Source: Corallococcus sp. NCRR
GTDB lineage: Bacteria > Myxococcota > Myxococcia > Myxococcales > Myxococcaceae
NCBI RefSeq assembly: GCF_026965535.1
Contig: NZ_CP114039.1
Location: forward strand, 8,787,461-8,851,460
DNA length: 64,000 bases
Reading direction: 5' to 3'
In this document: piece by piece, positions 1 to 64,000 of the stretch
Layout: every line of letters begins with the position of its first letter
Position numbering within the stretch: the stretch's first letter is position 1
Program-made: the position numbers and the translations under genes
Notes under the pieces: generated by a model
Database searches by the model: none
Told to the model about the DNA's origin: nothing
What the model saw: the letters and a program-made list of their open reading frames with translations, nothing else

Positions 1-1455
1 CTCATCTTCGCAGCAGCCATGGCCTTCATGGTTCCGTGGGCCGCCCACGCGGCCCCGGCGAGCACCGTCCAGAGTGCTTATGAGAATGGCTTTGGCAGGG
101 CTCCAGACCCAGGCGAGCTCTATTACTGGGGTGGCCGTGTCGCGGAGGGGTCCGCGAACTACGACACGATCATCGCCGCCATCAAGGCTTCGTTCCCGAA
201 CCACCTGGTCAACCAGGACCTGGCGATCTCCAACGCCTACGCCCGGGGCTTTGGACGTGCGCCCGAACAGTGGGAGAGGGACAACTGGCGCAGCGGTCTT
301 CAGGGTGGCGGATTGATCTACAACGACATCCTCAACGCCATCCGAGGCTCCTTCCCGAACCACCCCGAGGTTCAAGAGCTGGCGATCTACGCCGCGTACA
401 AGCAGGGGTTCGGGCGTTCCCCGTTTGAGTGGGAAGTGGCCGGTTGGATGAACGGCCTTCAGGGCGGAACGCTCATCTACAACGACATCCTCAACGCGAT
501 CCGCTCCAGCTTCCCCAATCACCTGGAGAATCAGGACATCGCGATCACGGCCGCGTACTTCGATGGCTTCGGCCGGGAACCCTTTCCGTCCGAGCGGGAT
601 GGCTGGCGCTACGGGTTGCAGTACGGCGGGTTGATCTACCAGGACATCATGAACGCGATCCGGTCCAGCTATCCGAACCACACGCTGAATCAGGACACGG
701 CGATCAACGCGGTCTACCAGAAGATGTTCTGGAGGGCCCCCGACGCGGGCGAAATCTCCTACTGGCGCGGGCGGCTGAATGGCGGCGCGATGACCTTCGA
801 GGACATGCGCATCGAGATCGCACGCACGCTCAGCGTCCCGCAGTTGATCGAGGTGCAGCTCCGGTACTCGCTGTCGACCCCCTTCAACAAGCCGTACTCC
901 GACCAGTGGAGGCGGGCCTTCACCGGGACGGACTCTGCGAACAACCAGATCCTGGGCGCGACCTATTCATTCATGAAGGCCCTGCTGGGACGCACGAAGG
1001 ACAAGGCCTATGCCAAGACGCTCGCGAACGGCGCGGTCACGTGTTTCAGCGCAATCACCCAGTACAATTCACCACTGGTCACCCAGTATCTCAACCATCA
1101 GATCTCGTTCGAGCAGTGGCAGACGCTGACCTACGGCTTCGCCATCAAGACGATCGCGGAGTGGATGGCGGCCCATCCGCCTCCTGGACAGCCGTGGATG
1201 TATACCATCACGGCCAATGGGCAGACACCGATCTTCCTTGTCAACGCAACAGGCATGTCCGGCAATCAGACGCTCGTCCCGAATCTGGCTGATTTCATTC
1301 GTATCGCGGACCTCTACGTCAATGACCAACTGAAGATCGCGGCGAACACGGCGGCGTTCGAGGCCACCAACCTCGTCGGGACCGCCAACGAGAGCTTCTT
1401 CTTCGACATGGGCTCGCTCGACTACGACATCAACGACATGGATTTCTATTACTGA
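1..1455 (+). CDS. Secreted DUF4214-repeat protein, 5' end outside window
   Basis: The frame is open from base 1. An ATG at 19 would give 478 aa, but codons upstream of it continue the hydrophobic stretch of a signal peptide ending near AAHAAPAS, so the true start is probably just outside the window. About five repeats of 52-53 residues follow. Each has a [AN]-x-Y-x-x-G-F-G-R-x-P core, a W, a [LI]-I-Y-x-D-I motif and a closing FPNH. This is the DUF4214 signature, found mostly in bacterial exported, RTX-like or matrix proteins. The C-terminal 200 residues match nothing I recognise. It lacks RTX nonapeptides and a membrane anchor, so a soluble extracellular or periplasmic protein is likely. Function unknown. 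Confidence 0.8.
   Translation, partial: LIFAAAMAFMVPWAAHAAPASTVQSAYENGFGRAPDPGELYYWGGRVAEGSANYDTIIAAIKASFPNHLVNQDLAISNAYARGFGRAPEQWERDNWRSGLQGGGLIYNDILNAIRGSFPNHPEVQELAIYAAYKQGFGRSPFEWEVAGWMNGLQGGTLIYNDILNAIRSSFPNHLENQDIAITAAYFDGFGREPFPSERDGWRYGLQYGGLIYQDIMNAIRSSYPNHTLNQDTAINAVYQKMFWRAPDAGEISYWRGRLNGGAMTFEDMRIEIARTLSVPQLIEVQLRYSLSTPFNKPYSDQWRRAFTGTDSANNQILGATYSFMKALLGRTKDKAYAKTLANGAVTCFSAITQYNSPLVTQYLNHQISFEQWQTLTYGFAIKTIAEWMAAHPPPGQPWMYTITANGQTPIFLVNATGMSGNQTLVPNLADFIRIADLYVNDQLKIAANTAAFEATNLVGTANESFFFDMGSLDYDINDMDFYY
73..845 (+). repeat. Tandem 159-bp coding repeats (DUF4214 units)
   Basis: The FPNH/YPNH codons recur near 193, 352, 511 and 670, an exact 159-bp (53-residue) period. The stretches encoding IYNDILNAIR are almost identical at DNA level at 318 and 478. 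The fifth unit is degenerate (FWRAP, then a YW). Units 2-4 are the most alike, which suggests recent duplication inside the gene. Confidence 0.8.
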
Positions 1456-1519
1456 GCAGCGCGATGGCTTGCGCCAGGGCCCGGGCGGATGGCCGGGGTC
1501 CTGGCACTGCGCCTCCAGG

Positions 1520-1900
1520 TCAAATATCCGGGTCGCGGAAGAAGGACGCCTGCTGGAAGCGCAGGCCCGCGAGGACCTGTTCGACCCGTGCGTCGGAGAG
1601 CGCTCCGATGCGCTCGCCGAGCCGCGACTTCTCCACCGAGGACACCTGCGACACGACCACGACGCTCTGCTTCGCCAGGTCGCCCTCCCCCACTTCGAGC
1701 AGCACGTTGCCGGGCTCGTTCGCCTTCCTGAGATTGGAGGTGAGCGCGCAGACGATGACGGTGTGGATGCGGGAGCGGTTGAAGACGTCGTCCTGGATGA
1801 CGAGGTGTGGGTGGGCGATGGCCGGCACGGTGCCCCGGGCCTCCTCCGGCTCGCACCAGTACAGTTCGCCCCGGCGAATCGTCTTCGTCCCCGTGCCCAT
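1520..1900 (-). CDS. mazF: PemK/MazF-family mRNA interferase toxin, solitary
   Basis: 126 aa from the ATG at 1900; the open frame runs further upstream but the family homology begins here. The N-terminus IRRGELYW is the PemK/MazF start, followed by the HPHLVIQDDVFNRS strand-loop and VVSQVSSVEKSRL near residue 90. The length is normal for an intact toxin. MazF proteins are ribosome-independent endoribonucleases that cut single-stranded mRNA at short motifs. No MazE-like antitoxin frame exists on either side: the 100 bp up to the divergent CPBP gene carry no credible small ORF, and downstream is the DUF4214 gene on the other strand. M. xanthus is known for a solitary MazF controlled by the developmental regulator MrpC; this may be its counterpart or a paralogue. 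No clear ribosome binding site precedes the ATG. Confidence 0.8.
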   Translation of the reverse strand: MGTGTKTIRRGELYWCEPEEARGTVPAIAHPHLVIQDDVFNRSRIHTVIVCALTSNLRKANEPGNVLLEVGEGDLAKQSVVVVSQVSSVEKSRLGERIGALSDARVEQVLAGLRFQQASFFRDPDI

Positions 1901-2000
1901 GCGCCGGGTTGTGCCATGCCGTGTCGAACGGGGGCAATCCTTCCCGGGGCCGCGCGTTGGTTGTAGGCAGGGCACGCAACCACGCTGAGAGGTCGAGCCT

Positions 2001-2918
2001 ATGAAGGCCGTGTTCCGGGATGGCGAAGGGCACTTACGCAATGGGTGGAAGGGCGCCGGCTTCCTCGTGGTGTCCGCCGTCCTGGCAGGCATCCTGATGT
2101 GGCTCCAGACGCTGCTGCCCGCGGCAGTCCGGCCCTTCGTGCCGAACCCCTTCTTCGGCTTCCTGGGCGTACTGCTCGTGAGCCTCGACTTCCTGTATCT
2201 GGAAAAGCAGCCCGTGACGTTGACGTCGCTCGGCATGTCGGTGGACCGGCGCGCGGGCCGTGACCTGGGCGTGGGGGCGTTTGGGGGAGTGGCCCTGGTG
2301 GGGCTCGTGGCCCTGCTCGGCTGGGTGGCCGGTGGCTACCACCTGGAGCGCGCCGCGAACGTCCAGGTGACCGCGGTCGTGAAGCTGGCCTGGGTGATGC
2401 TGGGCGTGGGCCTCTTCGAGGAGGCGCTGTTCCACGGCTACCTCTTTCAGCGCGCCATCCGGGGCCTGGGCACGCGCTGGGCGCAGGTTGTCATCTCCCT
2501 CCTCTTCTGCCTGGCCCACCCCTTCACTCCGGAAATGGATGTCCCCACGCGCGTCGTGGCGATGATCACGACCTTCATGGCGGGCTGGATGCTGGGCCTG
2601 TGCTACCTGCGCACGCGGCACCTGGCGCTGCCGGTCGGCGTGCACCTGGGGTGGAACTGGTTCCTGGGCACGATGGGCTTCGGCGTGAGCGGCAAGGAAG
2701 CCCACGGCTGGTGGACGCCCGTCTTCCAGGACCGCCCCGAGTGGCTCACGGGCGGCGCCTATGGCCTGGAGGCGTCCATCTTCAGCGTCGTCATCCTGGC
2801 CGTGGCAATCATGGCCCTGACGCGCTGGAAGGGTTCCGCCGCGCCGGAGCCGGAGTCACGGCCCCGCCCCGACGAGGCTCCGGCGCTCGACGGGCAGGCG
2901 CTCACTCCTCCACGCTGA
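2001..2918 (+). CDS. CPBP-family intramembrane glutamic protease
   Basis: 305 aa with about eight hydrophobic segments. The CPBP (ABI/Rce1-like) signature is complete: FEEALFHGYLF supplies the paired glutamates of motif 1, with His in the position that is usually Arg (a variant I believe is common). LLFCLAHPF supplies the histidine of motif 2, and GVHLGWNW supplies motif 3. Family members are membrane proteases; many bacterial ones have no known substrate. It is divergent from mazF with 100 bp between the starts, so the two may share a regulatory region. The C-terminal 35 residues are charged, proline-rich and probably cytosolic. Confidence 0.87.
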   Translation: MKAVFRDGEGHLRNGWKGAGFLVVSAVLAGILMWLQTLLPAAVRPFVPNPFFGFLGVLLVSLDFLYLEKQPVTLTSLGMSVDRRAGRDLGVGAFGGVALVGLVALLGWVAGGYHLERAANVQVTAVVKLAWVMLGVGLFEEALFHGYLFQRAIRGLGTRWAQVVISLLFCLAHPFTPEMDVPTRVVAMITTFMAGWMLGLCYLRTRHLALPVGVHLGWNWFLGTMGFGVSGKEAHGWWTPVFQDRPEWLTGGAYGLEASIFSVVILAVAIMALTRWKGSAAPEPESRPRPDEAPALDGQALTPPR

Positions 2919-3013
2919 CGGTCTCCTCGAAGCCAGCGGGGGGAAGCGCCCCCCGCCCGCGCGAGGAGGTCCGGCAACGCATCCCGGTCAAACTGGAAGG
3001 TAATGTCTTCCAA
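2902..3013 (-). pseudogene. Possible frameshifted small ORF
   Basis: On the minus strand a TTG at 3013 follows a GGGGGAAGAG stretch and opens EDITFQFDRDALPDLLARAG. After a run of six G it shifts into a poorly coding frame. In the neighbouring frame the same DNA reads PPAGFEETVSVEE and a TGA at 2902-2904. Removing one G would join the two into a protein of about 37 residues with ordinary composition. It overlaps the 3' end of the CPBP gene. It could be a decayed gene, a sequencing error in a homopolymer, or chance. No family recognised. Confidence 0.25.
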
Positions 3014-3078
3014 TGTCTCTTCCCCCCGGCGGCTCCCTGTGGATGCTGGCGGGGGACGGCCTCAATCGAAGGTCCGGC

Positions 3079-3825
3079 TCATTTCGCCGTGGGCGGCACG
3101 ACAAAGCGGCCATCCGCGCCCAGCGCCAACCGGGTGACGTAGCGCTGGTGGATGTCCACGTAGAGGTCCTTCCCATTGCGGAAGAATGTCACCTTGGGCG
3201 CGATGAGCTGGTGCTGGGGCGGTACACCCAGAGCGATCCACGCGTGGTGGCCATCCGTGCCCACGGTGACCCACCGCGTCTCCGGGCGTCCCGGTTCCGT
3301 CTCCAGGGACAATTTCAGCAGGAGGATGGCGAAACGGCCGTCGGGCGAACGCCAGGAGTCCGCCAGGGTCAGCGGCTGCGAACCGGACGTGCCCATTTGC
3401 AGGCTGTTCACTACGCAGAAGCCCTCCGCGAACGGCCGCGCGATGACCAACTCTCCCCAACCTCCCTTCTCCATCCGCGCGCCCAGGCCTACGACCTCCA
3501 CCTGGCCAGGGGCGAGCGAGAACGATTGCTGGAAGAGGGGCTCCACCGACGACTCCGGGAGAAAGCCCAGGTCCGTGGCCGAGAGCGACGGAAACCATTT
3601 CCGGGCGCCGGCCGCCAGTGCGGCGTCCCCATCCAGGCTCCTGTCATCCCGGATGTCCGAAGGACACTCAGGCAGCGCTGCAACGGCGGGTTGCCCTGAA
3701 GGGGCCGGGGGAGCCTGAATAACGGCTGCCGGTCCTTCCTCAGGCGGGCGTGACTCCTGCTTCGCAGCCGCACAGCCCACCATCAATCCCACTGCGCATC
3801 CCCACATCCCCAATCGTTTCATCAT
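3079..3825 (-). CDS. Hypothetical lipoprotein
   Basis: 248 aa. The N-terminus MMKRLGMWGCAVGLMVGC ends in a lipobox with Cys18, followed by an acidic/proline-rich linker. The rest looks like a soluble beta-rich domain beginning around PECPSDIRDDRSLD, without a motif I can name. One region (VVGLGARMEKGGWGELVIARPFA) suggests a DUF2381-like fold, a family common in myxobacteria, but I cannot establish this. No Asp at +2, so outer-membrane sorting is likely. It lies 12 bp downstream of the LysR gene on the same strand and could share its transcript. Confidence 0.7.
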   Translation of the reverse strand: MMKRLGMWGCAVGLMVGCAAAKQESRPPEEGPAAVIQAPPAPSGQPAVAALPECPSDIRDDRSLDGDAALAAGARKWFPSLSATDLGFLPESSVEPLFQQSFSLAPGQVEVVGLGARMEKGGWGELVIARPFAEGFCVVNSLQMGTSGSQPLTLADSWRSPDGRFAILLLKLSLETEPGRPETRWVTVGTDGHHAWIALGVPPQHQLIAPKVTFFRNGKDLYVDIHQRYVTRLALGADGRFVVPPTAK

Positions 3826-3837
3826 CGTGTGCCCATG

Positions 3838-4770
3838 CTAGCGCATCCGGGTTCGTGGCCTCTTCACCTCCGCTTCGGCCTGCGCGGCCAGGTACTCCGC
3901 GAACACGGCCTCGAAGGTCTTCGCGAACTCGCGGATGCGGGGGACCTTGCGCAGGTCCTTGTGCATCGTGAGGTAGAAGCGGAGCGACGGCAGCGGCGTC
4001 TCCAGTCGCACCCGGCGCAGCTCCGGATGCTGCGTCTCCGCGCCAATCCCAAGCATGACCAGCCCCCCTCCCCCCTTCGCCGCGTGCAGCCGCGCCTCCA
4101 TCGAGTTGGAGCGGAAGGGGAAACGGGACGCGCCCCGCTGGATCAACCACTGCGAGGGGCCCTGCCCGCGAGGCGTCTCGTCCTCCACGACGAAGTCCTG
4201 CCCGCGGTAGTCGTCAGCGCCCAGGAAGCGCTTGGGGAGCGAGCGCGAGAGGTAGTCCTCGCTCGCGTAGAGGCCGCTCACGACCTCACCCAATGGCTTG
4301 TCGACGAGCACCGGAGAGGAGGACCGGCCACCCCGTACGCCAATGTCCGCCTCGCGCGAGGACAGGTCCACGAACCGCAGCTCCGAAATCACTTCAATCC
4401 GCGTCTCCGGATGCAGCCGCCGGAAGCGGGTCGCCGCCTCCGCCGCGCCCGTGAGGAAGCCGTCCGGGAGGGAGATGCGAATCCTGCCCGCGTAGGGTGA
4501 GCCTCCACCGCCATCGCGCCGGTGCGCGCGCAGGGACTGCTCGAAGTGATCCGCCAGCGCGATGAGCTCCAGCGCTTCCTTCTCCAGCCACGCGCCCTGT
4601 GAGGTGCGGTGGACCAGCGCGCGCCCCAGGTCCTTCTCCAGCGCCCCGATGCGGCGCGCCACCGTGGACGTCGACAGGCCCAGCGTGAGCCCCGCCGCGA
4701 GGAAGCTGCCGCCTCGGTGGACTTCGAGCAGGACGCGGAGGTCATCCCAGGCAGGCAGTTTGTTTTCCAT
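3838..4770 (-). CDS. LysR-family transcriptional regulator
   Basis: 310 aa. The N-terminal winged helix covers residues 1-65 (WDDLRVLLEVHRGGSF, then STSTVARRIGALEKDLGRALVHRT), with the family's linker helix after it. A periplasmic-binding-protein-like effector domain fills the rest, with FRRLHPETRIEVI marking its first strand. The typical LTTR length is met. It sits 14 bp downstream of an SDR gene on the same strand, so it may be co-transcribed and may regulate that operon or a distant target. The C-terminus ends in a basic RPRTRMR tail. Confidence 0.9.
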   Translation of the reverse strand: MENKLPAWDDLRVLLEVHRGGSFLAAGLTLGLSTSTVARRIGALEKDLGRALVHRTSQGAWLEKEALELIALADHFEQSLRAHRRDGGGGSPYAGRIRISLPDGFLTGAAEAATRFRRLHPETRIEVISELRFVDLSSREADIGVRGGRSSSPVLVDKPLGEVVSGLYASEDYLSRSLPKRFLGADDYRGQDFVVEDETPRGQGPSQWLIQRGASRFPFRSNSMEARLHAAKGGGGLVMLGIGAETQHPELRRVRLETPLPSLRFYLTMHKDLRKVPRIREFAKTFEAVFAEYLAAQAEAEVKRPRTRMR

Positions 4771-4784
4771 GAATGGAAAGCACT

Positions 4785-5573
4785 CTAGGTCGCCGGAAGC
4801 GCGGGCGTCTTCGGCCGGGTCATCCGCGCGATGACCTTCGCGCTGAGCTCCCGGGAGAAGAACCGGTTGGCGAACGCCGCGAGCCGGTTGCCAAAGCCAT
4901 GCACCACCGACGAGCGCCCCGCGATGAACGCCTCCAGGCCGACCTCCACCACGTCCTCCGGACGCGCCTTCTTCCCAGGCGAAGCCCCCTCCCCCGAACG
5001 CTCGAAGAACGGCGTGTCCGTGGCCCCCGGGGATAAAGCCAGCACGCGCACGCCGCGCTCGCGGTACTCCGCCCAGAGCGCTTCGCTGAAGGACAGGACG
5101 AAGGCCTTCGTCGCGCCGTAGACCGCCATGTACGGCGTCGGCTGGTACGCCGCCATGGAGGCCACGTGGATGACGCCGCCCTGCCGCCGCTCCAGCGTGG
5201 GCAGGAAGACGTGCGTCAACTCCACGAGCGCATGGACGTTGAGGTCGATCTGCTCCAACTGGTCCTTCAAGGGCAGCACGTCGAAGCCCCCGTGGAGCCC
5301 GAACCCCGCATTGCTCACCAGGACGTCCACCTCCAGCCCCTTCGCCCGCACCGCATCAAGGAGCCGCTGGGGCGCACCCGGAGCGGTCAGGTCCAGCGGT
5401 ATGACGTGCGCGTTGCCCAGCGCCGCCGCGAGCGCCTCCAACTTCGCCTTGCTTCGGGCCACCAGCACCACCGTGGCGCCCCGCCGGGACAAGCGCCGGG
5501 CGAACTCCGCGCCGATGCCCATGGATGCGCCCGTCACCAGCACCGTCTTGCCCGCGAAATCAAATCGTTTCAT
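4785..5573 (-). CDS. Short-chain dehydrogenase/reductase
   Basis: 262 aa from the ATG at 5573, chosen because MKRFDFAGKTVLVTG is the normal SDR beginning; an upstream in-frame start would only add 12 unconserved residues. Visible motifs are TGASMGIG (cofactor loop), SNAGFG, the catalytic Ser in HVASMAAY, and YGATK with catalytic Tyr and Lys. Arg in VARSKAKL after the second strand favours NADP(H). Closest in flavour to the DltE/YqjQ-type classical SDRs; the substrate cannot be read from sequence. It is followed 14 bp later by the LysR regulator. Confidence 0.88.
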   Translation of the reverse strand: MKRFDFAGKTVLVTGASMGIGAEFARRLSRRGATVVLVARSKAKLEALAAALGNAHVIPLDLTAPGAPQRLLDAVRAKGLEVDVLVSNAGFGLHGGFDVLPLKDQLEQIDLNVHALVELTHVFLPTLERRQGGVIHVASMAAYQPTPYMAVYGATKAFVLSFSEALWAEYRERGVRVLALSPGATDTPFFERSGEGASPGKKARPEDVVEVGLEAFIAGRSSVVHGFGNRLAAFANRFFSRELSAKVIARMTRPKTPALPAT

Positions 5574-5660
5574 GGGGCAAGAATGGGCGCCGGCCGCCCC
5601 CCACGACAACGGACAGCGGCGGTCACCTGCTTTCCAGAAATGGAAAGCGGCGCGTCCGCG

Positions 5661-6557
5661 CTACTCGCGTGACGGGAACGGCGGTCCCGGGCGCGGCGTG
5701 TACACGTTGGCGCTCACGGAGCGCGCCGCCGCGGTGATGCCAATCAGGCTCTCCGCGTGCCCCAGGAAGAAGTAGCCTGTCTCCGGCAGTCGGGACAGCA
5801 ACCCCTGGATGACGCGCGCCCGCGCCTCCGCGCCGAAGTAGATGAGCACGTTGCGGCAGAAGATGATGTCGAACGGCCCCACCGGCCAGGTGGCCGGCGC
5901 GTGCAGGTTCGCGCGGGCGAAGCGCATGCAGGTCCGCAGCTCCGGGCCCGCCGTCATCAGGCCCTCCTGGGTGCGCACGCCCTTCAACATGTACTTGCGC
6001 AAGAGCAGCTGCGGAATGGTCCGGGCCCGCTCCAGGCTCCAGAGGCCCTCCTCCGCGCGCTTCACCGCCCAGGTGGACAGGTCCGTGGCGACGAGCTCCA
6101 GGCTCCACCCGGAGCCCTTGGGGAACGCCTCCAGCAGCTCCATCGCCAGCGAGTACGGCTCCTCCCCGGTGGAGCACCCGGCGCTCCAGACGCGGATGCT
6201 CCGGGGCCTCCGCCCCTGCGCCGCCTGGGCCGCCCACTCCGGGAAGACGTGCTCGCGCAGCAGCTCGAAGTGCCGGGGCTCGCGGAAGAACGACGTCTCG
6301 TGGGTGCAGAGGCTGTCCAGCATCCGCACCTTCTCCGCCTCATTCCCCCGCGTGGTGACAAACGCGTGGTACGCGGCGTACGACGTCAGCCCCAGCTCCC
6401 GCAGCCGCCGCGACAGCCGGTTCGCCACCAGCGCGTTCTTGGCGGAGGACAGGTGGATGCCAGCCTCCGTCTCCACCAGGTGCTGGAACATCTCCAGCTC
6501 CGAACGCGACAGCGCCGGGGGCAGCGCGGACGGCGGCCAGGGCGCGTCGCCGCTCAT
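5661..6557 (-). CDS. cheR: CheR chemoreceptor glutamate methyltransferase
   Basis: 298 aa. The N-terminal helical domain is followed by the SAM-binding core with VWSAGCSTGEEPYS (motif I). NVLIYF and GYFFLGHAES come later in the fold, as in CheR. It methylates receptor glutamates using S-adenosylmethionine. It is the last gene of a minus-strand chemosensory operon, 4 bp after cheW. The receptor encoded two genes upstream ends in DFQRF, which fits the x-[HFYW]-x-x-[HFYW] tether recognised by pentapeptide-binding CheR proteins, so the pair probably interacts directly. No CheB methylesterase is present nearby. Confidence 0.95.
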   Translation of the reverse strand: MSGDAPWPPSALPPALSRSELEMFQHLVETEAGIHLSSAKNALVANRLSRRLRELGLTSYAAYHAFVTTRGNEAEKVRMLDSLCTHETSFFREPRHFELLREHVFPEWAAQAAQGRRPRSIRVWSAGCSTGEEPYSLAMELLEAFPKGSGWSLELVATDLSTWAVKRAEEGLWSLERARTIPQLLLRKYMLKGVRTQEGLMTAGPELRTCMRFARANLHAPATWPVGPFDIIFCRNVLIYFGAEARARVIQGLLSRLPETGYFFLGHAESLIGITAAARSVSANVYTPRPGPPFPSRE

Positions 6558-6561
6558 CGCC

Positions 6562-7101
6562 TCACCCGTTGCCCTGTGCTTCCGGCGCCGGAGCCGGTGC
6601 AGCCGAGGCCTCGTCGGCGGCGGCCGTCAGCTTGAGCAGTTCCTCCAGCGACAGGAGCCGGTCCAGGTCCAGCAGCAGGATGAACGCGTCGTTGTGGCGG
6701 CCCATCCCGCGCAGGAACTCCAGCCGCACGCGCGTGCCGAAGGCCGGGGGCGGTTCGATGTCCGCGGGGCTCAGCTCCAGCACCTCGCGCACGGTGTCCG
6801 TCAGCAGGCCCAGCACCGTCGGCTGGCCGTCAAGCACCACCTCCACGATGACGAAGCAGGACCAGCGGGTGATGGGCCGGGGCGGCAGCCCGAACTTCAC
6901 CGCCAGGTCCACGACGGGCACCACGCTGCCGCGCAGGTTGATGACGCCCTGCACGGCCGCGGGCATCCCCGGCACGCGCGTGACGGGGCGGTGTTCGATG
7001 ATCTCCCGCACGCGCAGGAGGCCCACGGCGTACTCCTCGCCCGCGAGCATGAAGCTCAGGTAGCTGGACCGGCCGGCGCCCGGTTCGGTGGACTCACTCA
7101 T
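6562..7101 (-). CDS. cheW: CheW coupling protein
   Basis: 179 aa. A single CheW/SH3-like domain: YLSFMLAGEEYAVGLLRVREI, then NLRGSVVPVVDLAVKFG, the strongest family signature. It bridges receptor and CheA in signalling arrays. An Ala/Pro-rich tail of about 20 residues follows the domain. It lies 15 bp downstream of mcp and 4 bp upstream of cheR, so the genes are surely one transcript. Confidence 0.95.
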   Translation of the reverse strand: MSESTEPGAGRSSYLSFMLAGEEYAVGLLRVREIIEHRPVTRVPGMPAAVQGVINLRGSVVPVVDLAVKFGLPPRPITRWSCFVIVEVVLDGQPTVLGLLTDTVREVLELSPADIEPPPAFGTRVRLEFLRGMGRHNDAFILLLDLDRLLSLEELLKLTAAADEASAAPAPAPEAQGNG

Positions 7102-7116
7102 GGTGCGCGCGCCTCC

Positions 7117-8805
7117 CTAGAACCGCTGGAAGTCATGGGGAGCCGGCGCTTCCGCGCCGTTCTGGAGCCGGGACAGCGCCCCATTCGTGGACGTGGCGAG
7201 CGGCCCCTGCGCGGCCGCCTGGAGGCCCCGGACGGGCGACATCTGCGGCCGGGGGGCCTGCGGGCGCGGCATGGCGGGGGCGTTGTAGCTGAAGCCCTCC
7301 ATCAGCCGGAAGAAGGTCATCATCTGCAGGAGCGACTCGGCCTGGGTGGCCATCTCCTCCGCGGTGGAGGACAGCTCCTCCGCGGCGGAAGCGTTGCGCT
7401 GGGTGACTTGATCCACCTGCGTCATGGCGCGGTTCATCTGAGACACGCCGATGGACTGCTCGCGCGAGGCGTTGGCCACCTGCTGCACCAGCTCCGACGT
7501 GCGGCGGATGGCGGGCACCAGCTCCGTCAAGAGCTGCCCGCTGCGCTCGGCGACCTTCACGCTGGAGGTGGCCAGGCCGCCAATCTCCTTCGCGGCCTTC
7601 TGGCTGCGCTCCGCCAGCTTGCGCACCTCCGTGGCCACGACGGAGAAGCCCCGGCCGTGCTCACCCGCGCGCGCGGCCTCCACGGCGGCGTTCAGCGCGA
7701 GCAGGTTCGTCTGGTAGGCGATCTCCTCCACGATGGAGATGCGCTCCGCGATGGCGTTCATCGCCTCCACGGTCTCCTTCACCGCGCGGCCGCTCTCCTC
7801 CGCGTCCCGGGCGCCCTTCACGGCCGTCTGCTCCATCTCCCGGCTGTTCTCCGAGTTCTGGCGGATGCTCACGTTGAGCTGCTCCAGGCTGGCGGTGGTC
7901 TCCTCCACGGAGGCCGCCTGGGAGCTGGTGCCCTGCGACAGGCCCTGCGCGGCGGACGCCACCTGGAGGGACGCGGACGACAGCGAGCCCGCGGCGCCGC
8001 GCACCTCGCTGATGACACCCGACAGCCGCTGGATCATCTCCCGCATGCTGCCCATCATCCGGCCCGTCTCGTCCGTGCCCCGGGCGACGATGTTCGCGGT
8101 GAGGTCGCCCGCCGTCACCTGCGCCGTCACCCGCACGGCCTCCGTCAAGGGATGCACGATGCTGCGGGTGAGGAAGTAGGACAGCAGGGCGGCGAGCACC
8201 ACGCCCAGGGCGCCCCCCATGATGATCATGTCGTACAGGTCCACCACCATGCCCGCGGTGCGAGTGGTGCGCTCCTGGAGCAGGGCCGTCTCATCCTCCC
8301 CCAGCTTGGTGAGCTGCATCCGGATGCGGTCCGCGGTCTGCTTGCCGCGCGCGGACTGCTCCACCGCGATGAGCTGCGCCATGTCGCCACGGCCCGCGCT
8401 GACCTCGCGGCGCTGGGCGATGAGCGGCTCCAGGTGCTGGGAGATCCACTGCTGCAAGAGGTCGCGGATCTCCTGCTGGCGCTCCTGCTGGCGGTGGTCG
8501 CTCTGGGTGAGCTGGCGGATGGTGTCCAGGCTCTGCGACACGCTCAACCGGGCCATGTTGTAGGGCTCCAGGAACTTGTCGTCGCCGGTGATGAGGAAGC
8601 CGCGCTGCCCCGTCTCCAGGTCGGCCATGTCACCCTCCAGGGTGCGCACGGCGATCAGCACCTTGTGGCTTTCGGTGTCGCCCTCGGCGGTGACGGAGAC
8701 CTTGACGATGGTCGTGTACACCACCACGACCAGCGCGAGGATGATGGCGACCATCGCGCTGAAGGCGAGCGTCAGCTTCGCCGTGATGCTCAGGTTGTTG
8801 AACAT
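7117..8805 (-). CDS. Methyl-accepting chemotaxis protein with CHASE3-like sensor
   Basis: 562 aa. TM1 is near residues 9-33. A periplasmic four-helix sensor region carries [19 protein letters not shown], typical of CHASE3. TM2 is around 193-213, then a HAMP domain, then a methyl-accepting domain whose hairpin tip contains [22 protein letters not shown] disordered, Pro/Ala-rich 55-residue linker ends in the pentapeptide DFQRF, a plausible CheR tether. CHASE3 ligands are generally unknown, so the stimulus is not predictable. Co-transcribed between cheA and cheW. Confidence 0.93.
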
Positions 8806-8832
8806 GATGACTCCGGAAGCAGGGACGGACCG

Positions 8833-10551
8833 CTACGGCGCCCGGGGGGCGTTCGCGGGAGAAGGGGTTTCCAGGGGGGAAGGAAGACCGGGCGCGGACT
8901 CGGAGGCGTGGAGGATGGCCCTGCGCACCAGCGCGGGCGTGTCCAGCAGGAGCCCCACCCGGCCGTCGCCCAGGATGGTGGAGCCGGAGATGCCGGGGAT
9001 GCCCTGGAAGAGGCGCCCCAGGGGCCGGATGACCCGCTGGCCCTCGCCCTGGAGCTCATCCACCGCCAGCCCGATGACGCCGTCCGGGTGCTTGAGGACG
9101 ACCACGTTCTCCCGGGCCGGCGTGCCGCCGCCCAGGGAGAAGACCTGGCGCAGCCGCAGGTACGGCAGCGGCTGGCCCCGCAGCGACAGCACGCCGGACG
9201 CCTCCGCCGTGCGCTCCTGGGCGGGGACCTCCATGCACTCCTGCACGCCTTCGATGGGGACCACGTACACCTGGTCCCCCACGCCCATGGCGAAGCCCTG
9301 GATGACGGCGAGCGTGAGGGGCAGCCGCAGCGTCAGCGTGGTGCCCTGCCCGTCCTGGCTCTGGATGGACACGGAGCCGCGCAGGGCCTCGATGTCCCGG
9401 CGCACCACGTCCATGCCCACGCCGCGGCCGGACAGCTCCGTCACCTCCGTCGCCGTGGAGAAGCCGGGCTCGAAGATGAGGCGCAACAGCTCGTCGTCGC
9501 GCAGCCGCTCGGGCGCCGCCACCAGCCCCCTCTGCTTCGCGCGCTCGCGCACCCGTTCGCGCTGGATGCCCCGGCCGTCGTCGGACAGCTCCACCACGAC
9601 GCTACCGGCGTCATGGTAGGCCTTGAGCCGCAGGCGGCCCCGGGGGTCCTTGCCCGCGGCGCGCCGCTCGTCCGGCGTCTCGATGCCGTGGTCCAGCGCG
9701 TTGCGCAGGAGGTGGAGCAGCGGGTCGCGCAAGGCGTCCAGCACCGCGGTGTCCAGCGTGGCGTCCTCGCCCTCCAGCTCCAGTTGGGCCAGCTTCTGCT
9801 GGGAGCGGGCCAGGTCGCGCACGGTGCGCAGGTGCTGACGGAACAGCGGCCCCACCGGGACCATCCGCACCTTCATCACCTCTTCCTGGAGCGCCTCGAA
9901 GAGCGGATCCATCTCCCGCTGCTGGGTGAGCGCGTCCTCCCAACTGGCGCCGGAGTCCTCCGCGCGCGCCAGGAACTGCGCCATCCGCCCGCGCGCCACG
10001 GACAGCTCCGCGGTGAGCGTGACGATGCGGTCCAGGCGCTCCATGTCCATGCGCACGCGGGTCCGCGCCGTGCTCCGCGCCTCCGGCATGCGCGGCAGCG
10101 CGGCGGGGATGGGCAGCGCCTCCGTGGGAGCCCCCGCGACGATGCCCTCGCGCAGCCGGGAGAGATGGGCCTGGTGCACCGCGCCCAGCGAGTCCACGCC
10201 CGCGAGCGACGCCTGGCACAGCTCGCGGAGGTGATCCACCGCGCCGAGCAGCAGCGACACCCGCGTCTCATCCAGCGCGAGGCGTCCGTCGAGCAGGGCC
10301 TGGAGGAGGTCCTCGACGCCGTGCGTGTAGTCCGTCACGGCCTGGAAGCCGAGCGACGCCGCCGCGCCCTTGAGCGTGTGGGCTCCGCGCAGGATGCCCG
10401 GGAGCAACCCATCCGCGGGAGAGACCTCCAGCGCGATGAGGTTCTCTTCCATGGAGGAGACCAGCCCCTCCGCTTCATCCGCGAAGACGGCCAGCACCTT
10501 CTGCCATTCCGCGGCGGTTTCTGACGGGATGTCCCCCGGACCCGTCGTCAC
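8833..10551 (-). CDS. cheA: CheA histidine kinase lacking the P2 domain
   Basis: 572 aa from the GTG at 10551; the open frame continues to 10680 but those 43 residues look non-coding and the Hpt homology starts shortly after the GTG. Order of domains: P1 Hpt with the phosphoryl histidine in GAHTLKGAA (about residue 58), P3 dimerisation helices, P4 ATPase (LLRNALDHGIE, DDGRGI, GRGVGMDVV), and a P5 CheW-like regulatory domain. No P2 response-regulator docking domain is present between P1 and P3. First gene of the cheA-mcp-cheW-cheR operon. No cheY follows, so the phosphoryl acceptor is encoded elsewhere. Confidence 0.93.
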   Translation of the reverse strand: MTTGPGDIPSETAAEWQKVLAVFADEAEGLVSSMEENLIALEVSPADGLLPGILRGAHTLKGAAASLGFQAVTDYTHGVEDLLQALLDGRLALDETRVSLLLGAVDHLRELCQASLAGVDSLGAVHQAHLSRLREGIVAGAPTEALPIPAALPRMPEARSTARTRVRMDMERLDRIVTLTAELSVARGRMAQFLARAEDSGASWEDALTQQREMDPLFEALQEEVMKVRMVPVGPLFRQHLRTVRDLARSQQKLAQLELEGEDATLDTAVLDALRDPLLHLLRNALDHGIETPDERRAAGKDPRGRLRLKAYHDAGSVVVELSDDGRGIQRERVRERAKQRGLVAAPERLRDDELLRLIFEPGFSTATEVTELSGRGVGMDVVRRDIEALRGSVSIQSQDGQGTTLTLRLPLTLAVIQGFAMGVGDQVYVVPIEGVQECMEVPAQERTAEASGVLSLRGQPLPYLRLRQVFSLGGGTPARENVVVLKHPDGVIGLAVDELQGEGQRVIRPLGRLFQGIPGISGSTILGDGRVGLLLDTPALVRRAILHASESAPGLPSPLETPSPANAPRAP

Positions 10552-11000
10552 CTTGCGCCCCGGGGGCGAAGGGAGACCGGCACACGTAGAGGGATGGGTG
10601 GCGGGATTCTCAAGAACACGGACGGACGCCCCCCTTCCTCGGGATGCAACGCATTGCCATGAAGGTGGGCCGTCCTTCACGACGAGGAATGTTTCGAGAA
10701 GTCAACAGTAGCAAATCAATCAAACATGAACAACCTCGGCGGTGATTTCACGCAGGGTTTGTATCAGCAGGGAAGCGGCGCGCTCCCGAGGGACAGGACT
10801 CCCCAGGTCGTGTGCCGGCCACGGCTCCCCGAGCCGAATCTCACCTGTCTTGAGTTACATGTTTCAATCCCATCCACATCCAACACAGTGCGTCTCATCC
10901 GTTCGTACAAGACATCGCACTCGTGCTCCGGGGCGATGCGGACTCATTGGGGCATGCGCGACGCTCCCGTGCGTACCCGAAGCCCATGCGGAGGAGCGGC
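10552..11000. other. Divergent intergenic region between cheA and an FAD oxidoreductase
   Basis: 449 bp with no credible gene. About 10683-10770 is clearly more AT-rich than the surroundings (runs such as gcaaatcaatcaaac), as expected for promoters of the two divergent genes. I could not find a convincing -35/-10 pair. A TGGCA-N5-TTGCA string reading toward cheA (10659 down to 10645) resembles a sigma-54 site but its spacing is one base short. Confidence 0.5.
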
Positions 11001-12788
11001 ATGCCCAGTGTCATCGTGGTGGGAGGAGGCGTCGCGGGACTGACGGCCGCGCATGAGTTGGTGGAGCGCGGCTTCGAGGTCCACGTCCACGACACGCGGA
11101 CGGCCTGGGGCGGCAAGGCGCGCTCGCAGCCGGTGGCGGGCACCGGGACGCAGGGCCGGCGCGACCTGCCGGGCGAGCACGGCTTCCGCTTCTACCCGCG
11201 TTTCTACCGCCACGTCATCGACATGATGCAGCGCACGCCCGCCGCTCCGGGCGCGGCCACTCCCACGGTGGAGCAGCACCTGAAGGCGACCACGGAGAGC
11301 GCCATCGCGCTCATCGACGAGGACACGTGGTACCGCTTCTCCCGCCGCAAGCTGGACAAGCCCTATGACGTGCTGGAGGCGCTGGAGCTGTTCTTCCAGA
11401 AGCTGGACTTCGACGAGGCCGACATCAGCCTCCACGGCCTGAAGGTCCTGCAATTCCTCTCATCCAGCGAGGCCCGCCGGTTCGGACAGTACGAGCGGAT
11501 GTCCTGGTGGGACTTCACGCAGGGGGACCTGTACTCGCCGAAGTTCCAGCGGCAGTTGCGGGCGGTGCCGCGCACGATGGTGGCCATGGACCCCAGGCGC
11601 GGGTCCGCGCGGACGATTGGCGCCATCTCCATGCAGCTCATCCTCGACTTCGCGCAGAGCGGGGTGAACAACGACCGGACGATGGGCGGCCCCACCAGCC
11701 AGATGTGGCTCGACCCCTGGGTTGCCCACCTGCGCGGACTGGGCGTGCAGTTCCACGCGGGCGTCCGCTGCACCGGGCTCGACGTGGCGGGCGGGCGCAT
11801 CGCCAGCGTCCGCTTCGCCAACGGCGAGTCGCGCGCGGCCGACCACTACGTGCTCGCGGTGCCGCTGGAGGCGGCGCATGGGCTCATCACCCCGGAGCTG
11901 GCCGCGTTGGATCCCGCGCTGGCCCGGCTGCGCGCGGCGGACGTGGAAGCGCTGGTGTCCTGGATGGTGGGCATCCAGTTCTTCCTCTACGAGGACGTGC
12001 CGCTGGTCCGCGGCCACACCTTCTATCCGGACTCGCCGTGGGCGCTGACGTCCATCTCGCAGCCGCAGTTCTGGCGCGAGCTGGGGTTGTTCCGGCGCGT
12101 CTTCGGGGATGGGCAGGTGGGCGGGCTGTTGTCCATCGATGTCTCGGATTGGAACACGCCCGGCACGTTCGTCCCGAAGCGCGCGAAGGACTGCACGCCG
12201 GAGGAGATAAAGACGGAGGTCTGGGGACAGCTCAAGGCGGCGCTCAACGGGCTGGACCCGGACGAGCAGGTGCTGACCGACGAGCTGCTGCACTCCTTCC
12301 ACCTGGACGCGGACCTGGACTACGGCGGCGGGCTGCCGCCGCGCAACACGTCCGGCCTGCTCGTCCATCCGCCCGGCTCCTGGGACGTGCGCCCGGAGGC
12401 CGCGAGCGCCATTCCCAATCTCTGCCTCGCGGGGGACTACGTCCGCACGCACACGGACCTGGCCTCCATGGAGGGGGCGTGTGAGGCAGGCCGCCGCGCG
12501 GTCAATGCCATCCTCGAGCGGACGCAGTCCCAGGCCCGCCGCGCGCCCATCTGGCCCCTGGAGGAGCCGGCGTGGTTGGAGCCGTGGAAGCGCCTGGACG
12601 CGGCGCTGTATCAGCGCGGGCGCCCGCACCTGTTCGAGCTGTTGGGCCTGCGCACCGCCGTCCAGGCCTCGGACGTGCTGCGCCGGTTCGCGGCGCTCAC
12701 GGGGCTCACCGCCGTGGATGACTGGTTGGATCAGCTCCGCGTCTCCAGCGGGGTGGAAGCGCTGCTGGAGCGGCTGGGCATCGACTGA
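11001..12788 (+). CDS. FAD-dependent oxidoreductase (amine oxidase / phytoene desaturase superfamily)
   Basis: 595 aa. The ATG at 11001 is chosen because GAGGAG lies 4 bp upstream and the dinucleotide-binding fold starts at once: VIVVGGGVAGLTAAHELVERG, with an acidic residue closing the second strand. PGEHGFRFYPRFYRHV is a substrate-side motif seen in the carotenoid/squalene-type desaturase branch of the superfamily. LAGDYVRTHTDLASMEGA near residue 475-495 is the C-terminal FAD motif. The C-terminal 100 residues are an unassigned extension. A hydroxysqualene dehydroxylase-like or carotenoid-type redox role is possible, and a squalene/phytoene synthase lies 3.4 kb away, but this is inference. 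Confidence 0.78.
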   Translation: MPSVIVVGGGVAGLTAAHELVERGFEVHVHDTRTAWGGKARSQPVAGTGTQGRRDLPGEHGFRFYPRFYRHVIDMMQRTPAAPGAATPTVEQHLKATTESAIALIDEDTWYRFSRRKLDKPYDVLEALELFFQKLDFDEADISLHGLKVLQFLSSSEARRFGQYERMSWWDFTQGDLYSPKFQRQLRAVPRTMVAMDPRRGSARTIGAISMQLILDFAQSGVNNDRTMGGPTSQMWLDPWVAHLRGLGVQFHAGVRCTGLDVAGGRIASVRFANGESRAADHYVLAVPLEAAHGLITPELAALDPALARLRAADVEALVSWMVGIQFFLYEDVPLVRGHTFYPDSPWALTSISQPQFWRELGLFRRVFGDGQVGGLLSIDVSDWNTPGTFVPKRAKDCTPEEIKTEVWGQLKAALNGLDPDEQVLTDELLHSFHLDADLDYGGGLPPRNTSGLLVHPPGSWDVRPEAASAIPNLCLAGDYVRTHTDLASMEGACEAGRRAVNAILERTQSQARRAPIWPLEEPAWLEPWKRLDAALYQRGRPHLFELLGLRTAVQASDVLRRFAALTGLTAVDDWLDQLRVSSGVEALLERLGID

Positions 12789-12799
12789 GGGGCGGCGGG

Positions 12800-13204
12800 C
12801 TACTGGAGCACGGACGGCTCGCGCTCCGGTTCCTCCCTGCGGGCCCTGGCCACGGCGTAGTCCTCCGCGCCGGTGAAGTCGACGACGCGGCAGGGCTCGT
12901 TGCCCACGACCCAGGCGTCATGGCCTGACGGAATGAAGGCGACGTCGCCCGGTTCCAGCTCCAGCTCCTGGCCGTCCTTCATCTGGACGTGCATCCGCCC
13001 GGACAGGACGCCGAGGGTGTGGACCACCTCGCAGGTCTCCGTGCCCGCGATGGGCTTCACGTGCTTCGACCATTGCCAGCCGGGCTCGAAGTGGCCCCGG
13101 CCAATGCTGAGCGCTCCCAGGTTCAGGACGCTGGCCTCTCCGTGCGACACGAAGGGCCGGCGCTCGTCCGCCTCGCCGGCCTTCTTGATGATGGCGCGTG
13201 CCAT
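12800..13204 (-). CDS. Cupin-domain protein
   Basis: 134 aa from the ATG at 13204, preceded by GAGGG about 9 bp upstream. A single conserved beta-barrel: LSIGRGHFEPGWQWSKHV, then TCEVVHTLGVLSGRMHVQM, then ELEPGDVAFIPSGHDAWVV. Histidines are present at several metal-ligand positions (W-S-K-H, H-T-L-G, S-G-H-D), but the pattern is not the classic germin set. Probably a small-molecule or metal-binding cupin; substrate unknown. Convergent with the FAD oxidoreductase, 11 bp apart. Confidence 0.8.
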   Translation of the reverse strand: MARAIIKKAGEADERRPFVSHGEASVLNLGALSIGRGHFEPGWQWSKHVKPIAGTETCEVVHTLGVLSGRMHVQMKDGQELELEPGDVAFIPSGHDAWVVGNEPCRVVDFTGAEDYAVARARREEPEREPSVLQ

Positions 13205-13371
13205 GGTGCAATCCCTCGCGGTGAATGGGTCCCACGGGAAAGCTGGGGGCGCCGCGCGCCGGAGGAAAGGGTTCGAGCCCGGACTCGGGCGGTGCACCGG
13301 AGCACGGGGTTTGGCGCCTGTCCCCACCTCCGTACCTTCGTGCCTCGAACCGGTCCCGGGGGAATCAAGCC

Positions 13372-14439
13372 ATGCGCCCAATGTCGCGCCTTGCCCTGTG
13401 GGCATGCCTGGTCATCGCGCAGGGATGCCGCTCGCATCACGAGCCGCCTCCGGCGCCTCCTCCCACGCCGCCCACGGCCACGGCCCGGCCGCTCCACCTG
13501 GCGAAGCCGGATGCCATCGAGTTCGAGTTCGGCCGGCCCCAGGCCACCGCCTGCAATTGCTTCAAGTCGGACGCCAGCGCGCAGGAAGGGGGCGCGTGCG
13601 CCACGCCGACCTTCGGCTCGTACCTGCTCGCGCTGACGTGGGCCCCCACCTTCTGCCGCACGCATCCGGACAAGGAGGAGTGCGAGCACCTGGAAGACCA
13701 CTTCGGCGCCACGCACCTCACCCTCCACGGGCTGTGGCCCCAGTTCAACGACGAGGAGGCCCAGCAGCTCCACTGCACCTATCCGGCGTACTGCGGCGGG
13801 CAGTGCGAATGCCAGGGCAGCGATGCCCCGTCGAAGTGCTTCCCCGACCCCGCCACGATTCCCCCCGCCATGGGCACCTACGGGCCGGGCTTCATCACGG
13901 ACAACTTCTTCCTCGCGAACCACGAGTGGCCCAAGCACGGCAGCTGCACGGGGATGGACGCCCGGACCTACTTCCAGAGCACCATCGACGCGCTGCTGTC
14001 ATTGCCGGGCACCGAGGGGACGCCGGCCGCCATCACGGACAACATCGGCGGGAGCGTGGCGCTGGACAACCTGCGCGCCGCCTTCGGACAGAACGACAGC
14101 GTCGCCTTCGCGTGCGACCCGAAATGCAACCTGTTGGAGGTGGACGTCTGCCTGGCGGTGGACGCGCAGCGGCGCCCCGCCGGGCGCATGACGTGCCCGA
14201 AGAGCGTCAGCGGCGGCGACACCAACAGCTGCGTGGGCAATGGGTCCCAGCCCCGCTGCCCCATGGTGAACATCCAGGCCGCGGTGCCCTTCGACAGCGG
14301 CGGGGGCGGAGGCGGCCCGTCCTCCACCTGCGGACAGCCGGGCCAGGGCCCCGCGTGCACGAATGATCAGCTCTGCCAGAACAACGGCTGGGTGCGCTGC
14401 GCGCGCTCCGGGTGCTGCACCACCGTGCCCAAGCGCTGA
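13372..14439 (+). CDS. RNase T2-family ribonuclease, lipoprotein
   Basis: 355 aa from the ATG at 13372 (GGGGGA upstream; a second ATG at 13381 is possible). The leader ends in a lipobox AQGC, then a Pro-rich linker. Both catalytic segments of RNase T2 are intact: HGLWPQ with His near 119, and HEWPKHGSC with His 184, Glu 185, Lys 188 and His 189. The family cuts RNA through 2',3'-cyclic phosphates, usually outside the cytoplasm. A Gly-rich spacer leads to a C-terminal Cys-rich module (CGQPGQGPAC...C...C...CC) that looks like a small disulphide-bonded domain. It may help scavenge RNA from lysed prey. It ends one base before the convergent dusA stop. Confidence 0.9.
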   Translation: MRPMSRLALWACLVIAQGCRSHHEPPPAPPPTPPTATARPLHLAKPDAIEFEFGRPQATACNCFKSDASAQEGGACATPTFGSYLLALTWAPTFCRTHPDKEECEHLEDHFGATHLTLHGLWPQFNDEEAQQLHCTYPAYCGGQCECQGSDAPSKCFPDPATIPPAMGTYGPGFITDNFFLANHEWPKHGSCTGMDARTYFQSTIDALLSLPGTEGTPAAITDNIGGSVALDNLRAAFGQNDSVAFACDPKCNLLEVDVCLAVDAQRRPAGRMTCPKSVSGGDTNSCVGNGSQPRCPMVNIQAAVPFDSGGGGGGPSSTCGQPGQGPACTNDQLCQNNGWVRCARSGCCTTVPKR

Positions 14440-14440
14440 G

Positions 14441-15442
14441 TCAGGCCACGGCCTGGAGGCCCGTGTCGCGCGGCACCTTCGCGGCGGCGGCGCGCACCAA
14501 CTCCGGGCTCGCGCCGTCCTTGTGGGCGTTCTCGCTCAAGTGCCGGCGCCAGGCGCGCGCGCCGGGCAGCCCCTGGAAGAGGCCCAGCATGTGCCGGGTG
14601 ATGGCGCCCAGAGGCGCTCCCTGGCTCATCTGCGCTTCGATGTAGGGCAGCATCGCGTCCACCACCTCGTGCCGCGTGAGGGGCGCCTGCGTGCTTCCGA
14701 AGAAGCGCCGGTCCGCGTCCGCCAGGAGGTACGGGGACTCATAGGGCGCGCGGCCCACCATCACGCCGTCCACGCGGCCCAGGTGCTCCGCCGCCGCGTC
14801 CAGCGTCTTGATGCCGCCGTTGAGGGTGATGTCCAGGTGCGGGTACTCGGCCTTGAGCCGGTGCACCAATTCGTAGCGCAGGGGCGGCACGTCCCGGTTC
14901 TCCTTGGGGGACAGGCCCTGCAGCCACGCCTTGCGCGCGTGCACGATGAAGCGCGTGCAGCCCGCCGCGGAGACGCGCCGCACGAAGTCCTCCAGCGTGG
15001 GCCACTCCTCCATGTCGTCGATGGCGATGCGCGACTTCACCGTCACGGGGATGCGCACGGCTTCACGCATGGCGGCGACACCGCGCGCGACGAGGTCCGG
15101 CTCCGCCATGAGGCACGCGCCGAAGCGGCCGGACTGCACGCGGTCGCTGGGGCAGCCCACGTTGAGGTTGATCTCGTCGTAGCCCCACTCCTCGCCGATG
15201 CGCGCGGAGGCGGCCAGGTCCGCGGGCTCCGAGCCGCCCAGTTGGAGGGCAACGGGGTGCTCGGCGGGCGTGAAGCCCAGCAGGCGGTCGCGCTTGCCGT
15301 GCAGCACCGCGCCCGTGGTCACCATCTCCGTGTAGAGCAGCGTGTGGCGGGAGATGAGCCGGAAGAAGTACCGGCAGTGCCGGTCCGTCCAGTCCATCAT
15401 CGGCGCGACACACAGCGGCATGGGGTAGGCCAGGGCAGTCAT
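14441..15442 (-). CDS. dusA: tRNA-dihydrouridine(20/20a) synthase DusA
   Basis: 333 aa from the ATG at 15442 (TAGGGCG just upstream; another ATG at 15454). It reduces uridines in the D-loop of tRNA with FMN and NADPH. DusA features: PLCVAPMMDWTDRHCRYF at the start, LLYTEMVTTGA, the NLNVGCPSDRVQSG loop with catalytic Cys in GACLM, FIVHARKAWLQGLSPKENR, and NGGIKT near the phosphate site. The DWTDRHCR start and HARKAWL separate it from DusB and DusC. The length agrees with E. coli DusA without its short N-terminal tail. Confidence 0.95.
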   Translation of the reverse strand: MTALAYPMPLCVAPMMDWTDRHCRYFFRLISRHTLLYTEMVTTGAVLHGKRDRLLGFTPAEHPVALQLGGSEPADLAASARIGEEWGYDEINLNVGCPSDRVQSGRFGACLMAEPDLVARGVAAMREAVRIPVTVKSRIAIDDMEEWPTLEDFVRRVSAAGCTRFIVHARKAWLQGLSPKENRDVPPLRYELVHRLKAEYPHLDITLNGGIKTLDAAAEHLGRVDGVMVGRAPYESPYLLADADRRFFGSTQAPLTRHEVVDAMLPYIEAQMSQGAPLGAITRHMLGLFQGLPGARAWRRHLSENAHKDGASPELVRAAAAKVPRDTGLQAVA

Positions 15443-15531
15443 CGCCCTACCCATATCCGGACTCCCGCCGTCCGCCCAGGGTCTCCCGAGGCTCCCTCTG
15501 GAAGCAGGCGGGCTTCCGAGCCCGGCCGGGC

Positions 15532-16062
15532 TCAGGCGGGAGGGCTGAGCACCACGCCCTGCTCTTCCAGCCACGCGTCCACCAGCCGCTGGCCGGCGTC
15601 CGTCAGCGTGAAGCCCAGCCCGGCCCACTGCTGGTTGTTGAGCATCACCACCTGGCCCAGCGCGCGGGCGAAGGCCACCTCCGGCGCCGCGTGCTTGAGC
15701 AGCGCGCCCGCGTAGTGGTGCAGGAACAGGTCGAAGTTCTTCGCGAAGTCCGGGTGCCCGGGGAGCGAGTCGCTGCGCGTGTCCGCCGTCACGTCATACG
15801 CCTGGATGACCGCGCCGAAGCCCAGCACGTCCACCAGGAACGCCTGCATCCGGTCCTTGCCCCGCACCCGGCCGGGCAGCCACCGCTCCGGCCCCGCGGG
15901 CGTCTGGAACGTCCACAGGCCGCGTTGACGCGTGGCGGCGAACGGCAGCCCCCCACCCTTGCGCTCCACCTGCGCCGCCCGGCGCTGCACCCGCAGGGGT
16001 GAAGTGTCCGAACGCGCGGGGAAGTAGACGATGACCGCCGGTGCGGAGCGGGCGCAGTTCAT
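15532..16062 (-). CDS. Hypothetical protein
   Basis: 176 aa from the ATG at 16062; a GTG three codons upstream is an alternative. No signal peptide or membrane helix. Contains GRVRGKDRMQAFLVDVLGFGAVIQAYDV and a helical C-terminal half ending in FTLTDAGQRLVDAWLEEQG. I recognise no family. Base and codon usage match the neighbours, so it is a genuine gene. It lies upstream of dusA on the same strand with 89 bp between. Confidence 0.6.
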   Translation of the reverse strand: MNCARSAPAVIVYFPARSDTSPLRVQRRAAQVERKGGGLPFAATRQRGLWTFQTPAGPERWLPGRVRGKDRMQAFLVDVLGFGAVIQAYDVTADTRSDSLPGHPDFAKNFDLFLHHYAGALLKHAAPEVAFARALGQVVMLNNQQWAGLGFTLTDAGQRLVDAWLEEQGVVLSPPA

Positions 16063-16146
16063 GGGAGACACGACTCCAGAGGGGGAACACCTGCACCGGA
16101 ATTATCCGGCGCTGACGCCCTGGAGTTGCTTCGCGCTCAACGCTTT

Positions 16147-17118
16147 TCAGGGGCCGCCCGGCGCGGGCCCGGCGAGCGCCTCCACGGCCTCCGGGAGCGT
16201 GCCCCGTTCGAGCGCGGCGTGGAGGGTGTCCATCTGGGCCGTGACGACCGCGCGCGACACCTTGGCGCCCGCGCCGTCACGCACCAGCAGGTCCAGGGTG
16301 GCCTGGGCCAGCAGCAGCGGCAGCGTGGTGAAGGCGAGCATGTCCCGGGGTGCCCCCGCCAGGAACAGCGAGCGCACGTAGCGCGCCGCGGCGATCAGGT
16401 CCTGGCCCGCGAGCTTCTCCACGTCCGCGAGCTGCACGCCCGCCGGCAGCCACACGCGGCCCTCCCTCCGGTCCTGGCGCGCGTCCTTGAGGATGTTGAC
16501 CAGCTGGAGCCCCTCGCCGAACAGCGGCGCCAGCGAGCGCAGGTTCGGCGCGTACGGCGCGAGGCGCGGATCCAGGACGAACAGCTCCGTGAGCAGCTCG
16601 CCCACCAGTCCCGCCACGATGTAGCAATAGTCACGCAGGGACTGGAGCGACCCGAGCTGCAGCAGCCCGCCTTCGGACGCGCCGGCCAGCACCTGCCCCA
16701 TGCCCTGCACCGTCTTCAGCACGAAGTGGCGCAGGATGGCGCCGGCCTCCGGGCGCAGCGCGTCCAGGCTCGCCAGCAGCGTGGGCGTGCGCGCGAGCAG
16801 GTCCAGGTAGCCCGCGTTCTCGCTGGGACGGCGCGCCAGCCACCCGCGCGACAGCGCCCCGGCGTCCACGCCCGGCTTCTCCTGGAGCAGGGACTCGAAG
16901 GCGGCCAGCGCCTCCCGCCGCTCGTCGCGCGTCCAGGGGGCGGCGTCCTCCAGCGTGTCGGCGACGCGCAAGAGCAGGTAGCCCAGGCCCACCTCGCGGC
17001 GCAGCGGCTCGTCGAGCAGCGGGATGGCGAGCGCGAACGTGCGGCTGGTCCGCACGAGGAAGTCCGCCAGCTCGTCATCCCGGAACGGGAGGGCCGTCAC
17101 GGTGGGGGCGTCACTCAA
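16147..17118 (-). CDS. Squalene/phytoene synthase-family protein
   Basis: 323 aa from a TTG at 17118, chosen because GGAGG sits 8 bp upstream (17127-17131). The frame is open further but that part has no homology. Prenyl head-to-head condensation features: the first Asp motif DTLED (residues 54-58), YCYIVAGLVGELLTELF, and the second Asp motif KDARQDRREGRVWLP. The YC-VAGLVG segment is closer to squalene synthases than to CrtB phytoene synthases. It would condense two farnesyl (or geranylgeranyl) diphosphates. The product cannot be decided from sequence alone. Confidence 0.88.
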   Translation of the reverse strand: MSDAPTVTALPFRDDELADFLVRTSRTFALAIPLLDEPLRREVGLGYLLLRVADTLEDAAPWTRDERREALAAFESLLQEKPGVDAGALSRGWLARRPSENAGYLDLLARTPTLLASLDALRPEAGAILRHFVLKTVQGMGQVLAGASEGGLLQLGSLQSLRDYCYIVAGLVGELLTELFVLDPRLAPYAPNLRSLAPLFGEGLQLVNILKDARQDRREGRVWLPAGVQLADVEKLAGQDLIAAARYVRSLFLAGAPRDMLAFTTLPLLLAQATLDLLVRDGAGAKVSRAVVTAQMDTLHAALERGTLPEAVEALAGPAPGGP

Positions 17119-17160
17119 GGAACCGTCCTCCGGGCACGGGCGCGCCTTTTCGCCCGCGCC
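17119..17160 (-). promoter_or_regulatory. Ribosome binding site supporting the TTG start, with upstream hairpin
   Basis: GGAGG at 17127-17131 (minus strand) with an 8-bp spacer to the TTG at 17118. Just upstream, about 17136-17160, the inverted repeat GGGCGCG-N10-CGCGCCC could form a stem-loop. It lacks a following T-run, so it is not an obvious terminator. Confidence 0.5.
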
Positions 17161-17255
17161 CTCACTGCCACAAGCCATCCACCGACACACGCGAGAACGT
17201 GCAGGCCCTTCGCGCGGGGCCTGCCTTCGGACAGCGGAATCCCTGAATCCCGCGC

Positions 17256-18983
17256 TCAGGGCGCCGGGGCGACCGTCGGCTTCGGGGCCGTGGGCTGCGC
17301 GGGCGCGGCAGGCTGGACCGGCGCCGAGGGGGCCGCGGCGGGGGCGGCGGGCTTCGGCTCCGGCTTCTCGTGCGACTCCAGCATCTTGCCGTTGTCCGCG
17401 GCGATGCGGCGGTACCACGCGTCCGGGTAGCGCGGGTGGCCCACCTTGCCGGTGTTGTCGCGCACGTTGCCGTCGATGTACTTCACGAGCAGCTGCTCCC
17501 CCAGCTTGCGCCAGCGCGAGTGCACCTTGTCGCCCTGCTGCAGGGAGTACTCGGTGAGGTACTGGCGGGCCTGCTCCGGCGTCCGCTTGTAGAGCACCTG
17601 CGCGATGCTCTCGATGTTGGCCTGGTCCGCCAGGAACTGGCCCTCCAGGTCGCCCTGGGCCTTCTGCACGTCCACGATCATGTCGCTCCAGCGCCCGTAG
17701 GCCTGGTTCGACACCCAGTTGAAGACCCAGAAGGACGAGTCCCAGGAGAACTCGCCGCGGCTGGCCACGCCCTGCGCGAAGTTCTTCGGCACCTGCCGGA
17801 TGCCCGCGTACATGGGCGTGTAGACGGTGGTGAAGGTGTCATCCACGCCGAACCAGAGCACCCCGCCAATGGCGTCCGGCAGCGTGGAGCGCATCTGCGC
17901 GACGAAGGAGAAGCCCGTCTGCTGCGTGGAGATGGCGCGCTCGTGCACGTAGCTCTTGCCGTCCACGTCCCACGTCATGGGGCGCCAGCGGTAGGGCACC
18001 GCGTAGGGCCCCGCGCCCACGTCCTTGGACATGTCCAGCGGGGTGCCCTCGAAGTGGTCGCGCATGAGCGCCATGGCGTCCTGCACGGACACCTTCTTGT
18101 CCGGCTTCACCCACAGGGGCAGCCGCTTCGTGGTGTCCGCGCCGTCCGCGTACTCCACGCCCAGCTTCAGGGACGGGGCCGCGCGGCGGAAGATGCTCCA
18201 CACGCGCGACTCGCTGAAGCGCTGCCCGCCGAAGTCCAGCGGGTGGTACGTGTCCGCGAAGCTGAAGTCCTTGTCCGCGCCCTTGTACCAGCCCTTCGCG
18301 CGCGCGAAGGAGATGACGTCCGGCGCGTACAGCGTGGTGGCGCTGTCGTTGAGGGGGAACTGGCGGATGCGCGACTGGTTGGCGTGCGCGGAGATGTAGC
18401 CGTCCGGCAGCCTGCGAGCCACCCACACCGCGCCCTTCTGCCCCTCGCCCTTGCCAATCATCTCCAGGAGCCACGCCTCCTTGGGGTCGGCGATGGAGAA
18501 CGTCTCACCGGTGGACGCGTAGCCGTACTCGGCGACCAGGTCCGTCATCACCTGGATGGCCTCACGCGCCGTCTTCGCGCGCTCCAGCGCGATGTAGATG
18601 AGCGAGCCGTAGTCGATGATGCCCGCGGGCCCCTCCAGCTCCTTGCGGCCCGTGAAGGTGGACTCGCTGATGGACAGCTGGTGCTCGTTCATGTTGCCCA
18701 CCACCGAATAGGTGGCGGCCGGCTGCTGGATGCGGCCCAGGAACTTGCCGGTGTCCCACTCCACGACGTCGCGCATGGAACCGGCCGCGTGGCGCCGGGC
18801 GGGCGTGTAGTACAGCTCACCGTACAGCTCGTGCGCGTCCGCCGCGTAGGTGATGAACGTGGAGCCGTCCGTCGTGGCGCCCTTCGTCACCAGCATGCTG
18901 GTGCAGGCGTCCGCGACGACAGGGGCGACGAGCACCGCCGTCAGCGGCAGCGCGGTGAGGAGGGTCGAGGGGAATCGGTTCAT
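17256..18983 (-). CDS. Peptidase family C69 (secreted dipeptidase)
   Basis: 575 aa from the ATG at 18983. The signal peptide runs to VVADA, and Cys27 follows directly in CTSMLVTKGATTDGS. In C69 and other Ntn hydrolases this Cys becomes the N-terminal nucleophile after processing, so the cut after Ala26 both exports and activates the enzyme. Later conserved stretches: TYSVVGNMNEHQLSISEST, GETFSIADPKEAWLLEMIG, and YISAHANQSRIRQFPL. The C-terminal 60 residues are a Pro/Ala-rich tail. Likely periplasmic or extracellular dipeptidase activity on peptides from prey or protein turnover. Confidence 0.88.
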   Translation of the reverse strand: MNRFPSTLLTALPLTAVLVAPVVADACTSMLVTKGATTDGSTFITYAADAHELYGELYYTPARRHAAGSMRDVVEWDTGKFLGRIQQPAATYSVVGNMNEHQLSISESTFTGRKELEGPAGIIDYGSLIYIALERAKTAREAIQVMTDLVAEYGYASTGETFSIADPKEAWLLEMIGKGEGQKGAVWVARRLPDGYISAHANQSRIRQFPLNDSATTLYAPDVISFARAKGWYKGADKDFSFADTYHPLDFGGQRFSESRVWSIFRRAAPSLKLGVEYADGADTTKRLPLWVKPDKKVSVQDAMALMRDHFEGTPLDMSKDVGAGPYAVPYRWRPMTWDVDGKSYVHERAISTQQTGFSFVAQMRSTLPDAIGGVLWFGVDDTFTTVYTPMYAGIRQVPKNFAQGVASRGEFSWDSSFWVFNWVSNQAYGRWSDMIVDVQKAQGDLEGQFLADQANIESIAQVLYKRTPEQARQYLTEYSLQQGDKVHSRWRKLGEQLLVKYIDGNVRDNTGKVGHPRYPDAWYRRIAADNGKMLESHEKPEPKPAAPAAAPSAPVQPAAPAQPTAPKPTVAPAP

Positions 18984-19221
18984 GGCGGCGCAATCTAGCA
19001 GGACCGGCGCCCGCTGCCCGCCCGGACAGGTTGCCCTGCACTCAAGCACCCGGGCCCCGGCAGCCCTGCCGCGGAACCCCATGCGAGAAGCCGATGGCCG
19101 CCGAGCGCCGCGCTACTTCCCGGCCCCGACGTTGGATGGCACCGGCCGCCCGGGGACGCTAGGGTTGCGTCTTCCCGCCCGGGGTCCATCCAGAACCTCC
19201 GGGCTCCCCTTGGAGGACGGC

Positions 19222-19377
19222 GTGACGGAGATCGTGGTGGGTCTGGTGGTGTTCTTCGTCCTCACGGTCGTGCTGGGGCCCGCCCTGTGGAGCTCCCGCA
19301 TCTGGTGGAGCAAGGCGGACCGCGAGCAGGTGAAGGACAAGTACGGCCGCCCCCAGAAGGACCCGAAGGACGCTTAG
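19222..19377 (+). CDS. Small single-pass membrane protein
   Basis: 51 aa. The GTG at 19222 is preceded by GGAGG at 19212-19216 with a 5-bp spacer, a strong initiation site. Residues 3-22 (EIVVGLVVFFVLTVVLGPAL) form one hydrophobic helix. The rest (KADREQVKDKYGRPQKDPKDA) is highly charged and probably cytosolic. No family recognised. The good ribosome binding site and clean termination make it credible. Convergent with acs. Confidence 0.6.
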   Translation: MTEIVVGLVVFFVLTVVLGPALWSSRIWWSKADREQVKDKYGRPQKDPKDA

Positions 19378-19404
19378 GGGACGGCCGCGCGGAGTCGCTG
19401 ACGG

Positions 19405-21357
<1,953 letters not shown>

Positions 21358-21420
21358 GGGCGTTCCTCCGGATGCGGCGTGGGAACAGCCCTCCTGTTGT
21401 AGGAAGCCCTCCGGGCTATC

Positions 21421-21915
21421 TCAAGGGTTCCCTTCGCAGCGGGTGTTCCCCTGAACGCCGTCGAAGCGGATCCACAGCTCGCAGGTGCAGCCGGTGTTGT
21501 TGTTGGCGTCGTAGGCCAGCCGCAGTTGCCCGCTGAACTGCGTGGCGCACTCGGTGGTCGCGTCCAGGTGCACGCGGACCTGGTCGAGCAGGCACTCATT
21601 CGTCCCGTCGACGGTGGTGCTGACGTTGGCCACGCTGCCGTCGGCGGTGAACGCCTCGCCGTCCTCCAGGACGTAGCCCAACAGCTGCATGTTCTGCACG
21701 CCGAAGTCCGCGCGCACCACGCGCCCGGCGATCTGGAGGTTCAGCTGGAGGTTGCCCTGGAACTTCTCCAGGAGGTCGCAGTCGTCGCGCAGCGTCTCCG
21801 TGGGGATGAGCTCGTATACGCCCTCGTTCTGGCTGTAGGGCAGGCAGCCGGCCAGGGTGGAGGCCACGAGGGCGGTGAGGCTGAGGCGTCGCAGGGTAGA
21901 CACGGCACGCACCAT
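21421..21915 (-). CDS. Hypothetical lipoprotein
   Basis: 164 aa from the ATG at 21915; a GTG at 21903 would also keep the signal peptide. The leader [17 protein letters not shown] ends in a lipobox. The mature part is a small beta-rich domain with several Cys ([33 protein letters not shown]) that could pair as disulphides. No family recognised. Divergent from the NUDIX gene with about 60 bp between starts. It lies directly upstream of acs on the same strand. Confidence 0.68.
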
Positions 21916-21976
21916 CGCCCACGGGAGGCATCCGGAACGGGCGCTCGCCTGGGGGCTTTGGGTAGAGTGCGACGCC

Positions 21977-22399
21977 ATGCCTGAATACCGCAACCCCAAA
22001 CCCACCGTGGACTGCATCATCGAATTGTCCGGCGAACGCATCGTGCTCATCCGCCGCGCGAACCCGCCGGTGGGCTGGGCGCTGCCGGGCGGCTTCGTGG
22101 ACGAGGGCGAGCCCCTGGACAAGGCCGCCATCCGCGAGGCCAAGGAGGAGACGGGGCTGGACGTGACGCTGGAGGAGCAGTTCTTCAGCTATTCGGATCC
22201 GAAGCGCGACCCGCGCCTGCACACGATTTCGACGGTGTTCATCGCGAAGGCGACGGGCGAGCCGGTGGGCGCGGACGACGCGGCGGAGGCGAAGACGTTC
22301 GCCATGGACGCGCTGCCCCAGGACCTGTGCTTCGACCACGGCACCATCCTGTCCGATTACCTGACGTACAAGCGCACCGGGAAGCGCCGCAAGCTGTAG
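21977..22399 (+). CDS. NUDIX hydrolase
   Basis: 140 aa. The NUDIX box is complete: G-G-F-V-D-E-G-E at the start and REAKEETGL at the end, giving the GX5EX7REUXEEXGU pattern. The flanking [18 protein letters not shown] and the later [13 protein letters not shown] resemble ADP-ribose pyrophosphatase-type members, which hydrolyse nucleoside diphosphates linked to another group. Substrate not certain. The next gene begins 16 bp later, so the two may be co-transcribed. Confidence 0.9.
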
Positions 22400-22415
22400 G
22401 GACGGGCCGCCACGG

Positions 22416-23735
22416 ATGCACTACCTCTTCGTCCTCCTGGCGCTCGGAGCGCTGCTCATCGTCCATGAGCTGGGGCACCTGGTGGCCGCGCGCCTGTTGG
22501 GTGTGCGGGTGCCGCGCTTCACCGTGGGCTTCGGGCCGCCGCTCCTGTCGTTCCGGCTGGGCGGGACGCAGTTCGTGCTGGGCGCGGTGCCGCTGGGCGC
22601 GTCCGCGAACCTGCAGGGGATGAACCCGCACCGCTCCGCGGAGGAGGACACGTCCGGGTTCGGCACGCTGGGGCCCTTCAAGCGGATGGCCATCATCCTC
22701 GCGGGGCCGCTGGCGAACTACGCGGCCGCGATGGGGCTCCTGTTCGCGCTGTATTCGTCCGGGACGCACGTGGTGGTGCCGCTGACGGTGGGCACGGTGC
22801 TGCCGGGCTCGGAGGCGGCGCGGGCGCAGCTGTTGCCCGGGGACAAGCTGGTGGGCGTGGACGGCAAGCCGCTGGAGAGCTGGTCGGACTTCGTCACCCG
22901 GGTGGCGGACGGCGTGGGCAACCAGTTGGAGCTCTCGGTGGAGCGCCACGGCGAGCCGCGCAAGGTGACGGTGCGGCCCCGGGCGGACGAGCGCGGCGCG
23001 GGGCGCATCGGCGTGAGCCAGCAGTACGTGTTCCGCACGCACGCCCCGGGCGAGGCGTTCACCCAGTCGCTGGTGCATACCGGGCGCGTGGCGTCCGAGG
23101 CGCTGTCCACGGTGGTGGCGATGGTGCGCGGGCCCCAGGTCGCGGGCAAGGCCGGACCCGGCGCGCTGATGCGCCAGGAGTCATCCGACGTCGCGTCGTC
23201 CACTGCGTCCGGGGCGGATGCGCTGGTGCGCGCGTTGGTGGCGGCCTCCGTGGCGCTGGCGATGCTGACGCTGGTGCCGGTGCCGGGACTGGACGGCGGC
23301 CGGGTGCTGCTGCTCGCCATCGAGGCGGTGAGCGGACGGCGCATTCCTCCGCGCGTGGAGACGGTGGCGCAGACGGCCGGGTTCCTCTTCCTGTCCATTG
23401 GCATCGTGGCCACGGCGGGCGCGGAGATCCGCCGCGCGCTGCCCTCGCGAGACGAGCCGCCCGGGGGTGTGAAGCCCCCCGCCGCCGCGTCCGCGCCCGC
23501 CGTGCTGGATGCGGGCGTCGTCGCGGTGGCGAGCCCCCCGCCGGTGGCGCCGAAGCCCGTGGCTCCGGATGCCGGAGCGCCCGCGGCCGCTGTCGTTCCC
23601 CGGGTCCAGGACGCGGGCACGGCCGTGTCCGCGGCCGTGAAGCCGGATGCGGGCACCGTCGTGTCCGTCACCTCGCCGCCGGATGCGGGGACCTCCTTGC
23701 AGCCGGCGTCCGTCGTGACACCCTCGCCTCCCTGA
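22416..23735 (+). CDS. M50 (site-2 protease-like) membrane metalloprotease
   Basis: 439 aa. The first helix carries the zinc site HELGH (residues 17-21). RFTVGFGPPLLSF and FKRMAIILAGPLANY follow as in RseP. A PDZ-like domain occupies about 125-190 (GSEAARAQLLPGDKLVGVDGKPLES). VPVPGLDGGRVLL is the second catalytic segment with its Asp. It is shorter than RseP and ends in about 100 residues of Pro/Ala-rich sequence with recurring DAG tripeptides, probably disordered and exposed. It is a second M50 protease in this window besides rseP. Substrate unknown; an anti-sigma factor or signal-peptide remnant is possible. Confidence 0.85.
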   Translation: MHYLFVLLALGALLIVHELGHLVAARLLGVRVPRFTVGFGPPLLSFRLGGTQFVLGAVPLGASANLQGMNPHRSAEEDTSGFGTLGPFKRMAIILAGPLANYAAAMGLLFALYSSGTHVVVPLTVGTVLPGSEAARAQLLPGDKLVGVDGKPLESWSDFVTRVADGVGNQLELSVERHGEPRKVTVRPRADERGAGRIGVSQQYVFRTHAPGEAFTQSLVHTGRVASEALSTVVAMVRGPQVAGKAGPGALMRQESSDVASSTASGADALVRALVAASVALAMLTLVPVPGLDGGRVLLLAIEAVSGRRIPPRVETVAQTAGFLFLSIGIVATAGAEIRRALPSRDEPPGGVKPPAAASAPAVLDAGVVAVASPPPVAPKPVAPDAGAPAAAVVPRVQDAGTAVSAAVKPDAGTVVSVTSPPDAGTSLQPASVVTPSPP

Positions 23736-23898
23736 GGCTTCCGCCCGCCTGCTCCGCCGGGCTGCCTCCTGGGAGTGGAGCCTCTGTTGGATGGCGGGTG
23801 CTGCTCGGCTGCGATCAACCTCACTGATTGCACAGCCGCGTGCGGGCCAATAGAAGCCCGAGGCTTCCTCCACTTCGCGCCGCCCTCCAGAGATCCGC

Positions 23899-26800
23899 AT
23901 GCCCCAGTCCTCGTCCCCCGCCATCCCCCTTTCCGAGGAACGCCACTTCGCGGGCGGCGGCGAGATGGGAGAGCTGGTCCGCGCGCTGGACTGGTCCCGC
24001 ACGCCGCTGGGCCCGTCACGCGACTGGCCCGTGAGCCTGAAGACGATGGTGGGCGTCGTCCTCCACAACCGGTTCCCCATGCTCATGTGGTGGGGCCCGG
24101 AGATGATCCAGGTCTACAACGACGCGTACCGCCCGGTGCTGGGCCTCAAGCACCCCGGCTCCCTGGGCGCGCCCGGTGAGAAGGTCTGGTCGGAGATCTG
24201 GGACGTCGTCGGCCCCATGGCGCGGGGCGTGCTCAACGGCGGCCCCGCCACCTGGAGCGAGAACCTGGCGCTGTTCCTCAACAGCCGGGGGTTCGTCGAG
24301 GAGACGTTCCACACGTTCTCATACAGCCCCATCCCCGACGAGCAGGGCGGCGTGGGCGGCGTGCTCGTCACCGTGCGGGAGACGACGCCGGAGGTGCAGC
24401 TCGACCGGCAGCTGCGCATGCTGCGCGACCTGGCGGCCCGCTCCGCCGACGCGAAGTCCCCGGAGCAGGCGTGCCGCACCAGCCTGGACGTGCTCGCGGA
24501 CAACGACCTGGACCTGCCGTTCTGCCTGCTCTACCTGCTGGACGCGAACGGCGACACCGCGCGCCTCGCGGGCAGCAGCGGGCTGCCCGGCACGGTCCTG
24601 GAAGCGCTGCCCGCCCAGCAGTCCCTCTTCGCGGAGCCCGTCACCGGCTGGCCCTTCGCCGAGGCCGTCCGCACCGGCGAGGACGTCGTCGTGAAGGACC
24701 TGGGGCAGCGACTCCACGGCCTGCCCGGAGGCCGCTGGAACACGCCGCCGTCGCTCGCGGTGGTGCGCGCCCTGACGCGGCCCGGACAGTCGCGGCCGTC
24801 CGGCTTCCTCGTGGGCGGCGTCAGTCCCCGCCGGCTGCTCGACGCGAGCTACCACGCCTTCTTCCAGGCCACCGCCGAGCAGGTCGCCGCCTCGGTCGCC
24901 AACGCGCGCGCCTATCAGGAGGAGCGTCAGCGCGCGGAGGAGCTCGCCGCGCTGGACCGCGCGAAGACGGCCTTCTTCAGCAACATCAGCCACGAGCTGC
25001 GCACGCCGCTCACGCTGCTCCTGGGCCCCACCGAGGACGCGCTCGCCAGCCCCACGCGAACGCTCCAGGGCGACTCGCTGGAGACGGTGCACCGCAACGC
25101 CGTGCGCCTGCGCAAGCTGGTCAACACGCTCCTGGACTTCGCGCGCATCGAGGCCGGGCGCGTGCGCGCCGCCTACGAGCCCACCGACCTGGCCGCCCTC
25201 ACCGCCGGGCTCGCCAGCGCCTTCCGCTCCGCCATCGAGCGCGCGGGCCTGACGCTCGACGTGGACTGCCCTGCCCTGCCGGAGCCGGCCTGGGTGGACC
25301 ACGAGATGTGGGAGAAGATCGTCCTCAACCTCGTCTCCAACGCGCTCAAGTTCACCTTCACCGGCACCATCACCGTGGCGCAGGCGCTGAAGGACGGGCA
25401 CATCGAGCTGCGCGTCACCGACACCGGCACCGGCATCCCCGCGCACGAGCTGCCCCGCCTCTTCGAGCGCTTCCACCGCGTCCACGGCGCCCGCGCGCGC
25501 TCCCACGAAGGCTCCGGCATCGGCCTGGCGCTGGTGCACGAGCTGGTGCGGCTGCACGGCGGCACCCTCACCGTCCAGAGCGAGCTGGACCGCGGCACCA
25601 CCTTCACCGTGCGCCTCCCCACGGGCTTCGCGCACCTGCCGCCGGAGCACGTGACGGCCGCGAAGAACCAGCGCGCGCTGCCCGCGGGCGCGGACCCCTA
25701 CGTGCGCGACGCCCTGGGCTGGCTGACGGACGTGCCGGCCCCACCGGAAGAGGACGCCGGGGCGCCCCCGGCCTCGCCGGGGATGGAGGAGCGCGGGCGC
25801 GTGCTGCTCGCGGACGACAACGCGGACATGCGCGAGTACGTGGGCCGGCTGCTGAGGGCCCAGTGGACGGTGGAGGCGGTGGCGGATGGCGAGGCCGCGC
25901 TCCAGGCCGCGCTCGCCCGGCCTCCGGACCTCATCCTGTCCGACGTGATGATGCCCGGGATGGACGGCTTCGCGCTCATCCAGGCCCTGCGCGCCGACGA
26001 GCGCACCCGCACGGTGCCCGTCATCCTGCTGTCCGCCCGCGCGGGTGAAGAGGCCCAGGAGGAGGGGCTCACCGCGGGCGCGGCGGACTACCTGGTGAAG
26101 CCCTTCTCCACGCGGGACCTGATCGCGCGCGTCTCCGCGCAGCTCACCCGCTCCCGCCTGCGCAAGCTGGAGGCCTCGCACGGCGAGCGGCTGGCGCGCA
26201 TCTTCCAGCACGCGCCCGTGGGCATCGCCATCCTGCGCGGGCCGGAGCACGTCTTCGAGTTCGCCAACGAGAACTACCTCAAGCTCATCGCGCACCGCGA
26301 CGTGACGGGCAAGGCCATCCGCGAAGCCATGCCGGAGCTGGCGCACCAGGGCATCTACGAGCTGCTGGACGGCGTCTTCACCACGGGCGAGCCGCACATC
26401 GGCCGCTCCCTGCGGGTCGTCTTCAACGACGGCCCCAACCAGTCCGCGCGCGAGGTGTTCTTCGACTTCGTCTACCAGCCCATGAACGACGCGAAGGGCC
26501 AGGTGGACTCCATCATCGTGGTCGTCTTCGACGTGACGGAGCTGGCCACCGCGCGCCGCGAGGCGGAGTCCGCCAACCGCGCCAAGGACGAGTTCCTCGC
26601 GATGCTGGGCCATGAGCTGCGCAACCCCCTGGCCCCCATCCTCACCGCGCTCCAGTTGATGCGCCTGAGGGGAGAGACGGCGGCGGAGCGCGAGCGGACG
26701 CTCATCGAGCGGCAGGTGACGCACCTGGTGCGCATGGTGGACGACCTCTTGGACGTCAGCCGCGTCACCCGGGGCAAGGTCACCCTCAAGCGCGAGCGCG

Positions 26801-27687
26801 TCACGCTCACCGACGTGGTGACGAAGGCCATCGAGCAGACCAGCTCGCTCATCGACGAGCGCCAGCACACGCTGGAGGTGGACCTGCCCGACCGGGGCAT
26901 GGACCTGAACGGCGACCCCACGCGCCTGGCGCAGGTGTTCGCCAACCTGCTCACCAACGCCGCCAAGTACACGGAGCCGGGCGGCCTGCTGGCCGTGACG
27001 GGCACGCGCGAGGGCCGGGAGCTCGTCGTCACCGTGCGAGACACCGGCGTGGGCATCGCGCCGGAGATGATGCCGCGCGTGTTCGACCTCTTCGTGCAGG
27101 AGCATCAGGCCCTGGACCGCTCCCAGGGTGGACTGGGGCTGGGGCTCGCCATCGCGCGCAGCCTGGTGACGCTGCACGAAGGCGCCATCAGCGCGCACAG
27201 CCCGGGCCGGGGCCGCGGCAGCACCTTCACCGTGCGCCTGCCCGCGCTGGAGCCGGAGGCGCCCGCCGCGCTGCCCACGCCGCAGCCCGGCGCGCTCATC
27301 GCCCAGGAGCCCTCTTCCGTGAACGCGCGCGTGCTCATCGTGGACGACAACCGGGACGCGGCGGACGTGCTCTCCGAGTCGCTGGAGTTCCTGGGCTGCA
27401 CGACGCGCGTGGCCTACGACGGCCCCAGCGGCCTGGAAGCGGCCAAGGCGTTCCGCCCTGAAATCGCGCTCCTGGACATCGGCCTGCCGGTGATGGACGG
27501 CTACGAGCTGGCCCAGCGGCTGCGCCGGCAGGAGGGGCCCCGCCCCCTCAAGCTGGTGGCGGTGACGGGGTACGGCCAGGAGTCCGACCGCCAGCGCTCC
27601 AAGGCCGCGGGCTTCGACGCGCACCTGGTGAAGCCGCTGCACTTCGAGACGCTGGAGGCGCTGCTCAAGGACCTGACGGGCGCCTGA
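23899..27687 (+). CDS. Hybrid histidine kinase with two kinase cores and two receivers
   Basis: 1262 aa and no membrane helix, so probably cytosolic. Order seen: PAS-like region (1-150), GAF-like region (160-340), HisKA with His365 in [11 protein letters not shown], HATPase ([24 protein letters not shown]), receiver 1 with Asp682 in [14 protein letters not shown] ([20 protein letters not shown]), HisKA 2 with His905 in [12 protein letters not shown], HATPase 2 ([19 protein letters not shown]), and receiver 2 with Asp1193 in [11 protein letters not shown]. Both kinase modules look catalytically intact, so the protein may run an internal phosphorelay or integrate two inputs. No partner regulator is encoded nearby. 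Confidence 0.93.
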
Positions 27688-27772
27688 GGGGCAGGCCGCC
27701 CGTCGTCCAGGGGACGTCCTGCCCACGAAGCCAGGGCCGGGCGGCCGCCAAGGCCTTATGCTCCGGCCCCAC

Positions 27773-28453
27773 ATGCCCACGCCTTCCGCGACCTCCGCCT
27801 CCGTGGCGGACGGTGGACTCTTCTGCGAGCTGTACTGGGGCACCTCCCTGGCGGAGGCCTGGAGCTATGGCCCGGAGCTGGGCCAGGTCCACGCCGCGCC
27901 CGACGAGACGGCCCCCCTGCCTCTCTACGGCTTCACGCTGCCGGAGGAGCCCTTCCTCCTCGCCGAGCGCACCCCGAAGGGCTGGCGCATCCACGTGCCG
28001 CCCTCCGCTCGCGTGGAGAAGAGCCTCAAGGGCACGGACTTCCAACCGGTGGGCCCGGAGGAGCTGACGGGCGCGCCGGGCCGCACGGCGGTGGAGCTGC
28101 GCGAGGGCATGACGCTGCGCCTCGTGGAGGGACAGCTGAACCTGCTGGTGCAGCCGTCGGTGGTGAAGGAGCGCGCGGGGCGCTTCCGCGTGCAGGACGT
28201 GGCCTGGATCATCACGGTGGCCGTCCTCTTCCTGAGCGCCCCCGTCGCCTTCCTCGCCCTGGGGCCGGATCCGGCGCGCATGGCCGCGAACAACGCGCGC
28301 GCGCTGCAGGTGGCCCACGAAAAGGAGGAGGCGCGGCGCAAGGCCATGGGCCTGGACCAGCCGCTCAAGCCGCTGACGGAGGCCGAGCGCGCCACGCAGA
28401 AGCAGGACGGCGGCGCGCGCGTCACCGTGCCGGCGAGCCTCGGCGTGCGCTGA
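27773..28453 (+). CDS. Hypothetical protein with one membrane helix
   Basis: 226 aa from the ATG at 27773 (an ATG at 27758 is also in frame; neither has a good ribosome binding site). The N-terminal 130 residues look like a soluble beta-rich domain ending in TLRLVEGQLNLLVQPS. One transmembrane helix, AWIITVAVLFLSAPVAFLALG, spans about 147-167, followed by a charged helical tail. This layout recalls signal-integration proteins with a forkhead-like N-terminal fold in myxobacteria, but I cannot confirm it. Converges with the MoaD-MoaE gene one base away. Confidence 0.6.
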   Translation: MPTPSATSASVADGGLFCELYWGTSLAEAWSYGPELGQVHAAPDETAPLPLYGFTLPEEPFLLAERTPKGWRIHVPPSARVEKSLKGTDFQPVGPEELTGAPGRTAVELREGMTLRLVEGQLNLLVQPSVVKERAGRFRVQDVAWIITVAVLFLSAPVAFLALGPDPARMAANNARALQVAHEKEEARRKAMGLDQPLKPLTEAERATQKQDGGARVTVPASLGVR

Positions 28454-28454
28454 C

Positions 28455-29117
28455 TCAGGGCCCCAGGCCCACCCAGACCTCGCCGTCCTCGAAGAACTCC
28501 TTCTTCCAGATGGGCACGTCCTGCTTGAGCCGCTCGATGGCGTACTCACAGCCCAGGAAGGCCTCCTTGCGGTGCGCGGAGGCCGCGGCGATGACGACGG
28601 CCAGCTCGCCCGGCACCAGGGTGCCCACGCGGTGCATGATGGCCAGGCGCGTCCCCGGCCACGTGCGCGCCACCTCGTCGCCAATCTCCGCGAGCTTCGC
28701 CTCCGCCATGGGCGCGTAGGCCTCGTACTCCAGCCGCAGCACGCGCCGGCCCTTCGTCTGGTCGCGCACGGCGCCGGAGAACGTCACCAGCCCGCCCGCC
28801 CCCTGGGACGCGACCGCGTCCACGACCTCCGAGAGCTGGAGCGGCCGGCCCACCACGCCAAAGAGGCGCGGCGCCCCACCGGCCACGGGCGGAATCAACG
28901 CCAGCTCCGCGTCCGGCGCCACCGGTGAGTCCAGCGCCACGAACTGCTGCTGCACCGCCACGCGCAGGTGCGGCAGGAGCGGCGCCAGCGGCGGGTGCTT
29001 GGAGGCGAGCAGCGCGAGCACGTCCGAGACGCGCGCCCCGGGCGGCACGTCCAGCGACTCGCGGGACAGGCCCGCGCGCTCGCGGGCCGCGGCGAAGTAC
29101 AGCACGGTGACGGACAT
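28455..29117 (-). CDS. moaX: Fused molybdopterin synthase, MoaD-MoaE (MoaX type)
   Basis: 220 aa. Residues 1-81 are a MoaD ubiquitin-like sulphur carrier (VLYFAAARERAGLSRESL, ending PPVAGG). Residues 85-220 are MoaE, the catalytic subunit (GLVTFSGAVRDQTKGR, ASAHRKEAF with the His-Arg pair, VPIWKKEFFEDG with the catalytic lysine). Together they convert precursor Z (cPMP) to molybdopterin. The diglycine that must be freed for thiocarboxylation is internal here (Gly80-Gly81, then Ala). M. tuberculosis MoaX has the same layout and must be cleaved after the diglycine to work, so this protein presumably is too. No other moa gene is nearby. Confidence 0.92.
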   Translation of the reverse strand: MSVTVLYFAAARERAGLSRESLDVPPGARVSDVLALLASKHPPLAPLLPHLRVAVQQQFVALDSPVAPDAELALIPPVAGGAPRLFGVVGRPLQLSEVVDAVASQGAGGLVTFSGAVRDQTKGRRVLRLEYEAYAPMAEAKLAEIGDEVARTWPGTRLAIMHRVGTLVPGELAVVIAAASAHRKEAFLGCEYAIERLKQDVPIWKKEFFEDGEVWVGLGP

Positions 29118-29141
29118 GACCTGCCTCCTGCTGGCGTGTCC

Positions 29142-30950
29142 CTAGCGCTCGCGCAGCACGACGCGGCCCTGGAGCCGCCCGCCGCCGTCCACCGGGGAGA
29201 AGTCGAGGAACCCGTATTCGAAGGGGGTGAGCTTCTCCAGCAGCGCCGTCACCAGGAGCTGGCTCGCCAGCAGCTCCCCCGTCCCCAGCCCCGGCACCGA
29301 GCGGACCCCTGCGAGGTCCGCGCGCAGCTGCGCCATGTCCACCATCAGCGACAGGTGGCCCGGGCCGAACGCCTCCGCGCCGAAGCGCGTGCGCAGCGTC
29401 CTGCCCACGTCCCCCGTCTCGCGGCCGGAGAGCACCTCGCCGGCCTCCAGCGTGGCGCGCTCCGGGGTGAGCGAGAGCGACACCGGCTGCTCCATGAGCC
29501 GCGTGCGGAAGCGCGTGGTGCCGCCCTGCGCTTCCTTCTGGAAGACGAGCCCGTTGTCCTCCAGCTGCTTCTGGACGAGCTGCTGCACCGGCTGCACGGC
29601 CGTCAGGCCCGCCTCCATCACCACCGTGCCCTTGGGCGCGGGGCGCCGGTCCCGGATGAAGCCCCGGAAGAAGGCCGCCGCGTCGAAGTAGACGAGCATC
29701 GCCACGTCGCCGCGCAGCGCCTTCAGGAGCGGCTCCGCGTCCAGCCCCTGCCTGCGCCAGCGCTCCAGCGTCCGCTGCCGCCGGGGCGACTCCGGCGAGC
29801 CGAACACCAGCCGCGCCAGCTCCTCCGGAGGCACCGACAGCTGCGCCGCCGCCACCGGCCCCACCGCCGCGCGCCCCAGCAGCTGCGACGCCGGCCCCTT
29901 CGCGCCGCCCAGCAGCGGCCGGGACGAGGACAGGAAGCCGTCCAGCTCCGCCTGGTCCGCCTGCACCGCCAGCGCGCCGAAGAAGCCGCGCACCGGCATG
30001 TCCTCCTTCTCCGCCTCCGGCACCGGCGGCGAGGAGAAGAGGAACACGCTGCCGTCGCGCACCTTGCCGCGCAGCTCCGCGAGGAGCGCGTTCTCGGAGA
30101 TGCCCGGCCCGGACAGCGCCTCCACCTTGCGGCGCACCTGCTCCACGTCCGGGGACTCCAGCACCGCCAGCGCCTTCACCGTCTCCCCGGGCTCCGGCGC
30201 GTCCGGCGAATCCGGCACCGCGAGGTACACGTAGCCCCGGTCCGCGAAGAGCAGCATGGCGTTGCCGCCGTCCACCGGCTCCACGCGCGCGCTGCCATCC
30301 TCGCGGGGCAGCACCCGGTGGCCGGCGTCTCGCAGCTCGCGCGCCACGGCCGCGAGCGCCGCCCGCGAATCCGTCACGCCCAGGAGCGCCACCACGCCGT
30401 CGAAGTCCGGCAGGAGGAAGAAGCCGAAGCCCTCCTCGGGGTCCACCTCCGAGGGGCCGGGCCCCAGGCTGCGCAGGATGAGCGGCACGAGCGGCGTGTC
30501 CGCCAGCGTCTGGCGCACGTTGCCCTTGCCCACCAGCCGCCCGTAGAAGTCCACCAGCCCTTCCACGTTGCCGCGCAGGCGGGGCACCCACAGCACGGTC
30601 TGCGCGTCCTCGGGCACCGCGCGCAAGACGGGACGCGGCACCACGGTAAGCACCACCCGGGCCAGCTCCTTGTCCCCGTCCAGCGCCCGCACGGTGTAGC
30701 GGCCGGCGGTGGCCCACGCGTGGCGGACGCCCGGCACCGTCTGGGGCGGCGTGCCGTCCCCGAAGTCCCAGGTGATGGAGGGCGCCTTCGGGGAGGTGGA
30801 GCCGAAGGCCTCCGGCACTCCCGCCTCCAGCGTGCGCTCCGGCCCCAGGTCCGGCCTCAGCCCCCGGCAGCCGGAGGCCCCCAGGCCCACGGCGGCCACG
30901 AGGAGGAGGAAGGGAAGCGGGGATGGGCGCGCGCGCGGTCGGGAGGCCAT
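29142..30950 (-). CDS. Large lipoprotein with N-terminal PKD domain
   Basis: 602 aa from the ATG at 30950 (AAAGG 4 bp upstream). The signal peptide ends in GASGC, making a lipoprotein. Residues 55-105 form a PKD fold (ITWDFGDGTPPQTV, then HAWATAGRYTVRA). The remaining 490 residues are a large mixed alpha/beta region, repeating the theme of 50-60-residue blocks around residues like FFLLPDFDGVVALLG and VAMLVYFDAAAFFRGF, with no family I recognise. Likely outer-membrane or periplasmic. It follows the barrel gene by 11 bp on the same strand, so it belongs to the three-gene operon with the MXYO-CTERM gene. Confidence 0.72.
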   Translation of the reverse strand: MASRPRARPSPLPFLLLVAAVGLGASGCRGLRPDLGPERTLEAGVPEAFGSTSPKAPSITWDFGDGTPPQTVPGVRHAWATAGRYTVRALDGDKELARVVLTVVPRPVLRAVPEDAQTVLWVPRLRGNVEGLVDFYGRLVGKGNVRQTLADTPLVPLILRSLGPGPSEVDPEEGFGFFLLPDFDGVVALLGVTDSRAALAAVARELRDAGHRVLPREDGSARVEPVDGGNAMLLFADRGYVYLAVPDSPDAPEPGETVKALAVLESPDVEQVRRKVEALSGPGISENALLAELRGKVRDGSVFLFSSPPVPEAEKEDMPVRGFFGALAVQADQAELDGFLSSSRPLLGGAKGPASQLLGRAAVGPVAAAQLSVPPEELARLVFGSPESPRRQRTLERWRRQGLDAEPLLKALRGDVAMLVYFDAAAFFRGFIRDRRPAPKGTVVMEAGLTAVQPVQQLVQKQLEDNGLVFQKEAQGGTTRFRTRLMEQPVSLSLTPERATLEAGEVLSGRETGDVGRTLRTRFGAEAFGPGHLSLMVDMAQLRADLAGVRSVPGLGTGELLASQLLVTALLEKLTPFEYGFLDFSPVDGGGRLQGRVVLRER

Positions 30951-30961
30951 GGGCCTTTCGG

Positions 30962-31687
30962 TTAGTAGTCCAACGCCAGCCCGAACATCCAGCGCCGGCT
31001 GCCCAGGTTCAGGCCCTTGCCGCCGAAGTTGTTCACATCCGCATGCGTGTACTCGGCGAAGAGGTACGAGTGGTTCACGCCCAGGTCCGAGTCGAAGTCG
31101 CGCGCGAAGCGCGGCTCCAGCACGTCCAGGAGGAACGACACGCCGGCGGTAGCTCCCCAGCCCCACTTGCCGCCGCTGGCCTTGCTGCCCTCCACGATCT
31201 CCGTGGCGCTGCCCTTGGTCATCCACCACGGCGAGTAGATGAGCCCCAGCTTGGCGTACGGCACCAGCGGGATGCCCCAGCGGAAGGCCGCGTAGTCGAA
31301 CTTGTAGAAGGCGTTGAGCTGGATGGGCAGCACCTTCAGCGCGGCCTTGTCCGCCGCCGCCGAGCCGTCCTCCAGCTTCGCGTCCGCGTACTTCTCAGCG
31401 TAGCCCAGGCCCAGGCCCAGGCCCGCCGTGCCGATGCCCTGGTAGAAGAAGCGCTGGAGCTCGCCCTCGATGAGCAGCAGCGACGCGTCACCGAAGGTGT
31501 CCTCGTACGGCGTCGCGCCCTTGTCCTGGAGGGCCTGCTCCGAGTCGATGCGCGGCTTGTAGCCGCCCCCGCGGAAGATGACCGCGCCCGTGCGCGGAGA
31601 GCGCGTGGGGATGGTCACCTCCTGCGCCACCGCCGGTACCGCCAAGAGAAGCGCCGCGACTCCCAGGCCCACAGCCCTGCTGCTCAT
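30962..31687 (-). CDS. Outer-membrane beta-barrel protein (MXAN_2562 family)
   Basis: 241 aa. Start ATG at 31687 with GGAGGAAGG about 5 bp upstream. A signal peptide ends at AVAQ. Alternating strands rich in Gly and aromatic residues follow (FRGGGYKPRI, GLGLGLGYAEKY, QLNAFYKFDYAAFRW, YAKLGLIYSPWW), ending RRWMFGLALDY with a C-terminal aromatic, the usual barrel end signal. The family name is from memory of the protein this most resembles. Its start overlaps the stop of the MXYO-CTERM gene by 4 nt (ATGA), so the two are translationally coupled. Confidence 0.82.
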   Translation of the reverse strand: MSSRAVGLGVAALLLAVPAVAQEVTIPTRSPRTGAVIFRGGGYKPRIDSEQALQDKGATPYEDTFGDASLLLIEGELQRFFYQGIGTAGLGLGLGYAEKYADAKLEDGSAAADKAALKVLPIQLNAFYKFDYAAFRWGIPLVPYAKLGLIYSPWWMTKGSATEIVEGSKASGGKWGWGATAGVSFLLDVLEPRFARDFDSDLGVNHSYLFAEYTHADVNNFGGKGLNLGSRRWMFGLALDY

Positions 31688-32736
31688 GACACCTTCCTCC
31701 GAGACGACAACCAGATGCCCAGCGCGGCCAGCACCGCGCCACCGGCGATGCCGCCACCGGTCGCGGCACACCCGCCGCGCTCCTCGCCGCCACCCTCCAC
31801 GTATGCATCGAACAAACCATTGCTCTTGACGGGCGTCGCATCCACCGAGGCGGACGCCGTGCTCTCATTGCCCGCAGCGTCCCGGATGATGGCCTGGAGC
31901 CGGTACGTCACGCCATTCGTAAGGCCGGTGATGACGACATTCCCCTCGCCGGCCGCCTTGTCGACGCGCGTCACCGGCCCCGTGGTCCCCTCCAGCGCCA
32001 GCGCCCCCACCAGCCCCGCCCCGCCATCGTCCGTGCCCGCGTCCACGTCCGTGCCCGCGTCCACGTCCGTGCCAGCGTCCACGTCCGTGCCAGCGTCGGC
32101 GTCCGTGCCCGCGTCGGCGCCCCCGGACGCCACCATCGCCACCTCCACGATGACGGTGGAGTCCGCCTCCGCGCCATCCACCTGCACCGACAGCGCCGAG
32201 TCCCGGGGAATGACCGCGCCGATGGTGGGCGCCGCGGGCGGCTGCGGGTCGTACTTCAAGATGAAGGTCGGGCTCCCCACGTTGGCGTAGGCCGTCTGGC
32301 ACTCGGTCCCCGCGAAGCCGCCCAGCTGCCGCGCGGACGCGCACAGGTTGAAGGAGATTTCAGAGGTCTGCGAGTCGCAGGTCGCCGAGGAGCCCCCGTC
32401 CGTGCCGCCGCCGCGCGCCGCGAGCACCTGCTGCACGCTGAAGTTCACGGTGCCGCTGGCCGTGGTGTCGCCCGAGCCCAGGGACACCAGCTTCAGGTCG
32501 GTGGCGGAGGGCTCCAGGCCGCAGCTCCCCGTCGTCGCGTAGATGAAGAGCGAACCGCCGCAGATGTTGCCGGTGCGCGTCCAGGAGAACCGGCGCGCGT
32601 TGCCACACTCACTCTTGGGCACCGTGACGGTGTTGTTGCCCGTGGTGGGGGTCGCGCTCGTGAACTGCACCGCGGGCCCCACCTGGGCCACGGCCGTGGA
32701 CGCGAAGAGCAGGAGGCCAATGAAGGGAAGGCGCAT
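31684..32736 (-). CDS. MXYO-CTERM-anchored surface protein (MXAN_2561 family)
   Basis: 350 aa from the ATG at 32736. A signal peptide ends at AVAQ. The body has two beta-sandwich-like parts (Cys pairs around ECGNARRF, NICGGSLF, TCDSQTSEI), then an acidic DAGTDV repeat, then a fibronectin-like stretch (GLTNGVTYRLQAIIRDAAGN). The C-terminus GGCAATGGGIAGGAVLAALGIWLSSRR is a sorting signal of the MYXO/MXYO-CTERM kind: a Cys, a hydrophobic helix, then basic residues. Such proteins are cleaved and anchored at the outer surface. First gene of the operon with the barrel and the PKD lipoprotein. Confidence 0.85.
   Translation of the reverse strand: MRLPFIGLLLFASTAVAQVGPAVQFTSATPTTGNNTVTVPKSECGNARRFSWTRTGNICGGSLFIYATTGSCGLEPSATDLKLVSLGSGDTTASGTVNFSVQQVLAARGGGTDGGSSATCDSQTSEISFNLCASARQLGGFAGTECQTAYANVGSPTFILKYDPQPPAAPTIGAVIPRDSALSVQVDGAEADSTVIVEVAMVASGGADAGTDADAGTDVDAGTDVDAGTDVDAGTDDGGAGLVGALALEGTTGPVTRVDKAAGEGNVVITGLTNGVTYRLQAIIRDAAGNESTASASVDATPVKSNGLFDAYVEGGGEERGGCAATGGGIAGGAVLAALGIWLSSRRKVS
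32025..32125 (-). repeat. 18-bp tandem coding repeat (DAGTDV)
   Basis: About five copies of an 18-bp unit (plus-strand gtccgtgcccgcgtccac with small changes) encode DAGTDA/DAGTDV within the MXYO-CTERM gene. It reads in frame throughout, so copy-number change would only lengthen an acidic spacer. Slippage at such a site could vary the surface protein between strains. Confidence 0.8.
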
Positions 32737-32862
32737 GGATGGGCTGGAAGCTAGCAAGGGCGGGGCCACCCTCAAGCCCCGTCCGGACGGCCTGTTCCCC
32801 AAGGAAAACCCCGGGTTCGCGCGCCAAACAGGCAAGGTGCCCCCGGGGGCTTTGCCAAATTG

Positions 32863-33894
32863 TCAGGCGGGCCGTTCCGCCAGCTTGAGGCCCGCGTCCA
32901 CCAGGTGGGCGGCGGCCCTGCCGGCGTTGTCCACGGACGCGAAGAGCGTCACCCACTCCGGGGCCTGGGGGAAGGCGCGCACCCGGCCCACGTGGACGGC
33001 CGGGTCGCTCATCACCAGCATGGGCATGGGGTAGATGCGCTCGCCGGGGGCGTCCAGCACCTTGAGGGACGGGGACGTCTTCAGCGCGGCGCGCACCTGC
33101 TCCACGGGGCCCGGCTTCTTCAGCTGCACGTTCACCGTGAGGCCGTGGCCGTGGAAGGTGGGCACCTGCACGGCGGTTCCGGCCAGCACGGGCGTCTCGC
33201 CCAGGGCGGAGAACAGGCGCGCGGCCTCCAGGGTCCAGCCGCCCTCCTCCTCCGTCCACGGGCTGTTCACCATGAAGCCGCCCACCTGGGGCACCAGGTT
33301 GAAGCCCACGCGGTGCGGAAACACCTGCGGCTCCGGCTCGCGGCCGGACAGCAGGTCCGCGGTCTGCTTCTCCAGTTCGGAGATGCCGCGCACGCCCGCG
33401 CTGGAGGCGCCCATCAGCGCCGTCACCTGCGCGCGCACCACGCCGAACGCGCGGCGCAGCGGCTCCACCAGGTGCACGGTGGCGCTGGTGACGATGCCCG
33501 GCAGGCTCACCACCCGGCCCTTGAAGCTGAAGCCCGGCCCCAGGGCCTCCGTGTTGAAGCCCGGCAGGATCAGCGGCACGTTGCCGTCGCTCCGGAAGGC
33601 GCTGCTTGCGTCCACCACCCACGCGCCCGCGGCCTGCGCGGCCGGGGCCAGCGTGCGGGACGCCTCCGCGGGCGTGGCCAGCAGCACGACGTGGATGCCC
33701 CGGAAGGCGTCCGCGGAAGCCCGCTCCACCTCCAGGGTGTCCTCGCCGTACTCCACCTCCAGGCCCTTGGAGCGCTCCGAGCCGAACGCCCGCACCTGCT
33801 CCACCGGCACGTCGCGCGCGTACAGGTTCGCCAGCACCTCGCGGCCCACCACGCCCGTGGCGCCCACCACGGCAATCCGAAGGTTCTCTCTCAT
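32863..33894 (-). CDS. usg: Aspartate-semialdehyde dehydrogenase-like protein without the catalytic Cys (Usg type)
   Basis: 343 aa. The NADP-binding N-terminus IAVVGATGVVGREVL and the C-terminal VPTFHGHGLTVNV are those of aspartate-semialdehyde dehydrogenase. The nucleophile segment, normally NPNC(S/T)T, reads LPGIVTSAT here, with Ile134 in place of the Cys. The paralogue Usg of enterobacteria is the comparable non-canonical relative. It probably cannot perform the thiohemiacetal chemistry and may be a binding or regulatory protein. It ends the uppS-to-usg gene run, 67 bp after tsaB. Confidence 0.82.
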   Translation of the reverse strand: MRENLRIAVVGATGVVGREVLANLYARDVPVEQVRAFGSERSKGLEVEYGEDTLEVERASADAFRGIHVVLLATPAEASRTLAPAAQAAGAWVVDASSAFRSDGNVPLILPGFNTEALGPGFSFKGRVVSLPGIVTSATVHLVEPLRRAFGVVRAQVTALMGASSAGVRGISELEKQTADLLSGREPEPQVFPHRVGFNLVPQVGGFMVNSPWTEEEGGWTLEAARLFSALGETPVLAGTAVQVPTFHGHGLTVNVQLKKPGPVEQVRAALKTSPSLKVLDAPGERIYPMPMLVMSDPAVHVGRVRAFPQAPEWVTLFASVDNAGRAAAHLVDAGLKLAERPA

Positions 33895-33961
33895 GATGGG
33901 CTCCTTTACGTCAGCGCCTCCGCCCGCGCGAGCACGACGAAGCGCCCTTCAGGCGGAGGCT

Positions 33962-34705
33962 TCAGTCTTCCTTGAACCGGGCCGTGGGCGCGGGGCCCGG
34001 CAGCGGCGGGAACTTCGGGTTGCGCTCCGGTTCGGACGCGCGGACATAGTGCGGCTCCAGGGCGAAGAGCGCCTGTTGCGAGTACGCCTCCGGCAGCCTC
34101 GCCAGCCGCCCCACCTCCACGGCGGACGGGAAGGCCGGTCCGGACAGGAGCCGGTGCGGCGCGACGCCGTGCTTCTCCAGGGCCTGGCGGTAGTCCGCGA
34201 GCGCGGGGCCCAGGGCCACGGCCTCCGGCCAGTCGGACATGCGCCGCGCGACCTCCTCCGGCGACATGGCCGTCTCCGGCTCCAGCGCCTCCACGGCGAA
34301 GCCCACGCGGCGGTAGGCGCCCAGGTAGAGGTCGTCCTTGCGCGCCACGGCCAGGCAGAACAGCGGCACGCCCTCTGGCCCCTCCAGCGCCACCGCCGCC
34401 AGCGACGACGCGCCAGCGACCTTCAGGCCCGTGGCGTACGCCAGCGCCTTCACCGTGGCCAGGCCGATTCTCAGGCCCGTGAAGGAGCCCGGCCCCAGGC
34501 CCACCGCCAGCCCCTCCAGGTCCTGGAGCTTCAGGCCGTGGCGCGAAAGCAGGTCCCCGACGACGCCGGGCAGCGCCTCGCTCTGCTTGTCCGGCGGAGG
34601 CACCACCACGTGCTCCACGGCGCGCACGGCGTCCCCCTGGCGTTCCACCAGGGCAAGCGACAGCGTCAGCGTGGAGGTGTCCAGCGCGAGCAACACAGGC
34701 GACAT
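33962..34705 (-). CDS. tsaB: tRNA threonylcarbamoyladenosine synthesis protein TsaB
   Basis: 247 aa. LLALDTSTLTLSLAL opens an actin-like ATPase fold, and GLGPGSFTGLRIGLATVKALAYA is the TsaB signature. TsaB partners TsaD and TsaE to place the threonylcarbamoyl group on A37 of ANN-decoding tRNAs. TsaD and TsaE are not in this window. The C-terminal 40 residues (LEPHYVRASEPERNP) contain the YVR-x-S/P motif common to the family. 24 bp downstream of rlpA on the same strand. Confidence 0.93.
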   Translation of the reverse strand: MSPVLLALDTSTLTLSLALVERQGDAVRAVEHVVVPPPDKQSEALPGVVGDLLSRHGLKLQDLEGLAVGLGPGSFTGLRIGLATVKALAYATGLKVAGASSLAAVALEGPEGVPLFCLAVARKDDLYLGAYRRVGFAVEALEPETAMSPEEVARRMSDWPEAVALGPALADYRQALEKHGVAPHRLLSGPAFPSAVEVGRLARLPEAYSQQALFALEPHYVRASEPERNPKFPPLPGPAPTARFKED

Positions 34706-34729
34706 CCCTTCTTTCGTTTCAAGGCACTC

Positions 34730-35209
34730 TCAGGCCGGAACGGCCCAGAACTCCACCGGTACCTGCGACACGCGGTCGCTTGCGCACCGGTACAGCCGCA
34801 CGCGCGCCAGGCCCTTGTCCAGCATGCCCAGTTGCTTCGCCGCGGCCTTCGACACGTCGATGATGCGTCCGTCCACGAAGGGGCCGCGGTCGTTGACGCG
34901 CACCTCCACCTCGCGGCCGTTCTCCATGTTCGTCACCTTCACGCACGACCCGAAGCGCGCCGTGCGGTGCGCCGCGGTGAGGGCGTTCTGGTTGAACTTC
35001 TCCCCGCTGGCGGTGGGCCGGCCGTGGAGGCCGGGACCGTAGAAGGACGCGATGCCCTCCCCCAGGTAGTTGCGCGGCATCTTCTCCCGGCGCGTCACCT
35101 TCGCGCCCTCGTCACCGGATGAAGTCTCCGGCGTGGGCCTGGCCGCTCGCGAAGCGCAGCCAGCGAAGAATCCCATCCCCAAGAGCAGGAGCGCGGTCCG
35201 TCCTCGCAT
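34730..35209 (-). CDS. rlpA: RlpA-family septal ring lipoprotein
   Basis: 159 aa from the ATG at 35209, 5 bp after GAGG; an ATG at 35212 and a GTG at 35215 precede it. Lipobox FAGC. The double-psi beta-barrel domain is intact: GIASFYGPGLHGRPTASGE, NALTAAHRTARFGSCVKV, and VNDRGPFVDGRIIDVS with the Asp needed for lytic transglycosylase activity. No SPOR domain follows, unlike E. coli RlpA. RlpA cleaves denuded glycan strands at the septum. Nine bases separate it from the end of rseP. Confidence 0.92.
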   Translation of the reverse strand: MRGRTALLLLGMGFFAGCASRAARPTPETSSGDEGAKVTRREKMPRNYLGEGIASFYGPGLHGRPTASGEKFNQNALTAAHRTARFGSCVKVTNMENGREVEVRVNDRGPFVDGRIIDVSKAAAKQLGMLDKGLARVRLYRCASDRVSQVPVEFWAVPA

Positions 35210-35219
35210 CATCACCTCG

Positions 35220-36851
35220 TTAGCGGGTCACGTCGTTGGTCACGGCCAGCAGCATCAGCAGGATGAGCAGCGCCAGGCCCACCATGTTCGCCACCTCGCG
35301 CACGCGCACGGGGATGGGGCGGCGGCGGATGCCCTCCCACGCCGCGGACAACAGGTGGAAGCCGTCCAGCACCGGGATGGGCAAGAGGTTCATCACGCCC
35401 AGGTTGATGGAGATGATCGCCATCAGGTTGAGGAAGCTGTCCAGGCCCTGCTCGGCGCTCTTGGCGGCCAGCTGGTACATCATGATGGGGCCGCCAATCG
35501 TGCTGGGCGACACCTTGCCCACGAACAGCCCGCCCAGCACCTGCACCATCTGCCCGACAATCTTCGGGACGATGAGCGCGGCCTCCTTGAAGGCGGCGGC
35601 GGGGCCCAGGTCGATGGTCACCTTCTCCACCGGCGGCAGGTCCGCGCTGCTGTAGCTCCACGGGCGCACGCCGAACACCAGCGGGGCGCTCGTCTGGCCG
35701 TAGTCGTCGCGCGTCTTGAGCGGCGCCTGCGCCAGCTTCTCCGTGCGCTCGCCCTGGGCTCCGCGCCAGGTGAGCGTGAAGGGCTGGGCCTGCAGGCCGT
35801 TGAGCACCGTCGCCAGCTTGTTGAAGGACTTCAGCGGCGTGCCGTTGATGGCCACGATGCGGTCGCCCGGCGCGATGCCCGCGCTCTCCGCCACGCTGCC
35901 GGAGGCCACGCTCGCCACGTAGAGATCCACGGCCTCCGCGCCCAGCGCCGCGGCGCCCTCGCCCGGCTGACGCGGCAGGGAGACCTTCACCACCTCCGGC
36001 AGCCGGCCGGTGACGGCGCCCACGCCCACGGGGGCCAGGCGCGCCACGCTCAACTCCATGGGGGTGCCCTCCGGCACCTTGGCGACCTCCCGGTAGAGGG
36101 CGGCCTCGTCCTGCACGTGCACGCCGTTGACGGACAGCACGCGGTCGAAGCTCTTCAGGCCCGCGGCGGCCGCGGGGGACGTCGCCGGCACGCCCACCAC
36201 CGGCGGCTGCGGGTAGGGGCTCACGCCAATCATCCCGCGCTCGACGGTGTCCACCGGGGACACCTCCGAGCTCTTCTCCGGCGTCACCTCCACCACCTGC
36301 TGCTTGCCGTCGCGCTCCAGGGTGATGGGGACGGGGCGGTTGAACTTGCCGACGAACGCGTCGCGCATGTCGTCGAAGGTGCGGACCGGCTCGCCCTCCA
36401 CGGACAGGATGCGGTCACCGGGGCGCACGCCCGCGGCGGCGGCGGCCATGTCCGGAGACACCATGCCCACGCGCGTGGACAGCGTCTCCTGGGGGCCCAG
36501 GAAGACGAAGAAGTAGACGAAGATGGGGAACAGCAGGTTGAAGGCCGGGCCCGCCAGGACGATGAGCCCGCGCTTCCAGGGCGGCTGCGCCAGGAAGCCG
36601 CGCGCGGCCTCTTCCGGCGGCAGCTCCTCGTGCGGCAGGTCCCCGGCCATCTTCACGAAGCCGCCCAGGGGCAAGAGCGCCACCTGGTACTCCGTCTCGC
36701 CCTTGGTGAAGCCGATGATCTTCGGTCCGAACCCGATGGAGAACTTGAGGACCTTCACTCCGCAGGCCTTGGCCACGAGGAAGTGGCCAAGCTCATGCAC
36801 CGTCACGAGCACGCCCAGCAGGAGGATGAAGAACCCGAGGTTCTGGAGCAT
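35220..36851 (-). CDS. rseP: RseP-family site-2 zinc metalloprotease with three PDZ domains
   Basis: 543 aa from the ATG at 36851. HELGH is at residues 19-23 in the first helix, and LLPIPVLDGFHLL near residue 495 completes the zinc site. Between the membrane segments I count three PDZ-like domains: DMAAAAAGVRPGDRILSVEG, PAAAAGLKSFDRVLSVNG, and SVAESAGIAPGDRIVAING. E. coli RseP has two. It cuts anti-sigma factors and signal-peptide remnants within the membrane. Placed between cdsA and rlpA, the common uppS-cdsA-rseP order, but without dxr. Confidence 0.93.
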   Translation of the reverse strand: MLQNLGFFILLLGVLVTVHELGHFLVAKACGVKVLKFSIGFGPKIIGFTKGETEYQVALLPLGGFVKMAGDLPHEELPPEEAARGFLAQPPWKRGLIVLAGPAFNLLFPIFVYFFVFLGPQETLSTRVGMVSPDMAAAAAGVRPGDRILSVEGEPVRTFDDMRDAFVGKFNRPVPITLERDGKQQVVEVTPEKSSEVSPVDTVERGMIGVSPYPQPPVVGVPATSPAAAAGLKSFDRVLSVNGVHVQDEAALYREVAKVPEGTPMELSVARLAPVGVGAVTGRLPEVVKVSLPRQPGEGAAALGAEAVDLYVASVASGSVAESAGIAPGDRIVAINGTPLKSFNKLATVLNGLQAQPFTLTWRGAQGERTEKLAQAPLKTRDDYGQTSAPLVFGVRPWSYSSADLPPVEKVTIDLGPAAAFKEAALIVPKIVGQMVQVLGGLFVGKVSPSTIGGPIMMYQLAAKSAEQGLDSFLNLMAIISINLGVMNLLPIPVLDGFHLLSAAWEGIRRRPIPVRVREVANMVGLALLILLMLLAVTNDVTR

Positions 36852-36935
36852 GGCGCGAAGAGTAATCGCGCCCCCCGGGACGGACAACGCACAACGCAAG
36901 CCGCAAGGCAGGCGGCCAGGCGCGAAATCAGGCAC

Positions 36936-37762
36936 TTACGGCAGCAGGGGCCTCACGAACTGCACATAGACGAACACCAGCGGCGCGTTGAAGATGAGCG
37001 CGTCGATGCGATCCAGCACGCCGCCGTGTCCGGGAATGAGCTTTCCGGAGTCCTTCACGCCGTAGGCGCGCTTGAGCATGGACTCGCACAGGTCGCCCAC
37101 GGGGCCCAACAGGCCCCCCAGGATGCCCAGCAGCACACAGTCCCACACGGTGAAGATGGGGAAGAAGCCGAGCTTGGCGATGAACATGCCCAGCACGGAG
37201 CCGACCATGCCGCCGAAGAAGCCCTCCCACGTCTTGTTCGGGCTCACCGCGGGGTAGAGCTTGTGCTTCCCCAGGAAGCGGCCCGCGAAGTACGCGAGCG
37301 TGTCGTTGGCCCAGGTGATGGTGAGCGCGCAGATGACCCACGCGTGCCCTTCCCCCGGCAACAGGCGCAGCGCGGACAGCGCGGTGAGGCCAATGGAGCC
37401 GTAGAGGAAGCCCGTGACGAGGTGCGCGGCCCGGGTGGGGGCCTCCGCGAGCACGCCCCGGAACAGGTTGTAGATCCACGCGAAGAAGAAGAAGACGGAC
37501 GTGAGCCAGAAGGCCGTCTCGCCGGTGCGCGCGGCGTCCCGCAGGGGCAAGAGCGGCATCACGAAGGCGAAGGCCATGCCGACCCACGCGGCGGCGCCCA
37601 GGCGCTTCTGGGTGATGAGGTAGTACTCGCCCGCGCACACGGCCGCGGCGGCGCCCAGGAGGATGGCGCTGTAGTACCCGCCCAGGAACAGGAGCAGGAG
37701 CACCAGCGGCAGGAGGGTGACGCCTGTGACAACGCGGATGAGGAGGTTCTTGTTCTTCTCGT

Positions 37763-37766
<4 letters not shown>
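36936..37766 (-). CDS. cdsA: Phosphatidate cytidylyltransferase CdsA
   Basis: 276 aa from the GTG at 37766, which overlaps the uppS stop by 4 nt (GTGA). It makes CDP-diacylglycerol from phosphatidate and CTP. Eight or so membrane helices; the family signature occurs near the end as LLGPVGDLCESMLKRAYGVKDSGKLIPGHGGVLDRID (given in parts: GPVGDLCESMLKR and KDSGKLIPGHGGVLDR). SPNKTWEGFFGG is the other conserved loop. Translationally coupled to uppS, linking lipid-carrier and phospholipid supply. Confidence 0.96.
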
Positions 37767-38560
<794 letters not shown>

Positions 38561-38698
38561 GAAGCCGCGCACCCTAGCGGCGGCGCCGCGTCGCGTCCAC
38601 GGGCGCGTGGCCGCCCGGTCCCCCTCCACGGGTGGGCGGTCGTCTGGAGGGGTTGAACGGTTCATGAGGGGACAGGAGCCCGGCTAGAGTCGTCTTCC

Positions 38699-39517
38699 AT
38701 GAAAACTCCTCATGGGTCTCCCTCCTTCCGGGTGCTCGGCGGGCTGCTCGGGTTCTGGCTATTGGGGGTGGGTCCGGCCTTCGGACAGGCGGCGGGGACG
38801 GAAACGGCGGCGTCCCGGCCGGCGGGCACGTACTTCGACGCGGCGATGGCGGAGGCCGCCCGGCTCTATGAGGACCTGGAGTCCGAGCAGGCCCTGGCTG
38901 CGGTGACCCGGGCGCGGCGGCTGGCGCGGACGGACGCGGAGCGCAGCGCGGCGGCCATCTACGAGGGTGTCATCCTGGCGGACATGGGGCGGCGCGAGGA
39001 GGCGCTGGCGTCGTTCCGGGCGGGGTTGCTGCTGGCGCCGGAGGCCCGGCTGCCGGCGAAGGTGTCACCCAAGGTGGAGGGGGACTTCGAGTCGGTGCGA
39101 AGCGCGGTGCGGCAGGAGCACGCGGCGGCGGCGAAGCCGGCGGATGCGCCGGTGGTGGAGGCTCCGAAGGCGTTGAGCCCGGCCCAGGTCGCGGCGGCGC
39201 CGGCTCCGGGCGTGGATTTGAAGGCGGATGTCCGTGAGCGCGGGATGCGCCGGGTGCCGACGGTGTCGTGGGTGCTCTTGGGCACGGGGGTGGTGGCGGG
39301 CGGCGTGGGGTCCCTCATCGGGCTCCAGTCGCGCGGCAACGTGAGCTCCGCGCGCGACGCGGACCTGTCCTCGGACGTGAGCGGGCATCTGGACGATGCG
39401 CGGGGACAGGCGGTCGTGGCGAACGTGTTGTTCGGCACGGCGGCGGCTGCGGCCGTGGGGGCCATCACCACGTACTTCCTGAGCGGTGAGTCCCCTGCGG
39501 CGGCGGGGACTCCGTGA
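38699..39517 (+). CDS. Hypothetical exported protein, TPR-like, with C-terminal membrane helices
   Basis: 272 aa. A signal peptide ends near PAFGQ. A helical region (residues 45-110) reads like one or two TPR units (AARLYEDLESEQALAAVTRARRLAR, EGVILADMGRREEALASFR). An Ala/Pro linker leads to two hydrophobic helices, WVLLGTGVVAGGVGSLIGL and ANVLFGTAAAAAVGAITTYFL. The arrangement resembles other myxobacterial envelope proteins encoded next to kinases. It overlaps the next gene by 4 nt (GTGA), so they are coupled. Function unknown. Confidence 0.72.
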   Translation: MKTPHGSPSFRVLGGLLGFWLLGVGPAFGQAAGTETAASRPAGTYFDAAMAEAARLYEDLESEQALAAVTRARRLARTDAERSAAAIYEGVILADMGRREEALASFRAGLLLAPEARLPAKVSPKVEGDFESVRSAVRQEHAAAAKPADAPVVEAPKALSPAQVAAAPAPGVDLKADVRERGMRRVPTVSWVLLGTGVVAGGVGSLIGLQSRGNVSSARDADLSSDVSGHLDDARGQAVVANVLFGTAAAAAVGAITTYFLSGESPAAAGTP

Positions 39518-41499
39518 GGATGCGGCTCGCGTTGACGCTGGGGATATGGATGCTGGGCGGCTGCACCGTGCCCGTCGATGACGACGTCATCCTGCGGAGG
39601 TTCTGTTCGAACGCCGGACGGGACTTCCAGGACGCGACGTTCCGGCTGACGGATCCGGCGGCCTGTGACCGGGGCATCGCGCTGGAGGTCCGGAGTGGGA
39701 ATTCGAGTCCTGGCTGCGTCCAGGTCTCGCTCCAGGATGGCGACAAGCGGCTGCTCTCGTCCACGCAGTTGCTGGGGCCGACACAGGTCACGCCGACGCA
39801 GTCGCGCGGATTGCGCATCCTGCTCTCCGAGGCGCAGGGGACTAAGTTCCGGCTGCTCGCGGAGTCCTTCGCGGGCAATGCGTGCGACGGCGTTGCGACC
39901 ACGAAGCTCCTGCGGTTCGTCGAGGTTCCCCAGGGCAAGGTGCAGAGCGTCCAGCTTGACGTGTCCCAGAGCGACGAGGACGGTGATGGTCATCCGTCCA
40001 TCGCCACGGGCGGCGCGGACTGCGACGACGCGAACGCGGACATCCACCCGGGCGCGGAGGAACTGTGCGACGGCGTGGACAACAACTGCGTGGACGGCGA
40101 GGCGGATGCCCCGGGCATGCGGACGTGGTTCCTCGATGAGGATGGCGATGGCTACGGCGTGGCCATGATGGCGTGCGTGCAACCCACAGGGCTCCTGGCG
40201 GACCAGGGCGGCGACTGTGACGACACGGACCGCTTCGTTCATCCCGGTCAGAGCGAACTGCGCTGTGACGGCCGTGACGACAACTGCGACGGCGCGAAGG
40301 ATGAAGGGCTGCCCATCCTGACCTGGTTCCGGGACGCGGATGGGGACGGATATGGCGACGTGACCCAGGCTGTTTCAGGTTGCGCGGCTCCCGCGGGCCA
40401 TGTGGCCATCGCCACGGACTGCGATGACACCAACGCAGCCATCCGGCCCGGAGTCGCTGAAACCAAAGACCTCAAGGACAACAACTGCAATGGAGCAATG
40501 GATGAATGGCTCTACCCAGGCCCGCGCCTGTCCGCAGGCTTTCAATGCAATATCGCACTGACCACCGCAGGACATGCCTGGCTATGGGGAAGAGGTGCAA
40601 ACACATCAAATGCCACCCCGACGCGAATTCCAAACCTGGCAGGCGTGGCTGCCCTTGAGGATGGTGATTTGCACTCCCTGGCACTGATGCAGGACGGCAC
40701 CGTCTGGGCATGGGGTACCAGTTTTGAAGGGCAAGTCGGATGCGGGCTCCAGGAATGCCAGTATGTTCCGGCACCAGTCCAGGGCCTTGAAAACTTCACG
40801 GCGATTGCCGCCGGAGCACGCCATTCAGTGGCGCTCAAGCGAGATGGCACCGTGTGGGCATGGGGTAACAATGACTGGGGCCAATTGGGTGATGGCACGA
40901 TGACTCGTCGCTATGCTCCCGTCCAGGTCAACGGTATGACGGGGGTCATCGCCATTGCCGCGCGCGATTACAAGTCAGTGGCTCTGAGGTCGGACGGCAC
41001 CGTCTGGAACTTGTTCAGTCTCGGCTCTGGCCCGACCCCATCGCAGGTACCGGGGTTGACGGGAGTCATTGCGATCTCCTCAGGATTCAATCATGACATG
41101 GGATTGAAGGCGGACGGCACCGTCTGGATATGGGATCGCTTTGTTGGACAGGTCCCACAACAGGTCCCTACCTTGACGAGCGTGACAGCCATTTCAGGCG
41201 GCGGCCGTCACCTGCTCGCGCTGAAGCGGGACGGTACCGTCTGGGCGTGGGGCGACAACAACGCAGGTCAGCTTGGAGATGGGACAACCACTCCGCATGA
41301 CACCCCCGTGAAGGTCACGGGACTTACAGATGTCGCAGCGATATCCGCTGGCGGCGAACATTCCGTCGCCGTGAAGCAAGATGGGAGCATCTGGGGTTGG
41401 GGCTTCAATGCTGCTGGGCTGATCGATGATTCGGAATCGGACGTCCTCGTTCCGAAGCAGATCGCCTCCCCCGGTGCCTGGAGCCTGACTTCGCAGTGA
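39514..41499 (+). CDS. Lipoprotein: MopE-type Ca-binding repeats joined to an RCC1-repeat domain
   Basis: 661 aa. GTG at 39514 (overlapping the previous stop) or ATG at 39520. Lipobox GGC. After about 135 residues, three MopE-like units carry D-x-D-G-D-G-Y/H and DCDD...PG..E..DG.DNNC..G patterns, an acidic metal-binding repeat common in Deltaproteobacteria. The last 330 residues hold about six RCC1 units with the recurring DGTVWAWG and GQLGDGT, likely a beta-propeller. From about 40430 on, codons become clearly less GC-rich than in the first half, so the propeller may have a separate origin. Confidence 0.85.
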   Translation: MRMRLALTLGIWMLGGCTVPVDDDVILRRFCSNAGRDFQDATFRLTDPAACDRGIALEVRSGNSSPGCVQVSLQDGDKRLLSSTQLLGPTQVTPTQSRGLRILLSEAQGTKFRLLAESFAGNACDGVATTKLLRFVEVPQGKVQSVQLDVSQSDEDGDGHPSIATGGADCDDANADIHPGAEELCDGVDNNCVDGEADAPGMRTWFLDEDGDGYGVAMMACVQPTGLLADQGGDCDDTDRFVHPGQSELRCDGRDDNCDGAKDEGLPILTWFRDADGDGYGDVTQAVSGCAAPAGHVAIATDCDDTNAAIRPGVAETKDLKDNNCNGAMDEWLYPGPRLSAGFQCNIALTTAGHAWLWGRGANTSNATPTRIPNLAGVAALEDGDLHSLALMQDGTVWAWGTSFEGQVGCGLQECQYVPAPVQGLENFTAIAAGARHSVALKRDGTVWAWGNNDWGQLGDGTMTRRYAPVQVNGMTGVIAIAARDYKSVALRSDGTVWNLFSLGSGPTPSQVPGLTGVIAISSGFNHDMGLKADGTVWIWDRFVGQVPQQVPTLTSVTAISGGGRHLLALKRDGTVWAWGDNNAGQLGDGTTTPHDTPVKVTGLTDVAAISAGGEHSVAVKQDGSIWGWGFNAAGLIDDSESDVLVPKQIASPGAWSLTSQ

Positions 41500-41508
41500 C
41501 CTGACCCG

Positions 41509-43338
41509 TCACTCCGCCGCGAGGTTGAGCTTGAAGACGTTGTCCTGCCCGGCCTTCACTTCGAAGGACCGGGTCACGTCCTTGCCCAGCTCCCTGTTCA
41601 CCACGCGCACCTGATGCACGCCCTCTGTCGCCTCCACGGCGGCGAAGGGCGTCTGTCCCAGGGGCTTGCCGTCCAGGGACACCATGCCGAACGGACGGAC
41701 GCGGAACTCCACCCTGCCCTTCGGGAGCGCGCGACGGACCGGCGGCGTGGACGTGCTGGCCACCACGGGCTTCGCGATGACCGGAGTGCGCGGAGCCGGC
41801 ACCACCTCCGCCACCACGCCCGCGTCGCGCACCTCGGAGGCGGTCTCCGTCGCGGGCTTCACTTCTGCCACGACGGCAGGAGTGCCGCTGTCCACCGTCT
41901 CGGCGGCCACCGGTTCCACGCGCGTCGCCGGAACGACGGGGGTTACCTTCGGCTCCCGCGGCGTCGTGGGCGCCTGATCATTCCGAGCCACCAGCGTGGG
42001 CGTACTCACAGGCGCGGAGGGCTCCTCCCCCTTCCCCAGGAGCGCCAGTCCCCCAGCGAGCCCCACCACGCTCACCGCCACCATCACGCCCACCAGCTTC
42101 CGCCGGGGCGAGCGCACCGCTCCCGCGAGCACGGGCTGCTCGGAGGCAGCCCCCTTCGAGACATTCGGAGGCGGCGCCCCGGACTCCCGCAGCAGGCTCC
42201 CCGCCGACGGCGTCGCGGGGTCCGTCGCCGCGTCGAACCGGCTCGACGGCATGTCGTGTCCGGAGGCGGTGACAGCGGGCGCCTCCATCGAGGAGCGCGA
42301 GGCCAACGGCTCCCACGCCGTGCCTGCGCGATGGGGCATGGGCGTCGTCGCCGCTTCCACCACGGGCGCCAAGGGCGCCGTCACCCGCCCCTTCGCGGGC
42401 GTGTGCGCGACGGGCGTCGCCTCCACCCCTTCCATCACCTGCGCCACCAGCCGTGCAATCTGATACGCGCCCACCGGCTCACCCAGCGACAGCACGAAGC
42501 GCTCCAGGTCCGCCTGGAACGCGCGGCAGTCCGCGTAGCGCTGCTCCCGGTCCTTCGCGAGCGCCTTCTCCAGGATGCGCTGCATCGCCTCCGGCAGGTC
42601 CGGCCGGCGCTGCACCGCGGGCACGAAGGGCTCGAAGAGGATGGCCTGCATCATGCTCACGTCCGTCGTCGCGTCGAACGGGCGCTTCCCGGTGAGCAGC
42701 TCGTAGAGCACGATGCCCAGCGCGTACACGTCCACGCGCCCATCCATGGGCCTCGCCTGGAGCTGCTCCGGCGGCATGTACGCGACCTTCCCCTTCACCA
42801 CGCCCGTCGCCGTGCGGTGACTCTGCCCCGCCACCTTCGCGATGCCGAAGTCCACCACCTTCACCGCGCCCTGCCGCGACACCAGCACGTTCTCCGGGCT
42901 GATGTCCCGGTGCACCAGCCCCAGCGGCGCGCCCGTCTCCGCATCCGCCAGTTCGTGCGCGAACGCGAGCCCCTCCGCCGCGGCGGCCACCATCTTCGCG
43001 CACACGCCCAAAGGCAGCGGCTGCTTCAGCTCCATGGAGCGCTTGATGAGCCTGCGCAGCGTGGGCCCGTCGATGTACTCCATCGCCAGGAAGTAGCTGC
43101 CGTCCACCTCGCCGAAGTCGAAGATCTGCACCACGTTCGGGTGGTCCAGCCGGGCGGCCAGCTGCGCCTCGCCCAGGAACATCTCCACGAACGCTTCATC
43201 CTCCGCCAGGTGCGGCAGGATGCGCTTGAGCACCAGCGTCTTCTCGAAGCCCCGGGGCCCCGCGGCCTTCGCGAGGAACACCTCGGCCATGCCTCCCGAG
43301 GCGAGCTTCCGCACCAGCTGGTACTTCCCCAATTGCAT
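41509..43338 (-). CDS. Hanks-type Ser/Thr protein kinase with C-terminal PEGA domain
   Basis: 609 aa from the ATG at 43338. Kinase domain about 1-285: LASGGMAEVFLAK (Gly loop), LVLKRI (Lys), GLVHRDISPENVLV (catalytic loop), VVDFGIAK, GKVAYMPPEQL. A long Pro/Ala linker follows. One membrane helix, LVGVMVAVSVVGLAGGLALLG, near 425, is followed by a second linker. A PEGA domain ends the protein (FRVRPFGMVSLDGKPLGQTPFAAVEATEG), presumably outside the inner membrane. It transduces an envelope signal to cytosolic substrates, by family analogy. Divergent from the second kinase gene. Confidence 0.93.
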   Translation of the reverse strand: MQLGKYQLVRKLASGGMAEVFLAKAAGPRGFEKTLVLKRILPHLAEDEAFVEMFLGEAQLAARLDHPNVVQIFDFGEVDGSYFLAMEYIDGPTLRRLIKRSMELKQPLPLGVCAKMVAAAAEGLAFAHELADAETGAPLGLVHRDISPENVLVSRQGAVKVVDFGIAKVAGQSHRTATGVVKGKVAYMPPEQLQARPMDGRVDVYALGIVLYELLTGKRPFDATTDVSMMQAILFEPFVPAVQRRPDLPEAMQRILEKALAKDREQRYADCRAFQADLERFVLSLGEPVGAYQIARLVAQVMEGVEATPVAHTPAKGRVTAPLAPVVEAATTPMPHRAGTAWEPLASRSSMEAPAVTASGHDMPSSRFDAATDPATPSAGSLLRESGAPPPNVSKGAASEQPVLAGAVRSPRRKLVGVMVAVSVVGLAGGLALLGKGEEPSAPVSTPTLVARNDQAPTTPREPKVTPVVPATRVEPVAAETVDSGTPAVVAEVKPATETASEVRDAGVVAEVVPAPRTPVIAKPVVASTSTPPVRRALPKGRVEFRVRPFGMVSLDGKPLGQTPFAAVEATEGVHQVRVVNRELGKDVTRSFEVKAGQDNVFKLNLAAE

Positions 43339-43466
43339 GGACCCAAAGCTTTCCCATGGTTCACTGGAAAAGTGAAACCCTCCGCGCGAGCGAGCGTCCG
43401 GTGGCATGAGCAAGCCACCAGGATGTTTGACCGTGACGTGACGTGGTCCGTAGGATCCGCGCTCCC

Positions 43467-44582
43467 ATGCCTCCCAAGGCCATTGGTCCCTACCGCGTGC
43501 TGGAAACGCTCGGCAGTGGCGGGGCCGGGACCGTCTATCGGGCCCTGGACCGCCGCAGCAACGACGAGGTCGCGCTGAAGCTCCTGTCGACGGGTGGCCC
43601 GTCGCTGGACGACCGCGCGGCACGCAGACTCGCGCGCGAATTCGAGACGCTCGCGGACCTGGCCCACCCCAACGTGGTGAAGGTCTTCGAGGCCGGCGTC
43701 CACGCGGGCCAGCCGTACCTGGCCATGGAGCTCATCGAAGGGCTCACCCTGCGCCACTACCTGGACGTGAGCTTCAACGACCTGCACACGCCCACGCCGT
43801 CGTCGCGCTTCCCGCTCACCCTCCGCCGCACCGCGGACGACGACTTCGGCAGCGTCGACAGCCCGGACGAGGAAGAGGACGACGACGTCGACGACGGCAC
43901 CTTCGACCTCAACGCCTTCGCGGAGGAAGCCCCCAGCGAGGACCTGGCCAGCTTCCACGGTGCCGGTGAAGACGACTCGGATTCGGACGGGATGCCCGTG
44001 GTGGATCCGCGAAGGGCCGCGCCGCGCGCGCCGCAGCCCCCCGCCCTCCCCGCCACGCCGAAGATGGCGGACCTCAACCGCCCGGAGCGCATGGGCAAGC
44101 TGAAGGACGCCATGCTCCAGGTGTGCGAGGCCCTGGCGTACATCCACGGCCACGGGCTGGTGCACCGGGATTTGAAGCCGTCCAACATCATGGTGGACGA
44201 CGACCGCCAGGTGCGGCTGATGGACTTCGGCCTGGCCAAGTTCCTCGCGGACGACGCGGGCATCACCGCGGACGGCAAGCTGGTGGGCACGTACCGGTAC
44301 ATGGCCCCGGAGCAGATCCTGGGCGAGCCGCTGGATGGGCGCTCGGACCTGTACAGCCTGGGCGTCATCCTGTACGAGCTGATGAGCGGGCGTCCGCCGT
44401 TCGACGCGAAAACGCCGCACGAGCTGTGGCGCCAGGTGCTGGAGACGGAACCTCCGCCGCTGCTCGCGCTCAACCTGCATGGCGACCCGCAGCTGGCGCG
44501 GGTGGCCCATCGCCTCATCCGCAAGGAGCCGGACGACCGGTTCCAGACGGCCGAGGAAGTGTACGAGGCCCTCTCCGAGTGA
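43467..44582 (+). CDS. Ser/Thr protein kinase with a large acidic insert
   Basis: 371 aa from the ATG at 43467. No membrane helix. Kinase motifs: [16 protein letters not shown] with Lys38, MELIEG hinge, [12 protein letters not shown] (HRD 233-235), LMDFGLAK (DFG 253-255), [10 protein letters not shown]. Between the hinge/alpha-D region and alpha-E (about 101-205) there is an insert of about 105 residues, rich in Asp/Glu (runs around 123-145 and 168-174) and then Pro/Ala. The insert is probably disordered and exposed. The catalytic residues are all present. Its stop overlaps the rluA-type start by 4 nt (GTGA). Confidence 0.93.
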
Positions 44583-45520
44583 CCACGACGACGACGCACA
44601 CCCTCACCGTGGACGCCGCCAAGGCGGGCCAGCGGGTGGACCTGTTCGTGGGCGAGGCCCTGGGCCTGTCCCGCGCGCGCATGAAGCGCCTCTTCGAGGA
44701 AGGCCAGGTGCGCGTGGACGGCCGCCCCGCGAAGAAGGGGCTCACCATCACCGCCGGCCAGAAGATCTCCGTCACGGTGGAGGAGGCCGCGCGCGAGGCC
44801 GTGCCCGACACGGACTTCCCGCTCGTCGTCCTGCACGAGGACGACGCCCTGCTCTTCGTGGACAAGCCCGCGGGCCGTCCGTCACATCCCCTGCAGCCGG
44901 GGGAGACGGGCACGGTGGCCAACGCCCTGGTGGCGCGCTACCCGGAGGTCGCGCAGGCGTCCCAGGACCCTCGCGAGGGCGGCCTGTGCCACCGGCTGGA
45001 CGTGGAGACGTCCGGGGTGGTCGCGGCGGCCCGCACGCGCGAGGCCTGGACCACCGTGCGCGAGGCCTTCAGCCACCGCGCGGTGGACAAGCGCTACGTC
45101 GCCCTGGTGACGGGCCCGCTGGCGGACGAGGGCGAGGTGGAGGTGCCGCTGCGCCACCACCCGCGCCACCCGGACCGCGTGGAGCCCGCCCCCTACGGCG
45201 CCGAGGACGCCCGCGAGGCGCTGTCCCACTTCCGGGTGCTGGCCCGCTCCGGCGACTACAGCCTGGTGGAGGTGAAGATCCTCACCGGCGTGCTGCACCA
45301 GGTGCGCGCGCACCTGGCCGGCGTGGGCGCGCCCATCGTGGGGGACGCGCTCTACGGGGGCCGCGAGGCGCCGGAGCTGGGGCGGTTCTTCCTGCACGCC
45401 CGCTCGCTCACCGTGCCGCACCCGGTGACGAAGGAGCCCGTGAAGGTGGAGAGCCCGCTGCCGCCGGACCTGGTGGCGGAGCTTTCGCGTCACGGGCTGT
45501 CGTGGCCGGTGGCCGGTTAG
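44579..45520 (+). CDS. rluA: RluA-family pseudouridine synthase
   Basis: 313 aa from the GTG at 44579 inside the kinase stop codon; homology begins immediately. An S4 RNA-binding domain (residues 8-65: [20 protein letters not shown]) precedes the catalytic domain with [13 protein letters not shown], then [11 protein letters not shown] carrying the catalytic Asp. [21 protein letters not shown] is the C-terminal signature. RluA-family enzymes isomerise uridines in 23S rRNA or tRNA; the S4 domain points to an RluC/RluD-like rRNA role, target uncertain. Convergent overlap of 4 bases with yjbQ. Confidence 0.9.
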
Positions 45521-45930
45521 TCGCCCATCACCTTGACGATGACGCGCTTGCGGCGCTGGCCGTCGAACTCGGCGTAGAAGACCTGCTGCCAGGGGCCCAG
45601 GTCGAGCTTGCCGGCGGTGACGGGAACCAGCACCTGATGGTGGACGAGCATGGACTTCAGGTGCGCGTCGCCGTTGTCCTCGCCGGTGCGGTGGTGGCGG
45701 TAGTCGGGGCCGTGGGGCGCCAGGTGCTGGAGCCAGTCCCAGATGTCCTCGTGGAGGCCGGGCTCGTCATCGTTGACGAAGACGCCCGCGGTGATGTGCA
45801 TGGCGGACACCAGCACCATGCCCTCCTGGATGCCGCTCTTCTTCACCAGGGCGGCCACGGTGTCCGTGAGGCGCACCAGCTCGCGCCGGGCCTTCGTCTC
45901 GAACCAGAGGTATTCGGTGAGGGTCTTCAT
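45517..45930 (-). CDS. yjbQ: YjbQ/UPF0047-family protein
   Basis: 137 aa from the ATG at 45930 (a GTG three codons upstream is also open). [31 protein letters not shown] is the family signature (seen as [17 protein letters not shown]), followed by [18 protein letters not shown] and [14 protein letters not shown]. Known members have weak thiamine-phosphate synthase activity, and the true role is unsettled. Divergent from dinB with 29 bp between starts, so they may share control. Confidence 0.9.
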
Positions 45931-45959
45931 GGCTCGCACTGTCAGAGGGGACCACTAGA

Positions 45960-47177
45960 GTGACTCACGCCATGCGAGCCATCCTCCACGTGGACATGGA
46001 CGCCTTCTATGCGTCCGTCGAGCAGCGCGACAACCCGTCCCTCCGGGGCAAGCCGGTCATCGTTGGCGGGCATGCACAACGCGGGGTGGTGGTGGCCGCG
46101 TCCTACGAGGTGCGCCCCTTCGGCGTGCGCAGCGCCATGCCCATGGCCAGGGCGGTGAAGCAGGCGCCGCACGCCATCGTGGTGAAGCCGCGCTTCTCCG
46201 CCTACGCGGAGGCCAGCGAGCAGGTGTTCGCCATCTTCGAGCGGTACACGCCGCTGATTGAACCCCTGTCGCTGGACGAGGCGTTCCTGGACGTCACTGC
46301 GTCGGTGGGGCTCTTTGGCGCGGCGGCGGACATCGCGAAGCGGATCCGCAAGGAGATTGCCCACGAGCTGAACCTGCCGGCGTCCGCGGGCATCGCGACG
46401 GCGAAGTTCGTGGCGAAGATCGCCTCCGACCTGGCGAAGCCCAACGGCCAGCGCGAGGTGCGCCCGGAGGAGACGGTGGCGTTCCTCGCGGGGCTGCCGG
46501 TGTCTCGGCTGTGGGGTGTGGGGCCGAAGACGGAAGAGGCGATGAAGCGCGCGGGGCTCGTCACGATTGGCGACGTGGCGACGCGCGACGTGGACTGGCT
46601 GGAGGAGCGCTTCGGCGCGGCGAGCGCGAAGCACCTGTGGGAGCTGTCGCACGGCATCGACGCGCGGGACGTGGTGCCGGACCGGGCGGCCAAGAGCGTG
46701 GGCGCGGAGGACACCTTCGACGAGGACCTGACGGGCCCGGAGGCGCTCAAGCCGCACGTGCACGCGCAGGCCCTGCGGGTGGCCCGGCGGCTGCGCAGAG
46801 CGTCGCTGAAGGGGCGCGTGGTGCAGCTCAAGCTGAAGTTCGCGGACTTCACGGTCATCACCCGGCGCGTCACACTGCGCGAGGCGACGGACGACGGGCA
46901 GGTCATCTACCGCGCGGCGCTGGAGTTGCTGGAGCGCGCGCACGAAGGCAAGGCGCTGCGGCTCACCGGCGTGAGCGTGCAATTGGATGAGGACGAGCCG
47001 CAGCTCGGGCTCTTCCCGGCGGCGGCGCCGAAGTCGTCGAAGTTGAACGAAGCGATGGACCGCATCGCGGCGCGCTTCGGCAGCAAGGCCATCACCATGG
47101 CGGACATCGCGGGGGCGGAGGCGTCGGACGACGACCAGCACCGCTCCGAGAAGCCGGTGGACAAGCCGAAGCGGTAG
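45960..47177 (+). CDS. dinB: DNA polymerase IV (Y-family)
   Basis: 405 aa from the GTG at 45960, chosen for GAGGGG 9 bp upstream; an ATG at 45972 is nearer the usual start. Y-family motifs: HVDMDAFYASVEQ with metal-binding Asp, SYEVRPFGVRSAMPM, SLDEAFLDVT with the catalytic Asp-Glu, and GIATAKFVAKIASDLAKPNG. RLWGVGPKT is in the thumb and RVARRLR in the little finger. It performs translesion synthesis. It lacks the C-terminal QLxLF clamp-binding end in exact form, but PQLGLFP near residue 345 fits the beta-clamp motif. Confidence 0.95.
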   Translation: MTHAMRAILHVDMDAFYASVEQRDNPSLRGKPVIVGGHAQRGVVVAASYEVRPFGVRSAMPMARAVKQAPHAIVVKPRFSAYAEASEQVFAIFERYTPLIEPLSLDEAFLDVTASVGLFGAAADIAKRIRKEIAHELNLPASAGIATAKFVAKIASDLAKPNGQREVRPEETVAFLAGLPVSRLWGVGPKTEEAMKRAGLVTIGDVATRDVDWLEERFGAASAKHLWELSHGIDARDVVPDRAAKSVGAEDTFDEDLTGPEALKPHVHAQALRVARRLRRASLKGRVVQLKLKFADFTVITRRVTLREATDDGQVIYRAALELLERAHEGKALRLTGVSVQLDEDEPQLGLFPAAAPKSSKLNEAMDRIAARFGSKAITMADIAGAEASDDDQHRSEKPVDKPKR

Positions 47178-47193
47178 CGCGCCCTCGGGCACG

Positions 47194-47232
47194 AAAAAGG
47201 CCGGAGCACCTGTGAGCGCTCCAGCCCTTTCG
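47194..47232. terminator. Probable bidirectional terminator between dinB and pcnB
   Basis: Stem of GGCCGGAGC and GCTCCAGCC (one mismatch) around an ACCTGTGAGC loop. It is flanked by AAAAA on the left, which gives TTTTT after the hairpin for the minus-strand pcnB transcript, and CCCTTT on the right for dinB. Placed 17 bp after the dinB stop and 29 bp after the pcnB stop. Confidence 0.65.
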
Positions 47233-47260
47233 CTGCATCCGGCCGCTACGTACGGGGGCG

Positions 47261-48979
47261 CTACCCCTCGCCCGCGTCGGAGCCGGAGGAGGCGTTGGAA
47301 CCACCGCCCTCTCCGCTTCCGTTGCCAGTACGACGGCGACGGCGGCGACGGCGCTTGCGGCGGGGGCCTTCCGCGTCCGCTCCACCGGCCGCTCCGGCGC
47401 GCGGCGGCGGCACCTCTCCGGCCTGCCACGCCTCCAGCGCCTCGCGGCCCTCGCCCGTGGCCTCCACCGTCATCGCGTAGACGGCCAGCGCCTCGTTGAA
47501 GAGCGGGTGGCGGCGGAAGGCGCCCGTCTTGCGGCGGCGCTCCCCGGACAGCGTGCGCTGCATCAGGAGCAGCATGCGGCAGCGCTCGGCGATGCGGCGC
47601 GGCAGGCGCGCGGACTCCACGAAGCCCGCCAGCAGGTCCTCGATGACGCGCGACACCGACGCGCGGCCCTCGTCCTGCGTGTCCTCCGGCGGCGGCTGCG
47701 CGCGGCTGATGGGCACCAGCAACGTGGCCAGCAGGATGGCGTCGTCCAGCACCTCGCCCGCCGACACGCGCTTATCCAGCGCCTGCGCGAAGGCGTAGAA
47801 GGTCTTCTCCCCCTCCTTGCCGTTCTCACGCAGGTACGCGTCCACCGGCGGCAGCAAGATCTTCAGCGCGTCCAGCGCCGCCAGCAGCTTCAGCGCCGGG
47901 GCGGACACGCCGCCGCGGATGAGCCGGAACGTCTCCTCCAGGAGGCGTGCGGGCGCGCAGCGCGGCAGGTCCTCCACCGCGCCTTCCATCGCCGCGTACG
48001 TGCGCGACTCGATGTCCAGGTCCAGCTTCGCCGCGAAGCGCACCGCGCGCAGGATGCGCACCGGGTCCTCGCGCATGCGGATCTCCGGGTCGCCAATCGT
48101 CCGGATGAAGCGCTCATCCAGGTCGCGCCGGCCGCGCACGTAGTCGATGACCCGGCCTTCGCTCGCGTCGTAGAACAGGCCGTTGATGGTGAAGTCGCGG
48201 CGGCGCGCGTCCTGCTGCGCGGTGCCGAAGACGTTGTCGTGGGTGATGAGGAGGTCCTCGCCGCTCTGCCCCTCCTCCGCTCCCGCGCTCGCCGCCGGCT
48301 CCAGCTCCGTGGGGTTCGCGCGGAAGGTGGACACCTCCACGATCTTCCCGCCCTTGAAGTAGACGTGCGCCAGCCGGAAGCGCCGGCCGATGAGCCGGCA
48401 GTTACGGAAGATGGCGCGCACCTCGCCCGGGTGGGCGCTGGTGGCCACGTCGAAGTCCTTGGGCTTCTTGCCCAGCAGCAGGTCGCGCACGCAGCCGCCC
48501 ACCAGGTACGCCTGGTGGCCGTGCTGGTGCAGCCGCAGCACCACCTTGAGCGCGTCCGGATCCATCTCGTCCGGGTCGATCTCCGCGGGCTCGCCCGTGC
48601 GGGTGGTGGTGGGCGCCTGCAGCTCCGGCTCGTTCGCGGCGGGCTCCGGCTCCGGCTCCAGGATGACGGCCTCGGGCTCCTCGGCCTCGTCACCCGCCTC
48701 GGCGGCGGCTTGCGCGTCCTCCGCCTCCGCGGCCTTCAGAGCCTCGGTGGCGGCCCGGATCTCGTCGCTGACCTCGGGGCCGGCGTCCTCGGCGTCGTCA
48801 TCGTCGTCGAACCCGTCGTCCTCCGCGGCGTCCGCGGCGTAGGGGGGCTCGGAGGGGGCAGGGGCGGCCCGGGAAGGGGTTTCGTGTTCACTGAGGTGCT
48901 CGGCGGAGTCCGCGGGCACCTGGGCTTCGGTGCGCTCGCCGCGCTCCTCGGAGCCCGTCAGGTCCAGGGGGGAAGACAT
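47261..48979 (-). CDS. pcnB: Poly(A) polymerase / CCA-type nucleotidyltransferase with charged tails
   Basis: 572 aa from the ATG at 48979 (GAGG 8 bp upstream); an ATG at 49114 would add 45 residues. The catalytic core starts after residue 130: QAYLVGGCVRDLLLG, then KDFDVATSAHP with the two metal Asp. RRRDFTINGLFYD follows, the PcnB-type form. The nucleotide-binding and helical arm regions follow. The first 125 residues are very acidic (E/D/A-rich); the last 50 are basic with a run of Arg (KRRRRRRRRT). The tail may bind RNA and the acidic leader may counter it. Function: 3' polyadenylation that marks RNA for decay. Confidence 0.9.
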   Translation of the reverse strand: MSSPLDLTGSEERGERTEAQVPADSAEHLSEHETPSRAAPAPSEPPYAADAAEDDGFDDDDDAEDAGPEVSDEIRAATEALKAAEAEDAQAAAEAGDEAEEPEAVILEPEPEPAANEPELQAPTTTRTGEPAEIDPDEMDPDALKVVLRLHQHGHQAYLVGGCVRDLLLGKKPKDFDVATSAHPGEVRAIFRNCRLIGRRFRLAHVYFKGGKIVEVSTFRANPTELEPAASAGAEEGQSGEDLLITHDNVFGTAQQDARRRDFTINGLFYDASEGRVIDYVRGRRDLDERFIRTIGDPEIRMREDPVRILRAVRFAAKLDLDIESRTYAAMEGAVEDLPRCAPARLLEETFRLIRGGVSAPALKLLAALDALKILLPPVDAYLRENGKEGEKTFYAFAQALDKRVSAGEVLDDAILLATLLVPISRAQPPPEDTQDEGRASVSRVIEDLLAGFVESARLPRRIAERCRMLLLMQRTLSGERRRKTGAFRRHPLFNEALAVYAMTVEATGEGREALEAWQAGEVPPPRAGAAGGADAEGPRRKRRRRRRRRTGNGSGEGGGSNASSGSDAGEG

Positions 48980-49359
48980 GGAAAGTACCTCGTGCGCGGA
49001 CCCGGAAGCCGTGTCCGCTGCCGCCTCGAAGGAGGCCTCTCCGCGCGCGTCGTCTCCGGGCGCGGCTGGCAGCGTTCCGCCATGGGGCGGGGGATGGGTC
49101 GGGTCTCGCGTCATTCGCCTCGGAAGGGCAGCCGTCTAGCACGCATCCTCCCACCCATGGGGGTCGCGGCTAAGGACATTCTTCAGGGACGTCGGGGGTC
49201 CACCCGGGGCCCCCTGCCCGCCCGCCGTGCGCCCGCTGCCCGTGGGGAGGCGCTTCCACTGGATAACACCGGGTCCAGGCCGAACCCCGGCCGCCACGGG
49301 CCCCTTGAGCTGGAGGGGCCGCAAGGCAGGCAGGCGGCCGAGCATCAAGGCCCGGAGCC
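48980..49359. other. Intergenic stretch between HAD phosphatase and pcnB with nested hairpin
   Basis: 380 bp without a convincing gene beyond the possible N-terminal extension of pcnB (to 49114). At 49288-49340 there is a nested inverted repeat: outer arms CGGCCGCC and GGCGGCCG (8 bp, perfect), inner arms GGCCCC and GGGGCC. It lies at the 3' side of the HAD gene on the minus strand and could be a terminator without a T-run or a structured RNA leader. Confidence 0.45.
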
Positions 49360-50406
49360 TCAGGTGGGCGGCTTCAGGGTGCGCCCCTTGTGGGTCCGGG
49401 GCAGCGCGTGGGAGATGAGCGACACGTAGTCCACCGCCTGCACGCGCGGCGGGGGCGGCTGCGTGCCCAGCGCGGCCAGGCGCTTGCTGAACGCGGCCAG
49501 GATGTCCGGCATGGGGCGCATGGCCTTGAGCAGCGCGTTGGGGCCCTCCATCGCCTGGGACAGCGCGATGGCCGCCTGCTGCAACGGCAACCCGCGCCTC
49601 AGCAGGTCCTGGAACGAGTTCGACAGCGTGATGATGTTGTGCCCCGCCGTCTGCACCATCTCCACGGCGATCTTCAGCACCTGCGGCGCCGTGAGGTGGC
49701 CGTCCGCCAGCAGCACCAGCGCCGCCTGGAAGTAGTTGAAGATGGGCACCACGCGCGGGCCGTAGGGCGTGAAGTGCGCGGGCGGCGTCAGCTTGTCCAG
49801 GTGGATGAAGATGCGCCGCACGGGGTCCGCGATGGGAATCTTCTTCCACGCCTCGTGCACGCGCGCGGCGTCGTCCGGGTACACCCCGCCCGCCTCCAGC
49901 ACCTGGGACAGCACGCGCTCGTCCACCCGGCCCGCGATGAGGTCCGCGTAGAGCGAATAGATGAACGCGTCCGCCTCCGCGTCATCACCGAAGAGCACTT
50001 CCTCCGCCTCCACCGGCGCGTGGACGCGGCTCTCCAGGATGGCGGGCAGCTTGTAGCCCACCTGGCCGCGCAGCGCCCGGAAGCGCCCACGCAAGAGGTT
50101 GCCCACGTTGTCCTTGAGGACGAACTCGTCCCACTGGATGCCGTCCAGCTTGAGCTTCTCCTCCAGCACCGCGCGCATCTGCTTGGGGCTGCCGGACACG
50201 ATGCACAGCCGCGAGTCCCCCTGCTCCGCCAGCTCGCGGATGAGGGCGGACGCGCCCGGGATGGCGACCTTCTCATGGGCCTTCTGGAACGCCGTGCGGA
50301 ACAGGTCGCGCAGCGACTCGAAGTCCGTCTGGAGGTACGTCTTGTCCAGGTCCCACCGGTAGATGCGGCGCGGGGGTCGCGGGTCGATGCGGTCCGGCAG
50401 GCTCAC
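49360..50406 (-). CDS. HAD-superfamily phosphatase-like protein coupled to plsX
   Basis: 348 aa from the GTG at 50406, overlapping the plsX stop by 4 nt (GTGA). HAD motifs: WDLDKTYL (motif I, DxDxT pattern), CIVSGSPKQM (motif II), a Lys in VGYKLPAIL (motif III), and LFGDDAEADAF (motif IV). The region around IPGASALIRELAEQG lies between motifs. A helical C-terminal domain of about 190 residues (HEAWKKIPIADPVRRIFIHLDK onward) follows, with no family I know. Coupling to plsX suggests a lipid phosphate substrate, such as a phosphatidate or related intermediate. This is inference. Confidence 0.78.
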   Translation of the reverse strand: MSLPDRIDPRPPRRIYRWDLDKTYLQTDFESLRDLFRTAFQKAHEKVAIPGASALIRELAEQGDSRLCIVSGSPKQMRAVLEEKLKLDGIQWDEFVLKDNVGNLLRGRFRALRGQVGYKLPAILESRVHAPVEAEEVLFGDDAEADAFIYSLYADLIAGRVDERVLSQVLEAGGVYPDDAARVHEAWKKIPIADPVRRIFIHLDKLTPPAHFTPYGPRVVPIFNYFQAALVLLADGHLTAPQVLKIAVEMVQTAGHNIITLSNSFQDLLRRGLPLQQAAIALSQAMEGPNALLKAMRPMPDILAAFSKRLAALGTQPPPPRVQAVDYVSLISHALPRTHKGRTLKPPT

Positions 50407-51437
50407 TTCGCCAGGCCCTCCTGGATGGCGGTGCCCAGCTCGTTCGCCACCGCCTTCGCGGCCACCTTGCCCGCGTTCGCGATGGCGCGCGCCTTGGAGC
50501 GGCCGTGCGCCTTGATGAAGATGCGGTCGAACCCCAGGATGGGCGCGCCGCCGTACTGCTCCCAGTCCGTGATGTCCTTGAGCCGCTCGATGCCGGAGGA
50601 CAGCATGGCCAGGCCCGCGCGCCAGCGCAGGCTCTCCTTGTAGGCGTACTGGGCCAGCTCCATCACCGTGTCGTGCACGCCCTCCAGCATCTTCAGGCAC
50701 ACGTTGCCCACGAAGCCGTCGGTGACGATGACATCCACCGTGCCGCGCGGGATGTCGATGCCCTCCACGTTCCCCGTGAAGTTGAGCCCCGGCATCTGCG
50801 ACAGCCGCTGGTGCGCCTCCACCACCCGGGGCGGACCCTTCTGGGGCTCCACGCCATTCGACAACAGCGCCACCTTGGGCCGCTCGTTGCGGGAGATGAT
50901 GCGCGCGTAGGCGCTGCCCATGACGGCGAACGCCACCAGGTCCTCCGCGGTGGCCTCCACCGTGGCGCCCACGTCGAGGATGAGGCTGAACGGGTCCTGC
51001 TTCGCGCCTCGCACGCCCCGCGTGGGGTACACCGTAGCCAGGGCCGCGCGGCGCACGCCGGGAATGAGCTGGAAGTGGCGCTTGCACGCGAGCACGCCCG
51101 CGCCCGTGTTGCCCGCGGAGACGAGCGCGTGCGCTTCCCCCTCCGCCACCAGCCGGGCGGCCACCGCCACGGAGGACTCGGGCTTGCGCGCCAGCGCCTC
51201 GCCGGGCTTCTCGTCCATGCCCACGTAGTCGCCCGCGTGGTGCACGGAGATGCGCTCCCCGTTGTGCTTGATGCCCGCCAAGGCCTCGTCGATGACCGGC
51301 CGGTCTCCCACGAGCAACGCGTGGATGTGCGGAGACTCCAGCGAAAGCTGGGCAGCGCCTCGCACCACCTCCGCCGGGCCGTGATCGCTCCCCATCACGT
51401 CGAACGCGATGGTGATGTGCTGCGGCTTGCCCACCAT
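50403..51437 (-). CDS. plsX: Phosphate acyltransferase PlsX
   Basis: 344 aa from the ATG at 51437 (AGGA 8 bp upstream; another ATG at 51446). Converts acyl-ACP to acyl-phosphate for PlsY. TIAFDVMGSDHGPAEVV at the N-terminus and GNVEGIDIPRGTVDVIVTDGFVGN near residue 225 are the family signatures, with AGNTGAGVLACKRHF earlier. The usual partners rpmF and fabH are absent from this locus. The downstream HAD phosphatase is translationally coupled. Confidence 0.96.
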   Translation of the reverse strand: MVGKPQHITIAFDVMGSDHGPAEVVRGAAQLSLESPHIHALLVGDRPVIDEALAGIKHNGERISVHHAGDYVGMDEKPGEALARKPESSVAVAARLVAEGEAHALVSAGNTGAGVLACKRHFQLIPGVRRAALATVYPTRGVRGAKQDPFSLILDVGATVEATAEDLVAFAVMGSAYARIISRNERPKVALLSNGVEPQKGPPRVVEAHQRLSQMPGLNFTGNVEGIDIPRGTVDVIVTDGFVGNVCLKMLEGVHDTVMELAQYAYKESLRWRAGLAMLSSGIERLKDITDWEQYGGAPILGFDRIFIKAHGRSKARAIANAGKVAAKAVANELGTAIQEGLAK

Positions 51438-51447
51438 GGTCCCCATC

Positions 51448-52758
51448 CTATGAGCTTTGCTCCGCGCCTGCTCCCGACATTCGCACCTGTGACACCAACG
51501 ACAGTGCCAAAAGTCCACCCAGCGCCACCAGCACCGCGCCCGTCCCATAAGGCGCCGCCGGGCCCAGTCGTGTGAAGAGCAGGCCGCCCAGCGCGGGCCC
51601 CACGATGCGGCCCAGCGAGCCGGACGCCTGATACGCCCCCAGGACCGCCCCCTGCCGCTCCATGGGCGCGTGCAGGGACACCAGCGCGGACAGGCACGGC
51701 GTCACCAGCGCGGAGCCCACCGCCAGCAGGCCCATCACCGGGAAGAGCCACCCGTACGACGGCGCCACGGGCAGCAGGGCCAGCCCCACCGCCGTCAGCC
51801 CGAAGCCCACCACGGCCACCGGGGCCTCCCGCCCTCCCCTGCCCCCCGAGGCACCTTCCGCCCCTTGGCCCGGCGCGCCATGCGCCGCCACCAACCGGCG
51901 CACCAGCCCGCCCTGCACCAGCGCGGACAGCACGCCCACCACCGCGAAGAGCGCCCCGGAGCGCAGGCTCGCCTCCTTGAGGATGGACGCGTCCGGATGC
52001 ACCGCGTGCACCAGCCACCCGCCCTCCAGCGGCACCGGCCCGGAGGAGAGGAAGCGCGTCAGGAGGTACACGGAGAAGGTGCCCTCCATCTGCGCGAAGG
52101 CCACCGTGTAGAGCAGCACCAGCACCACGCACCGGCCCACGACGGGCAGCGTCAACACGGCGGTGGCGCCCCGCATGCTGCGCGTCGTCGCGGACGGCGA
52201 GTCCGCCCTGCGCGTCTCCGGCAGGAAGAACCAGGTGTTGAGCAGGTTCAGCGCGGACAGCCCCGCCGCGAACAGGCCGATGGCCAGGTTGCCGCCCCAC
52301 GCCCCCAGGACGCCGCCCAGCGCGGGCCCCAGGACGAAGCCCAGCCCGAACGCCGCGCCGATGATGCCCATGCCCCGCGCGCGCTCGTGCGGCTTGGTGA
52401 TGTCCGCCACCACCGCCTGCGCCGTGGACACGTTGCCGCCGGACACCCCGTCGATGACGCGGGACAGGAACAACAGGGGCAGCGTGTGCGCGAAGGCGAA
52501 CAGCACGTAGCCCAGCAGCGAGCCCACCTGGGAGATGAGCAGCACCGGCCGCCGGCCGAACCGGTCCGACAGCCGCCCCATGATGGGCGCCGCCACCAAC
52601 TGCATCAGCGAGTACACCGCGACGAGCAGCCCCACCGCGAAGGGGGAAGCGCCAAAGCGCACGCCGTACACGCCCAGCTGCGGAATCAGGATGCCGAACC
52701 CGATGAGGTCCAGGACGGCGATGCCGAACACCACCCGCAGCGACGCCTCCCGAGCCAA
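51448..52758 (-). CDS. MFS efflux transporter (TetA-like)
   Basis: 436 aa from a TTG at 52758 with GGGAG 7 bp upstream (52766-52770). A GTG at 52851 keeps the frame but lies on the far side of a strong terminator. Twelve membrane helices, with motif A as GRLSDRFGRRPVLL. The RVIDGVSGGNVSTAQAVVADIT segment of motif B/C type is close to the tetracycline/multidrug drug:H+ antiporters. The central loop is Gly/Ala rich (about 280-310). It likely exports a small hydrophobic compound; substrate unknown. It ends 10 bp before plsX. Confidence 0.9.
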   Translation of the reverse strand: MAREASLRVVFGIAVLDLIGFGILIPQLGVYGVRFGASPFAVGLLVAVYSLMQLVAAPIMGRLSDRFGRRPVLLISQVGSLLGYVLFAFAHTLPLLFLSRVIDGVSGGNVSTAQAVVADITKPHERARGMGIIGAAFGLGFVLGPALGGVLGAWGGNLAIGLFAAGLSALNLLNTWFFLPETRRADSPSATTRSMRGATAVLTLPVVGRCVVLVLLYTVAFAQMEGTFSVYLLTRFLSSGPVPLEGGWLVHAVHPDASILKEASLRSGALFAVVGVLSALVQGGLVRRLVAAHGAPGQGAEGASGGRGGREAPVAVVGFGLTAVGLALLPVAPSYGWLFPVMGLLAVGSALVTPCLSALVSLHAPMERQGAVLGAYQASGSLGRIVGPALGGLLFTRLGPAAPYGTGAVLVALGGLLALSLVSQVRMSGAGAEQSS

Positions 52759-52792
52759 CTTCGCACTCCCTCGTCCCTTCGAGGGACCGTTG

Positions 52793-52835
52793 GAAAAGAC
52801 AAGACCGCCGGAGCGCGCAACGGGCGCTCCGGCGG
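52793..52835 (-). terminator. Rho-independent terminator of the gltC operon
   Basis: On the minus strand, perfect 12-bp stem CCGCCGGAGCGC / GCGCTCCGGCGG with a 7-nt loop, followed by TCTTGTCTTTT. It lies 32 bp past the gltC stop and 35 bp before the MFS start, so it ends the gliding operon and argues for the internal TTG start of the transporter gene. Confidence 0.85.
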
Positions 52836-52867
52836 CCGGGAACAATCCCACTCTCAGCGCTGGGCGT

Positions 52868-54922
52868 CTACATCGCCTCGGCGGACTGGATGCGGCGGTT
52901 GGCCGTGTCGCGCTCGATGCAGCCCTTGGTCATCGTGTACTGGTACGTGCCCAGCTCGTCACGCCAGTACTCGCCCTCGTAGGGCCAGTAGAGCTGATCG
53001 TCCGCCACCGCCACGGAGTACTTGTACTTCTTGACGATGGCCGTGCGGCCGCCCGCCTTGAGCTGCTCCTCCAGGAACTCCTTCTCCTTGGTGGTCGTCT
53101 CGAACTTGATGCGCAGGCCGTTGGCCAAGAGCAGCTTGAGCGCGCCCAGCTCCGACTCCAGCTTGCCCTTGGCCATGATGCCGGCCTTGGAGATGAGGCT
53201 GGTGCGCTGGACCTTGAGCTCCTCCAACAACTGCTTGGTCAGCTCCGAGTACTTGAACGTGTCGCCCTTGTTGCCGAACAGGTCCATCTCACCCTCGAGC
53301 TCCAGGATGGAGTCGTTGGTCTTCTTCAGGTCCTGATCCGTGAGGGCCAGCCGCAGGATGCGCTCCAGGATGACGTCCGTGCCGTTCTTCTCCAGGCCGT
53401 CCTTGTTCTTCTTCTGCACGTCCGCGAGCACCGTGTAGTACTCGGAGGCCTCCATGTTCTTCTTCACGAGCCCGTCCAGCTCGTCGTGCACGGGCAGGTA
53501 GGTGCGCTCGAAGTCCTGGAGGATGAGGTTGGACTCCCGGTAGCGGCAGTTCTCGTAATAGATGACCGCCTTGAGGATGAGCGCCTCCGGGAAGTACTCC
53601 TCGCGGAAGAAGGGCGACGACAGGGTGATGAGGTTGCCCAGTGCCTGCTCGTACTGGCCGATGCGGTAGTTGGCCCAGGAGGACTCGAAGAGGGCCTCCA
53701 GCCACTGCGTGTTCCCGCGCTCCACCTTGTTCAAATAGAAGATGGAGAAGCGGTTCTGCTGCATGCCGTAGTGCGTGCGGGCCAGCTGCATGAAGGCCAG
53801 CTCGCGCAGCGACTTGTCCAGCTTCGCCGCCTCGCCGGTGCGGCCCGCCTGGGGACGGGTGAGGCGCACCACTTCCTTCATGGCCTCCACGGACGCCATG
53901 ACGTCCGTGTTGCCGCGCTTGGCCGCCGCGTCCTTGTGGGCCGTGCCGTTGCGGAAGAAGGCCAGGCCCTCCAGGTACTTCGCGCGCGGGTAGAACGCGT
54001 CCGTGCGCGGGATGGTCAGCGCCAGCCGCTTCACCTCTTCGAACGACTTGTCCGCGTTCTCCGTCTGGCCCACCTGATCCAGCGCGCGGCCACGCACGAA
54101 GTGGTAGCGCGCCAGCAGGTAGCGGAACTCGTTGCGGAACTTCTCCGGGAACTCGTAGTTCGCGTACCGGGCGATCTCATCCAGGATGACCGTCTCGTTC
54201 TGCGTCTTGCGGCTGATGAAGAACAGCCACTCCAGGCTCGTCTTGAAGAACTTCGTGGACGGGCCCGCGGCGAGGATCTTGGAGAACTCGCCCAGCGACG
54301 AGTGGTACAGCCCCATGCGGTACAGGGACTTGGCGAGCACGTAGCGCGCCTCCACGTGCAGGCCCTGGAGCTTGGGGTCACCCAACAGCTCGTGGGCCGC
54401 CATCGCGGACTTCTCGTACTCGTCGTTCTTGAACAGGCTGATGGCCGCGTCCAGGCGCTGGCGGTCCGCCGTCTTGCCGGACACGTCCACCGCGTCGAAC
54501 GTCATGGTGGGCGCGGGCGGCTTGTCGTTGTCACCCGTGAGGTCCAGGCCCAGGCCGGGGCTGCCCTGCGCGGCCGGCTTCGCGCTCGGCGTGGGCTTCG
54601 CGGCGGGCGCGGCCGGGGTGGCCGTGGGCGCGGGCGTCGTCGTCACCGCGGCGGGCGGCGTGGCGGGGTTGCCCACAGGCGCGGTGTCGCTGGTGGCGGA
54701 GGAGGACTCCTCGGAGGTGTCCTCGGCCGGGGCGGTGACCTTGCCCTTGCCGCGCTTGGCGGACGCCTTCTTCTTCGAGGAAGCCTTCGAAGAGGCCCCC
54801 TTCTTCTTCTTCTTCGACTGACCCGCCAGGTCCAGCCCTTCGAAGGACTGGGCCAGCGTGGGGGCCGTGTACGCGAGCGTGAGCCCGAGGACGGCGAGGC
54901 GGAGGAACCGGTGGGTGCGCAT
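52868..54922 (-). CDS. gltC: Adventurous gliding motility protein GltC (TPR)
   Basis: 684 aa. A signal peptide ends at TLAQ. A Lys-rich and Ala/Pro-rich disordered part follows to about residue 130, with the short motif GLDL twice (EGLDLAGQ, GLGLDLTGD). The rest is helical with TPR-like repeats (EARYVLAKSLYRMGLYHSSLGEF, SWANYRIGQYEQALGN). It ends with a basic/aromatic tail. In M. xanthus, GltC is a periplasmic/outer-membrane-associated part of the Agl-Glt gliding machine. Identity rests on gene order with two tandem barrels and a lipoprotein, as in MXAN_2538-2541 from memory, plus the TPR architecture. A strong terminator follows. Confidence 0.85.
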   Translation of the reverse strand: MRTHRFLRLAVLGLTLAYTAPTLAQSFEGLDLAGQSKKKKKGASSKASSKKKASAKRGKGKVTAPAEDTSEESSSATSDTAPVGNPATPPAAVTTTPAPTATPAAPAAKPTPSAKPAAQGSPGLGLDLTGDNDKPPAPTMTFDAVDVSGKTADRQRLDAAISLFKNDEYEKSAMAAHELLGDPKLQGLHVEARYVLAKSLYRMGLYHSSLGEFSKILAAGPSTKFFKTSLEWLFFISRKTQNETVILDEIARYANYEFPEKFRNEFRYLLARYHFVRGRALDQVGQTENADKSFEEVKRLALTIPRTDAFYPRAKYLEGLAFFRNGTAHKDAAAKRGNTDVMASVEAMKEVVRLTRPQAGRTGEAAKLDKSLRELAFMQLARTHYGMQQNRFSIFYLNKVERGNTQWLEALFESSWANYRIGQYEQALGNLITLSSPFFREEYFPEALILKAVIYYENCRYRESNLILQDFERTYLPVHDELDGLVKKNMEASEYYTVLADVQKKNKDGLEKNGTDVILERILRLALTDQDLKKTNDSILELEGEMDLFGNKGDTFKYSELTKQLLEELKVQRTSLISKAGIMAKGKLESELGALKLLLANGLRIKFETTTKEKEFLEEQLKAGGRTAIVKKYKYSVAVADDQLYWPYEGEYWRDELGTYQYTMTKGCIERDTANRRIQSAEAM

Positions 54923-54928
54923 GAGTCT

Positions 54929-55816
54929 TTAGGAACCGGAGGGGAAGAAGAAGGACAGGCCCAGCTCGAACAGGATCTGGTTGCGGAGGTAGCTGGGCGT
55001 GGGCTCCCGGCCCTTCTCCACGTAGATGATGTCGCGCAGCTCCGTGCGCAGCGTCATCCAGCGGTTGAAGAAGAAGCGCAGGCCCACGCCCACGTTGCCG
55101 CCGCCCGTGAGGTACGACTTGCTGCCCGCGACGGGCGAGCCGTCCGCCAGCGGCTCCGCCGGGCCCTTGTACTGGACGACGGACCCGCCCACGACGCCGT
55201 ACATGTCGAAGTGGACGAACTTCTCCGCCAGGAGCGACAGCTTGCCGTAGATGGGCGCCCACTGGACGTCCACGCCGCCCATCAGCGTCAACTGGCCGGG
55301 CGCGTACCCGTCCAGTTCGCCCTTGGAGGGCGCGCGGCAGCCGCGGGTGTCACCGCCCTCGCCCGGCGTGAAGGTGCAGATCTGCGCGGAGCCCGCCACG
55401 GAGTTCAGCGCGTAGCCGCCGCGCAGGCCCACGCCCAGCGTCTCCATGGGGAAGTAGGTGACGGTGCCGCCGAAGAGGTACTTCTTGAAGAACGCGTCGC
55501 GGATGGTGATGGACGCGGACGGGCTGACCTCGAAGCGACCCTTCTTGAGGAACATGTGGCCGGACACCGGCCGGATGCGCTCGCGAAGGGGCCCCAGGGC
55601 GTCCTTGTCCACCTCGGACACGTCGCCGGCCTCCTCCTCCTGGGAGGTGGCGGGCGGGTTGGAGTTGGCCGCGGTCTTCGGAGCCGGGGTCGCGGGGGCC
55701 GGAGCGGGCGTGGCCGGAGCCGGAGCCGCGGCGGCCGGCGCGGGGGCCTGGTCGGCGCCAGCGAGCGCGGGCACGCCGGCGCACAGGGTCAGGAGCAGAC
55801 GGAAGGCGGGCTTCAT
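54929..55816 (-). CDS. cglF: Gliding motility outer-membrane barrel protein CglF (GltA)
   Basis: 295 aa from the ATG at 55816, which overlaps the stop of the previous gene by 4 nt; GGGAGGGAG lies 5 bp upstream. A signal peptide precedes an Ala/Pro-rich linker. Barrel strands include FEVSPSASITIRDAFF, TLGVGLRGGYALN, HFDMYGVVGGSVVQY and VGVGLRFFFNRWMTLRTEL. The C-terminus LFELGLSFFFPSGS has barrel-like aromatic alternation. In M. xanthus the corresponding protein works with CglE, GltC and CglC in the outer membrane. The barrel is clearly related to CglE, so the pair arose by duplication. Confidence 0.85.
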   Translation of the reverse strand: MKPAFRLLLTLCAGVPALAGADQAPAPAAAAPAPATPAPAPATPAPKTAANSNPPATSQEEEAGDVSEVDKDALGPLRERIRPVSGHMFLKKGRFEVSPSASITIRDAFFKKYLFGGTVTYFPMETLGVGLRGGYALNSVAGSAQICTFTPGEGGDTRGCRAPSKGELDGYAPGQLTLMGGVDVQWAPIYGKLSLLAEKFVHFDMYGVVGGSVVQYKGPAEPLADGSPVAGSKSYLTGGGNVGVGLRFFFNRWMTLRTELRDIIYVEKGREPTPSYLRNQILFELGLSFFFPSGS

Positions 55817-56640
55817 TCGGACTCCCTCCCCGTCGACTTGAGGGGCAGGAAGATGGAGATGCCCGCGTTGAGGGTCATGACGTTCTGGAGGGCGCCCTTG
55901 CTGCTGCCCAGGGGCTGGTCCACGTAGGAGGTGTTGATGAGGGCCACGTTGACGGCCAGGTAGTCCTTGGTGACGAAGCGCATGCCCAGGCCCAGGTCGA
56001 AGGCCGGGTTGAGGCCGCGGTCCGGCAGCGCGGAGGTCTCCGTCCTCACCACGCCCATGCCACCCAGCAGGTAGCCGTCGAAGTGGAGGATGGAGTTGAG
56101 GAAGGACACCTTGCCGTAGAGCGGCGCCCACTCCAGGTCGCCCATGGCCGACCAGTTCGGCACGGAGCTGTAGATCTTGCTGTTGAAGGTGCGCTTCGCC
56201 GTGCGGACGTCATCCGACGGGATGACCTGGATGAGCGAGCCACGCGCCGAGATGGCCAGCGTGTCCGACAGGTACCAGGCCGCGCGCAGCGAGCCGCCGA
56301 ACTTCGAATAGAACGGATCGTTCACGGAGATGCTCACGAACGGTGAGATCTCCAGGCGGTTCTTCTTCAGGTAGACCTTGCGCTGAACGCTCTTCACCCG
56401 GTCGTCCTGGGTGATGTCCGTGAGCGGCATCAGCGCTTCGATCGGGATGTCCTTCGCCGGGGCGGCGGCAGGCGGCGACGCGGGACGGGCTTCCTCGTCC
56501 GGCGGCGGCGCGGGGTTCTCTTCGGGTGGCTTGGCCTGGGAGTCCTCGGTCAGATCGAGGCCCATGCCTTGCTGGTTCTGGGCGGGGGCCAGCGCGGGCC
56601 ACATCAGGCTCAGCGCAAGCAGCAGCGTGGGGCGGTTCAA
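55813..56640 (-). CDS. cglE: Gliding motility outer-membrane barrel protein CglE (GltB)
   Basis: 275 aa from the TTG at 56640, preferred because GGAG is 9 bp upstream and the signal peptide LNRPTLLLALSLMWPALAPAQ begins there. The ATG at 56691 has no ribosome binding site. After a GLDLT motif (GMGLDLTED) and a Pro/Glu-rich linker, the barrel carries RLEISPFVSISVNDPFY, TLAISARGSL, LHFDGYLLGGMG and FDLGLGMRFV. It is paralogous to CglF. Acts in the outer-membrane complex of A-motility. Divergent from cglC with about 275 bp between starts. Confidence 0.83.
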   Translation of the reverse strand: MNRPTLLLALSLMWPALAPAQNQQGMGLDLTEDSQAKPPEENPAPPPDEEARPASPPAAAPAKDIPIEALMPLTDITQDDRVKSVQRKVYLKKNRLEISPFVSISVNDPFYSKFGGSLRAAWYLSDTLAISARGSLIQVIPSDDVRTAKRTFNSKIYSSVPNWSAMGDLEWAPLYGKVSFLNSILHFDGYLLGGMGVVRTETSALPDRGLNPAFDLGLGMRFVTKDYLAVNVALINTSYVDQPLGSSKGALQNVMTLNAGISIFLPLKSTGRESE

Positions 56641-56915
56641 GTCCGGGCGCTCCGTGGGGGGAGGGAACGTACTGCCACCGGAAGGCAGCATGACATCAGC
56701 CGCACCATCCTATCGGCCGTATTCCCAACCATCAACCAGCAGAATGCGCCTGCCTCCTCTGTATTCCTCCCGTATCGCTTCACAATTCCACTGTGCTCAC
56801 GCCCCGAGGGTCAGGGGTTGGCGCGCGAAAGTGGTGTGCTACCGTTCGCGGGTTCCGGGCGTCGCTCTTCCCCCCTTGGCGCGCCCTGTTTCCATCCTTC
56901 CTAGAGGTCTGAAAG
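56641..56915. promoter_or_regulatory. Divergent control region of the gliding genes
   Basis: 275 bp between the cglE and cglC starts. The part around 56700-56800 is less GC-rich than the coding DNA (ttcccaaccatcaaccag, ttcacaattccactg) and must hold promoters for both directions. I could not identify definite -35/-10 boxes. AGAGG lies 8 bp before the cglC ATG. Confidence 0.5.
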
Positions 56916-57422
56916 ATGTTCGTGCGAACCGCGCTCTTCCTGTCCGCCGCCCTGATGCTGGGAGGCTGCGACGTCACCACCGAGCTGGGCAAGCCGTGCC
57001 AACTGGTGCGCAGGGCCACGGACCAGGAGCGGGAGGCGCAGGGCCGCAAGTTCGTGGAGATCCAGGAGAAGGACATCGCCGTGGATCAGGACTTCATCTC
57101 CTTCGGTTCGCTGGACTGCGAGGACCTCATCTGCGTCCGTGACGACCAGAGCCCCCGCAGCGACAACCCGGAGGCGTTCGCCCTGGGCTACTGCAGCAAG
57201 GAATGCGTGCAGGGCACCACGACGGGCTGCGAGATCACCCGCACCGTGGGCGACGTGGAGGAGGGCCTCAAGGAGCGCATGACGTGCCGTCCCCTGCTCC
57301 TGGACCAGGACACGCTGGACGCCATCAAGATCGCGGACGAGGGCTTCTACCGGCGCACCTTCGGCGAGAACAACTCGCCCTACTTCTGCGCGGGCGCCGT
57401 CGCGGCGGCCCAGGGCAACTGA
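56916..57422 (+). CDS. cglC: Gliding motility lipoprotein CglC (GltK)
   Basis: 168 aa. Start ATG at 56916 with AGAGG 8 bp upstream. The leader MFVRTALFLSAALMLGGC ends in a lipobox, giving Cys18 followed by Asp19. The mature protein has several Cys likely in disulphides (GKPCQLV, DCEDLICV, GYCSKEC, TGCEIT, MTCRP, YFCAG). In M. xanthus the matching lipoprotein can be transferred between cells by TraA-mediated outer-membrane exchange and restores gliding to the mutant. Identification is by position beside cglE and by lipoprotein type; no motif proves it. Confidence 0.78.
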   Translation: MFVRTALFLSAALMLGGCDVTTELGKPCQLVRRATDQEREAQGRKFVEIQEKDIAVDQDFISFGSLDCEDLICVRDDQSPRSDNPEAFALGYCSKECVQGTTTGCEITRTVGDVEEGLKERMTCRPLLLDQDTLDAIKIADEGFYRRTFGENNSPYFCAGAVAAAQGN

Positions 57423-57444
57423 ACGGCGCACTGAACAGTCGCCT

Positions 57445-57473
57445 CGCGCGAAAGGGTTAGACCTTTTCGCGCA
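57445..57473 (+). terminator. Hairpin after cglC
   Basis: Arms GCGCGAAAGG and CCTTTTCGCGC (one bulge) around GTTAGA, starting 23 bp past the cglC stop. No T-run beyond CCTTTT inside the arm. It may end the cglC transcript. The 3' arm is also the first part of the repeated leader element before the VWA gene. Confidence 0.45.
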
Positions 57474-57524
57474 CCCCGTTCGTAAAGGCAGGGCCCGCGT
57501 TTCAAACGCCTTTGGAGCCCTGCC
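57457..57524 (+). promoter_or_regulatory. Repeated leader element, copy A: conserved motif and start-codon hairpin
   Basis: First, TTAGACCTTTTCGC, 9 bases, then CGTTCGTAAAGG (to 57488). Then a two-tier hairpin: outer arms GGCAGGGC (57487-57494) and GCCCTGCC (57517-57524), inner palindrome GCGTTTCAAACGC. The 3' outer arm ends exactly at the ATG at 57525. GGAG (57514-57517) overlaps its first base, so folding would hide the ribosome binding site. Copy B lies at 61237. Confidence 0.5.
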
Positions 57525-58949
57525 ATGAATCGTACGGTCCTGTTCCTCGCCCTGGCTGGTGGCCTTGCCCTCACCGCGCTGGTGCTGGGCATGCCCCGCG
57601 GGGGCGGTCTCCCGCCCACGCCGCACGTCGTCGTGACGCCGCCCCCGCCCGTCCCGCAGCCGGGGCCGCGCGCGTCCACGGGCAGCCTCCAGGTGACGAG
57701 CCGGCTGTCGCACCCGTACGTGCCGGTGGGCCCCTCGGAGACGTACGTGACGGTGGACCTCACCGGCGCGGAGGTGCCCGGGGCGAAGAGGAGCCCGGTG
57801 AACCTGGCGGTGGTCATCGACCGGTCCGGGTCCATGAGCGGCTACAAGCTCCAGCAGGCGAAGCAGGCCGCGCGGCACTTGGTGTCGCTGCTGCGCGACG
57901 AGGACCGGCTGGCCATCGTGCACTACGGCAGCGACGTGAAGAGCCTGCCGTCGCTGCCGGCCACCTCGGGCAACCGCGAGCGGATGCTCCAGTTCATCGA
58001 CGGCATCTGGGATGACGGCGGCACCAACATCAGCGCGGGCCTGTCCGTGGGCCGCACGCAGCTCGCTTCCGCCATGGGCGGGACGGCCTCGGTGAACCGC
58101 CTCATCCTGATGAGCGACGGCCAGCCCACCGAAGGCGTGTCCGACGAGGAGGGGCTGAAGAACGTGGTGCGGGAGATCCGCGCCTCCGGCATCACGGTGA
58201 GCTCCATTGGCGTGGGCACGGACTTCAACGAGGACCTGATGCAGGCCTTCGCGGAGTACGGCGCCGGCGCGTACGGCTTCCTCGAGGACGCGAGCAAGCT
58301 GTCCACCCTCTTCCAGCGCGACCTGCAGCAGGCCACCACCGCGGTGGCGCGCAACGTGGAGCTGTCGTTCGAATTGCCCCCGGGCACCACGCTGGGCGAG
58401 GTGCTGGGCTACCGCGCGCACCAGGCCGGCAACACCGTGCGCGTGGCGCTGCCGGACTTCTCCGCGGGCCAGGTGGAGCGCGTGGTGGCGCGGCTGCACG
58501 TGACGGGCATCGCGCCGGGCCAGTCCGTGCAGGTGGCGGGGCTGAAGGTCGCGTACACGGACCTGCTCGTGCAGAAGAACGTGGAGGACCAGTCCGTGCT
58601 GGCCGCGGTGGCCACCAACGTGCAGGAGGAAGTGGTCCAGCGCCAGGACAAGGAGGCCACGGTGTACGCGGCCCGGGCCCGCAGCGCGCAGAACCTCCAG
58701 AAGGCCGCGGAGGCGATGGCCCAGGGCAACAAGGCGGAGGCGAAGGGCTACCTCTCCCAGAACCAGGCCCTCTTCGAGGAGGCGGGCGCGGTGGCGGGCG
58801 CGGCGGCGGTGGCGGCGGATCAGGCCGAGCAGAGCCGCGCGATGCAGGAATACGACGACGCGGATTCCTATGAAGCGCAGAAGGCCGCCGTGAAGAACAG
58901 CAAGGTGAAGGCGCTCAAGAGCTTCGGGCGCATGGGCTCGACGTACTGA
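57525..58949 (+). CDS. VWA-domain exported protein
   Basis: 474 aa. An N-terminal hydrophobic helix (VLFLALAGGLALTALVLG) is a signal peptide or anchor, then a Pro-rich stretch. The von Willebrand A domain covers about 90-260 with an intact metal site: DRSGSMSG (DxSxS), GGTNISAGL (Thr), and LMSDGQPTEG (Asp). After it come a beta domain and a helical, Ala/Gln-rich coiled-coil tail. The layout is like the YfbK/BatA-type VWA proteins found near ATPases or membrane complexes. Function unknown. Its leader is shared with the gene at 61309. Confidence 0.82.
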   Translation: MNRTVLFLALAGGLALTALVLGMPRGGGLPPTPHVVVTPPPPVPQPGPRASTGSLQVTSRLSHPYVPVGPSETYVTVDLTGAEVPGAKRSPVNLAVVIDRSGSMSGYKLQQAKQAARHLVSLLRDEDRLAIVHYGSDVKSLPSLPATSGNRERMLQFIDGIWDDGGTNISAGLSVGRTQLASAMGGTASVNRLILMSDGQPTEGVSDEEGLKNVVREIRASGITVSSIGVGTDFNEDLMQAFAEYGAGAYGFLEDASKLSTLFQRDLQQATTAVARNVELSFELPPGTTLGEVLGYRAHQAGNTVRVALPDFSAGQVERVVARLHVTGIAPGQSVQVAGLKVAYTDLLVQKNVEDQSVLAAVATNVQEEVVQRQDKEATVYAARARSAQNLQKAAEAMAQGNKAEAKGYLSQNQALFEEAGAVAGAAAVAADQAEQSRAMQEYDDADSYEAQKAAVKNSKVKALKSFGRMGSTY

Positions 58950-59026
58950 GTGTCAGGTCCAGGGCGTGCGAGGGGGCATCGCCCGCCCCCCTGCCCGCCC
59001 GCCATCGCGACGTCACATCTTCGCGG

Positions 59027-59056
59027 TTGACCTCCGGAATCGCGTGGCCCTATCTC
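59027..59056 (+). promoter_or_regulatory. Sigma-70-like promoter before purE
   Basis: TTGACC at 59027-59032, then a 17-18 bp gap, then CTATCTC (59050-59056). The purE ATG is 59 bp downstream. The -35 box is one mismatch from TTGACA and the spacing is right, but the -10 box is weak. Confidence 0.45.
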
Positions 59057-59114
59057 CGCGTTCTTCCAGGCTTCACCCCCTGGAAGCAGGGCGCACAGGA
59101 GGCGCGAAACAAGC

Positions 59115-59618
59115 ATGGCGGCGAGCGCGAGCACCCCGTGGGTCGGGGTCATCATGGGCGGCAAGAGCGACCTGGAGCACCTGCAACCGGCGATCGACAT
59201 CCTCGCCGAGCTGCGCATCCCGCACGAGGTGCGCGTCGTGTCCGCGCACCGCACGCCGGACTGGATGATGGAGTACGCGTCCAGCGCGGAGGGCCGCGGC
59301 CTGTCCGTCATCATCGCCGCGGCGGGCGGCGCGGCGCACCTGCCCGGCATGGTGTCCAGCAAGACGCTCCTGCCGGTGCTGGGCGTGCCCATGCCCACCA
59401 CGGTGCTGTCCGGCTTCGACGCGCTGCTCTCCATCGTGCAGATGCCCAAGGGCGTCCCGGTGGGCACGCAGGCCATTGGCAAGCCGGGGGCCGCCAACGC
59501 GGCGCTGCACGCGGCGGCCATCCTGGCGCTGAAGTACCCGGAGCTGCGCGAGCGGCTGGCCGCCTGGCGCAAGGCCCGCACGGATGAGGTGCTGGCGCAG
59601 CGCGAGGTGGCGGGATGA
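59115..59618 (+). CDS. purE: 5-(carboxyamino)imidazole ribonucleotide mutase PurE
   Basis: 167 aa. Class I PurE: VGVIMGGKSDLEHLQPA, VVSAHRTPDWM, and IAAAGGAAHLPGMVSS are the substrate and catalytic segments. It moves the carboxyl group of N5-CAIR to give CAIR in purine synthesis. purK overlaps its stop by 4 nt (ATGA), so the two steps are made together. Confidence 0.96.
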   Translation: MAASASTPWVGVIMGGKSDLEHLQPAIDILAELRIPHEVRVVSAHRTPDWMMEYASSAEGRGLSVIIAAAGGAAHLPGMVSSKTLLPVLGVPMPTTVLSGFDALLSIVQMPKGVPVGTQAIGKPGAANAALHAAAILALKYPELRERLAAWRKARTDEVLAQREVAG

Positions 59619-60757
59619 GCGGCCCCATGGTGCTTCCCGGAGGGACGCTGGGCATCCTGGGCGGCGGACAGTTGGGGCGCATGATGGCGCTCGCGGCGCG
59701 CACGCTGGGCTACCAGGTGCAGGCGTTGGATCCGGACTCGGCGTGCCCGTCCCGCTCCGTGGTGGACCGCTGCCTCACCGCGTCCTTCACCGACACGGCG
59801 GCGGCCGAGGACCTGGCGCGCCAGTGCGACGTGGTGACGCTGGAGATTGAAAAGGTCTCGCTGGCCACGCTCAATGCCGTATCCCGGCACGCGCCCATGC
59901 GGCCCGGCGCCTCCGTGCTGGAGGTGGTGCAGCACCGCGGCCGGCAGAAGGCGTGGCTCGCGAAGGGCGGCTTCCCGCTGGGCCCGTGGCGCGAGGCGAA
60001 CTCGGAGGCGGAGCTGTCCCAGGCCATCACCGCGCTGGGCGGCAAATGCTTCATCAAGTCCAGCGAGGGCGGCTACGACGGGCGCGGCCAGTCCGAGGTG
60101 AAGTCGGCCTCCGAGGCGGGCGTCGCGTGGAAGGAGCTGGGTGAGCGCTCCGTGGTGGTGGAGGCCGCGCTGGACCTGAAGGCGGAGCTGTCCGTGCTGG
60201 TGGCGCGCGGGCCGGACGGGCAGCTGGCGGTGTATCCGCCCGCGTTCAACCACCATGAGGAGCGCATCCTCGCGTGGTCGCTGTTGCCGGGTCCGCTGCC
60301 CCCCGCCGTGCTGACGCAGGCGTCGCAGGTGGCGCGCGACATCACCGCGGGCCTGAAGGTGGAGGGCTTGTTGGTGGTGGAGATGTTCCTCCTGGGGGAC
60401 GGGTCGCTGCTCGTCAACGAGGTGGCGCCCCGGCCGCACAACAGCTTCCACTCGACGGAGGTGGCGTGCCTCACGAGCCAGTTCGAGCAGGCCGTGCGCG
60501 CGGTGTGCAACCTGCCCCTGGGCTCCGTGGAGGTGGTGCGCCCCGCGGCCATCGTGAACCTGCTGGGTGACCTGTGGCTGCAGGAAGGTGGGCCCCGGTT
60601 CGCGCAGGCGCTGGCGCTGCCCGGCGTCCGGCTGCACCTGTACGGCAAGCGCGACGCGCGCAAGGGGCGCAAGATGGGCCACCTGTCCGCGGTGGGCTCC
60701 ACGCCCGAGGACGCGCTCCAGCGCGTGAAGGCCGCCGCCAGGGCCCTGGGGATGTAA
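59615..60757 (+). CDS. purK: 5-(carboxyamino)imidazole ribonucleotide synthase PurK
   Basis: 380 aa. An ATP-grasp enzyme: GTLGILGGGQLGRMMALAA at the start, KCFIKSSEGGYDGRGQ (ATP loop), EVAPRPHNSFHSTEVACLTSQFEQ (metal and substrate loop, seen as NEVAPRPHNSFHSTE). It makes N5-CAIR from AIR, bicarbonate and ATP. Coupled to purE by ATGA overlap. Five bases separate it from ybaK. Confidence 0.96.
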   Translation: MSGPMVLPGGTLGILGGGQLGRMMALAARTLGYQVQALDPDSACPSRSVVDRCLTASFTDTAAAEDLARQCDVVTLEIEKVSLATLNAVSRHAPMRPGASVLEVVQHRGRQKAWLAKGGFPLGPWREANSEAELSQAITALGGKCFIKSSEGGYDGRGQSEVKSASEAGVAWKELGERSVVVEAALDLKAELSVLVARGPDGQLAVYPPAFNHHEERILAWSLLPGPLPPAVLTQASQVARDITAGLKVEGLLVVEMFLLGDGSLLVNEVAPRPHNSFHSTEVACLTSQFEQAVRAVCNLPLGSVEVVRPAAIVNLLGDLWLQEGGPRFAQALALPGVRLHLYGKRDARKGRKMGHLSAVGSTPEDALQRVKAAARALGM

Positions 60758-60762
60758 CGCCC

Positions 60763-61239
60763 ATGAAGACGAACGCCGCCCGGCTCCTGGACTCGCTCGG
60801 CATCGCGTACCGCTTGCGCGACTACGACGTGGATCCGGACGACCTGTCCGCGGAGACGGTGGCCGCCAAGGTGGGCATGCCCGCGGAGCAGGTCTTCAAG
60901 ACGCTGGTGGCCAAGGGCGACCGCACCGGCGTGTTGATGGCGGTGGTGCCCGGCAACGCGGAGCTGGATTTGAAGGCCCTGGCGCGGCTGTCCGGCGACC
61001 GCAAGGTGGACACCGTGCCCCTCAAGGAATTGCAGCCGCTCACCGGCTACATCCGGGGCGGCGTCACCGCGCTGGGGGGCAAGAAGGACTACCCCGTCTT
61101 CGTGGATGAGACGCTGGAGCTGTTCGACGAGGTCGCCGTGTCGGCCGGGGTGCGCGGGACGCAGCTTGTCCTCGCCCCCGCGGACTACCTGCGCGTGACG
61201 AAGGGCAAGCCGGGACCCATCTCGCGCCCGAAGGCGTAG
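60763..61239 (+). CDS. ybaK: YbaK/EbsC-family Cys-tRNA(Pro) deacylase
   Basis: 158 aa. DLSAETVAAKVGMPAEQVFKTLVAK contains the conserved Lys of the editing site (FKTLVAK), and GGVTALGGKKDYPVFVDE is the second signature. The family hydrolyses Cys wrongly charged on tRNA-Pro. Five bases after purK, so it may share the purE transcript. Its stop codon is the TAG that starts copy B of the leader element. Confidence 0.92.
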   Translation: MKTNAARLLDSLGIAYRLRDYDVDPDDLSAETVAAKVGMPAEQVFKTLVAKGDRTGVLMAVVPGNAELDLKALARLSGDRKVDTVPLKELQPLTGYIRGGVTALGGKKDYPVFVDETLELFDEVAVSAGVRGTQLVLAPADYLRVTKGKPGPISRPKA

Positions 61240-61308
61240 ACCCTTTTCGCAAGCCGCGCGTTCGAAGGGACATTCCCGGCCCTTGGGGGCCGTTCCCGGG
61301 GTGTCCCG
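61237..61308 (+). promoter_or_regulatory. Repeated leader element, copy B
   Basis: TAGACCCTTTTCGC, 9 bases, then GCGTTCGAAGGG (to 61269). A two-tier hairpin follows: outer arms GGGACA (61267-61272) and TGTCCC (61302-61307), inner stem CGGCCC / GGGCCG with a TTGG loop. The 3' outer arm ends one base before the ATG at 61309, and GGGG (61298-61301) sits directly before it. Same order and spacing as copy A at 57457. Confidence 0.5.
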
Positions 61309-62541
61309 ATGAATGCCGCCGTGTTGCAATTCCACCACCGCGAAGCCTTCGAGCACACCGTCACGCGCGCGCTGGCGGCAGGCGCCGGAGCGGGGCTTTT
61401 GCAGTGGGTCTCCCTGCGCGTGGGCATGCCGGTGCCGCTGACGTGGGTGGTGCCCGCGGCGGTGGTGCTGGCGTGCGCGCGGGGTGACCGGTGGGACCGG
61501 GGCCTGTTGAGCGGCCTGGGGTTGCTGCTCGTCGCGCTGCCCTATGGGCTGGGCCTGTCGCCCGCGTGGACCGTGGCCACGAGCGGCGCGGCCGCGGGCG
61601 CGCTGCTGGTGCGCTCCCGCCTCAACGACCTGGGCGAGGAGGGACAGGTCGCGGAGGCCCGCCCCACCCTCGTGCACTACGGCCTGGGCGCCGTGCTGGG
61701 CGCGGGGCTCACGCTGGCGGGCGGCGTGGTGGCGAACATCCTGGCGGTGCGGCTGGCGTCCGTGGCCACGCCCACGCTGCTGGCGGCGGCGGTGGTGGGC
61801 GGCATCGTGGGGCTCTTCGTGGGGCTGGGCGCCATCGCCGCGCACCTGGGGCTGACGGCGGATCCGGTGGAGGCGCGCGCGGAGGAGCTGCTGCCCCAGC
61901 TCTCCAGTGATTTCCTCACGCTGTCCGAACGCGCGCTGTCCCTCTACCGGCAGTGCGGCCAGTCCCTGGCGAAGCTGCCCCGAGAGCCCGCGCGCGAGGA
62001 GCTGGCCCGCACGCTGGCGCGGATCACGAAGGGCGCGGTGGAGCTGGCGTCCGAGTGGGCGGGCGTGGAGGCGCAGCTGGAGGAGCGCGCCGCCGCGGAG
62101 TTGCTGGAGGAGCGCGACAGCCTGGAGCGCAGCGCTCGCGCGAGCACGGACGTGGTGGCGCGCCGGCAGTTGGAGGCCGCGGCGGCGTCGCTGGCGGAGG
62201 AGGTGGAGCGGCTGGGAGACATGCGCCAGCGACGTGAGCGCATCCTCGCGAGGCTGCGCGCGGAGGTGGCCCTGCTGGAGCGTGCGCGCGTGGCGCTCCT
62301 GTCCCTGCGCAGCGGTCAGGCCCAGCTGAAGGCGGCGGAGCTGGCCTCGCTGGCCCGCCGGTTCCGTGCCCTCTCGACCGCCCAGGGAGAGGAGGGCCAG
62401 GCGATGGACGCGGTCGCGGCCCAGGTCACGCTGACCCAGGTGGCGGCGGCGAGCGTGGCCCCGGTGACCCCGGTGGATCCGTCACCAGCAGAATCCGAGG
62501 GCGCCAAGGTGGCGGAAATCCAGCGGATTCAGGGGGAATAG
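61309..62541 (+). CDS. Hypothetical membrane/coiled-coil protein
   Basis: 410 aa. Four or five hydrophobic helices fill residues 20-185 (WVVPAAVVLACA, GLLSGLGLLLVALPYGLGL, LGAVLGAGLTLAGGVVANILAV, LAAAVVGGIVGLFVGLGAIAAHLGL). A long helical Ala/Glu/Arg-rich part, 190-370, is likely a coiled coil. The end is a disordered Ala/Val/Pro segment. No family recognised. It has the same leader element as the VWA gene, which suggests common control. Confidence 0.68.
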   Translation: MNAAVLQFHHREAFEHTVTRALAAGAGAGLLQWVSLRVGMPVPLTWVVPAAVVLACARGDRWDRGLLSGLGLLLVALPYGLGLSPAWTVATSGAAAGALLVRSRLNDLGEEGQVAEARPTLVHYGLGAVLGAGLTLAGGVVANILAVRLASVATPTLLAAAVVGGIVGLFVGLGAIAAHLGLTADPVEARAEELLPQLSSDFLTLSERALSLYRQCGQSLAKLPREPAREELARTLARITKGAVELASEWAGVEAQLEERAAAELLEERDSLERSARASTDVVARRQLEAAAASLAEEVERLGDMRQRRERILARLRAEVALLERARVALLSLRSGQAQLKAAELASLARRFRALSTAQGEEGQAMDAVAAQVTLTQVAAASVAPVTPVDPSPAESEGAKVAEIQRIQGE

Positions 62542-62657
62542 GACCTGGGGAGGCCTGAGGGGGACTCCCGTGGCAAGCGTCCGTTTTCGATGCTGGCCCT
62601 GCCGAGTGGTCGGGGGGGACTGAAGCTTGCCCCGGAGCGCGGTACATTTCGGGAGCC

Positions 62658-64000
62658 ATGAGCCTGCCCTCCCCCAGCAAGCCCGCACCACCACCGCCCT
62701 GGCTCTGGAACGGTGATGAGCCGAGGGTCGCCACCGTCTTCCAGCCCATCGTCGATCTTCTCAGCGGCGAAGTCCTCGGCCACGAGGTGCTGTCGCGAGG
62801 CCTGGGCCCGGTGGAGTCCCCCAATGAGTTGTTCAACCGCGCGCGGGTGGAGGGTTTCACCTACGAGTTGGAGCGCGCGTGCTGGACCGCGGCGGTGCGG
62901 CGCATCGCCACGCTGCCGGAGGCACAGCGGCGCGGGCCGTTCTTCTTCAACGTCAGCCCGGACGTGCTGAGCGACGAGCGCTTTGGCGGCGCGTCCACGC
63001 TGGAGCTGCTCCGTCAGCACGGCCTGAGTCCCCAGCAGCTGGTGCTGGAGATCACCGAGCGCAGCACGTTCGAGGACACGGAGCAGCTGCGCATGCTCGC
63101 GCGGCGGTACGCGGAGCAGGGCTTCGGCATCGCGCTGGACGACTTCGGCGCGGGGCACTCGGGCCTGGTGACGCTGGTGCACAGCGCGCCGGACTTCATC
63201 AAGTTGGACCAGGCGCTGGTGCGGGACATCCACCTGCACACGTACCGGCAGCACCTGGTGAAGTCGCTGGTGGCGTTCGCGCAGCGCGTGGACGCGGTGC
63301 TCATCGCCGAGGGCGTGGAGACGTGGAACGAGCTGGCGGTCCTGCTGCGCCTGGGCATCCGGCACGCGCAGGGCTACCTGCTGGCGCGGCCGGTGAGCTC
63401 GCCGCAGCGGCCGGGCGCGGACTTCGCGGAGCGTTGCCGCGAGGCCATCCGCGCGCTGCACCACCGAGAGCACGAGGATGACGAGACGGTGGGCAGCATG
63501 ATCATCCGCCCGCCGTGCGCGCCGGTGACGGCGCAGGCGGTGGAGTTGGATCGGCTCTTCCGCCGCACGCCGGGCGAGGACCACGTCGTGTTGCTGGAAG
63601 GCGAGCAGCCGCGGGCGGTGGTGACGCGGCGCAACTTCTACGCGCGCTTCGGGGGAAGCGCCGCCAGCACGGAGTCAGCGCTTCCGGACGCGCCGCGCGA
63701 GGCGCTGATGGTGGTGGAGGACGCGACGGCCATCACGGCGCTGGCGCGCATGGCGATGCGCCGTCCGCCCGAAACGGTCTACGACCCGGTGGTGGTGACG
63801 GACGCGAAGGGCCACTTCCTGGGCACGGTGACGATGAAGCAGCTCATCGCGCGGGCCTCGGACCTGGAGCAGCACGCGGCGACGGGCGCGCATCCTCTGA
63901 CGGACCTGCCCGGCAGCCGGATGATCGAGCGGTGGATCCGCGCGGCGCTCCAGGGCAGCGCGTTCACGGTCATCTACGCGGACCTGGACCACTTCGAGGC
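62658..64000 (+). CDS. EAL-CBS-GGDEF protein (cyclic-di-GMP turnover), 3' end outside window
   Basis: 447 codons in the window without a stop. EAL domain (25-260): HEVLSRG in place of the EAL triplet but with the metal Glu kept, FFNVSP, LEITE, DDFGAGHSG, FIKLD, AEGVET, and QGYLLARPV. All metal and catalytic residues look present, so phosphodiesterase activity is likely. A CBS-pair-like module follows (about 290-410; VVTDAKGHFLGTVTMKQL), then the start of a GGDEF domain (HPLTDLPGSRMI, then YADLDHFE). Whether the cyclase site is intact lies outside the window. Confidence 0.9.
   Translation, partial: MSLPSPSKPAPPPPWLWNGDEPRVATVFQPIVDLLSGEVLGHEVLSRGLGPVESPNELFNRARVEGFTYELERACWTAAVRRIATLPEAQRRGPFFFNVSPDVLSDERFGGASTLELLRQHGLSPQQLVLEITERSTFEDTEQLRMLARRYAEQGFGIALDDFGAGHSGLVTLVHSAPDFIKLDQALVRDIHLHTYRQHLVKSLVAFAQRVDAVLIAEGVETWNELAVLLRLGIRHAQGYLLARPVSSPQRPGADFAERCREAIRALHHREHEDDETVGSMIIRPPCAPVTAQAVELDRLFRRTPGEDHVVLLEGEQPRAVVTRRNFYARFGGSAASTESALPDAPREALMVVEDATAITALARMAMRRPPETVYDPVVVTDAKGHFLGTVTMKQLIARASDLEQHAATGAHPLTDLPGSRMIERWIRAALQGSAFTVIYADLDHFE

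Follow-up and report, generated by a model that had tools for sequence, protein, structure and literature searches.

A candidate ECF sigma-factor promoter before VWA-protein and sigma-factor genes of the Myxococcaceae, accompanied in some lineages by a hairpin over the ribosome binding site

Introduction

The Myxococcaceae are predatory soil bacteria. In one of them, Corallococcus sp. NCRR, the leader of a VWA-domain gene carries a short block of letters followed by a hairpin that reaches the ribosome binding site, and a related element recurs at position 61237 of the same window (the whole stretch of 64,000 nt that was analysed). This raises the question of whether the repeated part acts as RNA in the leader or as DNA before transcription begins. 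A first-pass annotation had noted both copies and proposed a translational switch, a protein-bound operator or a mixture of the two. Its DNA half was right in kind, since the shared core is very probably a protein-recognised element, an ECF sigma-factor promoter with the -35 element TAGA(C/T)C, a spacer of 16-17 bp and the -10 element CGT (probability about 0.9, judged from sequence); a conserved RNA leader was not borne out. The hairpin is real but secondary, a second feature separate from the shared core.

Results

A TAGACC-N16/17-CGT core precedes two genes of the window

In copy A, the -35 element TAGACC (57458-57463; this and the following window features are on the + strand), kept before VWA orthologs as [TC]AGA[CTA]C, is followed by a 17-nt spacer (57464-57480) that is T-rich at its start and by the -10 element CGT (57481-57483). 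The gene downstream (gene A, 57525-58949) encodes a secreted or membrane-anchored VWA-domain protein of 474 aa (PF00092, E = 8.4e-25). In copy B, the TAG of TAGACC (61237-61242) is the stop codon of a preceding gene for a protein with a tRNA-editing domain, the spacer is 16 nt and CGT lies at 61259-61261; gene B (61309-62541) encodes a 410-aa protein with hydrophobic segments that matched no Pfam or NCBIfam family. The cores span 57458-57483 and 61237-61261, respectively, both with the form TAGACC-N16/17-CGT. The small gene 5´ of the VWA gene (56916-57422), whose product has a lipoprotein-like start and no Pfam family, is co-directional with the VWA gene in most genomes inspected.

The blocks TAGACCTTTTCGC and CGTTCGTAAAGG do lie 5´ of the VWA start codon (57525), as annotated, but only 6 nt separate them in copy A, and 8 nt in copy B, instead of the 9 nt given. 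This two-block pattern has 2 matches in the window, compared to 0.01 expected. As a unit, TAGACC...CGTTCG was rejected; the distance between its parts drifts (12, 13, 16 or 17 nt), which fits neither a promoter nor a single RNA stem, and other genera keep CGT at 16 or 17 nt but have lost CGTTCG, which had earlier been taken for a conserved block. In copy A, the CGTT of that block lies within the spacer. The conserved unit among the genera is TAGA(C/T)C plus CGT at 16 or 17 nt. The dyad CCTTTTCG/CGTAAAGG, which had been assigned to the conserved part, is absent from copy B, the copy before an ECF gene and most other genera, and was rejected as an RNA stem.

Further copies precede ECF sigma-factor genes and secreted VWA genes

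A third copy (C) was found in the same genome, 36 kb beyond the window, as well as in the other four Corallococcus genomes covered by that pattern search. It lies ~30 nt 5´ of the start codon of a gene for an ECF sigma factor of 171 aa (ECF-C). Aligned on the last CGT, the three copies read N17 and CGTAAA (A), N16 and CGTTCG (B), and N16 and CGTTTC (C). Across 464 kb around the window, these are the only full matches, with 1 further partial match compared to 2 in the reversed control. A search with the promoter form in 16 Corallococcus genomes gave ~47 matches versus 1 in the reversed control and revealed site D, present in 16 of the 16 genomes before another ECF gene. At this locus (ECF-D, G000:C1:8007814-8008458; L307, L186), the promoter is as in ECF-C and the next gene after the ECF gene encodes a zf-HC2 domain (anti-sigma-like), which occurs in many anti-sigma factors. 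No anti-sigma gene is adjacent to ECF-C in the genomes inspected.

A fifth site in the same genome, TAGAAC-N16-CGT, precedes another secreted VWA gene (G000:C1:3575340, L239). We considered a genome-wide repeat family and rejected it; the sites found in this genome number five (A, B, C, D and the VWA gene at G000:C1:3575340). We also noted the same pattern before two more secreted VWA families in Corallococcus (that of G000:C1:3575340 (L239); L228-L234, L187-L189), so that, of the targets observed, these surface proteins of von Willebrand type are the most frequent.

The core is conserved across the Myxococcaceae with a fixed spacing

We examined the regions 5´ of ECF-C, VWA and gene B orthologs from the Myxococcaceae with the strict pattern [TC]AGA[CT]C-N16/17-CGT, which was present before 90 of the 110 genes, compared to 0.4% in shuffled sequences; related sequences are counted more than once here, and related genomes are not independent observations. 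By gene, the motif precedes ECF-C in 40/47 cases, VWA in 36/49 (the 49 regions take in two paralogs, from G029 and G065, as a control, both of which lack it) and separate gene B in 14/14. The spacer is 16 nt in 76 sequences and 17 nt in 14. Most of the other non-matches carry one or two changes in the -35 element (TAGAAC, AAGATC, CAAAAC) with unchanged spacing. Among ECF-D orthologs across the family, 29 of 30 keep the motif while the spacer letters vary. The motif stands before orthologous genes across the Myxococcaceae, and distant genera retain it with different surrounding letters.

These features are those of an ECF promoter. CGT at the -10 position and a spacer of 16 ± 1 bp are standard for this class (PMC3426412; PMC8103513); here, CGT stands at a constant distance across genera, the -35 element is conserved, the spacer is fixed at 16 ± 1 bp, and the motif precedes the sigma-factor genes ECF-C (40/47) and ECF-D (29/30), as expected for autoregulation. 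One feature argues against a promoter of this kind: TAGAYC differs from the -35 that ECF promoters usually have, which contains AAC, and we found TAGAAC or AAAAC/CAAAAC only in some lineages, with TAGAYC in most. AAC at -35 is, however, a hallmark of the ECF subset studied early and not a requirement (PMC8103513). A housekeeping sigma-70 promoter with TAGACC as its -10 was rejected, as no consensus site was found; TGACA-like letters lie 17 nt 5´ of TAGACC in some genera and partly coincide with a stop codon. From the sequence, we infer recognition of the motif by ECF-C, ECF-D or both, along with the start sites and the signal. Our literature search found no published description of this Myxococcaceae ECF regulon.

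A protein other than a sigma factor might also bind here, and we asked whether the imperfect dyad around the -35 could be the operator of a dimeric DNA-binding regulator. An inverted repeat does flank the VWA -35 in several genera, but its arms differ among genera, shift position with respect to the core and do not occur in the B or ECF copies, and the shared unit is asymmetric, has ECF-type spacing and stands before sigma-factor genes, making an operator highly improbable. The repeat is specific to the VWA genes (57446-57472 of the window; orthologs L126-L155) and has a loop of ~11-13 nt; its arms vary by genus and stay complementary (GCGCGAAA/TTTCGCGC, CGTGGGGA/TCCCCACG, CGCGCGGA/TCCGCGCG). 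It may be a 3´-end structure of the upstream gene or belong to the insulation from read-through discussed below. An intrinsic terminator of the upstream gene was looked for and rejected, none being found.

Gene B has its own copy wherever it is separate from the VWA gene

In the outgroup genomes, gene B lies directly 3´ of the VWA gene at a distance of no more than some tens of nucleotides, and no promoter lies in the gap. The two genes lie apart in Corallococcus, Citreicoccus, Myxococcus and relatives, and in all 14 of the 14 examined genomes with a separate gene B, that gene has an ECF promoter motif of its own; in Corallococcus, the -35 of this motif shares letters with the stop codon of the gene before it. 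The presence of the motif wherever gene B has left the VWA gene is strong sequence evidence that the two genes belong to one regulon.

A hairpin covers the ribosome binding site in a subset of leaders

In copy A, the 8-bp stem is exact as annotated, with the 5´ arm GGCAGGGC at 57487-57494 and the 3´ arm GCCCTGCC at 57517-57524. The 3´ arm was said to be exactly the 7-nt spacer; it does contain these 7 nt up to the ATG, and also the last G of the GGAG at 57514-57517. In copy B, the 5´ arm GGGACATTCC (61267-61276) pairs with GGGGTGTCCC (61298-61307), which takes in the GGGG ribosome binding site. Stems were tested sequence by sequence against shuffles, and individual leaders from Corallococcus, Citreicoccus, Myxococcus/Pyxidicoccus, G029, the G059/G065 group, G039 and G023 carry stems beyond chance. 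They are weak in Archangium-type genomes, absent from many outgroups by the same tests and absent from the ECF copies, whose leaders were read by eye. In some lineages, the arms are altered yet still pair (ACGGGC/GCCCGT; GCGGGGTTCCT/AGGAGCCCCGC); these compensatory changes are described case by case.

Given an exact stem that exceeds shuffles in many genomes and keeps its pairing where both arms have changed, we weighed whether block and hairpin together are a cis-acting RNA that opens and closes the ribosome binding site. Yet the block occurs before ECF genes and outgroup VWA genes that have no such stem, contains no conserved stem itself and follows the spacing rule of a promoter, and a structure with compensatory changes is found in only a subset of the VWA and gene B leaders, not in all copies. 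An Rfam search gave no match at the gathering score, and a known Rfam RNA was rejected accordingly. Moreover, much of the 5´ arm lies 5´ of the predicted start. If ECF transcription begins 5-12 nt past the end of the promoter, a range taken from PMC3616915 on ECF promoters, the start of copy A would fall at ~57489-57496, within or just past the 5´ arm. A start inside or after the hairpin was what the first-pass annotation itself had named as telling against RNA, and its RNA reading is thereby put in doubt. Overall, we consider a translational RNA switch very unlikely.

The position of the arm suggests another role. The 5´ arm starts 4-6 nt past CGT in most of the VWA leaders that carry a stem of 7-8 bp, and likewise in gene B of Corallococcus. 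Since the predicted start lies inside or just after this arm, much of it is probably missing from the ECF transcript, and the full stem would be found mainly in read-through RNA. An ECF-initiated RNA without most of the arm might therefore be translated, while RNA reading through from upstream would fold and stay silent, an insulation that would add to the promoter rather than replace it. The arm position fits this possibility, as do the co-directional genes upstream of gene A and of Corallococcus gene B, the drop in predicted folding energy from -28.2 kcal/mol (start T+4) to -13.0 kcal/mol (start T+11), and a precedent in phage T4 (PMC3014915). Against it, the Shine-Dalgarno sequence is still largely paired even in the predicted short RNA, the stem is weak in Archangium-type genomes, gene B of G065 carries a stem although its upstream gene is divergent, and ECF-C genes that follow co-directional genes have no hairpin. 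The last two observations in particular lead us to regard insulation as unlikely, though a good deal less so than a switch or an operator. Slightly less probable still is its extended form, a regulon whose ECF promoters lie inside 5´-arm DNA and thereby restrict translation to sigma-initiated RNA, a chromosomal counterpart of the T4 gene e design that would have evolved repeatedly, for VWA and for gene B.

Discussion

An ECF promoter would best account for the shared core, and the regulon it would serve can be outlined. The putative targets are the VWA gene A, gene B, ECF-C, ECF-D with its zf-HC2 neighbour and, with TAGAAC, the second secreted VWA gene. Most likely, the circuit would be one of positive autoregulation, in which the sigma factor, once free, drives transcription of these envelope-related genes and of its own gene. 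The RBS hairpin would be an extra, lineage-limited feature beside the start of transcription that may reduce translation of longer read-through RNAs; the promoter by itself leaves a hairpin that exceeds chance in several genera without explanation. The promoter is well supported and of a kind familiar to specialists, and the hairpin is interesting but unproven. We also noted that ECF-C and ECF-D stand under one promoter type, possibly reflecting two ECF factors in one circuit, or a cascade.

The closest known systems are of two kinds. ECF41 factors recognise TGTCACA-N16-CGTC (PMC3426412), and the motif described here resembles ECF41-type regulons in being bipartite, with CGT at -10 and a 16 ± 1 spacer, and in preceding the sigma-factor gene itself and a few targets. 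It differs in its -35 (TAGAYC), in being common to two ECF genes of different subfamilies, in its targets (VWA proteins and a membrane protein) and in being known from sequence alone. The second kind comprises the leaders of T4 gene e, soc, 49 and I-TevI, in whose long RNAs the ribosome binding site is masked by a stem (PMC3014915). There, an alternative-sigma promoter lies in or beside the 5´-arm DNA, and the predicted geometry here fits; unlike T4, this is a bacterial chromosome with an ECF-type sigma factor, and the start site, read-through and their effect on translation are predicted ones.

The sequences would define a family-wide Myxococcaceae ECF regulon with the code TAGAYC-N16/17-CGT, two sigma genes and VWA surface proteins, placing several genes so far uncharacterised in an envelope-response system that can be tested. 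With the hairpin beside the start site, one could also test whether genes of this kind are insulated against read-through in bacteria. Among the ECF-C leaders, those of L107, L109, L112, L116 and L123, from other genera, have a short stem-loop between the promoter and the RBS, for example CCCCC-TTATG-CGGGGG or ACACCC-GATG-AGGGTGT, that leaves the RBS uncovered.
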